A DNA stretch of 64,000 bases. It comes from Ricordea florida (Eukaryota; Cnidaria; Anthozoa; Corallimorpharia; Ricordeidae). The stretch is from assembly GCA_949710005.1 (NCBI GenBank), contig OX453286.1, positions 9,929,484 to 9,993,483 of the forward strand, in the 5' to 3' direction. The notes beneath the pieces are model-generated. The model saw nothing but the letters and a program-made list of their open reading frames with translations, did not search any database and was not told where the DNA came from. Made by a program: the position numbers and the translations under genes. This document shows positions 1 through 64,000 of the stretch, in pieces; positions within the stretch are counted from its first letter, which is position 1, and each line of letters opens with the position of its first letter.

Positions 1-43
1 CCCCCCCCCCCTCCCATCACTTTTCTAATGGTCCGTCCCTAAG
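1..43 (-). repeat. End of a dispersed repeat, inverted relative to the window's last 190 bases
   Basis: The first 43 bases, a C-run followed by a segment ending in CCGTCCCTAA, are the reverse complement of the segment at 63811-63843 (accattagaaaagtgatgg followed by a G-run). The two window ends therefore carry the same dispersed repeat in opposite orientation. The element is cut by the window edge, so its class cannot be decided. Confidence 0.6.
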
Positions 44-236
44 CGGTTTCACAGGCTTGTACTGTTTTTAGGGCCCAAATTTTCATTTGATTTATGCGGC
101 GCCTTCGAAATGAGTCATTCTGTTGTTTTCCCAATGCATTTCTGATGATAGTCTCATTGCTCCAATATGATCCTTGCAAAAATAAGGAACTTCCATTTTT
201 TCTCCTAACATGTAAGCTCACACTTTATAGTAATTA

Positions 237-427
237 TACCCAACTGGTGGACTAATGCAAATGCCGGAATCTGATTGGCTACGCTACTAGAGGACTATGA
301 GTAATAGTAATAGTCCTTGAGCAGCGAAATTCGTGACGCTTTTTTCGTTTTGTTTATAAATAAATATTTCTTCAACTGGCATTTGCTAACTTTATTATTG
401 CTTTGTCTGTCCGACTAGTTGGGTGAT
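237..427. mobile_element. Fold-back MITE-like element (~190 bp)
   Basis: The segment near 237 (tacccaactggtggacta) pairs with the segment near 410-427 (gtccgactagttgggtga) as an imperfect inverted repeat of about 18 bases. The interior is AT-rich and has no coding potential. This layout suggests a short non-autonomous DNA element. No target-site duplication is obvious. Confidence 0.5.
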
Positions 428-432
428 ACTAA

Positions 433-476
433 AACAATTAGACCCGTAGCCCTTGCAGGCTACGGGTCTAATTGTT
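433..476. repeat. Perfect 19-bp hairpin with 6-base loop
   Basis: The arm at 433-451 (aacaattagacccgtagcc) is exactly complementary to 458-476, with loop cttgca. It lies just beyond the fold-back element at 237-427. No T-run or gene context supports a terminator, so it is recorded as a structure only. Confidence 0.7.
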
Positions 477-782
477 AATTAGGTTTTGCTTTTTTTGTCT
501 AGACGAAAGCGATGTATTGTGGGCACTGACGCCTCTGTGAGGTAGGTTCATGCTCTTTGTTGTAACCCTTTATGCTCTTTGTAATAACCTCTTGCCATGG
601 GGCAACTAATCACTAAGTTGTTTGTTAACATCAGGCTTACCAGAAGTTCGTATCCATGCTATGAATATAGTCGACTTTCGCCGGTTTAATATATTAGATC
701 TAAAATGGAAGACCAAGTCCACTTTCTCCGAACTCTTTAAACTAGCTACTTTGTGAGGAATCTATTACAAACTTAATTAACC

Positions 783-880
783 AGCGATCAGGCGCTTTTT
801 ACTTTTCGGCGAACGGGAAAGGGAAAAAATAAAATGCGCCACACGCCATACAAAGAACAAGGGAAGGACGCCTGATCGCA
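783..880. repeat. Short fold-back element
   Basis: gcgatcaggcg at 783-793 is mirrored by cgcctgatcgc at 870-880. About 75 bases lie between and are not coding. It is probably a small MITE relic. Confidence 0.45.
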
Positions 881-1192
881 TGTTAAAACTTAATAGACTT
901 TTAATCTATTTAAAATTAACTTTTAAACTAAAATATACAACAACCAATGTTCCGATTATCTTTCACTGAAGTTTGATTGCTCGACTTAGTTCAGCTCAAG
1001 ACGTTGCTTGTCTGCTGCTGTTTGCATAGCCTTTTAACATGTGTTTCTATCAGTGACCTCTATCTCTTGATATAAACGCCTCTCACATGTTAAGAAAGTT
1101 GGGGTAGGAAACGAGCGGAGATAGTACGAATCGGTCGCCTATAAATAAAATGAACGTGGTTTTCATGAGAAAGTGGCAATACCTACACTTGT

Positions 1193-1316
1193 ATGTTGTG
1201 GTTCAGTCTTATCCTTGGTTCAAATTTGTTTTTTTTTTGTTTTGGGTATTGTAGTTTAATGATACAAAGCAAATCCAAGTTTGAACCAAGGTTAAAATTA
1301 AACCATAACATATACA
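1193..1316. repeat. Inverted repeat around a T-rich loop
   Basis: The left arm (1193-1231, containing ccttggttcaaattt) pairs imperfectly with the right arm (1275-1316, containing aagtttgaaccaagg). Open frames on both strands here come from the symmetry and show no protein family signature. Confidence 0.5.
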
Positions 1317-2407
1317 ATACACGAAGTTTGACATCAGGGACTTTAAGCAAATCGCTACGGCGACCTCTACTACCGCGGTCGCGGATGCGGAGTCCTAGAG
1401 AGAGTACGTCATCGTAGCTCGCCAAATTTCAACTTTAAGCAAGCTCGGTCCAAACAGTGACTACGGCATTTCTTTCTCACTTGTTTTGGCTGTTATGACT
1501 TCCTTTAGAGAAACGAGAGATTTCATCTATCTAATATAGAATAGTGATCACATGTCACATGTTGAAATAATTGAGATAACGCTTCATATTTAAGTTGTTA
1601 CCATCTGTCGTATTTTGGATGTTTGGTTTGGAAATTAAATTATAATTTACCAACAACAGAATTCAATGGTGGTCAAGTAAGAAAAAAGCCACTTTAAATA
1701 TTTCATTTGCCAAGAAAAGTATTGATAGTAAGCATCATCGGAGGGCGATTTCTGGGCAAAACAGAAAACTAAAAATGATGATCGCGGAGTTCGCAGCAAG
1801 TGATTTTTCTTCTTATGTACCGTATTTCACAACAAATCAAGTGTGTCTTATTACAATTTGACGTTTATTCAATTTTTCCATCATGAAGCGAAATTCCTGT
1901 GAAAGTGTATATTACTAGCGTCAATCTTTATTTACTGTTAAATCTTCGGCCTGTGTTAATCGGTTCTCCAGGCGCAATCAATTGAAAAATAGTTGAGACT
2001 CTACACTCTAACGATCTTTACTACTATTTTCTTTTTGCTTTCTAATTCTACAACTTTATGTTATCTTTATTACCTTACAGATTTTTTTAAAGGAGAACTG
2101 AAGTGAAAAATTGCCATTTTTTCTAACACTTTTTTTAGAAAGCCTTACATAAGTAAAGTAGAGTTCAGATAGTTATTACTGTCCATTTTTTGGTTTTCGC
2201 GAGAAGATAGGGTTTGAAACTCCGTTTTTCCCGCTTTTCGGGGAATTTCATTGTGGGCTCGTAATGCTTGTCAGCGGTATCCTGCGACGTAAGGGTAGGT
2301 ACCTACCGACGTATGATATGGGGAACATTGATTTCGTAAACAAAAAGAAAACAAGCGCTAGTCGCGATACTGTTTTTGTCTCGCGGAATTCCTCTGTTAT
2401 TTTCAAC
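1317..2407. other. No gene seen; upstream region of the P2X7-C-like gene
   Basis: About 1.1 kb of AT-rich DNA has no open frame that I can support. The last ~200 bases would contain any promoter of the gene starting at 2408, but I see no clear TATA or initiator element. Confidence 0.4.
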
Positions 2408-2999
2408 ATGAGTGGTGTACAGTCGTTTCAGTTTGAGCCAACCTATCCTCCTGGTGAAGAACCAGTTGACTCGGAGAAGGAAAGAGACGAAGAAAACGGC
2501 GTACCTAATCTCGATATTAGAGTTGGAAACACCGAATGGTGCATTTGTGTGGGCAATTGTGTTGCGATGTCGACGGCCGATGAATGTTTTCGCTGTCAAG
2601 AACTGGATGCCCTCAATAAAAAGTTCGACGAGTCAGGGGTTGAATGCATAACCGACCACGCAAAGTTTAGAATTGTGTGCCTAGATACGGATGTGCTAAA
2701 TACTGCCCTTGTTGCAATTCACAACGCACGCTGTAATCCCTTGTCGGAACCCATCGAGAACAGGTTAGTTGTTTTGAAAATATAGCCGCAAAAATGTTTT
2801 GCTCATTGTATGATCCGCATATTTTTTATCTGTTCTAGAACATGGCGTTTAGCAGCCTACCGTCAGTTTACTTGGTGGGTTCATGGTGTACTGGGAAGGA
2901 AAAACCGGCGAGTGATTCCAGCGTGCGTTGTGAAATGAATTTCCAGAGGAGAGTGGTGAATATACCGGATTCAAACCAGCGGAAATCGATTTAAATTAA
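2408..2999 (+). pseudogene. P2X7-receptor C-terminal-domain-like zinc protein, two exons, frameshifted near its end
   Basis: Exon 1 (2408-2763) starts at the ATG giving MSGVQSFQFEPTY, which fits the family better than an upstream in-frame ATG at 2264. It has the cysteine pattern of the P2X7 intracellular (ballast) domain: WCxCxxxC at residues 44-51, ECFRC at 59-63, then CITDH and VCLD. A GT-AG intron (2764-2838) leads to exon 2, which reads on in frame with the expected basic/aromatic block (FTWWVHG, then [14 protein letters not shown]). A TGA follows at 2936-2938. One base over, the frame continues with the family-like EFPEESGEYTGF and stops at 2997-2999. The domain is free-standing, with no channel segments, as is common in multicopy cnidarian paralogues. 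A single indel has probably truncated it; otherwise it ends at 2938. The family call is strong. Whether the copy works is unknown. Confidence 0.75.
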
Positions 3000-3835
3000 A
3001 TTTTCGAAACAAACATTCGTGGATTTTAGCATGCTTTATTGATATTGATTTCGTACAAATTTATGAATTACAAAAACAGTACCCGGCTTTGGCTAATACT
3101 GTTATATTGACCTCTAAAATTAACTAGATTTATTTGCCAGTAATAAACTGATTCTTTTAATTATTTCCTTTGGATATTCAACAAGTTGTTCCATTCATTT
3201 AGAAATATTTATAATAAATAGTCGTGATCAAACACAATATGCATGGACTGTTCTGAATAAATATTGATTTAAAATTTGAAAGAAATGTATTGCTTGCTGT
3301 TCCTTTGAATTTATAGACTGGATGGCATGTATTTTCAAAAACATTCCTGCTTCACATTTTTTACTTGTCTGACATTTTCTGAGAAAAAATCATTTTAATC
3401 ATCCACGATCCCAAGTATTTCGATCATTTGATATATGAGCTTGCATCTTGCCTATTTGAAATAAGAACATGTTATTCAGCGTTTCTTTTTAATTTTTTTT
3501 GCTATTGCATTGTGTAGTTACTAAGCAGTGCACAAATGTATACCACGTGTAGTCTCAATCAAAACAAACTATGAAATAATAATAGCAGTAATAATTGTTG
3601 AAGGGCTGACTGGGCAAGATGGCCTGGTGTCATATCGTTCAGCACACCAACATCATTGCTTTAATTAATTAACCCAAACTTGGCAATGGTTGGATTTGAA
3701 AGTTAAATGGAAATAACTTTTCCTAGAGAAAACCACCTAAAAGGTAAGAATTGTTTTGGTGTACATGAACAGGAAAAATACCCTAGAGTGAACCTATTGC
3801 CCAAAGCCCTTCAACAACCATTGTATCAAATTCAT
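3000..3835. other. No gene seen
   Basis: This is AT-rich sequence between the P2X7-C-like gene and the 3' end of the THAP pseudogene. I find no coding, RNA-gene or repeat signature here. Confidence 0.4.
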
Positions 3836-6313
3836 TCAAGCATCAGAAAATCTAGAGGTGTGCCTTGCAATAACGTCTGCTTTATCTTGCCGAGGGGTGC
3901 AGGCAATGTCGCGTGGAATATGTGGTGCTGTGAGAGTGGCACTTCTTTCAGCAGCGTCTTGACTCTTTCTTTCAACAATTGCATCCAGCAGCGGGCGTAC
4001 ATGATCCCTTGTTGTCTTCTCCATAATTGGTTTAGCAATTCATTCCTTACTTCTTTTGGGGAAGACCACCTTGTAACAAAGCTCTCTCTTGTTGTCTCCC
4101 CTTGAAGCAGTGGCATGGTCTCTGCTGGTGTTGGCATTGTTGTCAAGGGCTGCCAGCTTTGTTCGAGCAACCATGCCCTTATTCCAAAAGTGCTGTCGTT
4201 TGGGGAGGTATTTCGTCTGGACGCTGTGGTACACCTCCAAAGATCCAGTGTGACAGCTGAGTGTCAACTGCTGGATGTCTTTCAGTAGAGTTTTGTCAAA
4301 TACTACTTCTTTTAATGCCTCATGTGCTGGTGAGCCTGGCCTTAGCCACCTCTTGGTTCTGGCCACATTTCTTGGGATGGGTGGGTGGGGACATTCATGA
4401 TAAAGATCTACACTGTCCCAGTGATGGATGTTGGCAGTGTGGTGGACAATAGATATCCACTTCTCCCGTAAGAGTTCCTTGTCCCCATTGCATGTGTCGG
4501 CACACCAGCAGAGATGGTTGGAACTGACTTGATCCAGGGAAAAAGATCACCACAGCTTTTTTCTTTGCCTTTTCAGTTAGTTTTTAAGTGACTTTTTGTT
4601 AAATGCCACACATCAAATTGGTGATCCACATCAGGGTAGTTTCTTTTCATGTCAGACTTAATTCTTACATGGCGATCAGTTGTCACAACCTTCACTTTAG
4701 CCCCCCTTACCCTGAATATTTTCCATGCACCTTTTAGATCCCTCTTTCTCCAAGGCATTACTGCTGGTCACGTCACTGACCTGAACAATTTGGAAGTCAA
4801 CTATTTTGTCGCTGCTATGATCAATCACCGTGTAGGTGCCATATTTTGTGTTGTGTCCTGGACTGTCACAACAACCATCTCCAGAAAGCCACAACTCTGT
4901 GTCTTTCAACTCGTTAAAAACAGAATTTTGTTCTCCCTCCCAAACTTCATTAATTACTGGAAATAAATATGAGTCTTGAATGTTACAAAATGTTTTCTCA
5001 CTGAAGAAGGATAACCTTAATATTTCAGCTAAATTGGTGTAGGTGGCTCCCCTTAGAAGAATTGATGAGGACATCAAAAGGTTTCCAGCAGCCATCCATT
5101 TGATCATTGGCTGGGTGTTCCAGAAGTAGGTGTGACCATTTAAGCACTTAAGTGTAACAAACAACTGAGAACCCTGGGTGGATTCATGCCTTTTTCTTAT
5201 GCCTGCACCACACTCGGGGCATCTTTTAAAAAGCTTAACTAATTCTGCTTTGATAACAAGGAACTTAATATCATCTTGTGGGTAGACAGTTTCTGAGTCT
5301 TCAGGTTCTGACTGTGAATTGTTTGAGTGATCTGACATTTCATCATTTTTCAATGGTATGTAAGATGGATCCTTTTGAGGTGACTTGTCTACGTTGATTT
5401 CCTGTTCATGGGAAGGGTCCACTTCATCAGGAGAGGTCACTCCCTCACTGTGGTAGTTTTCTTCAGTTTGAGTACTTTGGTCACACATGATCACATCAAA
5501 TGAAGACTTGTACGTTTGGGACTGGGTTGATTTCAGCATAAGTTGTGCTCCTCGTGTGGTAATTTGACACCCAACATCACTGGGAAGCTTATGTGTCGCT
5601 ACACTTGTTTGATTTGCTTTCATCGGCTCCAAATTAAGTTGTTTCAACGGCCCCTCGAATGTAGCCTCACTATGATCTATGCCCTGGGAATTTGGACAGC
5701 CAACTTCCGGGTCACATTCACTGGAGGTACTAGCTACAGGTTGTTCATTTGCACCCTGGGAGGTTTGGAAGGCAGCTGCTGAATTACATTCAGCAGAGTT
5801 ACTTGGTTCCACGACATTATTAGGGAAAACACTGTGCGTCGTGGTGAGCGATGCAATATACTGCAAACCAAAGCAGACATTCCGTGACTTCAGCAATTGC
5901 ATGAGCCTTCCCACTACATTTAACATTAAAAGTACTTCGAGTTGCAGGTAGCTAAAATTCATTCAAATTCTTACCTCTCTCTTTGCTCTGTACTGCAAAC
6001 GGTTTTCAGACGATAATCGAGGTTTCTTGCTTGGCCGATGGACAAAAATTGTTGGTATAGCATCCGGCTTCAATGTACGTTTTGCTTTCAACCTAAGTAG
6101 TTCTGCTTTAAAATCACGTTCAAAGCAGTCAGGCTCGAAATGATCGGAACACAACCGAGTATCTTTGATAACCACTAAGTCGACTAGGGATATTTTTGCT
6201 AACCACTCTTGCAAGAGAGAACCTTTTGTAGGAAGACGGCGGAAACTTATTCCGTGCTCCTTTCTAACAGATCGAGAACCATTCGAGCATCCAACAGCAC
6301 AACAATACACCAT
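3836..6313 (-). pseudogene. THAP-domain transposase-like gene, decayed
   Basis: The 5' exon starts at 6313 (MVYCCAVGCSNGS) and encodes a THAP C2CH zinc finger with CSDHF and LKPDAIPTIF motifs. A donor after AKRE (about 5972) and an acceptor near 5950 mark one intron. The long second exon has an acidic linker with a CDQSTQTEE motif, a zinc-ribbon-like CPECGAG...CLNGHTYFW segment, and a transposase-like core: GDGCCDSPGHNTKYG, TTDRHVRI and HQFDVWH, which I read as candidate acidic catalytic positions. The frame shifts near 4740 and again near 4530. It then continues through SNHLCWCAD and KYLPKRQHFWNKGM to an in-frame TGA at about 4040-4042, where a Trp codon is likely, and resumes to 3836. Two frameshifts and a stop make it a pseudogene. 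The family resembles the THAP-containing multicopy transposases of cnidarians, possibly Kolobok-like, but that placement is uncertain. Confidence 0.75.
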
Positions 6314-6518
6314 TCCGACGGGACGGGTGGAAACGATCGATATGCACATAAAGTGAGTAGTGAGGCTTACGCAAAGTGGATAGCTTTATTTATACCAAAA
6401 AGACACCGGAAAAAATCTGCCTGAAATACTCCAAAACCTTGCGAAAGGAACGTGACGTGCACTGTAAATTAATCTGGCTCAGTACTTTACGAAGTTGCAG
6501 TCATGCAATTTCCGGTAT

Positions 6519-7697
6519 CCAGTCGTTTCGTACCCACGACCAGTTCGTACCCAGACGATTCGTACCCAAATGAAGACGATTCGTACCCAATGTCGGATGT
6601 TTCGTACCCAACCCTCTGGACGATTCGTACCATAGTCAACATTCATAACAAAAAGCATCTTTGAGAACGATTTAAGATCAAGATCAACCGAAGTTACCTT
6701 GAATGATGTTGACTGTTTATCCTCCTTGATTCATAAGTGCATTTTGACTAAGAAAACCGGCTTAAGCACGCGCAACACAAGCTTCACAAATACTTTTTGT
6801 GATCGGCTACTCGATTGTTGCGTGCGACATGTCGTTAAAGATGCAACGAGTAGGATACAAGTAAACCCCTTTTGTTTATTTTAAAAAAAGCATATTTAAG
6901 CGAAGTCAAGCGAAGTCAAGTCACTGATTGATTAGATTTAACTTTAGATTTAACAGGTTCCGGTTAAATCCGAGCCAGGATTTCGGGATTCGGGACAAGC
7001 CAATTTACAAATTGTAAAGAATAAGTTTGACTTCCTAAACAGTACCAGGTTTTTACCCCACGAGACTATTGAAGCAACATACGAGAGCCTGAAAGCAGAA
7101 GCTACGACTGAACCACTGAAAACGTTAGTTGCCTACATCCGCAGCAGAGTATGGCCCCCTAAGTGCTGGAGCGTTTTCATGCAGTCCATCAGAACGAACA
7201 ATGACATTGAAGGTTGGCACCATCGCCTGAACAAAAGAGCTGCTGTGCTGACTGTTGTGGTCTACCGCTGTACATGCTTGTGGACCTGCTACACAAAGAA
7301 GCCCGCCTGGTATCATTGCAGATTCGTCTTGTCTCCAAGCGCAAGCTTAAGCGGATGCAGAGAGCAACTTATCGTCAAATGCAAAGCCGACTCTTTAACA
7401 TGTGGGAAGCATTTAACAACAAGCAGAAATCGCTGAAACAGCTGCTGAAAGGATGCGCTAACATCAACGGGCCAGTCAGATTACTTGAACTGAACACTTG
7501 AACTGAACACTTTAACTTTGCACTGCGTCAAATGTAAGAAATAAAAACAAAATACCTAACAAGAAAAATATACTGCTTGACACAAAACAACTTGGTAATA
7601 GGATGGGTACGAAACGTCTTAATTTGTTGGGTACGAATCGTCCGAGTTGGGTACCAATCGTCTGGGTACGAACTGGTCGTGGGTACGAAACGACTGG
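6519..7697. mobile_element. MULE-type DNA transposon relic with ~100-bp TIRs
   Basis: The left end (6519 to about 6630) and right end (about 7597-7697) are inverted copies that start with ccagtcgtttcgtaccca. Each end carries four or five copies of the submotif TTCGTACCCA, spaced roughly 17-22 bases apart. The interior holds the tail of a Mutator-like transposase. Long TIRs with a MULE coding fragment fit the Mutator-like superfamily. A 9-bp target duplication is not visible (ttccggtat against tgaagcggc), so the copy is old or its ends are rearranged. Confidence 0.75.
7050..7501 (+). pseudogene. C-terminal fragment of a MULE transposase
   Basis: From 7050 one frame reads FLPHETIEATYESLK and reaches RTNNDIEGWHHRLN, which matches the conserved RTNNxxEGWH region near the end of many FLYWCH/MULE-type animal transposases. 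A frameshift near 7250 moves the reading to the frame that continues LPLYMLVDLLHKEAR and ends at the stop at 7499-7501. The N-terminal DNA-binding part and the catalytic domain are absent. This is therefore a deletion derivative inside the TIR-bounded element at 6519-7697. Confidence 0.7.
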
Positions 7698-10369
7698 TGA
7701 AGCGGCGAGCTAACTCGAAATATATTTCAGTCAAAACCCTAGACGATGAAAATGAATAATAATGGATGCAATTAACTAAAAAGACACAAATGTAGACACG
7801 GTAGAATAGCCCTGGCACGTCCAATGTTCATTTCAACTAGCATGTACCTCCGAACATATTCACTCGCTACAGCTGTCAATTTATTTGACTTCTTTCACTA
7901 TACTAAGAACAATATTCAAAACCACTTGCATCTCATCATAGAAAAAGTAAAATAAGTATATTTAATTCAAATAACTGAAGTAAATAATCCTATGTAACAT
8001 ATTTACTTCGTGCGGCGAGTGATTCTATTGAATGCTCGCAAATGGTTTCGATTGCGGGCGAAAATTTTAACTTGCGCTCCCATGTTCAAGTAGAAACATT
8101 TCAGTAAAGATATCACAAATGTGAAGGACTGATTAAAGTCATCTTTCCATCGTAAATGTCGCAAATCTTTCTTACTACACTAAACAACAAGGTAAACACC
8201 ACTCAAAACCCTGGTTCTATTTGTAAGTCTCTCGCACAAGTTCCCGATATCATACGTCATAAACTCCTTAAGTCACCGCTGACCCATCCATTCTGAACAG
8301 CAATGCCAATAGCCTAAAATCACAGTAAAACTATTTTTTTGAAGTCAAAAGTCAAAGGTCGAAATGGTAAAAAAAAAAAAAGTTTAAAACATTAATATAC
8401 TAGGTCCAAACTGTAAGAAAAAAAGTACTTGATTTTTGCCTTCAGGTCTCCTTTAAATAGCCAGTTTTCAGCTAAACTGTGTTTCTAATAATTACTTAGC
8501 GTGATATACAAGTAGTTGCGTGTAAACTTGCTGGCCTTTGTCAATTAATAAATATTTGTTAATAATGAATCATGAAATCTGTATCGTTAATTTGTTAGAG
8601 TAAGTGTTGTTGTGGAAAAATCTATTGTCTTATAATAAGTGTGTTCTTGCATTTGGCTTGCCTCGCTTGTATTAGCTGTTTCTAACTATTTGTGGGTTAA
8701 GCCGCCCATTATCTATAATATTTAGCTAAATAAAATTTTTTTTGTTGTAGTAGTAGAACACATTCCCTCAATGCAAGCACAAATTCTTGGTAATGTACCA
8801 ACTACCTGCTCCATCTCACCCTTTCATAATCGGTTTTCTCGGTTCAAGTTTCCAGCTTGCTTTTGCAGTTATCTAGGCAAAAGGGCTCGTCTATGCGTGT
8901 GATTGATAAGTTATCGACTTCCGAGAATGACTCAGTGATTCCATGTAACACTTTGAAGCGGCACTGCCCGTGCGGTTTGTTCCTTTAAGGCCATAATTTC
9001 CTTGTTGTGTCAGTTTGAAGAATGTGATAATCAACTCTGTATTTTTTATTATCCTAAAACCGATTAGTTGATAAGGTTTTTGTTTTCGTACAATGTTTAA
9101 TTTTGTTTGTTTGATTTTATAAAGAGAAGTTGGGAGCGAAAGTGCTCAGTGAGTAACAAAGATTATTAACATCTCTGATGCCGCTTTTTTTCTTATTTTC
9201 GCCAAGCGACGTTATCACCAAAGATGGAATCAGGATGAAACCAGCTCAGTATGCTGTGTGAATATTTCAACACCTGAACTGTTCGTTTAGGACTCGTTTA
9301 GGATATTTCTAGGACATTAAACCTTGCGATTCACGTACAGTAAAATAGGAGGATTGTGGTTTTCATAAAGTATCTACGGCAATAACAGCACACCGTACCG
9401 CCCTGGTATCTTTTTTTGGCGACCCACAATCGCGATACCTTCATGCATTATCACAAAAAACTCCATGGAAACTCGTGATTTGAGATGGTTCACCTCCTAA
9501 GTGGTGCTGCTCAAGTTGTACTAGAGACATCCTGATATAAGCGACAAAAAGCAAGTAAAACCTGGAATCTTAACGTCAATTTCGGAAATATTTTTCAAGC
9601 TTTTAAAAGGTCTGGCGAATATCTCGTCTAAATTTTTGACGCGTAATGATGAATCAGACTTTGCTCTGAGAGACTCGGTAAACAAACTTGTTGTTCCTTT
9701 TCCGAGAACTGACTAGGTGAAAAATTGTTTCAGTTAAAGCTGAGCAGCTCTCTGGAACAGCTTACCCTATAACATCAGGGCGTCTGGTTCATGAAGTCAA
9801 TTTAAGCTCCTCCGCTGTCATAATTTTTAAACACACGCCATTCATGGAAATCAGGGTTATTTAACAATTATCAATACACAGGTGATTACTTCAAAAAAAG
9901 AAAAGAAAAAGCATTGTACAACAAGGAGAAATTTTATTTCAACAACAGGGTACGAACGACTGGCAGCCGTTTTGGTCGTCGAGATGATTATCGGCTGATA
10001 ATCCTAGATAGCAAACCAATCAGAGCGCGCGATTTAATATAATCACCTGAGTATTCATACTTAAAGTAGCATATTGCTGTAAATTAGTTAGGATTATGAT
10101 TTTAGCTTTTAGGAATTTACACATTTTATTATCATTTACTGCACCTGATGAAAAAATAATTTTAAAATATTTAGGGTTACATATCATTGGGAAACAATGC
10201 ACTTGTGTGGCTTTACAACTGTTTCTGTTTCGGAAACAAGAAAGCCTAGATTACTACTACATTAGCAGGTTAACTTAATATATAATAGCGAAGTTGAAAC
10301 TAAATAAATGATTGAAGCGACCCAACACGAAGATTTTTTTTTGTTCATGGATAATGCACGATGTTAACC
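7698..10369. other. Long gene-poor stretch
   Basis: About 2.7 kb contains no supportable ORF or RNA gene. It includes A/T homopolymers near 8370 and a 17-base match to the MULE terminus at 9948-9964 (see that entry). The rest is unannotated AT-rich sequence. Confidence 0.45.
9948..9964 (+). repeat. Isolated match to the MULE TIR end
   Basis: gggtacgaacgactggc differs by one base (a missing A) from the right terminus of the MULE relic (gggtacgaaacgactgg). It could be the broken end of a second family member. At this length coincidence is not excluded. Confidence 0.3.
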
Positions 10370-11095
10370 AGCAAGATTATGTCTGGCAAACCTGTATTAG
10401 GCGACCACTTAGTGCCGCCTTTGTAATGACATCTGCAAACGGTTATAAAAACGGCCTCCTTCCTGATAGTTTTAATGACATGTTTTTGCTCAACTGTGAC
10501 ATACATTCATATAATACTAGAAGTAAGAATTCCTTCCGTTTGCCCTACTGTAGGACAAATGTAAGGAAATTTTCACTTCGTTTTCAAGTGCCCAAAATAT
10601 TTAATTCCCTTAGCTCTGAAATTCAGAATGCCTCTAGTACTGCTTTGTTCAATTCTAAACTTAAGTCATTTTTTCTTGGTATAAGCACAATTTAGTTCTC
10701 CTAATGCTTGTGTGTAGTTTTTCTCCTCGTCGCTTTTTTTTTCTCGTTTATTCTTGCATTTTTTTTTCACCTTTTCTTTCTCGCCCTTTTTTTTATTTCA
10801 TTATTATTATTATTATTTTTTTTTTACACTTACACGTTCAGCCTTTTCTATTTTTATCCTATTTTAATGATCATTTTCTATGTTCAAAACAAATATGCGT
10901 ACTTAGAGTTAAATTGCCGATGTCAGCATTGTAATTATTAATTAAATAACATAATCTTAAAAGGTGGCTCTATTCATAAGCCTTATTGGCTTTCTTGGGC
11001 TTCCTTGCCTCGTCATTTTTTTAAATTTTACATGTATATTTTGTGTATATGGCAAAATAATAATAAATAAAAAATAAATAAATAAAAAAAAAAAT
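10370..11095 (+). mobile_element. 5'-truncated LINE: end of the reverse-transcriptase ORF, 3' UTR and A-rich tail
   Basis: The frame ending at 10695 contains LPDSFNDMFLLNCDIHSYNTRSK followed by a short conserved block ending in a stop. This LP-x-F-x-x-MF-x-x-N-x-x-IHSYNTR signature is typical of the C-terminus of CR1/L2-like non-LTR ORF2 proteins in cnidarians. A T-rich 3' UTR-like stretch follows, then an A-rich tail (aataaataaa repeats, about 11058-11095). The reverse-transcriptase core is missing, so this is a dead, 5'-truncated copy. Confidence 0.65.
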
Positions 11096-11429
11096 CATTG
11101 GACATTTCAGTCTCTAGAGCTTTCGTTTGTTTACGTCACGTGACGGGGAAAACATAGGACTCTGGGAACGAGAATTATCAAGGGCCTCTGCATGTACCTA
11201 GATATGCGTACTTTTTTTTTTATTGATGCAAACAAAAGGACATTACATACTGACAAAAGAGGTGCTTACACTAACAAAATACAATTTTACGCTTACACAG
11301 AAATAATTTACATTAAAAGAAACACTACATATAAATTAATTACATTGTTTTTGTAAAAAAAAATAATAACAATAATAAGAATAGAAATAAAAAGAATAAA
11401 AAAAAACTATTTGAAAGATATACACTACA

Positions 11430-13938
11430 TTAACAAATTACAGGACAAAAGCCGGCCCATTTTTTATTAAATTGATTTAAAGTATTATTCTTAGTGCAAA
11501 TGTATTTTTCTGTTTCAAATTTGATTTTGATCTTTATCTTAAAGCCAGCAATGCGTGGAAGAATTTGAGATCTTCTGCTATCCCAGAGGTATAATTTGGC
11601 TATCAACAGGAGATAATTAAGTAGGGGACATTCTAAATCTACTATTCCCAGTAAAACATCCTTTAAAGTAAGGTGAAAGAATTCGTTTGATAGCGAGTAG
11701 AAGTAAAATTCAAAATCTTTCCAGAAAAGCTTTGTGAATACACAGTCGAAAAGAAGGTGTCTTAAGGTTTCCGAATTGAACTTACAAAAGGAACATTTGT
11801 CGTCTGTGATAAATCCTATCTTACATAATTTAGTATTAGTATAAAGTATAGAGTTTAGAACCTTATACTGAAAAGCCTTAACATATGCCTCAGAGCAGAT
11901 AATGTGCGGCAGGAGAAACGCTTTTTCAAGTTGATCAACGCTTAAGTTGAAATCACGTTTAAGAACTAATGAATAAGTAGAAAATTGTGCTTTTTTACTT
12001 ATAATCAGTGCATAATAGTGTTTCGATTTTTTCGTTAAAATATCAAAACTATTGTTTTTAATAATCAAAGAGGGTGTCGTTTCCCTGAAGGTTTGACTAT
12101 TGTTTTTGGAGTATGATTTTAATTTTAAGTGGGGCGGTACTGCGTGTCTGAGACCTGCCCACGCTAAAAAATTTGCCCTTTCAGTGTCTTTTGCGATGAT
12201 GTGATAAGACTCTGTGATATTTAAATCGAATCGAAGGTCGGTGACATAATTGACACCGGACTCAAAAAGAGTTTTGTAGAATATTGGTTTGTTGTCTATA
12301 CGAATGCCTTTGTTATTCCATAATATTTCTAGCCATTGTTTCTCTGTCGAAAACGCTTCTCGGAAATCTGCCCACCATTGAAGCAGCTCAGTATAAAAGT
12401 TTGAAGAGATTGGCAGATCTTTTAAATCATAATTGCAAAGAAATAAGAACAGGCCACCGAAACTTTTTAACTTTCGTATAGGGGAGCAGGGTTGGCGCAG
12501 TGGTGAGATCGCTCGCCTTCCACCAATGTGGCCCGGGTTCGATTCCCGGCCCCGGCGTGATATGTGGGCTGAGTTTGTTGGTTCTCTACATGCTCCGAGA
12601 GGTTTTTCTCCGGGTTCTCCGGTTTTCCCCTCTCCGCAAAAACCAACATTTGATTTGATTTGTGCTTTACAGTGTCCCCAATTAGTACGTCAGTGCTAGA
12701 TATAGTTGACACTCAAATAAAGTTCATTATTATTATTATTAGTATATGCTGCAAGTAGTGCTTCCATGGGCCATCATTTTCGCTAAAAATTCTCCTTAAC
12801 CAGGCGAGTCTTAATGATTTAATCATCGTTTCTAAATCAATCATTTTTAAACCACTTTTTTATAGTCATTTATTGCTGACAAACGTGTGACTTTGTCTAC
12901 TTTCCAAAAAAATTTAAATATCAGTCGGTTTAGCTCTTGGATCACTCCCTGGGGGATGGTCAACAGCGACGACACATAAACAAATTTTGGAATAATTAAC
13001 GATTTTATTACGGTTACCTTCCCATAAAGAGAAAGACCCCTTAAAGACCAGATATTTACGAGTTTTTTAACGTTGTCCAGTTTTTCTATAAAATTTTTCT
13101 CTTGCAGTAATTTCGTATCATAAGAGTAATATACACCTAAGGCTTTAATCGGCTCATCAGGCCATTTAATGCCAAGGGGTTTCGTTTTATTTTCTTTCAA
13201 AGATCCAATCCACATTCCTTCAGTTTTAGTGAGATTAATTGCCAGACCTGAGAGCTTCTCAAAGTTAGCTAGCAGTCTGAAAAGAGCTTGAGCCGAGGCG
13301 ATGTCTGAAAGGACTGCAGTGGTGTCGTCTGCGTATTGAAGCAACTTTGTCTCATTCTTACCGATAGCGATACCATTGATCATCGAATTCTGTCGAATTG
13401 CAATAGCCAACGTTTCAACCGCCAAAACGAAAAGATATGGAGAGAGTGGATCTCCTTGTCTAACTCCTCTTTCAATTTTAAAATAACTTGAGGTGATACC
13501 ATTGTTGATAACACAACTTTGTATGTTTTCAGAGAAAGTCTTTACCCATCGAACGAAATTGGGACCGAAATTAAATGCCTCTAAGCAGTTTTGAAGAAAA
13601 TTCCGTTCCAAGCTATCAAATGCCTTATGAAAATCTATAAAAATCAATAAACCGGAGGTGTTTTCCTTGGCTGTGTAGTCCATTATGTCGAAAATCGATC
13701 GTACTGTTTCCCCTATATAACGATCCTTTATAAACCCAGTTTGATTATGGTGGATGATGCTTTGCAAGACATTTTTCATTCTCGTGGCTATAACTTTCGA
13801 CATGATTTTTGCATCAACATTTACCAGAGAAATCCGACGCCAGTTTTCCAAAAAGGAGCGGTCTTTTCCTTTCTTTTCAATAAGTGTTATGACCGCTTGT
13901 TTTTGAATGAATTGTACAATCAACACCTTTATTGACAA
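11430..13938 (-). pseudogene. L1-like ORF2: reverse transcriptase and C-terminal region, interrupted by a SINE
   Basis: Reading from 13938, the protein opens with the RT motif-0 region (ENWRRISLVNVDAKIMSK), then LIFIDFHKAFDSL, GVRQGDPLSPYLF and the catalytic YADD box, followed by thumb-like sequence (RGLSLYGKVTVIKSLIIPK). A one-base shift near 12862 moves to the frame MIDLETMIKSLRLAWLRRIF. The SINE at 12481-12741 interrupts the next stretch; the frame is continuous across its 5-bp target duplication. The tail to 11430 has CSFCKFNSETLRHLLFDC, the cysteine/histidine motif typical of L1-clade C-termini. Full-length ORF2 would also have an endonuclease, which is largely deleted here (see 13920-14113). 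Confidence 0.85.
12481..12741 (+). mobile_element. tRNA-derived SINE, nested in LINE ORF2
   Basis: The element starts ggggagcagggttggcgcag. It carries a pol III box A (TGGCGCAGTGG, about 12493-12503) and box B (GGTTCGATTCC, 12536-12546), a central body rich in CTCCGGTTTTCCCC-type sequence, and a 3' tail of ATT repeats. The 5-bp repeat gtata flanks it at 12476-12480 and 12742-12746. Removing the element plus one copy joins the LINE reading frame correctly. The SINE is therefore younger than the LINE insertion. Confidence 0.9.
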
Positions 13939-14113
13939 GAATTGCTACGCCACATGAATTAGAGCTGCCATGTGACATAACAATCTCACCTCCCCATTCA
14001 TTTTTCCAGCGCGTTTCTGAGCCTTTTTTTGAATGGGTTTCTTGTAAGAAAATAAAATCTGCCTTCTGTTTTCCTTTTCTTAAAGATACCTATGCCCCTT
14101 ACATTCAACGAAA
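13920..14113 (-). pseudogene. N-terminal fragment of LINE apurinic-type endonuclease
   Basis: From about 14113 the minus strand reads KLISLNVRGIGIFKKRK. After a one-base shift it reads ADFIFLQETHSKKGSETRW, the first two motifs of an L1-type endonuclease (LNVRGI and the catalytic-Glu-containing FLQETH). The homology stops near 13925 and the sequence jumps directly into the reverse-transcriptase motif-0 region. The rest of the endonuclease and the linker have been deleted. Confidence 0.75.
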
Positions 14114-14508
14114 TTAGCTTACAGTTACTAATGTTTTCTCGGCGAAGAATAGAGACGTCTCTGGGATCGCAGAAGAAAAAGAGGAAAGATTGTGTATATT
14201 AATTAGAAAGCGCTGACCTAGGTTTTTGTGGTTAATACAATTAAATAGTGGTAGCTGTAAGAAAACAGAATATTGCGATTTGCATATCGGCAAAACAAGG
14301 AACAGAATATTTGAGCAGTAAATGTACGAAAAAACTATGTAAATACGATAAAAACAGAGACGGCAAAGACTAACATATACATATACAAGTACACTGATTA
14401 AATTACACATAAAATATACTTAATCTGGGACCCGCTCCAGCCAAGACACTTCAAGTATTTTTGTAGCGGTAAGCCTGACGGCAGTCGATGATTAAATATT
14501 GACAGTTA

Positions 14509-16220
14509 TTAACCTGCTGGTCTGTATCTTTGGCCATCAATGTAAAGTTTGTCATAAATCAACTTTGCATTCTGCCCATTTTTCTTCGCATCCTTCATTA
14601 CTTTAATTAGTTCTTTCCGTACTTCAACGATTTCGGGTGGAAAATCCCATGTGGAGAAATTATGGACACGCACGCGCAATAAATAGGGGATTAAGATTGG
14701 GTAATCAAACAAACATGGCCGTCTCAAGAAGAGACTTTGTATGGACCAAAACAAAAAAAAACATTCTAACCTCTCACCGTTTCAATAATTGCACAATGTT
14801 GCATCTTTTCCGCGTCCACTATTCAGCTAACTCAAAATTGCCATAAGAAATAAGACACGGTAAAATATAATGATCACGGTTTTGTTCCAGAAAGAAAACC
14901 ACCAAAAGTCCACGAATCGCCCACATGTTGTCTCTAATTTCACAAAGAGGAGGCTTACTAAAATCCGGTTCCCAGCGATAGTAGAAGAGGTATCCAAAAT
15001 GTTGCATCTCTTTTTCCCTTTCCAAACGATGTTCGTTGAGTAACAACCAACAGAAATACTTCAAAACAAATATCTGCTGCGGTTTTGAGACTTATTTTCG
15101 CTTAAATTTGCGTTGCTAACTTCCCTCGAAAGCGTGACAGGAAGCGAATTTTCTACGAAGAAACGCATCACTCGAGCGTCTTTCCAGTGTTGCTTTTGGC
15201 CGCCATTTTCATCTTGAAAATGAAAACAATAAACTTTGTAACCGCTTCTCCTGGTTTCCAAGCTTCAAAGTTGCTTTCGATTTTCTTGACCGAGCAAATC
15301 TGGGACAATAAATGAACCTGCAAACAACTAACACGCAAGTATTGCTTCTATTAATTTCTTTATTTCAGAAGCAGTGGAAGCTACAACACACACACACGCG
15401 CACGTTGGCAAAACAAATAAGCTTATAACTTAAGCTTCATGACTCAAACTTACAACTCGTCCTTCCCGGCAAGATATAATACGTTCTACAGTAAAACGTC
15501 GTCCTCCCTCGATTGTTTCCGCCTCCGCTTCCTTTCCTGGGTGAAATCGGGGGTGGAAAGGCAGTCAAGCGCTTATCCAATGGAGAGCGAGAATTTCACT
15601 GGTTTGATTGGCAGGTCGCGGGAGCTCCTAAAATCAAACTCCTCCCCATCATGTCCACATTTCTCCACATGCTGTGAAATTCCATAAGTAGTACCAGCCA
15701 AAAGACGAGCTTTGGAGAGTATTCGTTCCTTATCTTTGTGAAAACTGAACTTTGCAATAATCGGTCGCGGCTTCTGGTCGTCCCTCATCTTACCAAGGCG
15801 ATGAGCCCTTTCCATGGATATCTCGCTGACCTCTTCTTTCATATTTAAATTCTGTTCCAGAAGGTTGTATACCAAAGTCTCCGATGTTGCACTAGATTCA
15901 TGGCGTTCTTCAGGAATATTATAGAAGATAAGATTGTTTCGCCTACTGTGACTTTCTAACTTTATCGCACGCTCTTTTTCAAGGCGGGAAGTTTTGGTCA
16001 GTTCGCTGACACTTTCCGTTAGCTGTGATAGTGACTTTTGTTGAGCGACCACTTGTTCGGTTAACGATTTTATGGTTGTATGCGCGAATTCTAGGCTTTC
16101 TTTTAGATCCGCGTTTTCCTTTTCTAAGACTTGTTGTTTCTCTTTGATTTCCTCGATGTCTTGAATTCGTGCTAACGCGATGTCGAATTTACGATTTATC
16201 TCTGCGAGGGCTTCGGCCAT
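14509..16220 (-). pseudogene. L1-like ORF1 protein, split by a DNA-element insertion
   Basis: The frame starts at 16220 (MAEALAEINRKFDIALARI). It encodes a long coiled coil (residues ~15-85), then an RRM-like segment beginning at LESHSRRNNLIFYNIPEE with ERAHRLG and RPIIAKFSFHKDKERIL, matching the layout of L1-type ORF1 nucleic-acid chaperones. The homology breaks after TTYGIS at about 15672 and resumes at 14648 with DFPPEIVEVRKELIKVMK, ending at the stop at 14509. The ~1.02 kb between is bounded by inverted repeats and is treated as a separate insertion. Confidence 0.8.
14649..15671. mobile_element. Non-autonomous DNA element inserted in LINE ORF1
   Basis: The block starts catgtggagaaat and ends atttctccacatg, an exact 13-bp TIR whose similarity extends imperfectly to about 20 bases (tggaca on both sides). 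It precisely interrupts ORF1 between TTYGIS and DFPPEI. Any target duplication is 2 bp or shorter. Several short open frames lie inside, but none shows a recognisable domain, so no gene is called. Confidence 0.7.
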
Positions 16221-16567
16221 GTTGGCTTCGGTGCTGACGCTGCATTCATCATCGGTCTGTGACCCTCTTGTTTTTCGTTTTCTTTTTCAACTTGACTCCT
16301 GACTTGATTCCGCGTTGTCTCCCTCCGCTTCTGACATTGTGCCCTGACCAATGGAGCAGTAATTCTAGGCCATTGGATCGAAAAACACAGAGCGCGAAGA
16401 AAAGCGTCTGTTCGCCACGGAAGCTCCCATCATCCCACCTAGATATGCGTACTTGCTTCGACGAAGCTAAGGGCAAGCGCTCGAAACGTTAGCACCTCCC
16501 TTTTCCCTTACGGTGGTATAACTTACTTTATCAATTCGCTTGATTATCCCCTTTTCTCGTATTTAGT

Positions 16568-16749
16568 AAATAAACCCCTTCCGGCGGCTGGTATATCGGA
16601 GGATAATGCCCGCGGCTGAGAGATTGTCCGAAAAATGAACAGTTGTTCGAGAAGCGAAGCTTCGAGTGTATATGTGAAATTTTGAGGACAATCTCTCAGC
16701 CAAGGGCATTATCCTCCCTTATACCAGTAAGCCAGGAAGGGGTTTATTT
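16568..16749. mobile_element. Fold-back MITE (~180 bp)
   Basis: The left arm (16568-16629: aaataaacccctt, then ggaggataatgccc and ctgagagattgtcc) is mirrored by the right arm (16686-16749). Arms are about 62 bases with scattered mismatches, and the loop is about 55 bases. There is no coding content. This is a typical long-armed hairpin MITE. Confidence 0.8.
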
Positions 16750-17631
16750 ATTTTATAACCCTCCGCGATCGTAAATTAATTTCTACTTTGTACGTGTTGA
16801 AGAAAAACAAGTCGTCTGACTGGGGATTCAGGCGACTGATGCAAACACTGCATGTACATTGATTGGTTAAAATTGTTTTATATAAACTGTGATTGGACCA
16901 GAGCTTGACAAGCTGTCATGTCAAACATACTCTCGCAACGCCCTTTACATGAAAATCTGGAAAACACGGCACTTTTGGTTTATTTTACCAACTGCTTTTT
17001 TCGAAAACAAGTCAAAGCAAAACATTTCCAATGGATTAGAACAGAAAATCCAACCATACCACTAATACTGCGAAAGAAATTACACCCATAAAACAGGGAA
17101 TTTGGAAAATATGGTGTAGTTGAAAGAATTGTTCGCAAACTTGGCTTTATTGTTGAATGGCGGGCGCCGAGGAGATCGAAGAAAAGAAAGGGTAGACGAA
17201 CTTTAGTCTAGTTGCAAGAACAGATTGAACTGACTGAACCGAATTCTTTTGAGCTATAAATCGAGCGATAGTATCGGATGACTCGAATAGTTGTTCTACA
17301 GTTAGTCGTGTACTGTACCACTGGAGCGATTTATCGTTTGCGTAGTTTATCGTTTTTGGCTTGGAAAAGTTTCTCAACCGGCAGCTTTAAAGACAAGGGG
17401 AAGTGTACCTTGTGCAAAACCAGCCTTTTTGCAATTTTCAGTGGGGAGATTTTCAAGAATTTGATTGCCCAAAGGTTCGTAACTTTTGCTCGCCTCCAGG
17501 CCAAAAACACCAGCAGCTTATTTGGATTTTCTGTTTTATCCGGAGCTACAATTGCGACTAGCTACTTTAAAATTACGATGCCACTGGATTATAAAAACGA
17601 GTTTATTGTAAAAAAAAACTTGAAAGAGACT
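16750..17631. other. No gene seen
   Basis: Open frames here (for example 17278-17661 on the plus strand) end inside the adjacent palindrome and have no domain signature. I see no RNA gene. Confidence 0.4.
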
Positions 17632-17705
17632 CAACCTCGTCCCCAGGGCTTTTCCCTTTGAAATTTCAAAGGGAAAAGCCCTGGGGACGAGGTTGGAAAG
17701 AGACT
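17622..17705. mobile_element. 64-bp perfect palindrome flanked by a 10-bp direct repeat
   Basis: Bases 17632-17695 form a perfect inverted repeat with no loop (outer sequence caacctcgtccccaggg, centre gaaatttc). The 10-mer gaaagagact occurs immediately on each side (17622-17631 and 17696-17705). The duplication shows that the palindrome was inserted as a unit, so it is a minimal snap-back element rather than chance symmetry. A 10-bp duplication is closest to the 8-10 bp made by hAT or Mutator-type transposases. Confidence 0.85.
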
Positions 17706-18065
17706 GACTTTGTTATGTTTTCTTGCAACTGAAAAATTGCAGGGCAAATATCCATGCGGCCGGGGTATATCGTCTGATACCCGTCCAGCTATTTGACACC
17801 ACGTGACCCAAAATAGCCAATAAGAAGGCACGAAAATTAATCGGTGGGTTATTGCGGGCCCAAGAGGGGCCCGCAACCCTAATCTTGACAGTGACCAGCG
17901 GATTGCGTTTTACGCGTGCGCGCCACGTTAATAACAGGCAAGCACAAAGCGGAAGTTCAAAATTTTGTTCTTCCACTAAGAACGATCGAAATGCAAATAA
18001 TGTGTCAATCACGACAGTTTGTCGTAACACCGGAAGAGAAAAATCCGTTCTCCAAGAACGATAAG

Positions 18066-18114
18066 AATGCGAAAAATGAGTCAATCTCACAATGCGAAAA
18101 ATGAGTCAATCTCA
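18066..18114 (+). repeat. 25-bp tandem duplication
   Basis: The unit aatgcgaaaaatgagtcaat plus ctcac is present twice in a row (18066-18090 and 18091-18114). It is a simple local duplication in non-coding DNA between the palindrome at 17.6 kb and the element starting at 18746. Confidence 0.75.
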
Positions 18115-18771
18115 ACAGATTGTCACATAAAATCGAGGCATGGAAAATTGCAAACGTTACGTTTTTGGGAAGTTGTTTTATAGGTGTTGCTTTTGAGACG
18201 ATTTGCTGTGATTGTGAAGATTTTTCAAGATCTATTTAAATTCATATTGCCGTGAAGATAAGATGAGTTGCGTTATATTTTATACTGTTCAGTTTTTGGA
18301 CGGTTAATTTTTCCAGTAAACCACTTTCACTTTTTGAAGGAGCTGTTTGATTTATTTCAATTTACGGAGCTGATCTACTACAACTCAATGCAAACTTCCC
18401 AAAAAACGTCCACACGAATTTACATTTTGTAACCTAAAATTATACACTCTCGTTCCAGTACCTTCCCTATTGATGCTATTGATGAAAGCTGAACAAATTG
18501 AAAACATCTTCAAAATCGATAAATAAACAAATCCTTTATCGTGCTTGTGCTATTATTTTCTTACCTTGTCTATTTCACAGCTCGTTTATGTTTATTAAAA
18601 AAAACATGTCTCACTTACACGGGTATTGAACTTGAAAATAAATGAATTTAAACGTGAAAAAGCAGGCTTCAAAAGCACACGTGATGCCGACATGTTCATT
18701 TCATGGCTCCGCATAATTAAAGGCGCGACAAGGAGAGGTGATTGTGAGGGTGTCAATGGGGTTAACTGCTT

Positions 18772-18866
18772 AGCGTATAAAGGCCTTTTTTCGCTATCGT
18801 AAGCGTATAAAGTACAAAATATTAGCTGACAAGCGTATAAAAGCATGTGATTTTTAAGCGTATATG
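18772..18866 (+). repeat. Left subterminal repeat array
   Basis: Three exact copies of agcgtataaa at 18772, 18802 and 18832, plus a variant (agcgtatatg) at 18857, lie directly inside the left TIR. The spacing of 30, 30 and 25 bases suggests phased protein-binding sites. Confidence 0.75.
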
Positions 18867-19158
18867 GAGCAAAGCCGACCAATACAAGTTAGAAATTGAT
18901 AAAAAAAGATAAACATTTTTTGAGAATAACAAGATAATTGTGAAATAAAAAAGAAAGAAATGTTTCTTGTCAATATTTACTTCGTTTAGACTTCGCCGTT
19001 ACCCCTTTAGCCGTTATATTGCCGTCGTATTGCTGTCATGATCTGTCATGGGGTCGATGTGACGTTTTTTCTCCGCGCCTGCATTCACCCTGCCTGCGGT
19101 TGTGTTTCTCAATCCCAGTCTCCTCTCTCCTTGTTTGCACGATCTTGCAAGACTTGCC

Positions 19159-22100
19159 ATGGCGTCCATTCATGGCATAATTACTTTATACAGAAACTCA
19201 GATGTCATAGACCGTTTTCGTTCTAGAATATTATTCAAGGAGGATATGCAAAGTTTAAATGTGTTTAGACGCCACTTAGATTCATTTCTCGGCTTGAAAG
19301 AGAAGGCTAAAGAGGTTGGGATAAGCGCTTACGAAATCAAATTGTTTCGACTCGCTCGAATAAAAACAGAAGGAGGAGAAAAGACAGAAAATTATGCAAT
19401 CTACACTCAAGATCAATGGGACATGGAGAGGCCACTACTTTTGGGAAGTTCGGGAAGTGAACTGAACGGTGGGTATCCATATTTGACATATTTGATCATA
19501 TTTGATCATAAATATTATTTGAGTTTTTCAAAGTTTGGACTTTTTGAATTCTCCATTTTATAATGACTGTGTTACTTATGAAGTTAAATGTTCAATGGTC
19601 TTTTATTGCAGTTCACGTGGTTGAAAAGATAACACTTCTTGGAACTGCTGGAAAGACTGTTGTTATTGAAATGAAAAGAAATAAAAGAAGCGAATGTGTT
19701 GAAACCACTAAAAAACCTCCAAAGGCCTTGCAAAGAAAGAGGAAAGCTGAAGCTGAAGAAGACAAACTTGTCAAAACCAAGATTCGCAAAGCAGAAACAT
19801 TTGCACGTAATGAACGACAGGAAAAGGAGATGAAAGAGTTTAATGCAGGTATGATGGTTACTTTAAGTCTTCGAGGGCTAAACGTTTTATCATATTTGGT
19901 CTACAAACTTCAAACCGTGGCTTTCTTAGATGTACAGCTTTTCTGTACGGAAAAGTCAGCACTAAATTATCGGAATTTATACCATTCCTTTTGCTAAACA
20001 TGATTTTTTTCTTTTTGTGGCAGAACTTCGGAAACTTGCTGGTAGCAGTGCCATTGACGAAATGCATGTTAAATGTGGATCGTGCAAAGAAACAAAAGTT
20101 ATTGCAGGAGACCGAAGTACTTCTGGGAAAGCACAACACTTCATCGCCAGTAAGTAGGCAAACGGTGTAACAGCAGATCTAGAATAATTTACTATCCTTA
20201 GGACACTTTCTATAGTCGCAATAGACCGTGTGCAGTCACAATCTTATTTTTATTCAAAGTTAGTATGGTGGCACGCATAACACGCGAGTTGCAAACACGA
20301 CAAGGGTCCGACAAGTGAGGGCGGAAGCCCACTCGAGTTGCACCCACTATCTTTGAAAAAATTATAATAAGAGACTGTTGGCAGTCTATAGTATCAACAA
20401 GAGGACATATCAGTACCTAATGTTGACTCTACAGATCAAAGTATTGAAGAGGATCTAACAAACATAGATGAAACGTATGTGTACTGATGTTTGGTCATGT
20501 TTCAGAGTTATTTAAAGATGCAAAAAAACTCAGCTATACAGTATTACAGTTCTTATAACTTAAGAAAGACTGGAACTAAACCTAATCATTAAATTAAAAA
20601 AAAAACAATTTGCACCAACTTGTTGGGTTGTTTAATTTGTGTCGTTATATAAATAAAGACATTTAAACCATAACAGAAATTGTAAATTATTTGTCTTATA
20701 TCTGGAAAGGGAAAAGGAAAACATGTGGCTATAAATAGCTCGTGCTCAGTGTTACAAGTTCATTCAGTATTGCTAATGCATCCATTTCAATGACTGGAAC
20801 GTTTCTGCATTACAGCTTTGATGAAACTTCGTTGTCTGCTACATATACTGGCCCTAGCCTAACCATGATGAGTGTACTGGAGAATCTGGAGACACTGAAG
20901 AGTGTAGGGGGAAAAATGAACAGAATTCTTTGCACATGGGATCTTTCTTGTCTTACTCAGGAGACATTTATAGCACCAAAGTTGACAAAGTTGAATCATC
21001 AGACGAAAGCAGCGACAGTCAGGAGAATGACGAGGATGATCTTGTTGTTTTTCCATGGTATGTTTCCCCTTTTGAAATTGAAATTTGTAGCTGAGATTCA
21101 GAAAGCGCCTAACTAGGGTTCTAACTATGTCACTTGATATTTGTTTTGTTTGTAGGTCATTGGCCTCCGCTGATCCTCTTGTTAACAGCCTAAACATTTT
21201 AATTCAAAGTGGAAAATTACCGAAAGATTGCATCTATTATAAGTTTGTTGACAATACAGTGCGATATGCACTTGTAGATTGGTCGAAGAAGAACGACTTT
21301 CAGTGGGATAAAAATGCTTTGGAGTTTTTCCAGAGTATTAAATATCTTGGTGGAGCAGCCACTGCAAAATTTGTGCGTGGTCCATGCCACCATGGAACAG
21401 GTAGAGGGGGCATCAAATTATTCAACTTTTCAGACGCAAATCTTGGTGGGCCATCCGATAATGCCCTAAAGAAAGTTCAGTCAGGATACACTCCCTTTAG
21501 CGGTGTGTTAAAATGCCTCTTGGAAGCTTTCCACGCCCTTGTGTTTGATGGTCCAAGTCCTTCAACTCCTGTTATCAAAACAAATCACGTTGAAACTGTA
21601 ACGTGTGTCATGGCAGTGGATGGTACTGCATTAAAGCCATGCATACAGTTTGATGATCGCCTTAAACTCTGTGTGGGGCTCTCAGAACCTGTTGATTTGG
21701 ATTTTATTACAAAACATCCCCAGTTGTCAAGTGGTGAATTAAAAGGCAAGTTTGTCACAGAAGCCGTTCCATACTTTCTCACAAGCACAGATATGAAAAA
21801 TGCAATGCCTGTGGCTGTAGAATATGCCACCAAGTCCAAAACTGGAGAGCAAGTGAAAGCGTCCATGGTTGAAAAAATTAGAAGAGTACAAGTGTGTCGT
21901 AAATGCTGCCACGATGCTAAGAGCAACAACCTAACTCTATCCTCAAGTGAAGATTATTGTAATGCTTATTGTGATGTATGTTGGACCACGGCGAAGGTGT
22001 GTACAGCCTGTGAAAGAATGGGACAAACTTCACACATTCCCGCCTTGCGCGCCTGTTCCCAGTGCCTGAATGGCAGGATCAAGTGCCAAAAGGTTGCAGT

Positions 22101-22996
22101 GGCTGTGGTAACAACTGATTGTGAGGAATGCAACAAACAGGCCCTTAGTCAACTGCATGACGATGCAGCAGAACAAAATCTTCCTTCCGATTTGTATCTA
22201 CTTTCTGCCATGCCAGATGTTGTTCATTTAGGAAAAAGCCTTAAATGCAGCTGGAGTAATTGGGTTCTCTGGTTCAATGGCACTCGATCTACACTAGCTA
22301 TATTGTACAACTTGAGAAGGGAAGGAGAGCCAGAGTTACGCACGAAGTTGAAAAAGTTGTTGACCGAAGAATCCGTGAGAAATAAAGACCGAATGGCTGT
22401 CGATCCTATTCTTCTGCTGACCAAGCCAGAGCTCCTAGAAGTTCTTTCATCAGCAGAACGGGTTGTCTACACCATATATAGTGCCTGAAAAATACCGTAT
22501 GTGGAAAAGCAATCGTCCTGGCATGTACCCCCATCCTCTTTCTGTAGGGTGTGGTCCCTTTGGCAAGTTACTTGTGCTTGATTTTGAACCACTAACAAAC
22601 ACAAGCAAGCTGCTTCTGGTGCGCCTTCATTCCCCAGCAGATGTAAATGTCCTTGTGGAAGGCCTTGAAAATGCCAAGTCTGTGGCATACACTGGTGGCG
22701 TGTCTTATTGCACGCAGTCGAGTGGAACTATCCGTTATGTTCCCATTGACAAGGAAGTAAGGCTGAGAATAGGTGCACTCAAGACGAAAGTTGATCTACA
22801 AACAAAACTACAGGAGTTCCACTTATCAACAGAAGGAACTGTGAAACAGTTAAGGGAAAGACTGGCAAGTCATCTACATGAAGTGGAAATATCATACATC
22901 ATCGCTGGTGTCAAGTTTGATAAGCCAACGGCTATTTGTAGTCTAAGCGAAGATATTCTGTTAGTTGCAGACGATGGACACGGCTGTTTTTGGTAA
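19159..22996 (+). pseudogene. Cysteine-rich DDE-like transposase candidate with SAP-like and NHL-like C-terminal parts; multi-exon, one clear frameshift
   Basis: The start ATG at 19159 has a good context (gccATGg). Exons read from GT-AG signals are 19159-19468, 19612-19848, 20024-20149, 20402 to about 20474, an acidic exon ending at 21057 whose 5' edge is unclear, and 21156 onward. The parts in order are a novel N-terminus, a basic KRKAEAEEDK region, a CGSCK knuckle, a Ser/Asp/Glu-rich linker and the main domain. The main domain has VDGTALKP, a large Cys cluster (CRKCC, CDVCW, CTACERMG, CSQC), VVTTDCEECNK and PDVVHLGKSLKCSWSNW. I read the Asp residues as candidate RNase H-fold catalytic positions. 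Near 22476 a TA-rich tract shifts the frame by one, after which IVPEKYRMW continues. A SAP-like helix pair and an NHL-like ILLVADDGHG end the reading. TAA follows at 22994, or a donor (gtaagt). Its position inside the TIRs argues that it is the element's transposase. I do not recognise a named family. Confidence 0.7.
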
Positions 22997-23125
22997 GTTG
23001 TGCTTAGTTTCGTTACTGTAGTTTGATGTATTGTTTAAGAACATTGCAAGCTGGAAAGAGTGCGACTGCAATTTAGAACCACTATAAGACCCTATAAACC
23101 TCTACAGGCCTCAAAATCATGCCAA

Positions 23126-23369
23126 CTAACTGACTAAACAATTTTTTTTGCTGCTTACTGACTAAGTAGCGTTTTTTTACCTGTTTACTGACTAAGGAGC
23201 GTTTTTTTAGCTGCTTACTGACTATAGCTATACCCCATTGACACCCTCCTAACTGACTAAACAATTTTTTGCTGCTTACTGACTAAGTAGCGTTTTTTTA
23301 GCTGTTTACTGACTAAGGAGCGTTTTTTTAGCTGCTTACTGACTATAGCTATACCCCATTGACACCCTC
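23126..23369 (+). repeat. Right subterminal array: ~121-bp tandem duplication including the TIR
   Basis: The unit contains four actgacta motifs about 30 bp apart joined by T-runs (gcgttttttt) and ends with the TIR sequence accccattgacaccctc. It is present twice (about 23126-23249 and 23250-23369) with a few differences in T-run length. The element therefore has an internal copy of its own right terminus. Confidence 0.85.
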
Positions 23370-23375
23370 GATTGT

Positions 23376-25174
23376 CGGCACGCGTGTAAACAAGCATTCG
23401 CAGCACAAAATTTTACAATACCGGAATATTCGACGCATCAGTGAAATATTCGTAGCTAGCACTGCCTTGCATTTTGAGTTACAGAGTATATTCCCGTTTC
23501 AAGCGATTTCTTAGACTCAGTAGGTCCTGAGATATCGATTTTTTTGAGGACAGATTTTTACAAGCGCCATTATTGTCTATGAAATATCGAAAACAATGGT
23601 TGTGAAAACTTACTAATTGCACGCAAAAGGATGCCATGTCAACAAAGACAGTGGATAAAATTTTTACTAGATTCAAAACGTTATAAAAAGGTAACTGACA
23701 ACAATTTACAATCTCCGATCATTTACGATAAGTGTAACCACGTGCAGTTTTGAGTCAATATGCCCGGTGTAAAACGAGCACGTCAGAATTTCAAGATGAT
23801 TTTGAAAGTCGCTTTTCGCTAGTTTATTTTAAAAAATTACAGTTGTTTTGGGCTGCGGGTTATCTGCCAGTGAGGGTAATCTGTTGAAATTTTTTTCTCG
23901 CTATTGGAAAAATCGACTGATGCGGGTAATCTGCCGCGCGGGTAAACGGCCGGAAATTACGGTAAGTGCATCTAGGCCCGCACTTCCTAACCTGTGGTTA
24001 CCACTAGTAATTAGCTATAGCCTATTCACAGAAACCCGTATAACAGAAGAACAAGGCTATTTCTCACGGTATCGCACGTCAAGTCTACTTCAACTCGTAC
24101 AACGTTCAACTCACATATCAGGACCGTTGGCTTATTTTCACCTTCGAGGACACTCGAAGAAAATAAGTCATAATCCACGCTTGTTTGCGTTAACAGCTAG
24201 TAGCATACTGTATGCTTCACATTCATTTTTTCTCTGAAACGTTTTTCCCATTTTCTATTTGTATACGAAGCCAGTACTTACCATAGGATGTGATATTTTT
24301 CACGATTTCATTGTACAGTCTGCAAAATATATTTGAAGACAGTTCTGATTTACAGTGCATGATGGGTTATAGCCACTTAAAGAAAGCTCTTGAAGAAAGA
24401 AAGGTTCTAAAGCTAAAACGTCTGGTAAAAAACCCAGAGGGAATCAAGCACTGTCACCTGTTGGCTTACCGGATAAAACAAGCATTTGACACTTTATGAC
24501 TGGTCACGAGGGGAACAGTGAATTTTGTTTCCTTGAAATCTCAATGTTTCCTGAGACGAAGTAGAGGTAAACATTGAGATTCGAACAGTTTCATTGTTAG
24601 ATTTCATGTAACCATGAACTGGCCAATAAATGGGCGCACTGTAGCGGGAAATACGCCAGCTATATAGTAATGTATCATACATTGCGTTTGGAAAACCCTA
24701 AGCTGTAAAACATTCCAATCTGTAACGGACGTATTTCATAACAACTTGAAGTTGTGCTTACTTGGACGTTGGATTGCACTGAGGAAGTAGCAGGGGAACA
24801 TTTGAATCTGGTGCGAGATACTCCGCTGCAAGTCACCGTCTTCACTTTCACTTTCGTTACTATTTTAAAAAATGTTCTTCTTTCTTTCTGTTTTGGTATT
24901 TTGCTGTATGATTCAGGAGGTTGTTTCGGAAAATGGTGTGCGAACAGTGACACGTGACAAACGCAAACCGAAATACACTGTACTTGCGGATTAAATCAAA
25001 TTGAATCTATATATGTCTTTGTGATGTTTTTCAGAGTCTATCTCATGTATGCAGCTGTTTTTGCCACTTGAAAAGCAAAGAAACAACATCAATGCGACGC
25101 ACTGTTATAATTTATAGCGGGGCTCCCACGCGCGCTTCGCGCGCTTGGGACAGAGCCCCATACTCATGAAATAT
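23376..25174. other. No gene seen
   Basis: Open frames such as 23848-24237 and 24290-24499 show no domain or codon-use signature that I can support. Small hairpins occur near 24130-24164 and 24536-24585 (aatctcaatgttt against aaacattgagatt). Confidence 0.4.
25118..25160 (+). repeat. GC-rich dispersed-repeat fragment, inverted copy at 28411-28422
   Basis: agcggggctccc at 25118-25129 is followed by a short acgcgcgcttcgcgcgct palindrome. The 12-mer recurs inverted at 28411-28422 (gggagccccgct). These are probably two copies of one dispersed repeat in opposite orientation. A single 3.3-kb element bounded by them is possible but unsupported. Confidence 0.4.
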
Positions 25175-25736
25175 GGAGCGCTTACCATTTGAATGGAATT
25201 TTCGGTGAATTTTTTGCGACAAATGGTACTGTACTTTTTCTCGTCAAGGAAAAGGGAACGGATTGATCTGTACCATTTGACCCGAAGTCTCGGATGCCAG
25301 TAAGCTGGGACCTAGTATCAATGTTTTCCTGCTCTACTTAACTCAAAAGCAGGAACCGTTAGAACAAAAGAAAAACATAACAGGATCAACAACGAAAACT
25401 TAAATCTTTCACACCTGGGGTGCGATAGGTGTGTTGGAGGAACTGGAAGAGATTTGTCGAGGAGAACAAGCAGTTTTCGAATCGATAAACTTGTAACATT
25501 TGATCATGATCATTCGAGATATCCGCCATGCTGTCATCTCGAAAATATTAAGGTGAGGAACCTGGCACTGGTATTTTCAAATGGTACAGAAATTTCCGGA
25601 TATTCAGGTACAACCGAGAAAAAGGTAATACCTTGGAAGGTAGTACTTTTTTTCCGAAAACATTCCACTGGAATAAGCCGTTCCATTTGAACTTTTACCG
25701 GAATTTCCTGTTTTTCCGTACAAATGGTAAGCGCCC
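25175..25736. mobile_element. TIR-bounded non-autonomous element (~560 bp)
   Basis: The left end reads ggagcgcttaccatttg and the right end caaatggtaagcgccc, a 16-17-bp TIR with one mismatch. The interior repeats fragments such as caaatggtac and ggaatttcc near the ends. There is no coding region and no clear target duplication. Confidence 0.65.
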
Positions 25737-26199
25737 ATGGTCAACCTCTTTTCGTTTGGTTGTCACGTGACTGACCGAGCGTACGTACGCGTCTACAGAT
25801 TGTACGGGTAGGGTAGGGGAGACTATCAAAAGGAAGGGAGGGGTATCTCAGGCGTTTCTCGGCAAATCCACATCTTTTATATTGGACATTCACAATAAGG
25901 TCAATTGACAGCTGTCAAAACAGGATAGCCATTGACCAGCATCACATGACCATATTGTGGGCTCATGTGTCAACTCATCGAGGTGACGTGATTTATTTGG
26001 AAGCGGTCCGCGGACCAGTAATTGATTTACTAGATCGTGGGCTCAAGTCTCGAGTTCTGGTAGCCCGCGTATTTTTGGCGGGAAATTGCGTTGACGACTG
26101 AAAAAGAAATTTTCAGTTCATTGTATTTTTGAGACAATAATTTATTACTCTACACTGTTAAAGTTTTTCTAAAGAATAAACGAAACAATTTTTATTGCT

Positions 26200-26652
26200 A
26201 TGTCAACAAACAATAGCAGAGAAAATATAATTTGCAGAACACAGGGTTCAGGTGAAGAGCAACAGGAAAGAGAGCGGAAGAGAGCAAGAATTAACTGGGG
26301 AAGAATGAGCGAAGAAGATCGCCAAAGAAGGCGCGCTCGGGAAAGAGAAAGGAGACAAAATTATAGCGAAGAACGCCGACAAGAAGAAAGAGTCCGGGCT
26401 CGAGAAAACAGACAAAATGTTAACGAAGAACGCCGAGAAGCGGAAAGACTCCGTGCTGTGGAAAACAGACAAAATTGTAGCGAAGAATGCCCAGAAGCGG
26501 AAAGACTCCGTACTGTGGAAAACAGAAAAAATTTTAGCGAAGAACGCCGAGAAGCGGAAACACTCCGTGCTGTGGAAAACAGACAAAATTGTAGCGAAGA
26601 ACGCCGAGATACCCGGCTAAAACCCATGCAAGAGAGAAACCTCGGCTCGTAG
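26200..26652 (+). CDS. Charged repeat protein of 19-residue units (150 aa), function unknown
   Basis: After a short N-terminus (MSTNNSRENIICRTQG) the frame is almost entirely Arg/Glu-rich. From about residue 45 it repeats a 19-residue unit approximating NRQNCSEERREAERLRAVE, five to six times. At DNA level this is a 57-bp tandem repeat (about 26340-26615) that keeps the frame open on both strands. The composition predicts a long single helix. Similar Arg/Glu repeats occur at the N-termini of some animal Helitron and other mobile-element proteins, but nothing downstream supports that identity. It could be a free-standing ORF, the first exon of a larger gene, or a non-coding minisatellite. Confidence 0.35.
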   Translation: MSTNNSRENIICRTQGSGEEQQERERKRARINWGRMSEEDRQRRRARERERRQNYSEERRQEERVRARENRQNVNEERREAERLRAVENRQNCSEECPEAERLRTVENRKNFSEERREAETLRAVENRQNCSEERRDTRLKPMQERNLGS

Positions 26653-26945
26653 GGTAAAGCAGAGAAGGTTTTTTTTCTATGATTATGAATTATAGGATTG
26701 AAGGAAACCCTGAAGTTCAGTAATAGATTCTTGAGTCCTTAATAATTTTACGATTTCATTTAATAATTCAATTTGAATGGATCCATAACTCAATTTAATT
26801 ATAACATAACAAAAAAGAAAAACGTTTACATTTATTTTGCTTCCATGCAGGCTATATACTGGAACCTCGATATCAAGCTAAATTAAGTAAAAAATGCTAG
26901 CGGAACTGTCTAAATGTGTTTTTATATGGATAGTTATTTATTCCA

Positions 26946-27864
26946 TAGGTAGTGAGATTTACTCCTTACAAATCTGTGAGAGAAAAATAGTCTGTGAAAA
27001 ACTAGAAGCAATTTGATTGGTCGGACCATTTTCTTCACTACTAAAAAAAAATGGTCTGACCAATCACAGGCCAGAGACGATTTTTTTTTTCACTGGTTAT
27101 AGAAGTGGGATCAATTTTGGCGCCATGAACTCGGCAAAAAGTGAGCAATAATGGCTTCTCCCCCAGGTTCTTCTTCTGAGCAATTCTGGTTTGTAGATAC
27201 AGCTTCAGTCGCGGACTTCATACAAGATCAAGAAAAGAAAAATAACAAACGGAGAAACCCGAACAGCACGTCGCTTGACTCAGAATTTTTGACGTTGAAA
27301 GGCGAATCAAGGTCCGTAGAAGAAATTCCTTCAAACGAGTTGAATTCATTCATCAGTGAATTTGTCTTAGCAGTGAGAAAGAAAGAAAACAAAGATTATG
27401 AGCCAAGTTCACTGCGTTGTCTCTTTGCAAGTTTTGAACGGTTATTTGAGAAAGTAAAACTACGGATACAGCATCATGAAAGACGTCGCGTTTGAAAAAG
27501 CAAGAGCCGCATTAAAATCAAAACAAAAAGGTAACTGTTACATTGTATTTCCCGTACACAAGACATTCCTGAGTCATTCACGAGTGGTTTTAAAACGTTT
27601 TTAACTGTCTTTGGTTCTTATACTTCTAGCGACATTTTCAGCAGGGTTTAAAGTAGAATTTTCCAGTTCATGCAATGTTTGTATCATGTTAGAGAAGTAA
27701 ATTTTGAACGCATTTTTAACTCGACTGTGATGTTGATTCGGTATGCTCCAAAATAAAGCCTGCTAAGTGCGTTTTGCACCTTGCTGTGGTATCTTGATTT
27801 TTCTAGCCCAGCGTGATTCATGATCAGTAAGTAGTATTTTGTAAGGAGTAAATCTCAGTACCTA
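26946..27864. mobile_element. TIR-bounded element (~920 bp) carrying a Crypton/DUF3504-like exon
   Basis: The left end (26946-26973, containing gagatttactccttacaaa) is inverted at 27836-27864 with one or two mismatches. Just inside the left end lies a second hairpin (27014-27032 against 27047-27066, attggtcggaccatttt). The gene fragment at 27151-27530 sits inside. No target duplication is evident. Crypton elements do not normally have TIRs, so the exon may have been picked up by a DNA element. Confidence 0.55.
27151..27530 (+). pseudogene. 5' exon of a Crypton-derived DUF3504-like gene, frameshifted
   Basis: The frame opens MASPPGSSSEQFWFVDTAS and includes IPSNELNSFISEFVLAVRKK followed by DYEPSSLRCLFASFERL. 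This pattern, an eLN-x-FI-x-x-F-L-x-VRK block and then YEPSSL, is typical of the N-terminal domain of KIAA1958/QRICH1-like DUF3504 proteins in animals. One base over, the expected continuation appears (GYSIMKDVAFEKARAALKSK), and a donor-like gtaact follows at about 27531. A frameshift near 27450 and a TAA in the shifted frame break the exon. No recombinase domain is present downstream. Confidence 0.6.
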
Positions 27865-27876
27865 AAAAATAAACAA

Positions 27877-28026
27877 ATTACTTCATGGTTAGTTCGCCCA
27901 TACCATTTTTCTTCACTCGTTGTGAAGAAAAGTAAACTCACTCGTTCACTGCGCTCACTCGTTCGTTTTCGATTCTTCACAACTCGTGAAGAAAAATCGT
28001 CCGCGCTCACTTACCATGAAGTAATC
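27877..28026. mobile_element. Fold-back MITE (~150 bp)
   Basis: attacttcatggtta at the left pairs with taccatgaagtaat at the right. Inner segments cttcactcgttgtgaagaaaa and ttcttcacaactcgtgaag pair as well. The hairpin is non-coding and lies next to the right end of the element at 26946-27864. Confidence 0.75.
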
Positions 28027-29950
28027 TCTATATCTAAGCCCTTTTGCATACATTTTACCATACCTTGGAGTAAACATTTTTTTTACCGAGGTGTTCGTTT
28101 TGACACTAAAACGACAAGAGTTGTGTCCTGCATTTCCCAGTAGCGTGTACAATTAAATACATTTACTCAAACAGAATGGTTAATTTCATCAGGAATAGAA
28201 TACAGTACATTGATAATTTGTGTTTTTTGTAGAATATACTCCATGACTTTGTAGGTAGAAAGACCGTACTAATGGCAGACGAAAGTTTAGACAAAAATCA
28301 TGGCGAGTTAACCGACCTCGACACTAAACTATAGTTAAAAACGTTTGTGAATTCCTTTGCAATATTTTAGAATGCTTTTACAGTTTAAAGTGAAATGAAA
28401 GTACTAAACGGGAGCCCCGCTTTTAGGCTTGGCTAAATCTATATATTAAAGGTTGCTGAGACAGAAGCTTAAATTGGCCCTTATAAGACGCAACACATGT
28501 CGCCGTAGTTGGCTTTCTGGACGAAAATTGAAAAGGTATAAAGTGAATGGAGCATTTTAAAACAACGTAAAAATGATTCTGCATACGAATATGGCCTAAC
28601 GAAACCTAATTTAAACTATGCGATGGGTTAACCTTTAAATACATTTTCTAGGATACCTTTTGCAGCCCAGACGCAGTTACGTCTGCAGTACAATTTGACG
28701 ACTAGAGCTATAGCTAGTGAAAGTTTACGAGTCTCACCTTTGTTGCAATGAGCCGGCAAACTTTCCAACATCGTTGCTTACTCGCTGTAGAATAAATAGC
28801 GGTGAATACCACGATTTACAAAGAGAAAAAGGAAGCGTTCATACAGAATAAAAACCCAGGCAGTTTTATTATACAGGGACTCAAAACATTTAAAGGTATC
28901 GCGAATTTTTTAGCAAAAATGTTAACGCCACTTAAACCTTTTCTTGATCGAACATTTACCTTTTGTTTACACTGAAAATGATTTTGCTTAGCCCAACTAC
29001 GCAACAAAAGCTCTTAGATGATGCTTGATGAGCTTAAAAAAAATTATTTGGATAAAAGTGAAATAGTCATTCTTATCGATACTAATGAGTGCTGAAATAT
29101 TTTTCCTTGATTTGGCCTGCTTTAGAATTTCAAAGCCGCTACAAGAGCCACTATCCAACTACTCATCAGCTACCAGCTTAGAAAACCCATCGGCAGTCAA
29201 AACGCATCGCGAAATTAAAAACTTATACTGCAGCTACGATTGGGATATACGAGGACATCTACCATTAAGTTTTCAATTTGAGGGTTTCCAAATGACCGAG
29301 GGTGTAACTGATAAAAAGCAAGAGGATGAAATTATTCTTTGATTAAGTGAAAGTAATACAATTGCGAACGTCTTTGGTCTAACTGATATCCATAATATTA
29401 CGGCACTGCACAGATATTACGACTCCGTTTCGTATGATAATTGTTAAATGAAGAATGCTAACCAAGCCCGAGTAAAACCAGTCGCATACCTGTTCGCTAA
29501 GAAATCTGTCCTGATCTCTGCAGTCCTCTATCAACTTTTCCCTGAATGTAGGCAAAAATGGCTGAATTAGAATCTAGTTTATAAACTGTATGTCCGCGGA
29601 TGCCATGATCAAAGTTGTTTTGAAGGCAGTCACGTTAGCTTGGGTAAGTGTCGGCGTTTTTTCATGACAAGAATTTCGATTTCAAACTTTTGGATTTGTT
29701 GAAGACAGGTTTCTTTAGAAACTACCCCCACAATACATTTTTATCTTGCACTGATACGTGATCCTTGGAAAGTGTATTGGCTATCCATAACCTCATCTAA
29801 GATTTTCCTCGAAGCATTGAGTCTCTCGGGAGCGTCCAATTTTGGCAGCCCTTTATATTTCGACCAATTTCTGTAAACCTGAACAGCATGTAGTCAGCAG
29901 CATATTGCGAGAATGAGCTCTACATTGGCTATGTTACAGGTTAAATTTGA
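28027..29950. other. No gene seen
   Basis: About 1.9 kb of AT-rich sequence. The open frame at 29085-29342 has no recognisable domain or splice context and is not called. The inverted copy of a GC-rich repeat fragment sits at 28411-28422. Confidence 0.4.
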
Positions 29951-30164
29951 TTAAACCTAGGTTGGTTTGTAATTTCATTGTCTATATTTCTGATAACAAA
30001 AAAAAAAATGAGGAAAGAGAACATAATTACTGATCGTCGTCCAAACCCATTGTTTTCTGTCTGCATTATATCATCGAATGCCGAGAGAAAAAAAATGCAA
30101 ACCAAGTGTGTGAGAAAAACGGGTGCGGTCTTTTTTGGTAGCAGGGAAATTATCAGGGGTAATC

Positions 30165-30290
30165 TTACACGTGCTAAATCGACACGCAGCATTATTAAAA
30201 CACGCAGCATTATTAAACTTATAACAAGCTGCATTATTAAAAATAATGCTGCGTGTTTTGGTTTTAATAATGCAGCATGCTTTACATCCG
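30165..30290. repeat. Palindromic cluster of gcagcattattaaa motifs
   Basis: Direct copies of gcagcattattaaa (from about 30187 and 30207) face inverted copies (ttaataatgcagc and aataatgctgcgtg) within about 120 bases. The cluster can form several alternative hairpins. It lies inside TTAA element 1. Confidence 0.7.
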
Positions 30291-31126
30291 TATATCCACT
30301 GCTGAAGCACTTCCTCGTCTCTCGCCATTCTTTAAAGATATTCAGCGCCCAATTCTACTTCCTTCGACTAGCATCGGAACTGTCTTCAAACCTCCGACAT
30401 TCGTCAGATGAGATTGGCGCACGAAATCTTTCACTCCCTAGTAACAACAAGAGAAAATGAGGTAACAACCAATACTCCTCGTTACACAAACAATTAGGAC
30501 TGAAAATATTTAGAAAAGTACATGACTATCTGTCTCACTAGAAAACGAACTAACCAAAGTCAAGAACATTTGTGTCCATATCCGCTTCTAATACTTTAAT
30601 GAATAAAATTATTATCCTCTGATCATTTTCTGTGCCCTTCACTCGTCGACACACCCATTCCCGAACAACAATTAAAACATCGGGTTACACACAACTAAGG
30701 AAAACCAAAAGAACTGTAACGACTGAGAAAGTACTTACCATCTCATTCATCCGACTTAATAGTAAACGTTGACTGCGTAAGACACAATTCTTCTTCAGAA
30801 CTGCTTTCGCAGAAGTTTTCCGCCATCATTCCAAACAACGAGTTGACTCTCAGAAAGAACTGTGTTTGTCGAGCAATATGCAAATTGAATCTACCTTGAC
30901 AAACAAACAGTCAATAACTCGTTTCTGGTTGCATTTTTCACACGTACATGTCAAGTTATGCTCATGAAAACAATAGCTAATGTGGCAGTTACCTTGAATA
31001 AAAAGTATCGATTGAACGCCATGAATTGTTTAACTTATTGTTTTCCACAGAAATACAAAAGGAGGGTGACATTCGATGATATAATTGCAGACAGAAAACA
31101 ATGGGTTTGGACGACGATCAGTAATT

Positions 31127-31249
31127 ATAATAGATAATTACTTCGGCTCGCAGCATTATTGGATATAATGCAGACAGCTTCGGCCTGCGGCCTCAGCTGC
31201 CTGCATTATATCCAATAATGCTGCTCGCCTCAGTAATTATCTATTACAT
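31127..31249. repeat. Long hairpin with ~58-bp arms
   Basis: The left arm contains gcagcattattggatataa and the right arm contains its complement, with both arms extending to ataatagataattac at the outside. It shares the cagcattatt core with the cluster at 30165-30290, so it is likely the same MITE family. Confidence 0.8.
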
Positions 31250-31261
31250 AATACCGTCTGA

Positions 31262-31436
31262 TATGATAAGAGGACAGAATCTAGTTTTGGCGCGGAATCT
31301 ATTTATATCTCGTTCCATGGCTGCGTGGTTTCCACATGGCGCATTGAAATTACAACCACGTGATGAGAAGGACATCAGCCATTGGTCAGTAAAAATAGTT
31401 TCCGTATCTAAAAATAGATTCTGTCCTCTTATCATA
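31262..31436. mobile_element. Fold-back MITE (~175 bp)
   Basis: tatgataagaggacagaatc at the left is exactly inverted at 31417-31436. Arms are at least 22 bases. The interior is non-coding. It is nested in TTAA element 1. Confidence 0.75.
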
Positions 31437-31628
31437 GTAAAAGAACCCAGTATAGAAAGATACGTTCTCTTACCTCATTTTCTCTTGTCTGATAATGAAT
31501 ACCTGACACAAAGAAATTACAAACCAACCTAGGTTAAGGGGGCTATCTGGTTGAAATTTTGAGTCAAATTGTGAACTCGGTCAATTTTTTGTGTAAGTCT
31601 CCGTTAGACAGAAAAATTATTTGTATAG

Positions 31629-31797
31629 GTAATCACATGATTTCGAGTGCAATTTGGGATAAATCAGCACGATAAAGTTTTCAAAGGCTAACCAAACAGC
31701 ACGAGCCCGTAGGGCGAGTTCAATTTGTAGTCTTTGAAAAATTTACGAGTGCTGATTTATCCCAAATTGCACGAGACAAATCATGTGATTACTTGCT
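31629..31797. mobile_element. Fold-back MITE nested in TTAA element 2
   Basis: taatcacatgattt plus gtgcaatttgggataaatca on the left faces the inverted sequence on the right (tgatttatcccaaattgcac then aaatcatgtgatta). Arms are about 45 bases with one short interruption. Confidence 0.8.
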
Positions 31798-31922
31798 AAT
31801 AATATACATGCAAAAATTTAATTTCAACTTTCTGCACTCAATTTCAATTTTCTGCACTGTTTGGGATTAATTGACGTGCTCTCAGCCAATGAGCATGCTG
31901 AAATTTTTGCATGTATATTATT
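31798..31922. mobile_element. Small fold-back element
   Basis: aataatatacatgcaaaaat at 31798 is inverted at 31903-31922. The centre holds two copies of a caattttctgcact-type motif. It directly abuts the preceding MITE. Confidence 0.7.
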
Positions 31923-31964
31923 AAACAATAAACTCTGAACAATTTTTTTGCTAAACGTTACAGC

Positions 31965-32163
31965 GAAAAGAGACTCAGGAAGAATTAAAAATGCAGAGAA
32001 TAGGATTCAGAAGCAGCTTAAGAAGTACAGAGTTGCTCAAAGGCAGGCAAGACCAGGAGACGAGGAACAGCGGCGACAATGGGAAGGCACAACATACAGC
32101 GCTGATGCATTCAATGAACTTACTGTCACAACAAAACCGGCCAGGAAAAGAAAAAAGAAATAG
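31965..32163 (+). pseudogene. Isolated 3' exon of a transposase-like gene with a basic C-terminus
   Basis: An acceptor-like ttacag at about 31959-31964 precedes an open frame that reads AKRDSGRIKNAENRIQKQLK, then an EGTTYSADAF motif, and ends PARKRKKK-stop at 32163. The run of Lys/Arg suggests a nuclear localisation signal. Only the last exon is present inside this TTAA-bounded element, so it looks like an internally deleted autonomous copy. I recognise the style from multicopy cnidarian transposases but cannot name the family. Confidence 0.45.
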
Positions 32164-32399
32164 AAATTGTGACATTTTACAAAAAAATGATTTGTTGATA
32201 CTGCAATGAGGCTACTTGTATGAATTTCTTAGTGGTAGTTTTCTTTATTGATGGTTTCACCACTGATTTTGCTGTGCAAATGTTCAACCGCATTTTTCTC
32301 AAAATAGCATTTTTGCGTAGAATTTAGCTGCCACCTATGTTTTTTCCTTTCTATTTATCCTTTTGCCATCAAATTTGGCTCAGTTACTCATGGGAGGCT

Positions 32400-32538
32400 T
32401 CTCTACAAACCTATTGACGCTTTTTTATTTTGATAAATATTGCTGAAGTTATTCCAAGTTAAACTTTTTGTAGAATCATTTTGTTGCTTTGGCAACGTAA
32501 TTTGCCGAAAACCATAATTGCTCAATAGGTTTGTAGAG
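32400..32538. repeat. Inverted repeat inside TTAA element 2
   Basis: ctctacaaacctattga at about 32400-32416 is exactly inverted at about 32522-32538 (tcaataggtttgtagag). It may be a further nested MITE or part of the parent element. Confidence 0.6.
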
Positions 32539-33370
32539 GTGTGTATGTAGTATCATTGCATGAAGTATTAGGCTTCCAATGTAAATAGAATTGAAGAAAA
32601 GCATGGGGGCGTGAAATAAGTACAAAAACAGCAGTTCAAATAATTTTGTTAATAATTAACCAGGATTTACATATTTTGGTATTTTACCCAATGTAATGAT
32701 AGCTTATGTTCTACTTTAACTTCATGCAAAATTCTGTATCGATACATAACATAGCTAAAGTTTTATGAGCGTTACAATTTGATACACATTTAGGCTCAAA
32801 ATCTAACCAGATAGCCCCCTTAAATCATATTTAAACTAAAATCAGATTTAACTTGCACAGGTACACATTTTAAAATAAGAAACTCTCTTGCTTTCCACAG
32901 TTCTCTATACAATTGCATTATCGTACTGATAGATGTGTGCAGATTGCAAAGGGGACAGGGTGTAATATTAAGACCATTAGTACGGCAACACACGTGTGTG
33001 TATGAACTGAATACCGAAACTTCATGCATTGCTGGCATCCTTCAGTTGCATCCACTTTATCTATGGTCTGTATTGAAAGAAGAAATAAACATTTCGTTAA
33101 TCGTAAATATAATGAAATTATTCAATTACCATTAATTTTGGTGAAAATTCCCTCGATAAACACAGAGCGAACCGAATGGTGAATGTTCCTAACAGGAATC
33201 AGAATTATTGGATGGGATCGCAAAAGCACCACTAAATCCCGCTATCTTTGCAAAATTTCTTGACAAATTTTCCCGCAAATACACTGTTTACTGGGCTTTA
33301 AATAAGAAGAGAAACCTCACAATATAAGACCTTTTCGATAATTACAAACGTTGTCATTCTGCCAATGATA

Positions 33371-33656
33371 CGTTTGTTCGCTCTTATTTCAACCACATGC
33401 TAGAGGTACGCATATAGTTCTCTTGGTAACAGATTGACGTCTAATTTAGGCGGGTGAATTAAGCGTAATATTTCCTTTTTGTTGCACTTCTTATTCTCAC
33501 TTACATGGATAAAAAAAACGAGACATTTTTAACAAGTACTTGCCAATGAATACGTTTGCTTGCTCTTGTTTCAACCACATTACTGATGCGGCGAGAGGTA
33601 CATGTAGCTCTCTTGGTAACAGATTGACATCTGATTTAGGCGGGTGAATATTTCCT
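33371..33656 (+). repeat. Diverged ~100-bp direct duplication
   Basis: The segment near 33371-33475 (ttggtaacagattgacgtct then ttaggcgggtgaat) recurs near 33550-33656 with substitutions and small indels. No coding frame runs through either copy. The stretches on both sides (32824-33370 and 33657-34348) show no supportable gene. Confidence 0.65.
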
Positions 33657-34348
33657 ATCTATTTGTTGTGTGCCAGCAGATACAACTTTCACAGAATACT
33701 AAAACTATTAAATCAGGAGTTTCAGCTTTTAAATTATCGTTGTATTTTTTACAGTTATATGAAAGCCTTTTATGGACAAACTTGGATCCTGCCCAAAAGT
33801 TCGCAAAGGTGACTTAGCTTAGGCTTCATCCTGAGTTATCGCCCATAGGCTTTGACACTAACAGCACCTCAAAAGTGTCCTAAGACTTATGAGGGTTTCG
33901 TGGATTTCAAATCGCGCGAGTCGAGTGAATCATCGCTTGAGGGATACAAAATGTCTTCGCACAACGTGCGCATGACCAGGGCTTCAATACAAAACTTCCC
34001 TTGGATGATGTGCCAAGTACACCAATGTAACTATTCATCAACTCGTACAATACCTTTACTTTGTAAGTGCGCTGCCCAAATTTCTTTCTCAGAACTGTTT
34101 TAGCTTTTATCTTTATATTATTGTTTGAAATCAGAACACCACGTAATAGAGATTTATATGTAACTCACCTGGCACTTCGTGATGAAGTTAGCAGAGCTCC
34201 CATCTTTTGTCGTATGTGTTGTGACCATCCCAATGATGTCACAAGTGACCACCTCCAATGAACTTTCTTGGCCCGACATCAGATTTACACTGTTTTCGTT
34301 GTTCTGAGGTATGCAATAACAGAGATCAGCGGCTTCTGGTGGTGTAAC

Positions 34349-35538
34349 CTAATTCTTCATTTCCTCTTCTTTGAACCCTGACAATGGCAATGCATGTAAG
34401 CTCTCTATCGCATTAAGCCTCGACTCCACTTCTTTCTTCCAGTCGCTTGTCTCTCTTGCTTTCTCGGTGATGTCGACGTTCTCAATCCCCGAAACCTTTC
34501 TGTCAGGCTCAACATTCCGTTCTTCCGCCTCTCGTAGTATTTCACTGAGGTTCAGGGCTTCAATCTCGGAGATCTTGTTCTTCAGTTCCATCCTCTTGTC
34601 CTTAGCCTCCTTTGGTCTTCGGAAGAGATTCTCAGTTTCAAATTCTTCAAGCTTTTTTCTTAACTCGGTCGTGTTACCTTTAGCCTCAGTATTTTTGTGG
34701 TCATGATTTGCTGTTTCGTCATTCAACTCACGTACCTCTCGCACCATTTCAGCTTTTCTTTCCTCTGCTTGTTGTAATTTCTGTTTAATGTTTCCTGACT
34801 CAATCTCAGCAAGTCTTTTATTCAATGCGTTCTGCACCTCCTCTGCTTCCTTTAGTCCATGGCTGACATTATCGGCTCCAACCTCTGCAAGGTCTTTCTC
34901 CATCTCCATTGTCCTAGTTTTTGTTTAATCTCTTTTTCCTCGTTTTCACCAATGCTGCTTAATTAACAGATTGTCGATTGTTTTCTACTTTCATTGTACG
35001 CTTGTCTTCCTGCAGTTTCTTAATGACTTCATCTTTCTCAGCGACCTTTCTGACCAATTTATCATTCGTTTTCTCCATTTGCATAACTTTTCCACTGAAG
35101 TTCTTTGCCTCCATCTCTTCAAGCTGTTTCTTTACCTGAAATGTCTGGTCCTCTGCTTCTTTTAACTTTTGTTTTAGATCATCGTCTTCCTTAGCTTCTC
35201 TAATCTTGTTCAAAATGTCGTCACGTATTTTTTCTATTTCTATTTTCTGTGCCGGCGTGAGCCTGCAGTTCCTTTGTCTGCTGCTCCTTAATTGCAAGAT
35301 GGTTTTGGAGTCGGACGTTTTGTTCCTCTGCCTCTTTAAGTTTTTGCTTAAATTCTTCATTCTCATTAACAGCTATTTTGTGTGAGATTTCCTCGAGCTT
35401 TCTCTTCACCTGCATCGTTTGCACTTTTTCCTGCAACATTGCATTCAATACTGCCTTTTCCCCAAGCTCCGAGTTAGTCTTCTGTTGCAGTCTTCGATGC
35501 TTGTCGTCAGGAATTGGATTTTTTCCTCGTTCTTTCAT
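34349..35538 (-). pseudogene. Coiled-coil protein gene read in three frames
   Basis: From an ATG at 35538 the minus strand encodes highly charged heptad sequence. A repeated motif approximating KLKEAEEQNVRLQ followed by EIEAxN recurs about every 30-36 residues. The reading moves from one frame (35538-35221) to a second (35280-34959) and a third (34909-34349), each with the same repeat style, for a total near 390 residues. No GT-AG introns fit the switches well, so small indels are more likely. The C-terminal end (FKEEEMKN) may be a true stop or a lost splice site. There is no other domain. It predicts a filament-like or scaffold coiled coil of unknown function. Confidence 0.5.
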
Positions 35539-35772
35539 ATTCTGTCTTCTCCGTTACGGAGGTTTATTTTGGTTTGTCGCTACCCAGTGAAATACGAAGG
35601 CAGAGTAAGACATGACATATTCCACGACATCAAATCGACAACAGATAAACTAAATTTTCTCTTGTTAAATCTTTGCTTCCGATGTTCAAAATATATGAAA
35701 TTTCATAAAAATTCAAATTTTTTTCTCCACCTTCTACGATTATATTACGAACTCACAAAATGTCTAACTCCT

Positions 35773-35960
35773 AGTTGGCTTGATAGCTCAGTACATTGGA
35801 GCATTGCACCAGTATCGCAACGTCATGGATTCGAATCCCGTTCAAGCTTAAATTTTTTCAGGCTTGGCTTCTGCAACTGCTTAAATCGCGTTCATAACTG
35901 TGATGATATTTCGCTTGTTAAATCCTTATTCTGCAATAAAATTTCATGTATTCTCATTTT
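35773..35960 (+). mobile_element. tRNA-like SINE or tRNA-derived retrosequence
   Basis: The 5' part resembles a tRNA with box A (tgatagctcagtacattgg) and box B (GGATTCGAATCCC). Then come a short aagcttaaattttttcaggctt hairpin and an AT-rich tail. The tRNA-like part has an expanded D-loop and poor acceptor pairing, so it is not a functional tRNA. It lies just upstream of the coiled-coil gene on the opposite strand. Confidence 0.6.
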
Positions 35961-36491
35961 ATGGTAAATATTTGCTGTTATCTCAAAATCAAAGTTTTTA
36001 CCAGGGTGTCGCTGAGAACGTCTAATGACATCTAGGTTTTTGCAAAGCGTAATGCAGTTGGCCCTTTAACACAAGGAAGCCACATGCAACTGCGTTTTGC
36101 AGTTTGCAAAGGTAGTGGTTAAAGTGGTCAAATATCACTTTTCTGTTGACCTCAAAAGACCGTAACGAAAAGACAGTCCCCCAAATACAATATAACACAT
36201 GGAAAATTACTGATGTCTCCTTTGTCTTTCTCTTGTGTATTATGAGGTTTTTTTAAATTCGCGAAGTAATCTTTCTTAGGAAATTCAGTCGCAATTGAGT
36301 CCAAATTTCGTTTCTTGCACTGATCTGCGAAAAGAACCCCAAAATTAAGAAAATTAGCCATAGTTTGTCCGTTTGGTTTCTCGCTAGCTCTGGACTTGTC
36401 TATGCAATAATACGATACGAGTCGAGTTTTCGACTTGTGCCCAGGTTTGGTCTATAATCGCAATGAAAGACAGTCGCCAATTACTACTTGA
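35961..36491. other. No gene seen
   Basis: This is an AT-rich interval between the SINE and a fold-back element. It contains short motifs such as gcaaagcgtaatgcagttgg near 36045 that are partly mirrored downstream, but no defined feature. Confidence 0.4.
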
Positions 36492-36674
36492 GGGTGCGTT
36501 TTTTGAGTATGATCCGGATTTGGAATTTTGATCGGAGATCACAAGGATCATGGCGCATCAAAGGAACCGATAAATCTTTGTCCAGTTTGGATTCATCGGT
36601 TCCTTTGATGCGCCATGATCCGTTTGATCTCGGATCCCAAATCCAAATCCAGATCATACCCAAAAAACGCACCC
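36492..36674. mobile_element. Fold-back MITE (~183 bp) with a possible 8-bp target duplication
   Basis: gggtgcgttttttgagtatg at the left is inverted at the right end (catacccaaaaaacgcaccc), and the arms continue through tgatcc and the ggaaccgat core almost to the centre. Flanks ctacttga and ttagttga match at 6 of 8 positions, which would fit a hAT-type duplication. Open frames on both strands follow from the symmetry. Confidence 0.75.
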
Positions 36675-37361
36675 TTAGTTGATAATACTGATACAGGTAC
36701 AAAACGGTATTTCTTTTTTAATCTACGAAGCATATTGCACAGTGAACGAATTCAATCTTACCTTCATGTTTGTAACGGGCTCCTGCAAGTGTTTGACTTT
36801 TGCTTTCAGCCTCTTCTTTTCGTAGACTGTTTTGAAACCTAAATAGGAAAAGTTGAAAACTGATAGCAAAGAACTGTGAAACGAAACTGCAAGGAAATTT
36901 TTTTTTAGGTTTGCTTACACACAAATGAAGGCTACATTCAGCTGATATAGATTGAACCAATGTAGGTAGTTAACAAAACCCCTTAATATTACCAGCCAAT
37001 GCGTCAGTGTATGTTGCGTTAATCTGAATTCATGCCTCTCATTTCTAAACACCGCAAATGTATAAATTCAAGTGCTTTTTAAGGTATCAGCATACCCCAA
37101 AGTTCATCATTTTGAAGAAAAACAGCTTTCGATATTTTCAAATAGGTTTCATTGTGGCCTTTCATTAAAAGAAAAAATATGGAAAAAGGTTGATTCTAAA
37201 CGAAGTTATTAAGGAAAAACGAATCTTTGCATTAATTGTCTCTAATTGATTGCTGTCAAAAGCCTGACACAACCAATTAAATTCACATTAAAAATTACGT
37301 GACAGGAACGCGACGTGCATGCCGTTATCACAATCACGCAAATTGAAGTTGGAGCGACGAG

Positions 37362-37870
37362 TTGATTCGAGTGTTTACGTTGAAATTTACTCGGCGATGT
37401 CTTCAAAGAAAGAAAGGAAAAGTTCGTGTCCGTTTGCAAGTGCGAAGAATGCCCCGAAATGGAAAAACATTTGACAAAGATTTGGCCGAAGCTCTGGCCA
37501 CAAGCGACAAAGGGTCGTATTTTGAGCAGGAGAAGCTGCTGGCATTAGAAGCAGAACAACAAGAAAAAGAAACCGGAGAAATTGGTGCCAGCCGATCTAA
37601 AATCGCTGAGAAGTAGAAGCAACGGAGTCATGGCAAAAGTTGTCTGGCCGAACAATTGTTTCCTGCAGTGGCCTGCAAGAAAATCTTATGAAATAAGTGT
37701 CTTGTCGCTTTTGTCAAGCAGAAGTGACTTTGCTTGAGAATGCCTCAGCGAGATCTGGACTTGGATCGTCTTGGATCTTGAGATGCGAGCACCTTGTGAC
37801 TGCACTGATGACTTGTAGCAGATATTTCCCGCCAGAAGCAAAACCCGAGACCGCTTTGTAATTGATAAGA
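37362..37870 (+). pseudogene. Possible Mutator-like transposase N-terminal fragment
   Basis: Frames here read MPRNGKTFDKDLAEALATSD and GASRSKIAEK. After frame changes and stops comes CRFCQAEVTLLENASARSGL followed by GSSWILRCEH. A zinc-knuckle-like CxxC, an SGLGS block and a further Cys resemble the start of the Mutator-like transposase domain seen in some animal multicopy genes. The match is short and the frame is broken at least twice, so the call is tentative. Confidence 0.3.
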
Positions 37871-40810
37871 GTTATCTTTGTTAAAGCATACTAACTATGA
37901 TTAAAGTAAAATGAGCCTTCCCTTCATCGATCAACGCGTAATCATTTTCACTCGTCTTGTGTAATTAATCTAATTACACCGGAAAACGCCCCAAAGTATA
38001 TTTCGCGCCGTATCTCAAAACTAAGATTTCGAAGAGTAGGGCGCACATTTTAAGTTCGTTTTCAATGAATTTTCGACGCTTTCCGCTGAAATTCGGCAAG
38101 AACTTTGCCCGATAATCGGGCAACAAAAGTGTGTCGGGAAATTGTTATTTTTTACCTCTTTCAAAAGTTATAGCTATTTTAGCAAAGGTAACGGTTCATT
38201 TTTAAACTCCTAACGTTTGACTGCCTGTTAAAAGAAAACCAGACAAGTAATCATATTTCCCCGACACAGTCTTTGAGAGGAAGGTATGAAGAACACATAG
38301 CGATGTTGATCGTTTTCTCCCGTTCAATTGCGACCGGAAACGAACTCGATTTGTGAGTCTCGGTACTTTTGGAAATCAAACGCTCTATTCGCACAACATT
38401 AACTTTTCAACTTCAAACTAGAAATACGACTCCCGCAAAAACCTCGCGAAGCTAGTTTTTGAAGAAGTCACAATGCTTTTATATTTTATTTTATATTTTA
38501 TTTTTTATATCAGCGTAGTCCCCATTATTTTATTTCTTATGCTGTGTTTGGTACATAATTAGTGACACCTGGTGCAAATTACATGATCAGTATACCGGTC
38601 AACACAGTGCTTAAAAATTGACCTTCATGTAGCTCTTTCACTGCCACTGAGATTGCACCAGAGGGAATAGAAGTAAAATTATTTATTATCTTGACAGGGA
38701 ATACAGAGTCGATGAAGTACCACAATAATATTCACTTAACACAAATTGAAAATGATTGTAAATCTTTTGCAGGTGAAATCTTGAAGAGTTAATATGAATG
38801 CTTGTGTTTACCATGGTGCAAAAACCTGTTTTTTTTTTTAGTTTTATTTTCTTAGTCTCTACTGCTTTGTCTTCTCTGTTGTACATCCCTTTTAAAAAAA
38901 TATGTTCTTACACCGAGGATGAGTTGAATGCTCCAATTATTTTTTGTTTATGTTTTTTGGTTATAATTGCATGAGATTCATTGTAAGAAGAATCTTCTGA
39001 TTAGATATTTTATTCTCTACTGCAGTCATTATTTCATTCCTAGGTATCCACAATTGAGAGCATTATGAATAGTGCATGTTTCAATTTGTGTACTCTCTTC
39101 AGTTGCTATGGTACCCCCAGTGGTAGATAGAAAAATTCCTCTTCCCTCAAAAGAGATGCCATATCAAGAGAAGTGTGAGATACAATGTCATTACATCCAA
39201 AAAAAAAAAAAATTGGGGGTAAAACAATTGTATTCTACAAAAACTTTGAATAAAGGTTTGGTAATAGTGAGTGCCGACTGTATAGTATGTGGTTGTGCTA
39301 TTTTTAGGTCATATCATAAAAACAGTACATGTAAGAAAGAGTTATTGAAACCTAAATATGTTGAAAAAGATTGCTGCACTATGTACTCCTGTAAAAAAAT
39401 AATGTGAAATCAACATCAATCAGTCAAAAGTATATACCACATGAAAGTTTAATTGTGCTGTTACAGAAACAGGCAAAATATCCATACCCAACAAGAGAAG
39501 ATTATATTATTTTGAATATCTGCAAATTTATATTATAAAAACTGCAGAAGAAAGATTTGATATAAGGATGGCATTTCATCGAAAAAGTCATGGCAGCCAG
39601 AGGAATTGAACTGTAACCAATGACATATAGTAATGAGAAGCACTATCATTATATTATTATCATTATTATTATCATTACTATTATTATTACTGGTATTGAT
39701 ATTATTACTATTGTTATATTTTTTACGTTTAACATAATATATTTTTATGGGGTGGGATGCATGTCCTAACCTTTGTAAAGGTATTGTTACTCTACTACTA
39801 CAAGCAATACAAAAATCTTCTTAATAGGCTTTCCATCAGAGGTGGTAGTAATCAAAACAGCTCCAAACAATACCATTTGTTCTTAAAGGCTTAGAATCTA
39901 GTGCGGTCATTTGTCTATAAAGTTTGTGTGGAAAATCATTATTGACAACTTGAAACACTTGTTACTACATACAGCACACTTGCAATGAATATGTGAGAAA
40001 GATCATAAACATTTTGGCATTACAAAATTTATTTTATTCTTTATAAAGTTTTTCCAACGTAAAATGTTAACTGTATATTGTAGTTGTTATTAAATATTGA
40101 TATTTGACATCATAAAAATGAAGTAAACAACAGAAAGTAACAAGGTTAATATCTTAATTACGGCTTGAATTAACATTTCATTTGTGGGAAATGGGCCAGG
40201 TTTCTAGATTGCAATGTTACATTCTCTTGTAATCTGTTGGTCGTCTTCCGATTCCGTTTTTAGACTAATAGAATTATTTTCCACAGACAGCTCCAATCGT
40301 TGAAGTTCTTTCTACTCGGTTTCCCTTCTAAGCCGTTTTGCTAAATTTAGTACGCTAATATATTTCGTTATGTAATCGTTCATTAATGTTTTGTATTTCT
40401 ATCAATAACACATTCAAATTCCAAACTAACTTGGTTGAATTCCTGATCCTTTTCCCTGCTGTTTCGTTTGCCTTTTTCTAGAGCGAGCATTTTTGTCTTT
40501 GCTGCGATGACGGATGTCTGTCGTTATTCTCCCCGCTGTCGCTTCTCTATCCCTGCTTTGAGTCGTGCTTTCCTTGTGGTGATTTTCACGGTATTCGAAC
40601 TTACTCGGCGACGATCTCGAGCTAAACTTTCTTGAATATCTCGGAGATCATCTTGCTGGGATGTACTTCCAGGACGAGTGAAATCGGTTTCCACAAAATT
40701 TACGTTTCTTTCAAAAAGGCATCACGGAATTCGAAATGGCGGTTTAGCAGTTCTCAAGTGCACTACTATTACTATTACTATTGTAACCTGGCCTGCGAAC
40801 GGACACCTTT

Positions 40811-40811
<1 letters not shown>
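37871..40811. other. Gene-poor AT-rich stretch with microsatellites
   Basis: Nearly 3 kb contains no supportable gene. The open frame at 39072-39407 has no family signature. A (TTTTATA)-like low-complexity tract lies near 38478-38510, and an ATT/TTA-type microsatellite at about 39649-39718. Confidence 0.45.
39649..39718 (+). repeat. Imperfect ATT/ATC trinucleotide microsatellite
   Basis: About 70 bases of cattatt/attatt units with interruptions. It is non-coding. Confidence 0.85.

Positions 40812-40844
<33 letters not shown>
40812..40844 (+). repeat. (TA)n microsatellite at the left edge of the ISL2EU-like element
   Basis: About 16 TA dinucleotides in a row immediately precede the element's left TIR. 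A shorter TA-rich tract follows the right TIR (about 46850-46866). The element therefore sits inside a TA repeat, consistent with a TA-type target. Confidence 0.9.
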
Positions 40845-40850
<6 letters not shown>

Positions 40851-40995
40851 TTCTTGGCTTGCACTCACGTGACTTCCGGTATCACTTGTGACTTCCGTCC
40901 GCCATGCTGGTGTTTCAAATACCAATATGGCGGACGGATGCTAGTCACAAACACAATTATTCAGACGCGTTTTATTCCAGTTTCGCATCCTCAAA

Positions 40996-42591
40996 ATGCC
41001 AATGTGCCTGATTGTGGGGTGTTCTAGAAAAACTGGTCGAGATAAGGGAATCCGATTATATAGAGTTCCGGCAGTTGTGACGAATCAGGGCCCAGAAGTA
41101 GAAGAACTCAGCATTGAGCGAAGACGACGATGGATCTCAGCAATAAGCCGCGATGACCTCACAGAGAAAATCTTAAGTAACGATAGGGTTTGTGATCAAC
41201 ATTTTCACTCTGGAACCGCAGCTCCTTTGTGGGATCGACACAGTATCGACTGGATTCCATCTCTTAATTTAGGCCATGGCAAATCGGCGACGCGAAGAGA
41301 ACAAACTGAAGCCCAAGAAGCTCGAGCGGAAAGGTCGAAGCAAAGGCGAAAACGACAGGCGGAACAGCAAGAACAGGAACGTTTACTAAAGCTACAGAAA
41401 TTAAACGAGCCTGGAGTCCCCCTTGCCGATTTTGCTTCTGAGATTGTCGAGGCTGAAAGCTTAAATTTTTCAGAGGCAGAGCAAGTTCAAGAGGAGGCAG
41501 CAGACTTGCAGCCAGACGATCAAGAAACGTATGACTGCTCAACACAAACAGAGGCTTTTGACCATTTGTATCGGTCTGTGGCGTCTCTTTCTGTTAAGGA
41601 CTGCCCACGCACTGATGCCTCTACTCAAACAGAAGAGTTTGACTACTTATTTACCCATCTATCGCCGAGCAAGCCTTTCAATCAGAATTATTTTAAGGAC
41701 GACAACGCGAAAGTGTCATTCTACACAGGCCTGCCAACATACGAAGTGCTAGAAGCAACTTTTATTCATGTCTCACCTTTTGTCAAACGCCGAACACAAT
41801 GTCTTACTTTATTTCAAGAGATGGTCATGGTTCTCATGAAATTGAGACTAAATGTGCCACACCAAGACTTGGCATATAGATTTGGAGTGTCCCAGTCAAC
41901 AGTGTCAAGGGCATTTGCTCACTGGTTATTCATTATGGATGTGCGACTGTGCCCACTGATTAGGTGGCCTGAGAGAGAAGAGCTTTGGAAGACCATGCCT
42001 CAGTGTTTTAAGTTTTCCTTTGGTACAAAGACAACTGTCATTATTGACTGCTTTGAGGTGTTTTGTGTAAAACCAACAAACCTCCTAGCCAGAGCACAAA
42101 CATTCAGCTCTTACAAACATCATAATACATTGAAGGTCCTTATTGGCATCACCCCTCAAGGTTGCATTTCATTTGTCTCAGAAGCCTGGGGTGGACGGAC
42201 GTCAGACAAATACCTTACGGAAAATTGTGGCTTGCTAGACAAGTTGCTTCCTGGAGATTTGGTTATGGCAGACAGGGGGTTCACTATTCATGATGGTGTT
42301 GCCCTAAAGTACGCAGAACTTGTGATTCCAGCATTTACGAAAGGGAAAGAACAATTAGACCCTACTGATGTTGAAAAGACAAGGGGCATTGCACATGTCA
42401 GAATTCATGTTGAGCGAGTGATTGGACTTTTACGTCGAAAGTACACTATTTTAGAGAATACCTTGGCAGTTGATCTTTTGACATGTAATCCTCATGGAAA
42501 TCCAGAGGTCCAAGTACCAATGATTGACCGAATTATCAGAGTTTGCTCAGGACTTGTCAACCTATGTGGCCCCATTGTTCCATTTGATTAG
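40996..42591 (+). CDS. THAP + HTH + DDE (Tnp_4/HARBI1-like) transposase, intact 531 aa
   Basis: A single open frame runs from ATG 40996 to the stop at 42589-42591. Residues 1-90 form a THAP zinc finger: C4, C9, W46, C66 and H69 with the DQHF signature, ending WIPSLN. A charged linker with two STQTExFD repeats follows. Residues ~235-320 contain a helix-turn-helix ([20 protein letters not shown]). The DDE nuclease spans ~345-500. Candidate catalytic residues are D351 (IIDCFEV), D426 (MADRGF) and E473 ([13 protein letters not shown]), all in the usual Tnp_4 contexts. The reading frame has no stop or shift, unlike every other transposase in the window. The start lies ~130 bases inside the left TIR. 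It should bind DNA in the nucleus and cut element ends; activity is inferred only. Confidence 0.9.
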
Positions 42592-43187
42592 TTTTGTGTC
42601 CATAAAATGCATGATGGGGTATATAAGGTATGTTTCCGTGGGTATGTGCCACCCAGTTCTTTTAGTTTTTTCTTAACATCTTTTTGACTACTGGTACATG
42701 TACATGTAATTGTAAACTTTTGCACATTCGAAATACCAAACCCCATTTTACCTAAGAATCATATCTAAACCCCATTGGGTGGTGCATACCCATTAAGTAT
42801 TTTGGGGCAGTACCCAACCGCGACAAGGGGGGATGCACCATAGAACCTTGCTTTAAATGCTGTAAATGAGGCTTTAACGTAGCATAGATATGAATATCAA
42901 ATTATAGTTGACTGTTTGAAGTTTTGAATTCAAATGGTTTAATTAAATTGATTGCATCACATAGTGTACATTTTGCAGGTTAAATTGTTTTCAGGTTTAA
43001 TCTGTTTTCAACCTAGGTAGATCTTTTTCAACTTGAAAATAACACTATTTCAGAAAATTAAAACAGTTTCTATTTGTCTATAAGGATTACCCTCTCTGAA
43101 TTCAAATTTGTTTTACATGTAAGTGATTAAATGAGGGTGGCCTTCAGCTTAAAACCGATCAACCTAAGTTGAAAACAAGTTCAACCC
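42592..43187. other. Non-coding interior of the ISL2EU-like element
   Basis: About 600 bases between the transposase stop and the piggyBac-like insertion have no open frame of note. In related elements this region would carry the rest of the partner gene, which is not detectable here. Confidence 0.4.
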
Positions 43188-43191
43188 TTAA

Positions 43192-45709
43192 CTCATTTTT
43201 GTCAGGCACAAAAAGCACAAAATTGACCACAATGGACATTTTATTTAATATCTCAACAGGTATTTACAGCAATGTGGACTACTATATCTCAATTGAAAGG
43301 GGATAAAATGGGCTTCTTATAAAAAAAAGAATCTCATCATGACATCCAATAATATTTCAGTAAAAAAATCCTAATTAGCATAAATTTGCATAATTATTCA
43401 TGAGATTTGTGGAAAAAATGAAATTTTTCCAGAATGATAGGTTATTGTACAGAACTGTTAAAAAGAAAAATGTTCCTCATCATATCAGGAGAGTGTCCTG
43501 AAAATCTGGCTGAAAAAGATAAAATCTAGAATTAGATATGATTTTTTATATACAACCATGTTAGTACATGAAAATCGGCAAAAATTTTTTTTTTTTGGAA
43601 AATGTTGTTTGCAGGTGTATCTGTTTAGGGCTGGGTCTGAAAGCATTGAAAAAGGAAAAAGGGCCCCCCCTCCCCCCGAGGGACCCTCCTCCACCCCTGC
43701 CAATCATTGGCAGGCCCCACTGCTAATGCTGCACCTAACTCACAATAACGTTAATTTGGTACTAACCTAAGTCATATAAACTACAGTATTTTTTTTGGTA
43801 TTTCTTTATTTTATTATTTTTTTATTAATTATTTTTATATATCAAGAACAATGCATAATAGAGATAATAAACTATGAATTTAAGTGTTGTGATACTCCCT
43901 GGTGTGAAACTCCGCAAAGCAGTTCTTATCCCCCGTCACATGCATGTAGCTCTTGTTGCATTGTGGTGCTCTGCAAAAAGAATACACCCTATTGTCAGCC
44001 TTGGTTTTCTTGTAGCACACGACACAGCGTTTCTTCTCCTTGGAGAAAACTGGAATATGCACAGTTTCGAACTCCCCCGGAGGAGGAGGAGCTGGTTTCG
44101 CTGTGCCATGTACAGGTGGTACATCATATTCAGGGAAATCACACAATTGTCTTACAAGCTCTTCCCTGAATTGAGCCAGTGAATAATCAGGTGACCTACG
44201 AAGGGCTTCATTGTCAGGAAACTTAGCCTGGTGCTCTTTGAAAAGAATAAAACTGTTAACTACAGCTATATCAATGAGGTGGAAAAACAAAGTTTTCCAC
44301 CACCTCATACACTTACGTAAGACATTATTGGTAGCTAAAATCTGATCAGATCTGTCGACTGCATTCATATATTTATTATAATTACTAATAGTTTTGGGCT
44401 GTGGTACCACTTTAGTGCTCCACACACCAGCAGTCTTAGATTTACGGGGACGGGGATCACCATAAAACGAAGCAGGGGCGTGGGGTACTATACAAATATA
44501 AAATAATATTATAATTGGATGTGTGTATAATCCACAGATATGCTGATATGGGCCAAAAAATAAACTTTCTCTTGCATAAATAGTACTTATACAGTTCAAA
44601 TACTGACCTGGAGGAACAGCAGGGTTAGCAGGACCACGACCAGCAGGAGCAGGAGTAGCAAAGCCATGGGGGACTACATGGAAACATAAAAATAATTATT
44701 GAAATATTTTTATCACCATGTAAATAAATAAATATGCTGGAATCATGTGCAAATGTGCAAATGAAAGTAAGAATTTTATATAATAATTTCAAATTTCTAC
44801 TATTTAGGCTAAATTTATGCCAATTGAAAAATAGTTGACACACCAGGAACATCTGTATCACGGGCATCCTCCTGCGTTCCTTCTTCATCTTCTTCAATTA
44901 CTACACGCTCTCCTTCTTCATGTTCTTCTTCTTCTTCAGCACTAAGATGATTACAAACACACTTTGTTTTTACTTAGCTTTATTTAAAATTTAATCACAC
45001 AAAAAATAAGAAAACAAATGCCAATTCACAAACGCGTACACAACAAAATCAAGCAACACGACCCGATCGCATCTCTCCATGGAAACACAACATCACTTTA
45101 GCGTCGGCTCGTATTTCGCGTCCCCTTTTGTTAGACCAAAATATCGCTCAAAAAGAAGCTTTCCTCCAAAATTATTGAGCTGTGTACTCCCGTATATGAA
45201 TTCATAGATATCTTTTATGACATAGGCAAGAATTCAGACGCAAAAAAGGCATGCTAAAGAGCATATCCTCGCATTTCAAAAACCTCTGGGCAACTGCGTC
45301 ACTTTGGGGAAGCCTCGTGTTCGAAAGTTTATTGATCGCTTACCTTGATTCTTCGCTCTGATTTTCGAGCTGGCGATCTAAATCGCTTTCCTCGCCACTA
45401 GACATACCACCAGGATCTTCATCGCCATCCAAAATCATCTCTAGAACGTCATTTGGATCGACATACTCGACTCGCGCTCTCTTCGACACGGACGCCATAC
45501 TCACGGTCGGAAAGTGAAAAATGAAAAATTCGTCGTGTATGGCACATTTAAGTGTTTTAGCCCAAAATCGCTCGGTGATTGGCTAAGTCTATAACCTCCC
45601 TGTTCTCCAAATATGGAGGGAATCGGATGTAACGCAATTTTTTGCGAATTTTTTTCTTCCTTGGGTATATATGTACCCAAATTTTACTTGCGTGACAGAA
45701 ATGAGACCC
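43192..45709 (-). mobile_element. piggyBac-like element inserted in the ISL2EU-like transposon
   Basis: TTAA occurs at 43188-43191 and 45710-45713. Just inside, ctcatttttgtcaggca on the left is inverted on the right (tgcgtgacagaaatgag), where three or four extra bases (accc) separate it from the TTAA. The enclosed minus-strand gene encodes a piggyBac-type C-terminus. TTAA targets plus this gene support the assignment. The left terminus has probably lost the first few bases (gggt). Confidence 0.7.
43880..45498 (-). pseudogene. piggyBac-like transposase with the catalytic core deleted, multi-exon
   Basis: Exon 1 starts at 45498 (MASVSKRARVEYVDPNDVLE, acidic) and ends at a gtaagc donor near 45346. 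A second acidic exon (about 44842-44935) and a Pro/Ala/Gly-rich exon (about 44608-44672) follow. The last exon (about 44489-43880) contains SNYNKYMNAVDRSDQI, KCMRWWKTLFFHLIDIAVVN and a C-terminal Cys-rich finger (CVVCYKKTK...CRAPQCNKSYMHV). VDRSDQ matches the third Asp region of piggyBac transposases, and the finger matches the usual C-terminal cross-brace. The ~300 residues with the first two catalytic Asp are absent. It cannot transpose but keeps neat splice sites, so a truncated DNA-binding protein is conceivable. Confidence 0.75.
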
Positions 45710-45713
45710 TTAA

Positions 45714-46377
45714 ATGAAAATTGACCTAGTACAAATATATATCACATATACATGGATACATTGCCTGGACATATGTTAGTGATGTCAAAGGGCAACAATG
45801 TATTAGCATAAAATCCAGTAACAGAACACCTAAATGTAGTGACATGTTTCCTCTTAAGTTCCTCTTGTTACCAGTTCATTAAATGCATTTTACATACAGA
45901 TTGTATCACTAAAAACAGCCAGTTCAAGTAAAGTATGGGACCAACAGACAAATGTAAGATTCTCCTGCAAGGTTGTTATTTGTAAAAACAAAGTTGTTGA
46001 CATTCTTTATAACCATGCAATAAAATTCAAGTGAAATGCTCTGATTTACACCTCTCAAAGGGTGCTGAGGATCATACATGTAAGTGATCAGCATAAATTT
46101 TCTTATTTATTGCTATATATTTTCTTATTTGCAAAAAAGGTTATAAGAATTAAGGATATGATCATCCAAAATGAAATATTGTGGTGCTTTAGTAACTTCC
46201 ACTCATACTGCTAGTTTAAGGTTTGGTTCCTCTTCAGTAAACTGTGCAAATCTGATAGCATTGAAATCACAACAAAAAATGTTGCAAGGAAAAATGCTAA
46301 ATTAATGGAAGCTCTTTTTTGTCCTACATCTTGATTTCCATCACCACAAAATAATATTCTAGTAATGTTGAGGGTTC
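45714..46377. other. Non-coding interior of the ISL2EU-like element
   Basis: About 660 bases between the piggyBac-like insertion and the partner-gene exon are AT-rich. I see no further exon of the partner gene. Confidence 0.4.
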
Positions 46378-46725
46378 TCAGATTTGCATTCCGGAGACAA
46401 TGCAGCCTTGAATACTCGTAATGAATCCTGACACCATAAAGTTGTACGCCTCTAAACTCTTGTATGCCTTAAACTGCTGTTTGGTGTAGAAACTAGTTTC
46501 TAAAACCAAGTAGCTTAGCAAATCCGTCGCTTCGATAGGAGGAAGGCAATCGGAGTTAAACTGCTCACCGGGAATAGTGACCGGATCCACTCCAATCTCG
46601 GCGATTTTTTCTAAATATCTTCGTTTAACGTGGTCGTCGAGTTTTTTGCAATACTCTGATAGTACTGGAATTTTGCTACAAAGCTCAGATATTGAAGGAA
46701 CACGTTCGTTTTCCGAAGAATCCAT
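46378..46725 (-). pseudogene. First exon of a SWIM/YqaJ-type partner gene of ISL2EU
   Basis: From ATG 46725 the frame reads MDSSENERVPSISELCSKIP and later LPPIEATDLLSYLVLETSFY and TKQQFKAYKSLEAYNFMVSG. In animal multicopy proteins this N-terminal block precedes a SWIM zinc finger and a YqaJ exonuclease domain. Here the frame stops shortly afterwards and neither later domain can be found, so the gene is a truncated remnant. It is oriented toward the THAP transposase and begins ~110 bases inside the right TIR, mirroring the transposase at the left end. Confidence 0.65.
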
Positions 46726-46852
46726 TGAAATTTCGAGTAATTCAACAGCGATGGCATATAAACATATCTAAATTTCACCCGCGGTGAAACACCAGCATGG
46801 CGGATACCCAAATATGGAAACATATCTGACGTCACGTGCAAGCCAAGAATAT

Positions 46853-47115
46853 ATATATACATATATAAAAACTCTCGGCTCGATTTACTCGGGCTTGCGA
46901 GCCACGTGGTCTGACCGGAAGCGACACGATTAGTAACCTCGCTACGCTCGGCCTTCGGCCTCGCTTCGCGAGGAATAAATATATATTTGTAATCTTCAAT
47001 TCTTAGGCTTTCATAAAATATATACTTTACTGAGGTTTGCGATAAACGCGGAGCGGTAAAGCAGCTTCAACGGAAGATGGTCATTTGGGATAAGCTGATA
47101 CCTTAAGGAGAGCAT
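46853..47115. other. No gene seen; GC-rich hairpin
   Basis: This spacer after the ISL2EU-like element contains a short hairpin-rich stretch (cctcgctacgctcggccttc with partial self-complementarity, about 46936-46972). Confidence 0.4.
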
Positions 47116-47331
47116 TAAACCCTGGAATCTCACCTTTGTGGGGCACTCCCCGAGGGTTGGTTACGTCGGCTCGTGTTGGAAAAATCCCTGACAGCGGTGA
47201 AACTCCAGGACGCGTGTCATCGATGTGTCACTTCGACTCTTTGTAGCTGGGAACTACTTTTTACGCTATTTTACAAAAACATAACAGTGCCAAGGACGTA
47301 GCTGAAAAATTTTTAAGACTATGTACACCAT

Positions 47332-47845
47332 TTACAAGTTACCAGACTCGTTGCTGAACTTCGAACAAATGAAAACTGTTTGCAATTCTACCAGGGCTTC
47401 CATGTTAGCCATGTCCTGATCATTCAGGTCCTGATCAATCCCGGGTGGTTGAAGGTAATACCCGTAAGGAAAAGACTGGAATGTGTCAGGGTCCACAACG
47501 CGTTTGTCAAAGACTAACCCGTACCGTTTTTGTACGGGGAGTCACGCGTAGACGTTTCGTGGTTGGATCACGTGTGAAGAAGTACGGGTTAACTACCTCG
47601 ATGGGATGTTTCGCCTTTCGTCGAGTGGATTTGTCAACTCCTCCAAGAGATTTTGTCTCATAATTAGATAGTTCCACTGTTCTTGACCTCTGACATTCAG
47701 CGTGAACCCTCTTACTTTACAGCACACTTTGCCATTCTTGGTTCTGTAGCCGTAATTCTTTGGCCCAGCTGACGTGAAGACCACGATGTAGTCATCTCCC
47801 TCTAACTCATCTGTCATGTCCCTTCAGGAATCCGTCACCACCAAC
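47332..47845 (-). pseudogene. C-terminal fragment of a family-B DNA polymerase (Polinton or virus-like)
   Basis: The minus strand carries MTDELEG at about 47817, then GPKNYGYRT and CKVRGFTLNVRG. This is the thumb-proximal block of protein-primed B-family polymerases found in Polintons and related elements. At least two frameshifts follow (near 47630 and 47530). In the other frames one finds VVNPYFFTRD and a DKRVVDPDTFQSFPYGY block, the usual end of such proteins. The palm and exonuclease motifs are not present. It is a dead fragment of an endogenous element; the reading is described only as it stands. Confidence 0.6.
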
Positions 47846-48058
47846 CCCAGGAAGCAGAGAGTTCCCGCACTCTTGCCCATTTGTTGGTGAACATTCATGT
47901 AATAAGCGAAGCAAGATGAGTATTGACTGTTCTTAGGACGGTAATTTCTCGTCTGTTTTGTATTCAAGCGTGAAAGGAAGGAAACGTAAATACAAAGCTG
48001 AAAAAAGCGTAACAGCAAAATCAAGAAGGAGGAGACATTTCTTCTTGCTATCCAATGC

Positions 48059-48589
48059 ATGGCACTATTACCTGAACAACCGCAACTCAGTCTATCAGAA
48101 GATGACAAGATCGTTGTCACAAACCTCCTAGAAGAGCTAGAAACGGGTCAACCACCTCTACCAACTAATACAGCAGCAGTGATGTGATGTCCGATTCACA
48201 ATACGGTGATGCAGTGTCATACCTCTAAGAATGGTTGGCACTATATGAAATGTAAAGTACAAGATTGTTGGCTGTTTACTAGTCAACCAGAGGCATCACT
48301 TTATATGGAAGTTGTTCGACAACAACTCAATCCTTAACTAACACAGCAGTTTTCCGTTCTGACTTGTGACTGCGATTATCCCTCTAAACCAGTGCTGAAG
48401 GTCAGTAAGTCAACCAAGAATCCTGGACGCATGTTCTTGACTTGCAACAACAGGAGGAAGTGTGATTTCTTCCAGTGGGCTGATCTTCCATTATCCAAAC
48501 GAAACAAAGATGTTCTGGAACGTAAAATTTACCATCAACACCTACGTAAAAAACATCAAATCGGACAGTCTGATGGCTCAGTCGAATAG
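48059..48589 (+). pseudogene. GRF-type zinc-finger protein with two in-frame stops
   Basis: One frame runs from ATG 48059 to the stop at 48587-48589. It is interrupted by TGA at 48185 and TAA at 48335. The middle has a CPIHNTVMQCH and MKCKVQDCW cysteine pattern. The end has CDCDYPSKP, then NPGRMFLTCNNRRKCDFFQW, a classic GRF zinc finger (single-stranded nucleic-acid binding in topoisomerase III, NEIL3 and others). The protein is short and lacks a catalytic domain. Convergence with the polymerase fragment and enclosure by the same inverted repeats suggest one parent element. Confidence 0.6.
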
Positions 48590-49544
48590 TTATTCACTTA
48601 TTTTAGTGTACAAAAATAATTTTCTTCAAGCGTGATCCATTTCTCGAAGAGACAAGAAATTCTTAAGAGTTAGCCTTCCAAACATTGAAAAGCTGAGGAC
48701 GTTAGCCTTGGAAACGTTTGAAAGTCTGTAATGCTAGCTTTTTAGACTTTAAATTAAACCCTGTGTTTTGTTTGATCAACTTTAATGGATTGGTTCTCGA
48801 TGATGTCATCGCACGCTTAGGATCAATGTAAAAGAGCCAGTGGTACTACATCATACTAAGATTGTTTGAAATTTTGAAAAAAACATGAGTTGTAAACTGT
48901 TCAGTTTTTGTTTTTTTATTGATTGGGTCGTCATGGAAATCTCACGGTGAGATTCCAGGCTTTAATGCTCTCCTAAGAGAGGGGGAATGGGGAAGCCCCG
49001 CTGTAAGTACTTTAATTCATGCTGATTTTTCTTCATTCTGATTGGTTCTTGATGATGTCATCGCCCCATGATGCTTTGTCACACCCTACACCCTAGGCTT
49101 AGACCAAAGGCTTTCAGTCTTTACCATGACCGCTTGCAGGAAGGACTTCTGTGCCCTTTTTGGGCCGGACACTGTATTTTACGATTCTTTTTCACGATTG
49201 AGTCGCCATGGAAACCGGTGAAAAAATACTGTAAGTATTTAAGTAAAAATACTGTATTTTACCGCCTTTTATTGATTAGGTTGCCAGGGAAATCGCTGAG
49301 ACCCATCCCAAATCCTCTGTCGAGGCTGGTGGGCTGTTTTCTAGCATGGCCGAATTTTATTTGCATAGGCGCCGCCATTTTAAATCCTTAATTCGACTCC
49401 TGATTGGCTGACATTTGTGGTAGCCATTCTCGATTGAAAACAAGAGAGCCCCATTGTTCTTGTTGGTAACGTGGTACAAATCGTGGCTCCTAATTGGTTA
49501 CTGGTCATTTGAGCGCCACATTCTGGAATACTTAATTTGGCTCC
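48590..49544. other. No gene seen; duplicated gattggttc motif
   Basis: About 950 bases precede the tRNA array. A ~25-bp stretch (tggttct-gatgatgtcatcgc) occurs near 48790 and again near 49040 in the same orientation. Several attggct/gattggtta motifs follow between 49260 and 49640. I see no ORF or RNA gene. Confidence 0.4.
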
Positions 49545-49900
49545 TGATTAGCTAAAATTTGTGGCGGCCATCATGGATTTGGAAAATAATAACATCCATT
49601 GTTCTCCAAACAATAGCCTATTGTCTTTCTCGGCTACTGATTGGTTACCGGCCCTATAAGCCACGTATACTACTGGTGTCCTCTGTAAAAGCCGACAAAA
49701 TCTGTGTTTTAGATCTCTGTTTTTAGCAATATCCAACTGTTCTGGCTCCTTAACTTTAAATCGGCAATCCACACAAAAAAACCTCTTATGGGGAATTGGA
49801 AAAATGAAAATCTATCATAGTTTTCCGAATGCAATCGCTGATAGGATCCAGTATGCACAATGCGCCTTCTAATATGGATCTCAGCTTATAGTCGCCGAAA

Positions 49901-49973
49901 GCCTCCGTAGCTTAATGGATAAGGCGTCGGCCTCCTAAGCCGAAGATTGCGGGTTTGAGTCCCGTCGGAGGTG
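49901..49973 (+). tRNA. tRNA-Arg(CCT), copy 1, probably degraded
   Basis: A 73-base cloverleaf with anticodon CCT and good acceptor and anticodon stems. The T-loop reads TTTGAGT instead of TTCGAGT, changing the invariant C56 and weakening box B. The D-loop region has cttaatgg instead of cctaatgg. A TTTT pol III stop follows within 10 bases. Confidence 0.75.
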
Positions 49974-51805
49974 AAATGTTTTAATCCAGATCACAATTTT
50001 AAGTCCCTGAAATTCATATTACAGTCAGATGGTTAAAGGCAGGAGTATATCAATGATATCGACCTCCAGTTAACTCACAACAGTCATTGTGGGAATCTAG
50101 TTTTCTTCGTCTTAGCTAAAGATGTTACTTGTAAATAGAAAACATAAAAATTCCACAATCGAAGTAGTAATGTAACTTGTGATCACTATCAAAGACTATT
50201 GTTCTCTCTCTCTTCAATTTATCCCTGTCAATTCAAATTAGAGATCCCTTGTCAATTCCTGTCGATGAGGATCACTTTTGTTACAATGTAAAGGCTGCAG
50301 CGTAAGAAATATTGAGGTTTGTCAAAATGACAGGCTAAAATCCGTAAAACAATCCAGAGAGGGCAATAGGATTTGATGGGGAGCAGTAATTATTTCATTT
50401 GACTACTTTACGCCCGCATAAATGTTCAGAATTTCACATTTGTTGAATATAGCTCTGAATGCAACATTGACAGCCAGCACCCTTAGATTTCTTAATGTAA
50501 TTTTTAACGACATTATGATATCTTGGCTACAAGCAGTAGCTGTAGGTATATGTAAGTAAAACAAGACTTAAGTAAATTACCTGCTTGATCAGCTGGTGAG
50601 CAGCGTTGGCGCAGTGTTTTAAAATTCCAACAAAATCTATGAAAATGCTAACATGTGAATGGTCCGTTCCGGGTAATTGTTCTGAATGGAATTAGAATTA
50701 TTTTGTATGCTACTATGTATTAAGGGAAAGCGCACCTGAAAAAAAAATTTTCTTTGATTGTCACTGCTCGTGTTTCCTTTGCTTACCGAGAATTGATGGT
50801 AACCATGGTAACTATAGAACTGGACAAGACACAGTTGAACCCCGCTATCTCGAAAATAGTTTGAGCTATGTACAAGGCTCGAAATGATCCCTGCTCCGAA
50901 ATGATCCAAACCCCGAAATGATTCCCACTTTAACTTCTTTTTCAGGCGGGCTTTGAAATAATTATGATTCCCAAGTAATTCCAGTAATGACATCTGGAAC
51001 CGGGAGTTGTAGAATGCGCCTATAAAAAAATGTTAAACACGTAAATCACCATTGTACTGAATAGTTTAAAACTGCGTAGCGTAACATCAACAAGAGTGTC
51101 TCTTAAATTGTATAGGAAGGGAAAAAGAATTTTTAACGCACACAAGTTGACTATTACTCAAAGTCTTGCGTCCTCTGTAAAAGCCGACAAAATCTGTGTT
51201 TTAGATCTTCGTTTTTAGCAATCTCAAGTTGTTCTTGCTCCTTAACTTGAAATCGGCAATCCACTTCAAAAACACTGCTAATTGGGAATTGGCAAAATGA
51301 TAGTCTATTACAGTTTCCCGAATACAATCGCTGATAGGTTCTAGTATGCACAATGCGTCTTTTAATATGGAACCGGGAGTTGTAGAATGCGCAAAGTTAA
51401 TGAAATTCATAAATATAACTTGTATTTTTGCCTATACAAAAATTTTAAACACGTAAATCATCATTGTACTGAATAGTTTAAAACTGCACAGGGTAACATC
51501 AACCAGAGTGTCCGTTAAATTGTATAGGAAGGGAAAAAGCATTTTTTACACACACGAGTCGACTCTTATTCAAAGTCTTGCGTCCTCTGTAAAAGCCGAC
51601 AAAATCTGTGTTTTTGATCTTCGCTTTTAGCAATCTCCAACTGTTCTGGCTCCTTAACTTGAAATCGGCAATCCACTTCAAAAACACTGCTAATGGGGAA
51701 TTGGCAAAATGATAGTCTATTACAGTTTTCCGAATACAATCACTGATAGGTTCCAGTATGCACAATGCGTCTTCTAATATGTATCTCAGATTGTAGTCGC
51801 CGAAA

Positions 51806-51878
51806 GCCTCCGTAGCCTAATGGATAAGGCGTTGGCCTCCTAAGCCGAAGATCGCGGGTTCGAGTCCCGTAGGAGGTG
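51806..51878 (+). tRNA. tRNA-Arg(CCT), copy 2
   Basis: 73 bases, anticodon CCT, box B GGTTCGAGTCC intact. The last acceptor-stem pair is G-A (cccgtaggaggtg), one mismatch compared with the common version. It has a TTTT stop downstream. Confidence 0.88.
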
Positions 51879-53697
51879 AAATGTTTTAATCCAGACCGCA
51901 TTTTTACGTCCCTAAAATTAACATTACAATCAGCTCCGGTTAAACGGACGAGTTAATCAATGATATCGACCTCCAGTTAACTCACAACAGTCATTGTGGG
52001 AATCTAGTTTTCTTCGTCTTAGCTAAAGATGTTACTTATAAATAGAAAATATGAAAATTCCACAATCGAAGTTGCAATATAACTTGTGATCACTATCAAG
52101 GGCTATTGTTCTCTCTCTGCAGTGTATCCCTGTCAATTCAAATTAGAGATCCTTGTCAATGAGGATCGGTTTTGTTACAATGTACAGTCTGCAGCGTAAG
52201 AAATATTGAGGTTTGTCCAAATGACAGAATGAAATCTGTAAATCAATCCAGAGAGAGCAGTAGGATTTGACCCTGAGAACCAATTATTTCATTTGACTAC
52301 TTCACGCCAGCATGAATGTTCAGAATTTCACATTTGTTGAATAGCTCTGAATGCAACATTGAAAGCCAGCACCCTGAGATTTCTTAATGTAATTTTTAAC
52401 GACATTATAATGTCTTGGGTACAAGAAGTAGCTGTAGGTATATGTAAGTAAAACAAGACTTAAGTAAATTACCTGCTTGATCAGCTGGTGAGCAGCGTTG
52501 GCGCAGTGTTTTAAAATTCCAACAAAATCTATGAAAATGCTAACATGTAAATGGTCCGTTCTGGGTAATTGTTCTGAATGGAATTAGAATTATTTTGTAT
52601 GCTACTATGTATTAAGGGAAAGCGCACCTGAAAAAAAAATTTTCTTTGATTGTCACTGCTCGTGTTTCCTTTGCTTACCGAGAATTGATGGTAACCATGG
52701 TAACTATAGAACTGGACAAGACACAGTTGAACCCCGCTATCTCGAAAATAGTTTGAGCTATGTACAAGGCTCGAAATGATCCCTGCTCCGAAATGATCCA
52801 AACCCCGAAATGATTCCCACTTTAACTTCTTTTTCACGCGGGCTTTGAAATAATTATGATTCCCAAGTAATTCCAGTAATGACATCTGGAACCGGGAGTT
52901 GTAGAATGCGCCTATAAAAAAATGTTAAACACGTAAATCACCATTGTACTGAATAGTTTAAAACTGCGTAGCGTAACATCAACAAGAGTGTCTCTTAAAT
53001 TGTATAGGAAGGGAAAAAGAATTTTTAACGCACACAAGTTGACTATTACTCAAAGTATTGCGTCCTCTGTAAAAGCCGACAAAATCTGTGTTTTAGATCT
53101 TCGTTTTTAGCAATCTCAAGTTGTTCTTGCTCCTTAACTTGAAATCGGCAATCCACTTCAAAAACACTGCTAATTGGGAATTGGCAAAATGATAGTCTAT
53201 TACAGTTTCCCGAATACAATCGCTGATAGGTTCTAGTATGCACAATGCGTCTTCTAATATGGAACCGGGAGTTGTAGAATGCGCAAAGTTAATGAAATTC
53301 ATAAATATAACTTGTATTTTTGCCTATACAAAAATTTTAAACACGTAAATCATCATTGTACTGAATAGTTTAAAACTGCACAGGGTAACATCAACCAGAG
53401 TGTCCGTTAAATTGTATAGGAAGGGAAAAAGCATTTTTTACACACACGAGTCGACTCTTATTCAAAGTCTTGCGTCCTCTGTAAAAGCCGACAAAATCTG
53501 TGTTTTTGATCTTCGCTTTTAGCAATCTCCAACTGTTCTGGCTCCTTAACTTGAAATCGGCAATCCACTTCAAAAACACTGCTAATGGGGAATTGGCAAA
53601 ATGATAGTCTATTACAGTTTTCCGAATACAATCACTGATAGGTTCCAGTATGCACAATGCGTCTTCTAATATGTATCTCAGATTGTAGTCGCCGAAA

Positions 53698-53770
53698 GCC
53701 TCCGTAGCCTAATGGATAAGGCGTTGGCCTCCTAAGCCGAAGATCGCGGGTTCGAGTCCCGTAGGAGGTG
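53698..53770 (+). tRNA. tRNA-Arg(CCT), copy 3, identical to copy 2
   Basis: It is identical to copy 2, including the acceptor-stem G-A mismatch, because the surrounding 1892-bp unit was recently duplicated. A TTTT stop follows. Confidence 0.88.
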
Positions 53771-55176
53771 AAATGTTTTAATCCAGACCGCATTTTTACG
53801 TCCCTAAAATTAACATTACAATCAGCTCCGGTTAAACGGACGAGTTAATCAATGATATCGACCTCCAGTTAACTCACAACAGTCATTGTGGGAATCTAGT
53901 TTTCTTCGTCTTAGCTAAAGATGTTACTTGTAAATAGAAAATATGAAAATTCCACAATCGAAGTTGCAATATAACTTGTGATCACTATCAAGGGCTATTG
54001 TTCTCTCTCTGCAGTGTATCCCTGTCAATTCAAATTAGAGATCCTTGTCAATGAGGATCGGTTTTGTTACAATGTACAGTCTGCAGCGTAAGAAATATTG
54101 AGGTTTGTCCAAATGACAGAATGAAATCTGTAAATCAATCCAGAGAGAGCAGTAGGATTTGACCCTGAGAACCAATTATTTCATTTGACTACTTCACGCC
54201 AGCATGAATGTTCAGAATTTCACATTTGTTGAATAGCTCTGAATGCAACATTGAAAGCCAGCACCCTGAGATTTCTTAATGTAATTTTTAACGACATTAT
54301 AATGTCTTGGGTACAAGAAGTAGCTGTAGGTATATGTAAGTAAAACAAGACTTGAGTAAATTACCTGCTTGATCAGCTGGTGAGCAGCGTTGGCGCAGTG
54401 TTTTAAAATTCCAACAAAATCTATGAAAATGCTAACATGTGAATGGTCCGTTCCGGGTAATTGTTCTGAATGGAATTAGAATTATGTTGTATTCTACTTG
54501 GTATTAAAAGAAAGCGCACCTGAAAAAAAAAATTTCTTTGATTGTCACTGCTAGTCTTTCCTTTGCTTACCGAGAATTGATGGTAACCATGGTAACTATA
54601 GAACTGGACAAGACACAGTTGAACCCCGCTATCTCGAAAATAGGTTGAGATATGTACAAGGCTCGAAATGATCCCTGCTCCGAAATGATCCAAACCCCGA
54701 AATGATCCCCACTTTAACTTCTTTTTCAGGCGGGCTTTGAAATGATTATGATTCCCAAGTAATTCCAGGAATGACATCTGGAACCGGGAGTTGTAGAATG
54801 GACCTATAAAAGATATTAAACACGTAAATCATCATTGTAGTGAATAGTTTAAAACTGCATAGGGTAACATTAACCAGAGTGTCTGTTAAATTGTATAGGA
54901 GGGGAAAAAGCATTTTTTACACACACGAGTCGACTCTTATTCAAAGTCTTGCGACCTCTGTAAAAGCCGACAAAATCTGTGTTTTAGATCTTCGTTTTTA
55001 GCAATCTCCAACTGTTCTTGCTCCTTAACTTGAAATCGGCAATCCACTTATAAAACACTGCTAATGGGGAATTGGCAAAATGATAGTCTACTACAGTTTC
55101 CCGAATACAATCGCTGATAGGTTCCAGTATGCTCAATGCGTCTTCTAATATGAATCTCAGCTTATATTCGCCGTAA

Positions 55177-55249
55177 GCCTCCGTAGCCTAATGGATAAGG
55201 CGTCGGCCTCCTAAGCCGAAGATTGCGGGTTCGAGTCCCGTCGGAGGTG
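55177..55249 (+). tRNA. tRNA-Arg(CCT), copy 4
   Basis: Consensus sequence with all stems paired, the CCT anticodon in loop ctcctaa, and intact boxes A and B. A TTTT stop lies 9 bases downstream. It looks fully functional. Confidence 0.95.
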
Positions 55250-56599
55250 AAATGTTTTAATCCACATCGCATTTTTACGTCCCTGAAATTAACATTACAG
55301 TCAGATCCCGTTAAAGGGAGGAGTTCATTAATGATATCGACCTCCAGTTAACTCACAACAGTGATTGTGGGAATCTAGTTTTCTTCGTCTTAGCTAAACA
55401 TGTTACTTGTAAATAGAAAAGATGAAAATTCCACAATCGAAGTCGCAATATAACTTGTGATTACTATCAAGGGCTATTGTTCTCTCTCTACAATGTACAG
55501 GCTGCAGCGTAAGAAATATTGAGGTTTGTGCAAATGACAGGCTGAAATCTGTAAATCAATCCAGAGAGAGCAGTAGGATTTGACCCTGAGAACCAATTAT
55601 TTCATTTGACTACTTCACGCCAGCATGAATGTTCAGAATTTCACATTTGTTGAATATAGCTCTGAATGCAACATTGACAGCCAGCACCCTTAGATTTCTT
55701 AATGTAATTCTTAACGACATTATGATATCTTGGCTACAAGCAGTAGCTGTAGGTATATGTAAGTAAAACAAGACTTAAGTAAATTACCTGCTTGATCAGC
55801 TGGTGAGCAGCGTTGGCGCAGTGTTTTGAAATTCCAACAAAATCTATGAAAATGCTAACATGTGAATGGTCCGTTCGGGTAATTGTTCTGAATGGAATTA
55901 GAATTATGTTGTATTCTACTTGGTATTAAGGGAAAGCGCACCTGAAAAAAAAATTTTCTTTGACTGTCACTGCTTGTGTTTCCTTTGCTTACCGAGAATT
56001 GATGGTAACCATGGTAACTATAGAACTGGACAAGACACAGTTGAACCCCGCTATCTCCAAAATTGGTTTGAGCTATGTACAAGGCTCGAAATGATCCCTG
56101 CTCCGAAATGATCCAAACCCCGAAATGATCCCCACTTTAACTTCTTTTTCAGGCGGGCTTTAAAATGATTATGATTCCCAAGTAATTCCAGGAATGACAT
56201 CTGGAACCGGGAGTTGTAGAATGGGCCTATAAAAAATGTTAAACACGTAAATCATCATTTTACTGAATAGTTTAAAACTGCATAGGGTAACATCAACCAG
56301 AGTGTGTGTTAAATTGTATAGGAGGGGAAAAAGCATTTTTTACAAACACGAGTCGACTCTTATTCAAAGTCTTGCGTCCTCTGTAAAAGCCGACAAAATC
56401 TGTGTTTTAGATCTTCGTTTTTAGCAATCTCCAACTGTTCTTGCTCCTTAACTTGAAATCGGCAATCCACTTCAAAAACACTGCTAATGGGGAATTGGCA
56501 AAATGATAGTCTACTACAGTTTCCCGAATACAATCGCTGATAGGTTCCAGTATGCACAATGCGTCTTCTAATATGGATCTCAGCTTTTAGTCGCCGAAA

Positions 56600-56671
56600 G
56601 ATTCCGCAGCCTAATGGATAACGCGTCGGCCTCCTAGCCGAAGATTGCGGGTTCGAGTCCCGATGGAGGTG
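56600..56671 (+). pseudogene. tRNA-Arg(CCT) pseudogene, copy 5
   Basis: It starts gattccgcag, so the acceptor stem is mutated. The anticodon loop has lost a base (cctcctagcc instead of cctcctaagcc), the D-stem has aacgcg for aaggcg, and the 3' acceptor strand reads cgatggagg. With 72 bases and several broken pairs it is not a functional tRNA. Confidence 0.9.
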
Positions 56672-57725
56672 TCATGTTTTAATCCAGATCGCAATTTTAC
56701 GTCCCTGAAATTACGATACAGTCAGATCCGGTTAAAGGGAGTAATTTATCAATGCTCTCGATCTCCAGTGAACTCACAACAGTCATTGTGGGTATTTAGC
56801 TTTCTTCGTCTTAGCTAAAGCTGTTACTTGTAAATAGAAAAGATTAAAATTCTACAATCGAAGTAGTCGTGTAACTTGTGATTAATATCAAACAATTATT
56901 GTTCTCTCTCTGCAGTGTATCCCTGTCAATTCAAATTAGAGATCCTTGTCAATTCCTGTCAATGATCATCGCTTCGGAAGTCTAAGAATAAGTTTTGTTT
57001 TACTGTGAGAACCAAAGCAAAACCCTAAAACCGAGACCGAAAGTATATTTTAGTCCCGGCCAAGAGAAAGCTCGGCAAAATCTTCGGGGCGAATACACTT
57101 GCACAAAACTTTTTAAAATTGCATCGAGGTCTATGAAAATGCTAACATGGCAATGGTCCGCTCCGAGTAATACTTCTGAATGCAATACGAATTATGTTGT
57201 TTGCTAAATTGTGCTAAGGGAAAGCGCACCTGAAAAAAAGGAAAGTATTGTGTTAGTGTCACTGCCCGTGTTTCCTTTCGCTTACCGAGAGTTGCTAATA
57301 ACTATGGTAACTATAGTAATGACATCTGGAACCGGGAGTTGTAGAATGCGCCTATAAAAAAATGTTAAACACGTAAATCATCATTGTACTGAATAGTTTA
57401 AAACTGCATAGGGTAACATCAACCAGAGTGTCTGTTAAATTGTATAGGAAAGGAAAAAGCATTTTTTACACACACGAGTCGACTCTTATTCAAAGTCTTG
57501 GGTCCTATTTAAAAGACGACAAAATCTGTGTTTTAGATCTTCGTTTTTAGCAATCTCCAACTGTTCTGGCTCCTTAACTTGAAATGGGCAATCCACTTCA
57601 AAAACACTGCTAATGGGGAATTGGCAAAATGATAGTCTATTACAGTTTCCCGAATACAATCGCTGATATGTTCCAGTATCCACAATGCTTCTTCTAATAT
57701 GGATCTCAGCTTTTAGTCGCCGAAA

Positions 57726-57798
57726 GCCTCCGTAGCCTAATGGATAAGGCGTCGGCCTCCTAAGCCGAAGATTGCGGGTTCGAGTCCCGTCGGAGGTG
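57726..57798 (+). tRNA. tRNA-Arg(CCT), copy 6
   Basis: Consensus 73-base gene, identical to copy 4, with intact box A, box B, anticodon loop and TTTT stop. Confidence 0.95.
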
Positions 57799-59248
57799 AA
57801 ATGTTTTAATCCAGATCGCAATTTTACGTCCCTAAAATTAACATTACAGTCAGATCCGGTAAAAGGGAGGAGTTCATTAATGATATCGACCTCCAGTTAA
57901 CTCACAACAGTGATTGAGGGAATCTAGTTTTCTTCGTTTTAGCTAAACATGTTACTTGTAAATAGAAAAGATAAAAATTCCACAATCGAAGTCGCAATAT
58001 AACTTGTGATCACTATCAAGGGCTATTGTTCTCTCTCTGCAGTGTATCGCTCTCAATTCAAATTAGAGATCCTTGTCGATGAGGATCGGTTTTCGTACAA
58101 TGTACAGGCTGCAGCGTAAGAAATATTGAGGTTTGTCCAAATGACAGGCTGAAATCTGTAAATCAATCCAGAGAGAGCAGTAGGATTTGACCCTGAGAAC
58201 CAATTATTTTATTTGACTACTTCACGCCAGCATGAATGTTCAGAATTTCACATTTGTTGAATATAGCTCTGAATGCAACATTGACAGCCAGCACCCTTAG
58301 ATTTCTTAATGTAATTCTTAACGACATTATGATATCTTGGCTACAAGCAGTAGCTGTAGGCATATGTAAGTAAAACAAGACTTAAGTAAATTACCTGCTT
58401 GATCAGCTGGTGAGCAGCGTTGGCGCAGTGTTTTAAAATTCCAACAAAATCTATGAAAATGCTAACATGTGAATGGCCCGTTCCGGGTAATTGTTCTGAA
58501 TAGAATTACAATTATGTTGTATGCTACTATGTATTAAGGGAAAGCGCACCTGAAAAAAAAAAAATTTTTTTGATTGTTACTGCTCGTGTTTCCTTTGCTT
58601 ACCGAGAATTGATGGTAACCATGGTAACTATAGAACTGGACAAGACACAGTTGAACCCCGCTATCTCGAAAATAGTTTGAGGTATGTACAATGCTCGAAA
58701 TGATCCCTGCTCCGAAATGATCCAAACCCCGAAATGATCCCCACTTTAACTTCTTTTTCACGCGGGCTTTGAAATGATTATGATTCCCAAGTAATTCCAG
58801 GAATGACATCTGGAACCGGGAGTTGTAGAATGCGCAAAGTTAATGAAATTCATAAATATAACTTGTACTTTTGCCTATAAAAAAATGTTAAACACGTAAA
58901 TCATCATTGTACTGAATAGTTTAAAACTGCACAGGGTAACATCAACCATAATGTCTGTTAAATTCTATAGGAGGGGAAAAAGCATATTTTACACACACGA
59001 GTCGACTCTTATTCAAAGTCTTGCGTCCTCTGTAAAAGCCGACAAAATCTGTGTTTTAGATCTTCGTTTTTAGCAATCTCCAACTGTTCTGGCTTCTTAA
59101 CTTGAAATCGGCAATCCACTTCAAAAACACTGCTAATGGGGAATTGGCAAAATGGTGGTCTATTACAGTTTCACGAATACAATCGCTGATATGTTCCACT
59201 ATGCACAATGCGTCTTCTAATATGAATCTCAGCTTATATTCGCCGAAA

Positions 59249-59321
59249 GCCTCCGTAGCCTAATGGATAAGGCGTCGGCCTCCTAAGCCGAAGATTGCGC
59301 GTTCGAGTCCCGTCGGAGGTG
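59249..59321 (+). tRNA. tRNA-Arg(CCT), copy 7, one T-stem mismatch
   Basis: Matches the consensus except attgcgcgttcgag, where a C replaces G in the T-stem and breaks one pair. The box B core GTTCGAGTCC is otherwise kept. Function is possible but reduced. Confidence 0.85.
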
Positions 59322-60772
59322 AAATGTTTTAATCCAGATCGCAATTTTACGTCCCTGAAATTAACATTACAGTCAGATCCGGTTAAAGGGAGGAGTTCAT
59401 CAATGCTATCAACCTCCAGTTAAATCACAACAGTCATTGTGGGAATCTAGTTTTCTTCGTCTTAGCTAAACATGTTACTTGTAAATAGAAAAGATAAAAA
59501 TTCCACAATCGAAGTCGCAATATAACTTGTGATCACTATCAAAGGCTATTGTTCTCTCTCTGCAGTGTATCCCTGTCAATTCAAATTAGAGATCCTTGTC
59601 GATGACGATCGCTTTTGTTACAATGTACAGACTGCAGCGTAAGAAATATTGAGGTTTGTCCAAATGACAGGCTGAAATCTGTAAATCAATCCAGAGAGAG
59701 CAGTAGGATTTGACCAGGAGAACCAATTATTTCATTTGACTACTTCACGCCCGCATGAATGTTCAGAATTTCACATTTGTTGAATATAGCTCTGAATGCA
59801 ACATTGACAGCCAGCACCCTTAGATTTCTTAATGTAATTCTTAACGACATTATGATATCTTGGCTACAAGCAGTAGCTGTAGGTATATGTAAGTAAAACA
59901 AGACTTAAGTAAATTACCTGCTTGATCAGCTGGTGAGCAGCGTTGGCGCAGTGTTTTAAAATTCCAACAAAATCTATGAAAATGCTAACATGTGAATGGT
60001 CCGTTCCGGGTAATTGTTCTGAATGGAATTAGAATTATGTTGTATGCTACTATGTATTAAGGGAAAGCGCACCTGAAAAAAAAAAAAAATTCTTTGATTG
60101 TCACTGCTCGTGTTTCCTTTGCTTACCGAGAATTGATGGTAACCATGGTAACTATAGAACTGGACAAGACACAGTTGAACCCCGCTATCTCGAAAATAGT
60201 TTGAGGTATGTACAATGCTCGAAATGATCCCTGCTCCGAAATGATCCAAACCCCGAAATGATCCCCACTTTAACTTCTTTTTCAGTCTGGCTTTGAAATG
60301 ATTATGATTCCCAAGTAATTCCAGGAATGACATCTGGAACCGGGAGTTGTAGAATGCGCAAAGTTAATCAAAATTAATAAATATAATTTGTATTTTTGCC
60401 TATAAAAAAATTTTAAACACGTAAATCATCATTGTACTGAATAGTTTAAAACTGCACAGGGTAACATCAACCAGATTGTCTGTTAAATTGCATAGGAAGG
60501 GAAAAAGCATTTTTACACACACGAGTCGACTCTTATTCAAAGTCTTGCGTCCTCTGTAAAAGCCGACAAAATCTGTGTTTTAGATCTTCGTTTTTAGCAA
60601 TCTCGAACTGTTGTGGCTCCTTAACTTGAAATCGGCAATCCACTTCAAAGACACTGCTAATGGGACATTGGCAAAATGATAGTCTATTACAGTTTCACGA
60701 ATACATTCGCTGACATCTTCCAGTATGCACAATGCTTCTTCTAATATGAATCTCAGCTTTTAGTCGCCGAAA

Positions 60773-60845
60773 GCCTCCGTAGCCTAATGGATAAGGCGTC
60801 GGCCTCCTAAGCCGAAGATTGCGGGTTCGAGTCCCGTCGGAGGTG
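60773..60845 (+). tRNA. tRNA-Arg(CCT), copy 8
   Basis: Consensus 73-base gene with CCT anticodon, intact internal promoters and TTTT stop. Confidence 0.95.
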
Positions 60846-62100
60846 AAATGTTTTAATCCAGACTGCAATTTTACGTCCCTGACATTAATATTACAGTCAG
60901 ATGGTTAAACGAGTAATTCATCAATGCTGTCGATCTCCAGTTAACTCACAACAGTGATTGTGGGTATTTAGCTTTCTTCGTCTTAGCTAAAGCTGTTGCT
61001 TGTGAATAGAAAAGATGAAAATTCCACAATCGAAGTAGTCATGTAACTTGTGATCAATATCAAACATTTATTGTTCTCTCTCTGCAGTGTATCGCTCTCA
61101 ATTCAAATTACAGAACGTTGTCAATTCCTGTCGATGAGGATCGCTTCGGAAGTCTAAGAATAAGTTTTGTTTTACTGTGACAACCAAAGCAAAACCCTAA
61201 AACCGAGAGCGAAAGTAGATTTTAGTTCCCGGCCGAGAGAAAGCTCGGCAAAATCTGCATGGCGAATACACATGCACAAAACTTTCTAAAATTGCAACAC
61301 GGTCTATGAAAATGCTAACATGGCAATGGTCCACTCCGGGTAATTCTTCTGAATGCAATACGAATCATGGTGTTTGCTACATTGTGCTAAGGGTAAGCGC
61401 ACCTGAAAAAAAGCAAAGCATTTTTTTACTGTCACTGCCCGTGTTTCCTTTCGCTCACCGAGAGTTGCTGGTAACCATGGTATCTATAAAACTGGACAAG
61501 ACACAGTTGAATCCTGCTATCTCCAAAATAGTTTGAGGTATGTACAGGGCCCGAAATGATCCCGGCTCCGAAATGATCCAAGTCCCGAAATGATCCTCAC
61601 TTTAACTTTTCCACGCGGGTTCTGAAATGATTATGATTCGCAAGTAATTCTAAGAATGACATCTGGAACCGGGAAGTGTAGAATGCGCAAGGTAAATGAA
61701 ATTCGTAAATATAACTTATATTTTTGCCAATGAAAAACTTTTCAACGCAAAAATCATCATTGTACTGAATAGTTTAAAACTGCAAAGGGTAACATGAAAA
61801 AGAGTGTCTGTTAAATTGTATAGTAAGGGAAAAAGCATTTTTTGGCCACACGAGTACACTCTTTTTCAAAGTCAGGCGTCCTCTGTAAAAGCCGACAAAA
61901 TCTGTGTTTTAGATCTCCGTTTTTAGCGATCTCCAACTGTTCTGGCTTCTTAACTTGAAATCAGCAATCCACACAAAAAGACTCCTTTTGGGGAATTGGC
62001 AAAATAATAATCTATCACAGTTTTCGGAATACAATCGCTGATAGGTTCCAGTATGCACAATGCATCTTCTAATGTGGATCTCAGCTTAATGTCACTGAAA

Positions 62101-62173
62101 GCCTCCGTAGCCTAATGGATAAGGCGTCGGCCTCCTAAGCCGAAGATTGCGGGTTCGAGTCCCGTCGGAGGTG
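62101..62173 (+). tRNA. tRNA-Arg(CCT), copy 9
   Basis: Consensus 73-base gene with CCT anticodon, intact internal promoters and TTTT stop. It is the last copy in the window. Confidence 0.95.
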
Positions 62174-62816
62174 AAATGTTTTAATCCAGATTGCAATTTT
62201 ACGTCCCTGACATTAACATTACAGTCAGATGGTTAAAGGGAGTAATTCATCAATGCTGTCGATCTCCAGTTAACTCACAACAATGATTGTGGGTATTTAG
62301 CTATCTTCGTCTTAGCTAAAGCTGTTAGTTGTAAATAGAAAAGATGAAAATTCCACAATCGAAGTAGTAATGTAACTGGAGATCAATATCAAAGAATTAT
62401 TGTTCTCTCTCTGCAATGTATATTTGTGAATTTAAATTTGAGATCCTTGTCAATTCCTGTCGATGAGGATCTTTTTTAAAGTCTAAGAATAAGTTTGTTT
62501 TACTGTTACTGAAAGTAGATTGTTAGTTCGCGGCCGAGAGAAAGCTCGGCAAAATCTGCGGGGTGAATATGCGTCCACTAAACTTTTTAAAATTGCAACA
62601 AGGTCTATGAAAATGCCAACATGGCAATGGTTCTCTCTGCGTAATTCTTCTGAATGCAATACGAATTATGTTGTATGCTACTTTGTACTAAGAGAAAGCG
62701 CACCTGAAAAAAGGAAATTATTATTTGAGTGTCACTGCGCGTGTTTTCTTTTGCTTACCGAGTGTTGATATGGTAACTATAGAATTGAACAAGACACAGT
62801 TGAAGCCTGCTATCTC

Positions 62817-63525
62817 GAGAATAGTTTGAGGTATGTACAGGGCCCGAAATGATCCCGGCTCCGAAATGATCCCGGCTCCGAAATGATCCAGGCCCCGAAA
62901 TGATCCCCACTTTAACTTTTCCACGCGGGCTTCGAAATGATTATGATTCCCAAGTAATTCGAGGAATGACTTCTGGAACCGGGAGTTGTAGAATGTGCAA
63001 AGTGAATGAAATTCATGAATATAACTTATATTTTTGCCAATTAAAAAATGTTAAACGCGAAAGTTATCACTGTACTGAGTAGTTGAAAACTGCAAAAGGT
63101 AACATTAACCAGATTGTCTGTGAAATTGTACAGTAAGGGAGAACAATTTACTGCTCTGGTACAATTCAGATTTTATCTTTCGTCGACAGGTAAGTAACAA
63201 TGATTAACATTCATATTTGTTACCAAAGTTTTTAGTACATTTTGAAATACATGACTGTTTTGACGTTTTTGGAACTACTGAGTATTAGTTGCCTAATTCT
63301 CGTTCCTAAGGATTCTAAAAAAATTATAAGCGAATTAAAATGCCAATTAATTGAGATTGAATTTTGTTTATATTTCACATTCCACGGTTTTAAATGTCAT
63401 TCCAAGAATTATCTGGGGGTTGTTTCGGGGCCAATCAGTGTAGCAAGAGATTGGGATCATTTCGGGGACGGGGTCATTTCGGAGCTAGGATCATTTCGGG
63501 CGCTGTACAGATAGCGGGGATTCGA
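62817..63525. mobile_element. Fold-back element built on ccgaaatgatcc repeats
   Basis: The left arm (62817-62915: ctatctcgagaatag, then several ccgaaatgatcc copies) is inverted at about 63436-63523 (gggatcatttcgggg repeats, then gatagcgggg). The last array unit thus carries both arms of an element of which the other units show only the left arm. The interior (63160-63430) is AT-rich and unrelated to the array. Confidence 0.65.
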
Positions 63526-63810
63526 GATAAGCGGGTCAGGGTAAAATCCCAACGAAATTTATTAATCATTTAACCCTTTAAGCCCCCAATATCAATATTC
63601 GTTTTCTTCTAACTGTTCTCGTATACTTGTTATGATATCAGTGAGGAGATTTTGTTTAAATATCAATACAACTCTTTTTTGGTGATCATTTTTGTTGTTC
63701 TCATAACATGAATGGTAGAGGAACAGTTAATATTTTAATGAGAAATTGGATGCTAAGTCACTACTGAGACTCACAGGGTTAAATGACGCACTGTCTCACA
63801 TTGTGTTCTA
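63526..63810. other. No gene seen
   Basis: AT-rich spacer between the fold-back element and the terminal repeat. Confidence 0.4.
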
Positions 63811-64000
63811 TTTAGGGACGGACCATTAGAAAAGTGATGGGGGGGGAAGGGTGGGGAAAAAAACAAAAACACATTCATGCAAAGGAAATGCCAAGAAAAA
63901 AAAATTCATGCAAAGAAGAAGGTAAAAAAAAATTCACGCAGAAGGAAGGTCCAATTGTGACTTTTTCATACGTAGTAAAAAAAATTCGTGCAGAGGGGTT
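63811..64000 (+). repeat. Dispersed repeat cut by the window end; A-rich imperfect tandem repeats
   Basis: It starts ttagggacggaccattag, runs through a G-run, then shows imperfect repeats of aaaaaaattcatgcaaag type (units of about 28-30 bases). The first ~33 bases match the window start in inverse orientation. Confidence 0.65.

What the first reader, a model, noticed from the sequence alone, without database searches (positions are those of the whole stretch)
18740..23375. Possible unnamed transposon type: 17-bp TIR, 6-bp target duplication, asymmetric 30-bp-periodic ends, multi-exon Cys-rich transposase
The sequence shows exact 17-bp inverted ends, the hexamer gattgt on both sides, and phased repeat arrays inside each end with a different motif at each end (agcgtataaa left, actgacta right). 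Inside is a gene with at least five introns whose protein has VDGTALKP, a VVTTDCEECN block, a large cysteine cluster and a PDVVHLGKS block, which I read as a modified RNase H fold. Superfamilies I know with 6-bp duplications (for example IS3EU, Dada) are not obviously matched. This is the best candidate in the window for an undescribed system.
Basis: partly seen in the sequence, partly recalled or inferred. Interest (0 to 1): 0.85.

Follow-up and report, generated by a model that had tools for sequence, protein, structure and literature searches.

The report
New coral DNA transposon with propeller transposase
The stretch is a broken copy of a real coral jumping gene from an apparently undescribed animal group, distantly related to the fly P element, whose predicted cutting enzyme carries an unusual propeller-shaped domain.

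Summary
18740-23375 is a DNA transposon copy: exact 17-bp TIRs, 6-bp TSD GATTGT, phased end repeats, multi-exon Cys-rich gene. In three families of the host genome (TIRs starting GAGGGT), 11 of 14 two-ended copies have an exact 6-bp TSD, none 5, 7 or 8 bp; mismatched flank pairs match in 1 of 182. Two 6.2-6.3-kb copies hold the gene to its C-terminus inside the TIRs, both damaged. The window copy is a dead deletion derivative.

Relatives in corals, Mytilus, Branchiostoma and Priapulus show D, ten Cys, D, DxxH, SAP, an NHL propeller and a late invariant E. AlphaFold of the window core (pLDDT 88) matches P element transposase best (Foldseek 7e-6); 4 of 31 relatives hit Pfam TNP-like_RNaseH_N, one known to exceed its cutoff. 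The 6-bp TSD, lack of a detected THAP domain and the propeller separate it from P; its ends exclude IS3EU and Dada. Best reading: an undescribed P-related superfamily. That the propeller splits the RNase H fold is inferred.

The parts
18740..18745 (.). left 6-bp target site duplication GATTGT
18746..18762 (+). left terminal inverted repeat, 17 bp
18772..18864 (+). left subterminal array, motif AGCGTATA at element positions 27, 57, 87, 112; candidate transposase sites (inferred)
   Evidence: same four positions in 4 of the other 6 two-ended copies (L014, L015, L016, L018)
19159..19468 (+). exon 1 of transposase (N-terminal domain without Pfam match)
   Evidence: (homology to P0150, P0157)
19612..19848 (+). 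exon 2
20024..20149 (+). exon 3, first half of a putative C2HC zinc finger (KCGSC...); the second half seems lost in this copy
20435..20474 (+). probable exon 4, shortened by a gap of about 190 bp relative to L014
20960..21057 (+). probable acidic exon (SSDESSDSQENDEDD); boundaries by GT/AG only
21156..22488 (+). core exon: helical N-part, RNase H strands, Cys cluster, DxxH, following helices; frame breaks near 22476
21619..21621 (+). first catalytic Asp candidate (VDGTALKP, D156 of the model), invariant
21895..22086 (+). Cys cluster between the two Asp (ten conserved Cys), candidate zinc module
22117..22119 (+). second catalytic Asp candidate (TTDCEECN, D322)
22216..22227 (+). DxxH motif (PDVVH) after the fifth strand
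   Evidence: motif name from the Dada paper
22478..23011 (+). out-of-frame remnant of the SAP / start of NHL-propeller region; in-frame stop 22994-22996; similarity ends at the deletion junction 23012/23013
23129..23345 (+). right subterminal array ACTGACTA, duplicated here
23232..23248 (-). inner copy of the TIR, from tandem duplication of the right end
23353..23369 (-). right terminal inverted repeat, 17 bp
23370..23375 (.). right 6-bp target site duplication GATTGT

Best explanation
A defective copy of a cut-and-paste DNA transposon of an apparently undescribed animal superfamily that is a distant sister of the P element. Shown by sequence: ends GAGGGT...ACCCTC, 6-bp TSD, phased subterminal repeats, one multi-exon gene whose relatives (full-length ones about 1130-1310 aa) have D, Cys cluster, D, DxxH, SAP, NHL propeller and an invariant late E. 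Shown by prediction only: the core is a P-element-like RNase H fold. Inferred: the protein binds the subterminal repeats, pairs the ends, cuts by DDE chemistry and joins them to target phosphates 6 bp apart; the propeller with SAP is the insertion between the fifth strand and the catalytic-Glu helix, in the place of the P element's GTP-binding domain. The window copy cannot make this protein and would move only in trans.
Confidence: 0.66

Rival explanations
1. A divergent but ordinary member of the P superfamily, perhaps already filed as 'P' in Repbase.
For: P element transposase is the best structural match; Pfam TNP-like_RNaseH_N matches 4 of 31 relatives.
Against: P and zebrafish Pdre elements make 8-bp TSDs (passages), here 6; no THAP match in the window's N-terminal exons, P0150 or P0157; no GBD among the 25 families listed of 32 for 31 relatives; SAP and NHL instead.
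Confidence: 0.28
2. A host gene (domesticated transposase or NHL-SAP regulator) that lies by chance between short inverted repeats.
For: Open frames without stops in many of the 44 matches; long multi-exon gene; an NHL-SAP architecture looks cellular.
Against: Multi-copy, 44 matches in the genome; genes inside TIR-bounded units with different TSDs at different loci; internal-deletion derivatives with intact ends.
Confidence: 0.03
3. A member of IS3EU/GingerRoot or Dada, superfamilies with 6-bp TSDs.
For: 6-bp TSD (their TSDs: passages).
Against: Complete IS3EU families always end TA..TA (passage); here GAGGGT..ACCCTC. Dada-U6 and Dada-U1 lack TIRs and Dada targets small RNA genes (passages); here TIRs and 11 different TSDs. 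No integrase-type (rve) domain among the families listed.
Confidence: 0.03

Closest known systems
P element / THAP9-Pdre (P superfamily)
   Same: Best fold match of the core; TNP-like RNase H Pfam domain in some relatives; internal-deletion derivatives and internal transposase sites also occur in P and Pdre (passages).
   Different: 6-bp not 8-bp TSD; no THAP found; Cys cluster between the Asp residues; SAP and NHL propeller, no GTP-binding-domain match listed; TIR GAGGGT (Pdre2: CATACC).
Dada
   Same: 6-7-bp TSD, introns, Cys motifs, DxxH between the second D and E (passages of PMC3706591).
   Different: Dada-U6 and -U1 have no TIRs, and Dada inserts in snRNA/tRNA genes; here TIRs and varied, mostly AT-rich target sites.
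IS3EU / GingerRoot
   Same: 6-bp TSD (passages).
   Different: TA..TA ends (GingerRoot occasionally TG..CA) and an IS3/IS481-like transposase.
RAG1/RAG2 and Transib
   Same: Transib is among the next Foldseek hits (E 0.05); RAG2 is a propeller partner of a DDE enzyme (recalled; RAG paper PMC4411706 seen as search listing only).
   Different: Here the propeller is in the same polypeptide and NHL-type; Transib TSD 5 bp (recalled).

Membership tests
Cut-and-paste DDE transposon (general) | TIRs with a fixed-length TSD at several loci | tested here: met
   11 of 14 copies exact 6 bp, 0 of 14 at 5, 7 or 8 bp
Cut-and-paste DDE transposon (general) | RNase H fold with D, D, E | tested here: inconclusive
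   Fold and two Asp supported; Glu assigned by conservation only
Cut-and-paste DDE transposon (general) | transposition activity | not testable with these tools
   needs a bench assay
P superfamily | P-type RNase H core | tested here: met
P superfamily | 8-bp TSD | tested here: not met
   6 bp in three families
P superfamily | N-terminal THAP domain | tested here: inconclusive
   no THAP match in the window's N-terminal exons and P0150 (E <= 1) or P0157 (E <= 0.1); Pfam only
P superfamily | GTP-binding insertion domain | tested here: inconclusive
   no Pfam GBD among the 25 families listed of 32 for 31 members; VIA alignment ends inside that region
IS3EU | TA..TA termini | tested here: not met
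   GAGGGT..ACCCTC in three families; rule from PMC10045372
IS3EU | 6-bp TSD | tested here: met
Dada | insertion in multicopy small RNA genes, no TIRs | tested here: not met
   17-bp TIR; TSDs and flanks differ from copy to copy; flanks were not scanned for RNA genes
hAT / Kolobok / KDZ | TSD of 8 bp (hAT, KDZ) or TTAA (Kolobok), lengths recalled | tested here: not met

The most novel reading that the evidence does not exclude
A new superfamily of animal DNA transposons whose transposase has an RNase H catalytic domain split by a SAP domain plus NHL beta-propeller between the fifth strand and the catalytic-Glu helix: a transposase with its own built-in propeller, comparable in role to the separate RAG2 propeller, and with subterminal sites phased at 30 bp (about three helical turns) at its right end.
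Probability: 0.5. Interest if true: 0.78.

Novelty: new variant of a known kind. Interest (0 to 1): 0.66.

Why it matters
Genome annotation leaves this family without a name: the proteins I scanned carry no Pfam call for the catalytic core, or a weak one. It would add a lineage beside the P element and show another kind of insertion domain there. [quoted passage not shown] here the same place seems filled by a propeller, a fold better known for binding RNA (NHL) or histone tails (RAG2; both recalled). It makes testable how TSD length and end pairing changed within one fold, and whether phased subterminal sites set the geometry.

Tried and rejected
Homologues in IMG/VR and GTDB contigs: profile A1 gave none confirmed. 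The TIR 17-mer in IMG/VR gave 5 contigs (L001-L005), not followed up; I judge them chance. Coral CMITE paper (PMC2872659, abstract and outline): those MITEs are tied to piggyBac, not this. The splice donor that I first put after HGCFW (my first three checkpoint notes) was wrong: the L014 frame reads on there and the window has an in-frame stop. The first AlphaFold model (P0015, 730 aa; mean pLDDT 75.5), searched against the PDB, listed propellers among its best rows, RNase H folds not in the rows shown, so the core was folded alone. No transposase by sequence in the PDB with profiles A2 and A3. Rows left out of the 14 copies: C10a-c of family C (no right end within the roughly 180 bases fetched; identical left flanks, so probably one duplicated locus); family B copies L038, L045, L046, L048 and L044 (only the right end held); L020 (left end missing) and L021 (81% left end, no convincing right end); L040 (only a right end). 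One search scanned ten loci for right ends and gave clear ones for L031, L040 and L044 (families C, A and B). Other families among the 44 matches were not delimited. A right-end census of family A, an end census of family B and a P-family comparison in the own genome could not be run. Paper searches for a description; nothing in their listings describes it.
Full report
WHAT IS THERE. The element runs 18746-23369 (4624 bp), with 17-bp perfect TIRs GAGGGTGTCAATGGGGT, flanked by GATTGT on both sides. Three TIR matches with up to 3 mismatches occur in the window against 0.05 expected. The third is an inner copy from a tandem duplication of about 121 bp of the right end, absent from the other six two-ended copies (ends printed).

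OTHER COPIES. The host genome (unnamed, 537.8 Mb in 48 contigs; named relatives suggest a coral) gave 10 matches to the left 161 bases. Eight regions were fetched. Seven copies, the window's included, have both ends: 4624, 6314, 1286, 2330, 3131, 6201 and 2018 bp; L014's right TIR differs in its last base. The two long ones, L014 and L018, hold the gene to its C-terminus inside the TIRs: P0004 aligns over 608 aa at 99.8% in L014 and P0065-like sequence runs to position 5881 of 6314; in L018 a 961-aa frame is open over P0103 223-1126. Neither is intact: L014 has two stops in the P0103 match and a frame change before it, and L018 lacks about 200 bp of the core exon, the first Asp included. The shorter ones are internal-deletion derivatives or rearranged. 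The window copy lacks about 190 bp near 20400 and about 1.55 kb at 23012/23013 relative to L014, has a frameshift near 22476 and a stop at 22994-22996. It is dead by itself.

TSD LENGTH. A protein search of the genome with P0103 gave 44 matches, 41 of 427 candidates scored. From these I delimited two more families. Family B (TIR GAGGGTCCTGAAGGGG): two-ended copies L047, L050, L051 have TATATA, CTTAGA, TACTAA on both sides. Family C (TIR GAGGGTCTGGATGGGG): C2 GGAGAA, C4 TTAAGT, C7 TTTTAT exact; C5, between 7.6 and 7.7 kb with a damaged gene, 5 of 6. Family A: GATTGT, TTCAAT, TTTTTG, TTAAAA, TCACTT exact; L017 and L019 none. Together 11 of 14 exact at 6 bp, 0 of 14 at 5, 7 or 8 bp; mismatched flank pairs match in 1 of 182. 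Copies with one end only were left out (listed under Tried and rejected).

END ARRAYS. Family A: AGCGTATA at 27, 57, 87, 112 from the left; ACTGACTA at 32, 62, about 92 and 120 from the right, with variation between copies. Family B: TGGGATTT at 30, 60, 90, 111 from the right end and 29, 79, 126, 156 from the left, same strand. Family C: ACTGACA repeats at both ends, same strand. Lag test: B right lag 30 = 0.60, A right lag 31 = 0.55 (lag 30 0.41), C right lag 30 = 0.43, against 95% limits of 0.40-0.41 and 99.9% limits of 0.46-0.47; A left 0.38 and B left 0.21 at lag 30 do not pass; C left was not tested. So phased right-end repeats recur, while different motifs at the two ends are a feature of family A.

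THE PROTEIN. The core exon finds 100 proteins; the profile finds 227, of which 120 are listed, with full-length proteins of about 1130-1310 aa. Names, where given, are Porites, Desmophyllum, Paramuricea, Oculina and Mytilus, Branchiostoma and Priapulus; the Branchiostoma and Priapulus models are incomplete at the C-terminus. One hit is named as a Sedimenticola MAG protein (P0129); I take it as host contamination. In 31 chosen relatives (A2) these are conserved among rows that cover the column: D344 28/28, ten Cys 29/29, D510 30/30, D543 31/31, H546 29/31, E1070 28/28, H1073 28/28 (P0132 numbering). Pfam at E <= 1: SAP in 12 of 31, NHL in 12 of 31, TNP-like_RNaseH_N in 4 of 31, the last above its gathering score in P0132, SAP above it in P0150; in A1, 7, 2 and 4 of 49. 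The window's own pieces give no core match and only a sub-threshold SAP. The profile finds propeller structures (SOQ1 1.1e-21, NHLRC2 1.1e-18) and no transposase.

MECHANISM. Shown: mobile past (TSDs), gene in the element, fold by prediction. Inferred: the N-terminal domain with its putative zinc finger and the subterminal repeats make the specific contact; the core cuts and joins 6 bp apart; the propeller-SAP block sits where the P element has its GTP-binding domain (between beta5 and alpha4, review passages) because the invariant E-x2-H follows the propeller. This last step is the weakest: the Pfam C half of the TNP-like RNase H was not among the families listed and no full-length fold was made.

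WHERE IT BELONGS. Works like P; not filed as P because the TSD is 6 bp, with no THAP detected. Not IS3EU (TA..TA ends) and not Dada (no TIR in U6/U1 families, RNA-gene targets). Nine paper searches found no description; Repbase and Dfam were out of reach.

Noticed in passing
window 49901-62173: Eight tRNA-Arg (anticodon CCT) predictions on the + strand with starts about 1.3-2.5 kb apart, an array.
   Followed up: no
window 26353-26609: 57-bp tandem repeat, 4.5 copies, 87% matches; a multiple of three, so perhaps coding.
   Followed up: no
window 62844-62907: 17-bp tandem repeat, 3.8 copies.
   Followed up: no
P0143 (Priapulus), P0157 (Mytilus coruscus): Homologues joined in gene models to other domains (PTB and PDZ; ALS2CR8): fusion or gene-model artefact.
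   Followed up: no
L019 1-2194 (minus strand), L018 element 294-397: Copies with rearranged left ends: L019 matches the window's first 37 bp, then resumes at 426; L018 has a 104-bp stretch that repeats the adjoining sequence inverted.
   Followed up: no
G000 C3:20280767, C10:9876764, C10:9064879, C12:8918278: Family B copies about 97-99% identical over long stretches, with frames open up to 679 aa: may be recently active.
   Followed up: partly
L032, L034: Withheld stretches (runs of N) border the match.
   Followed up: no
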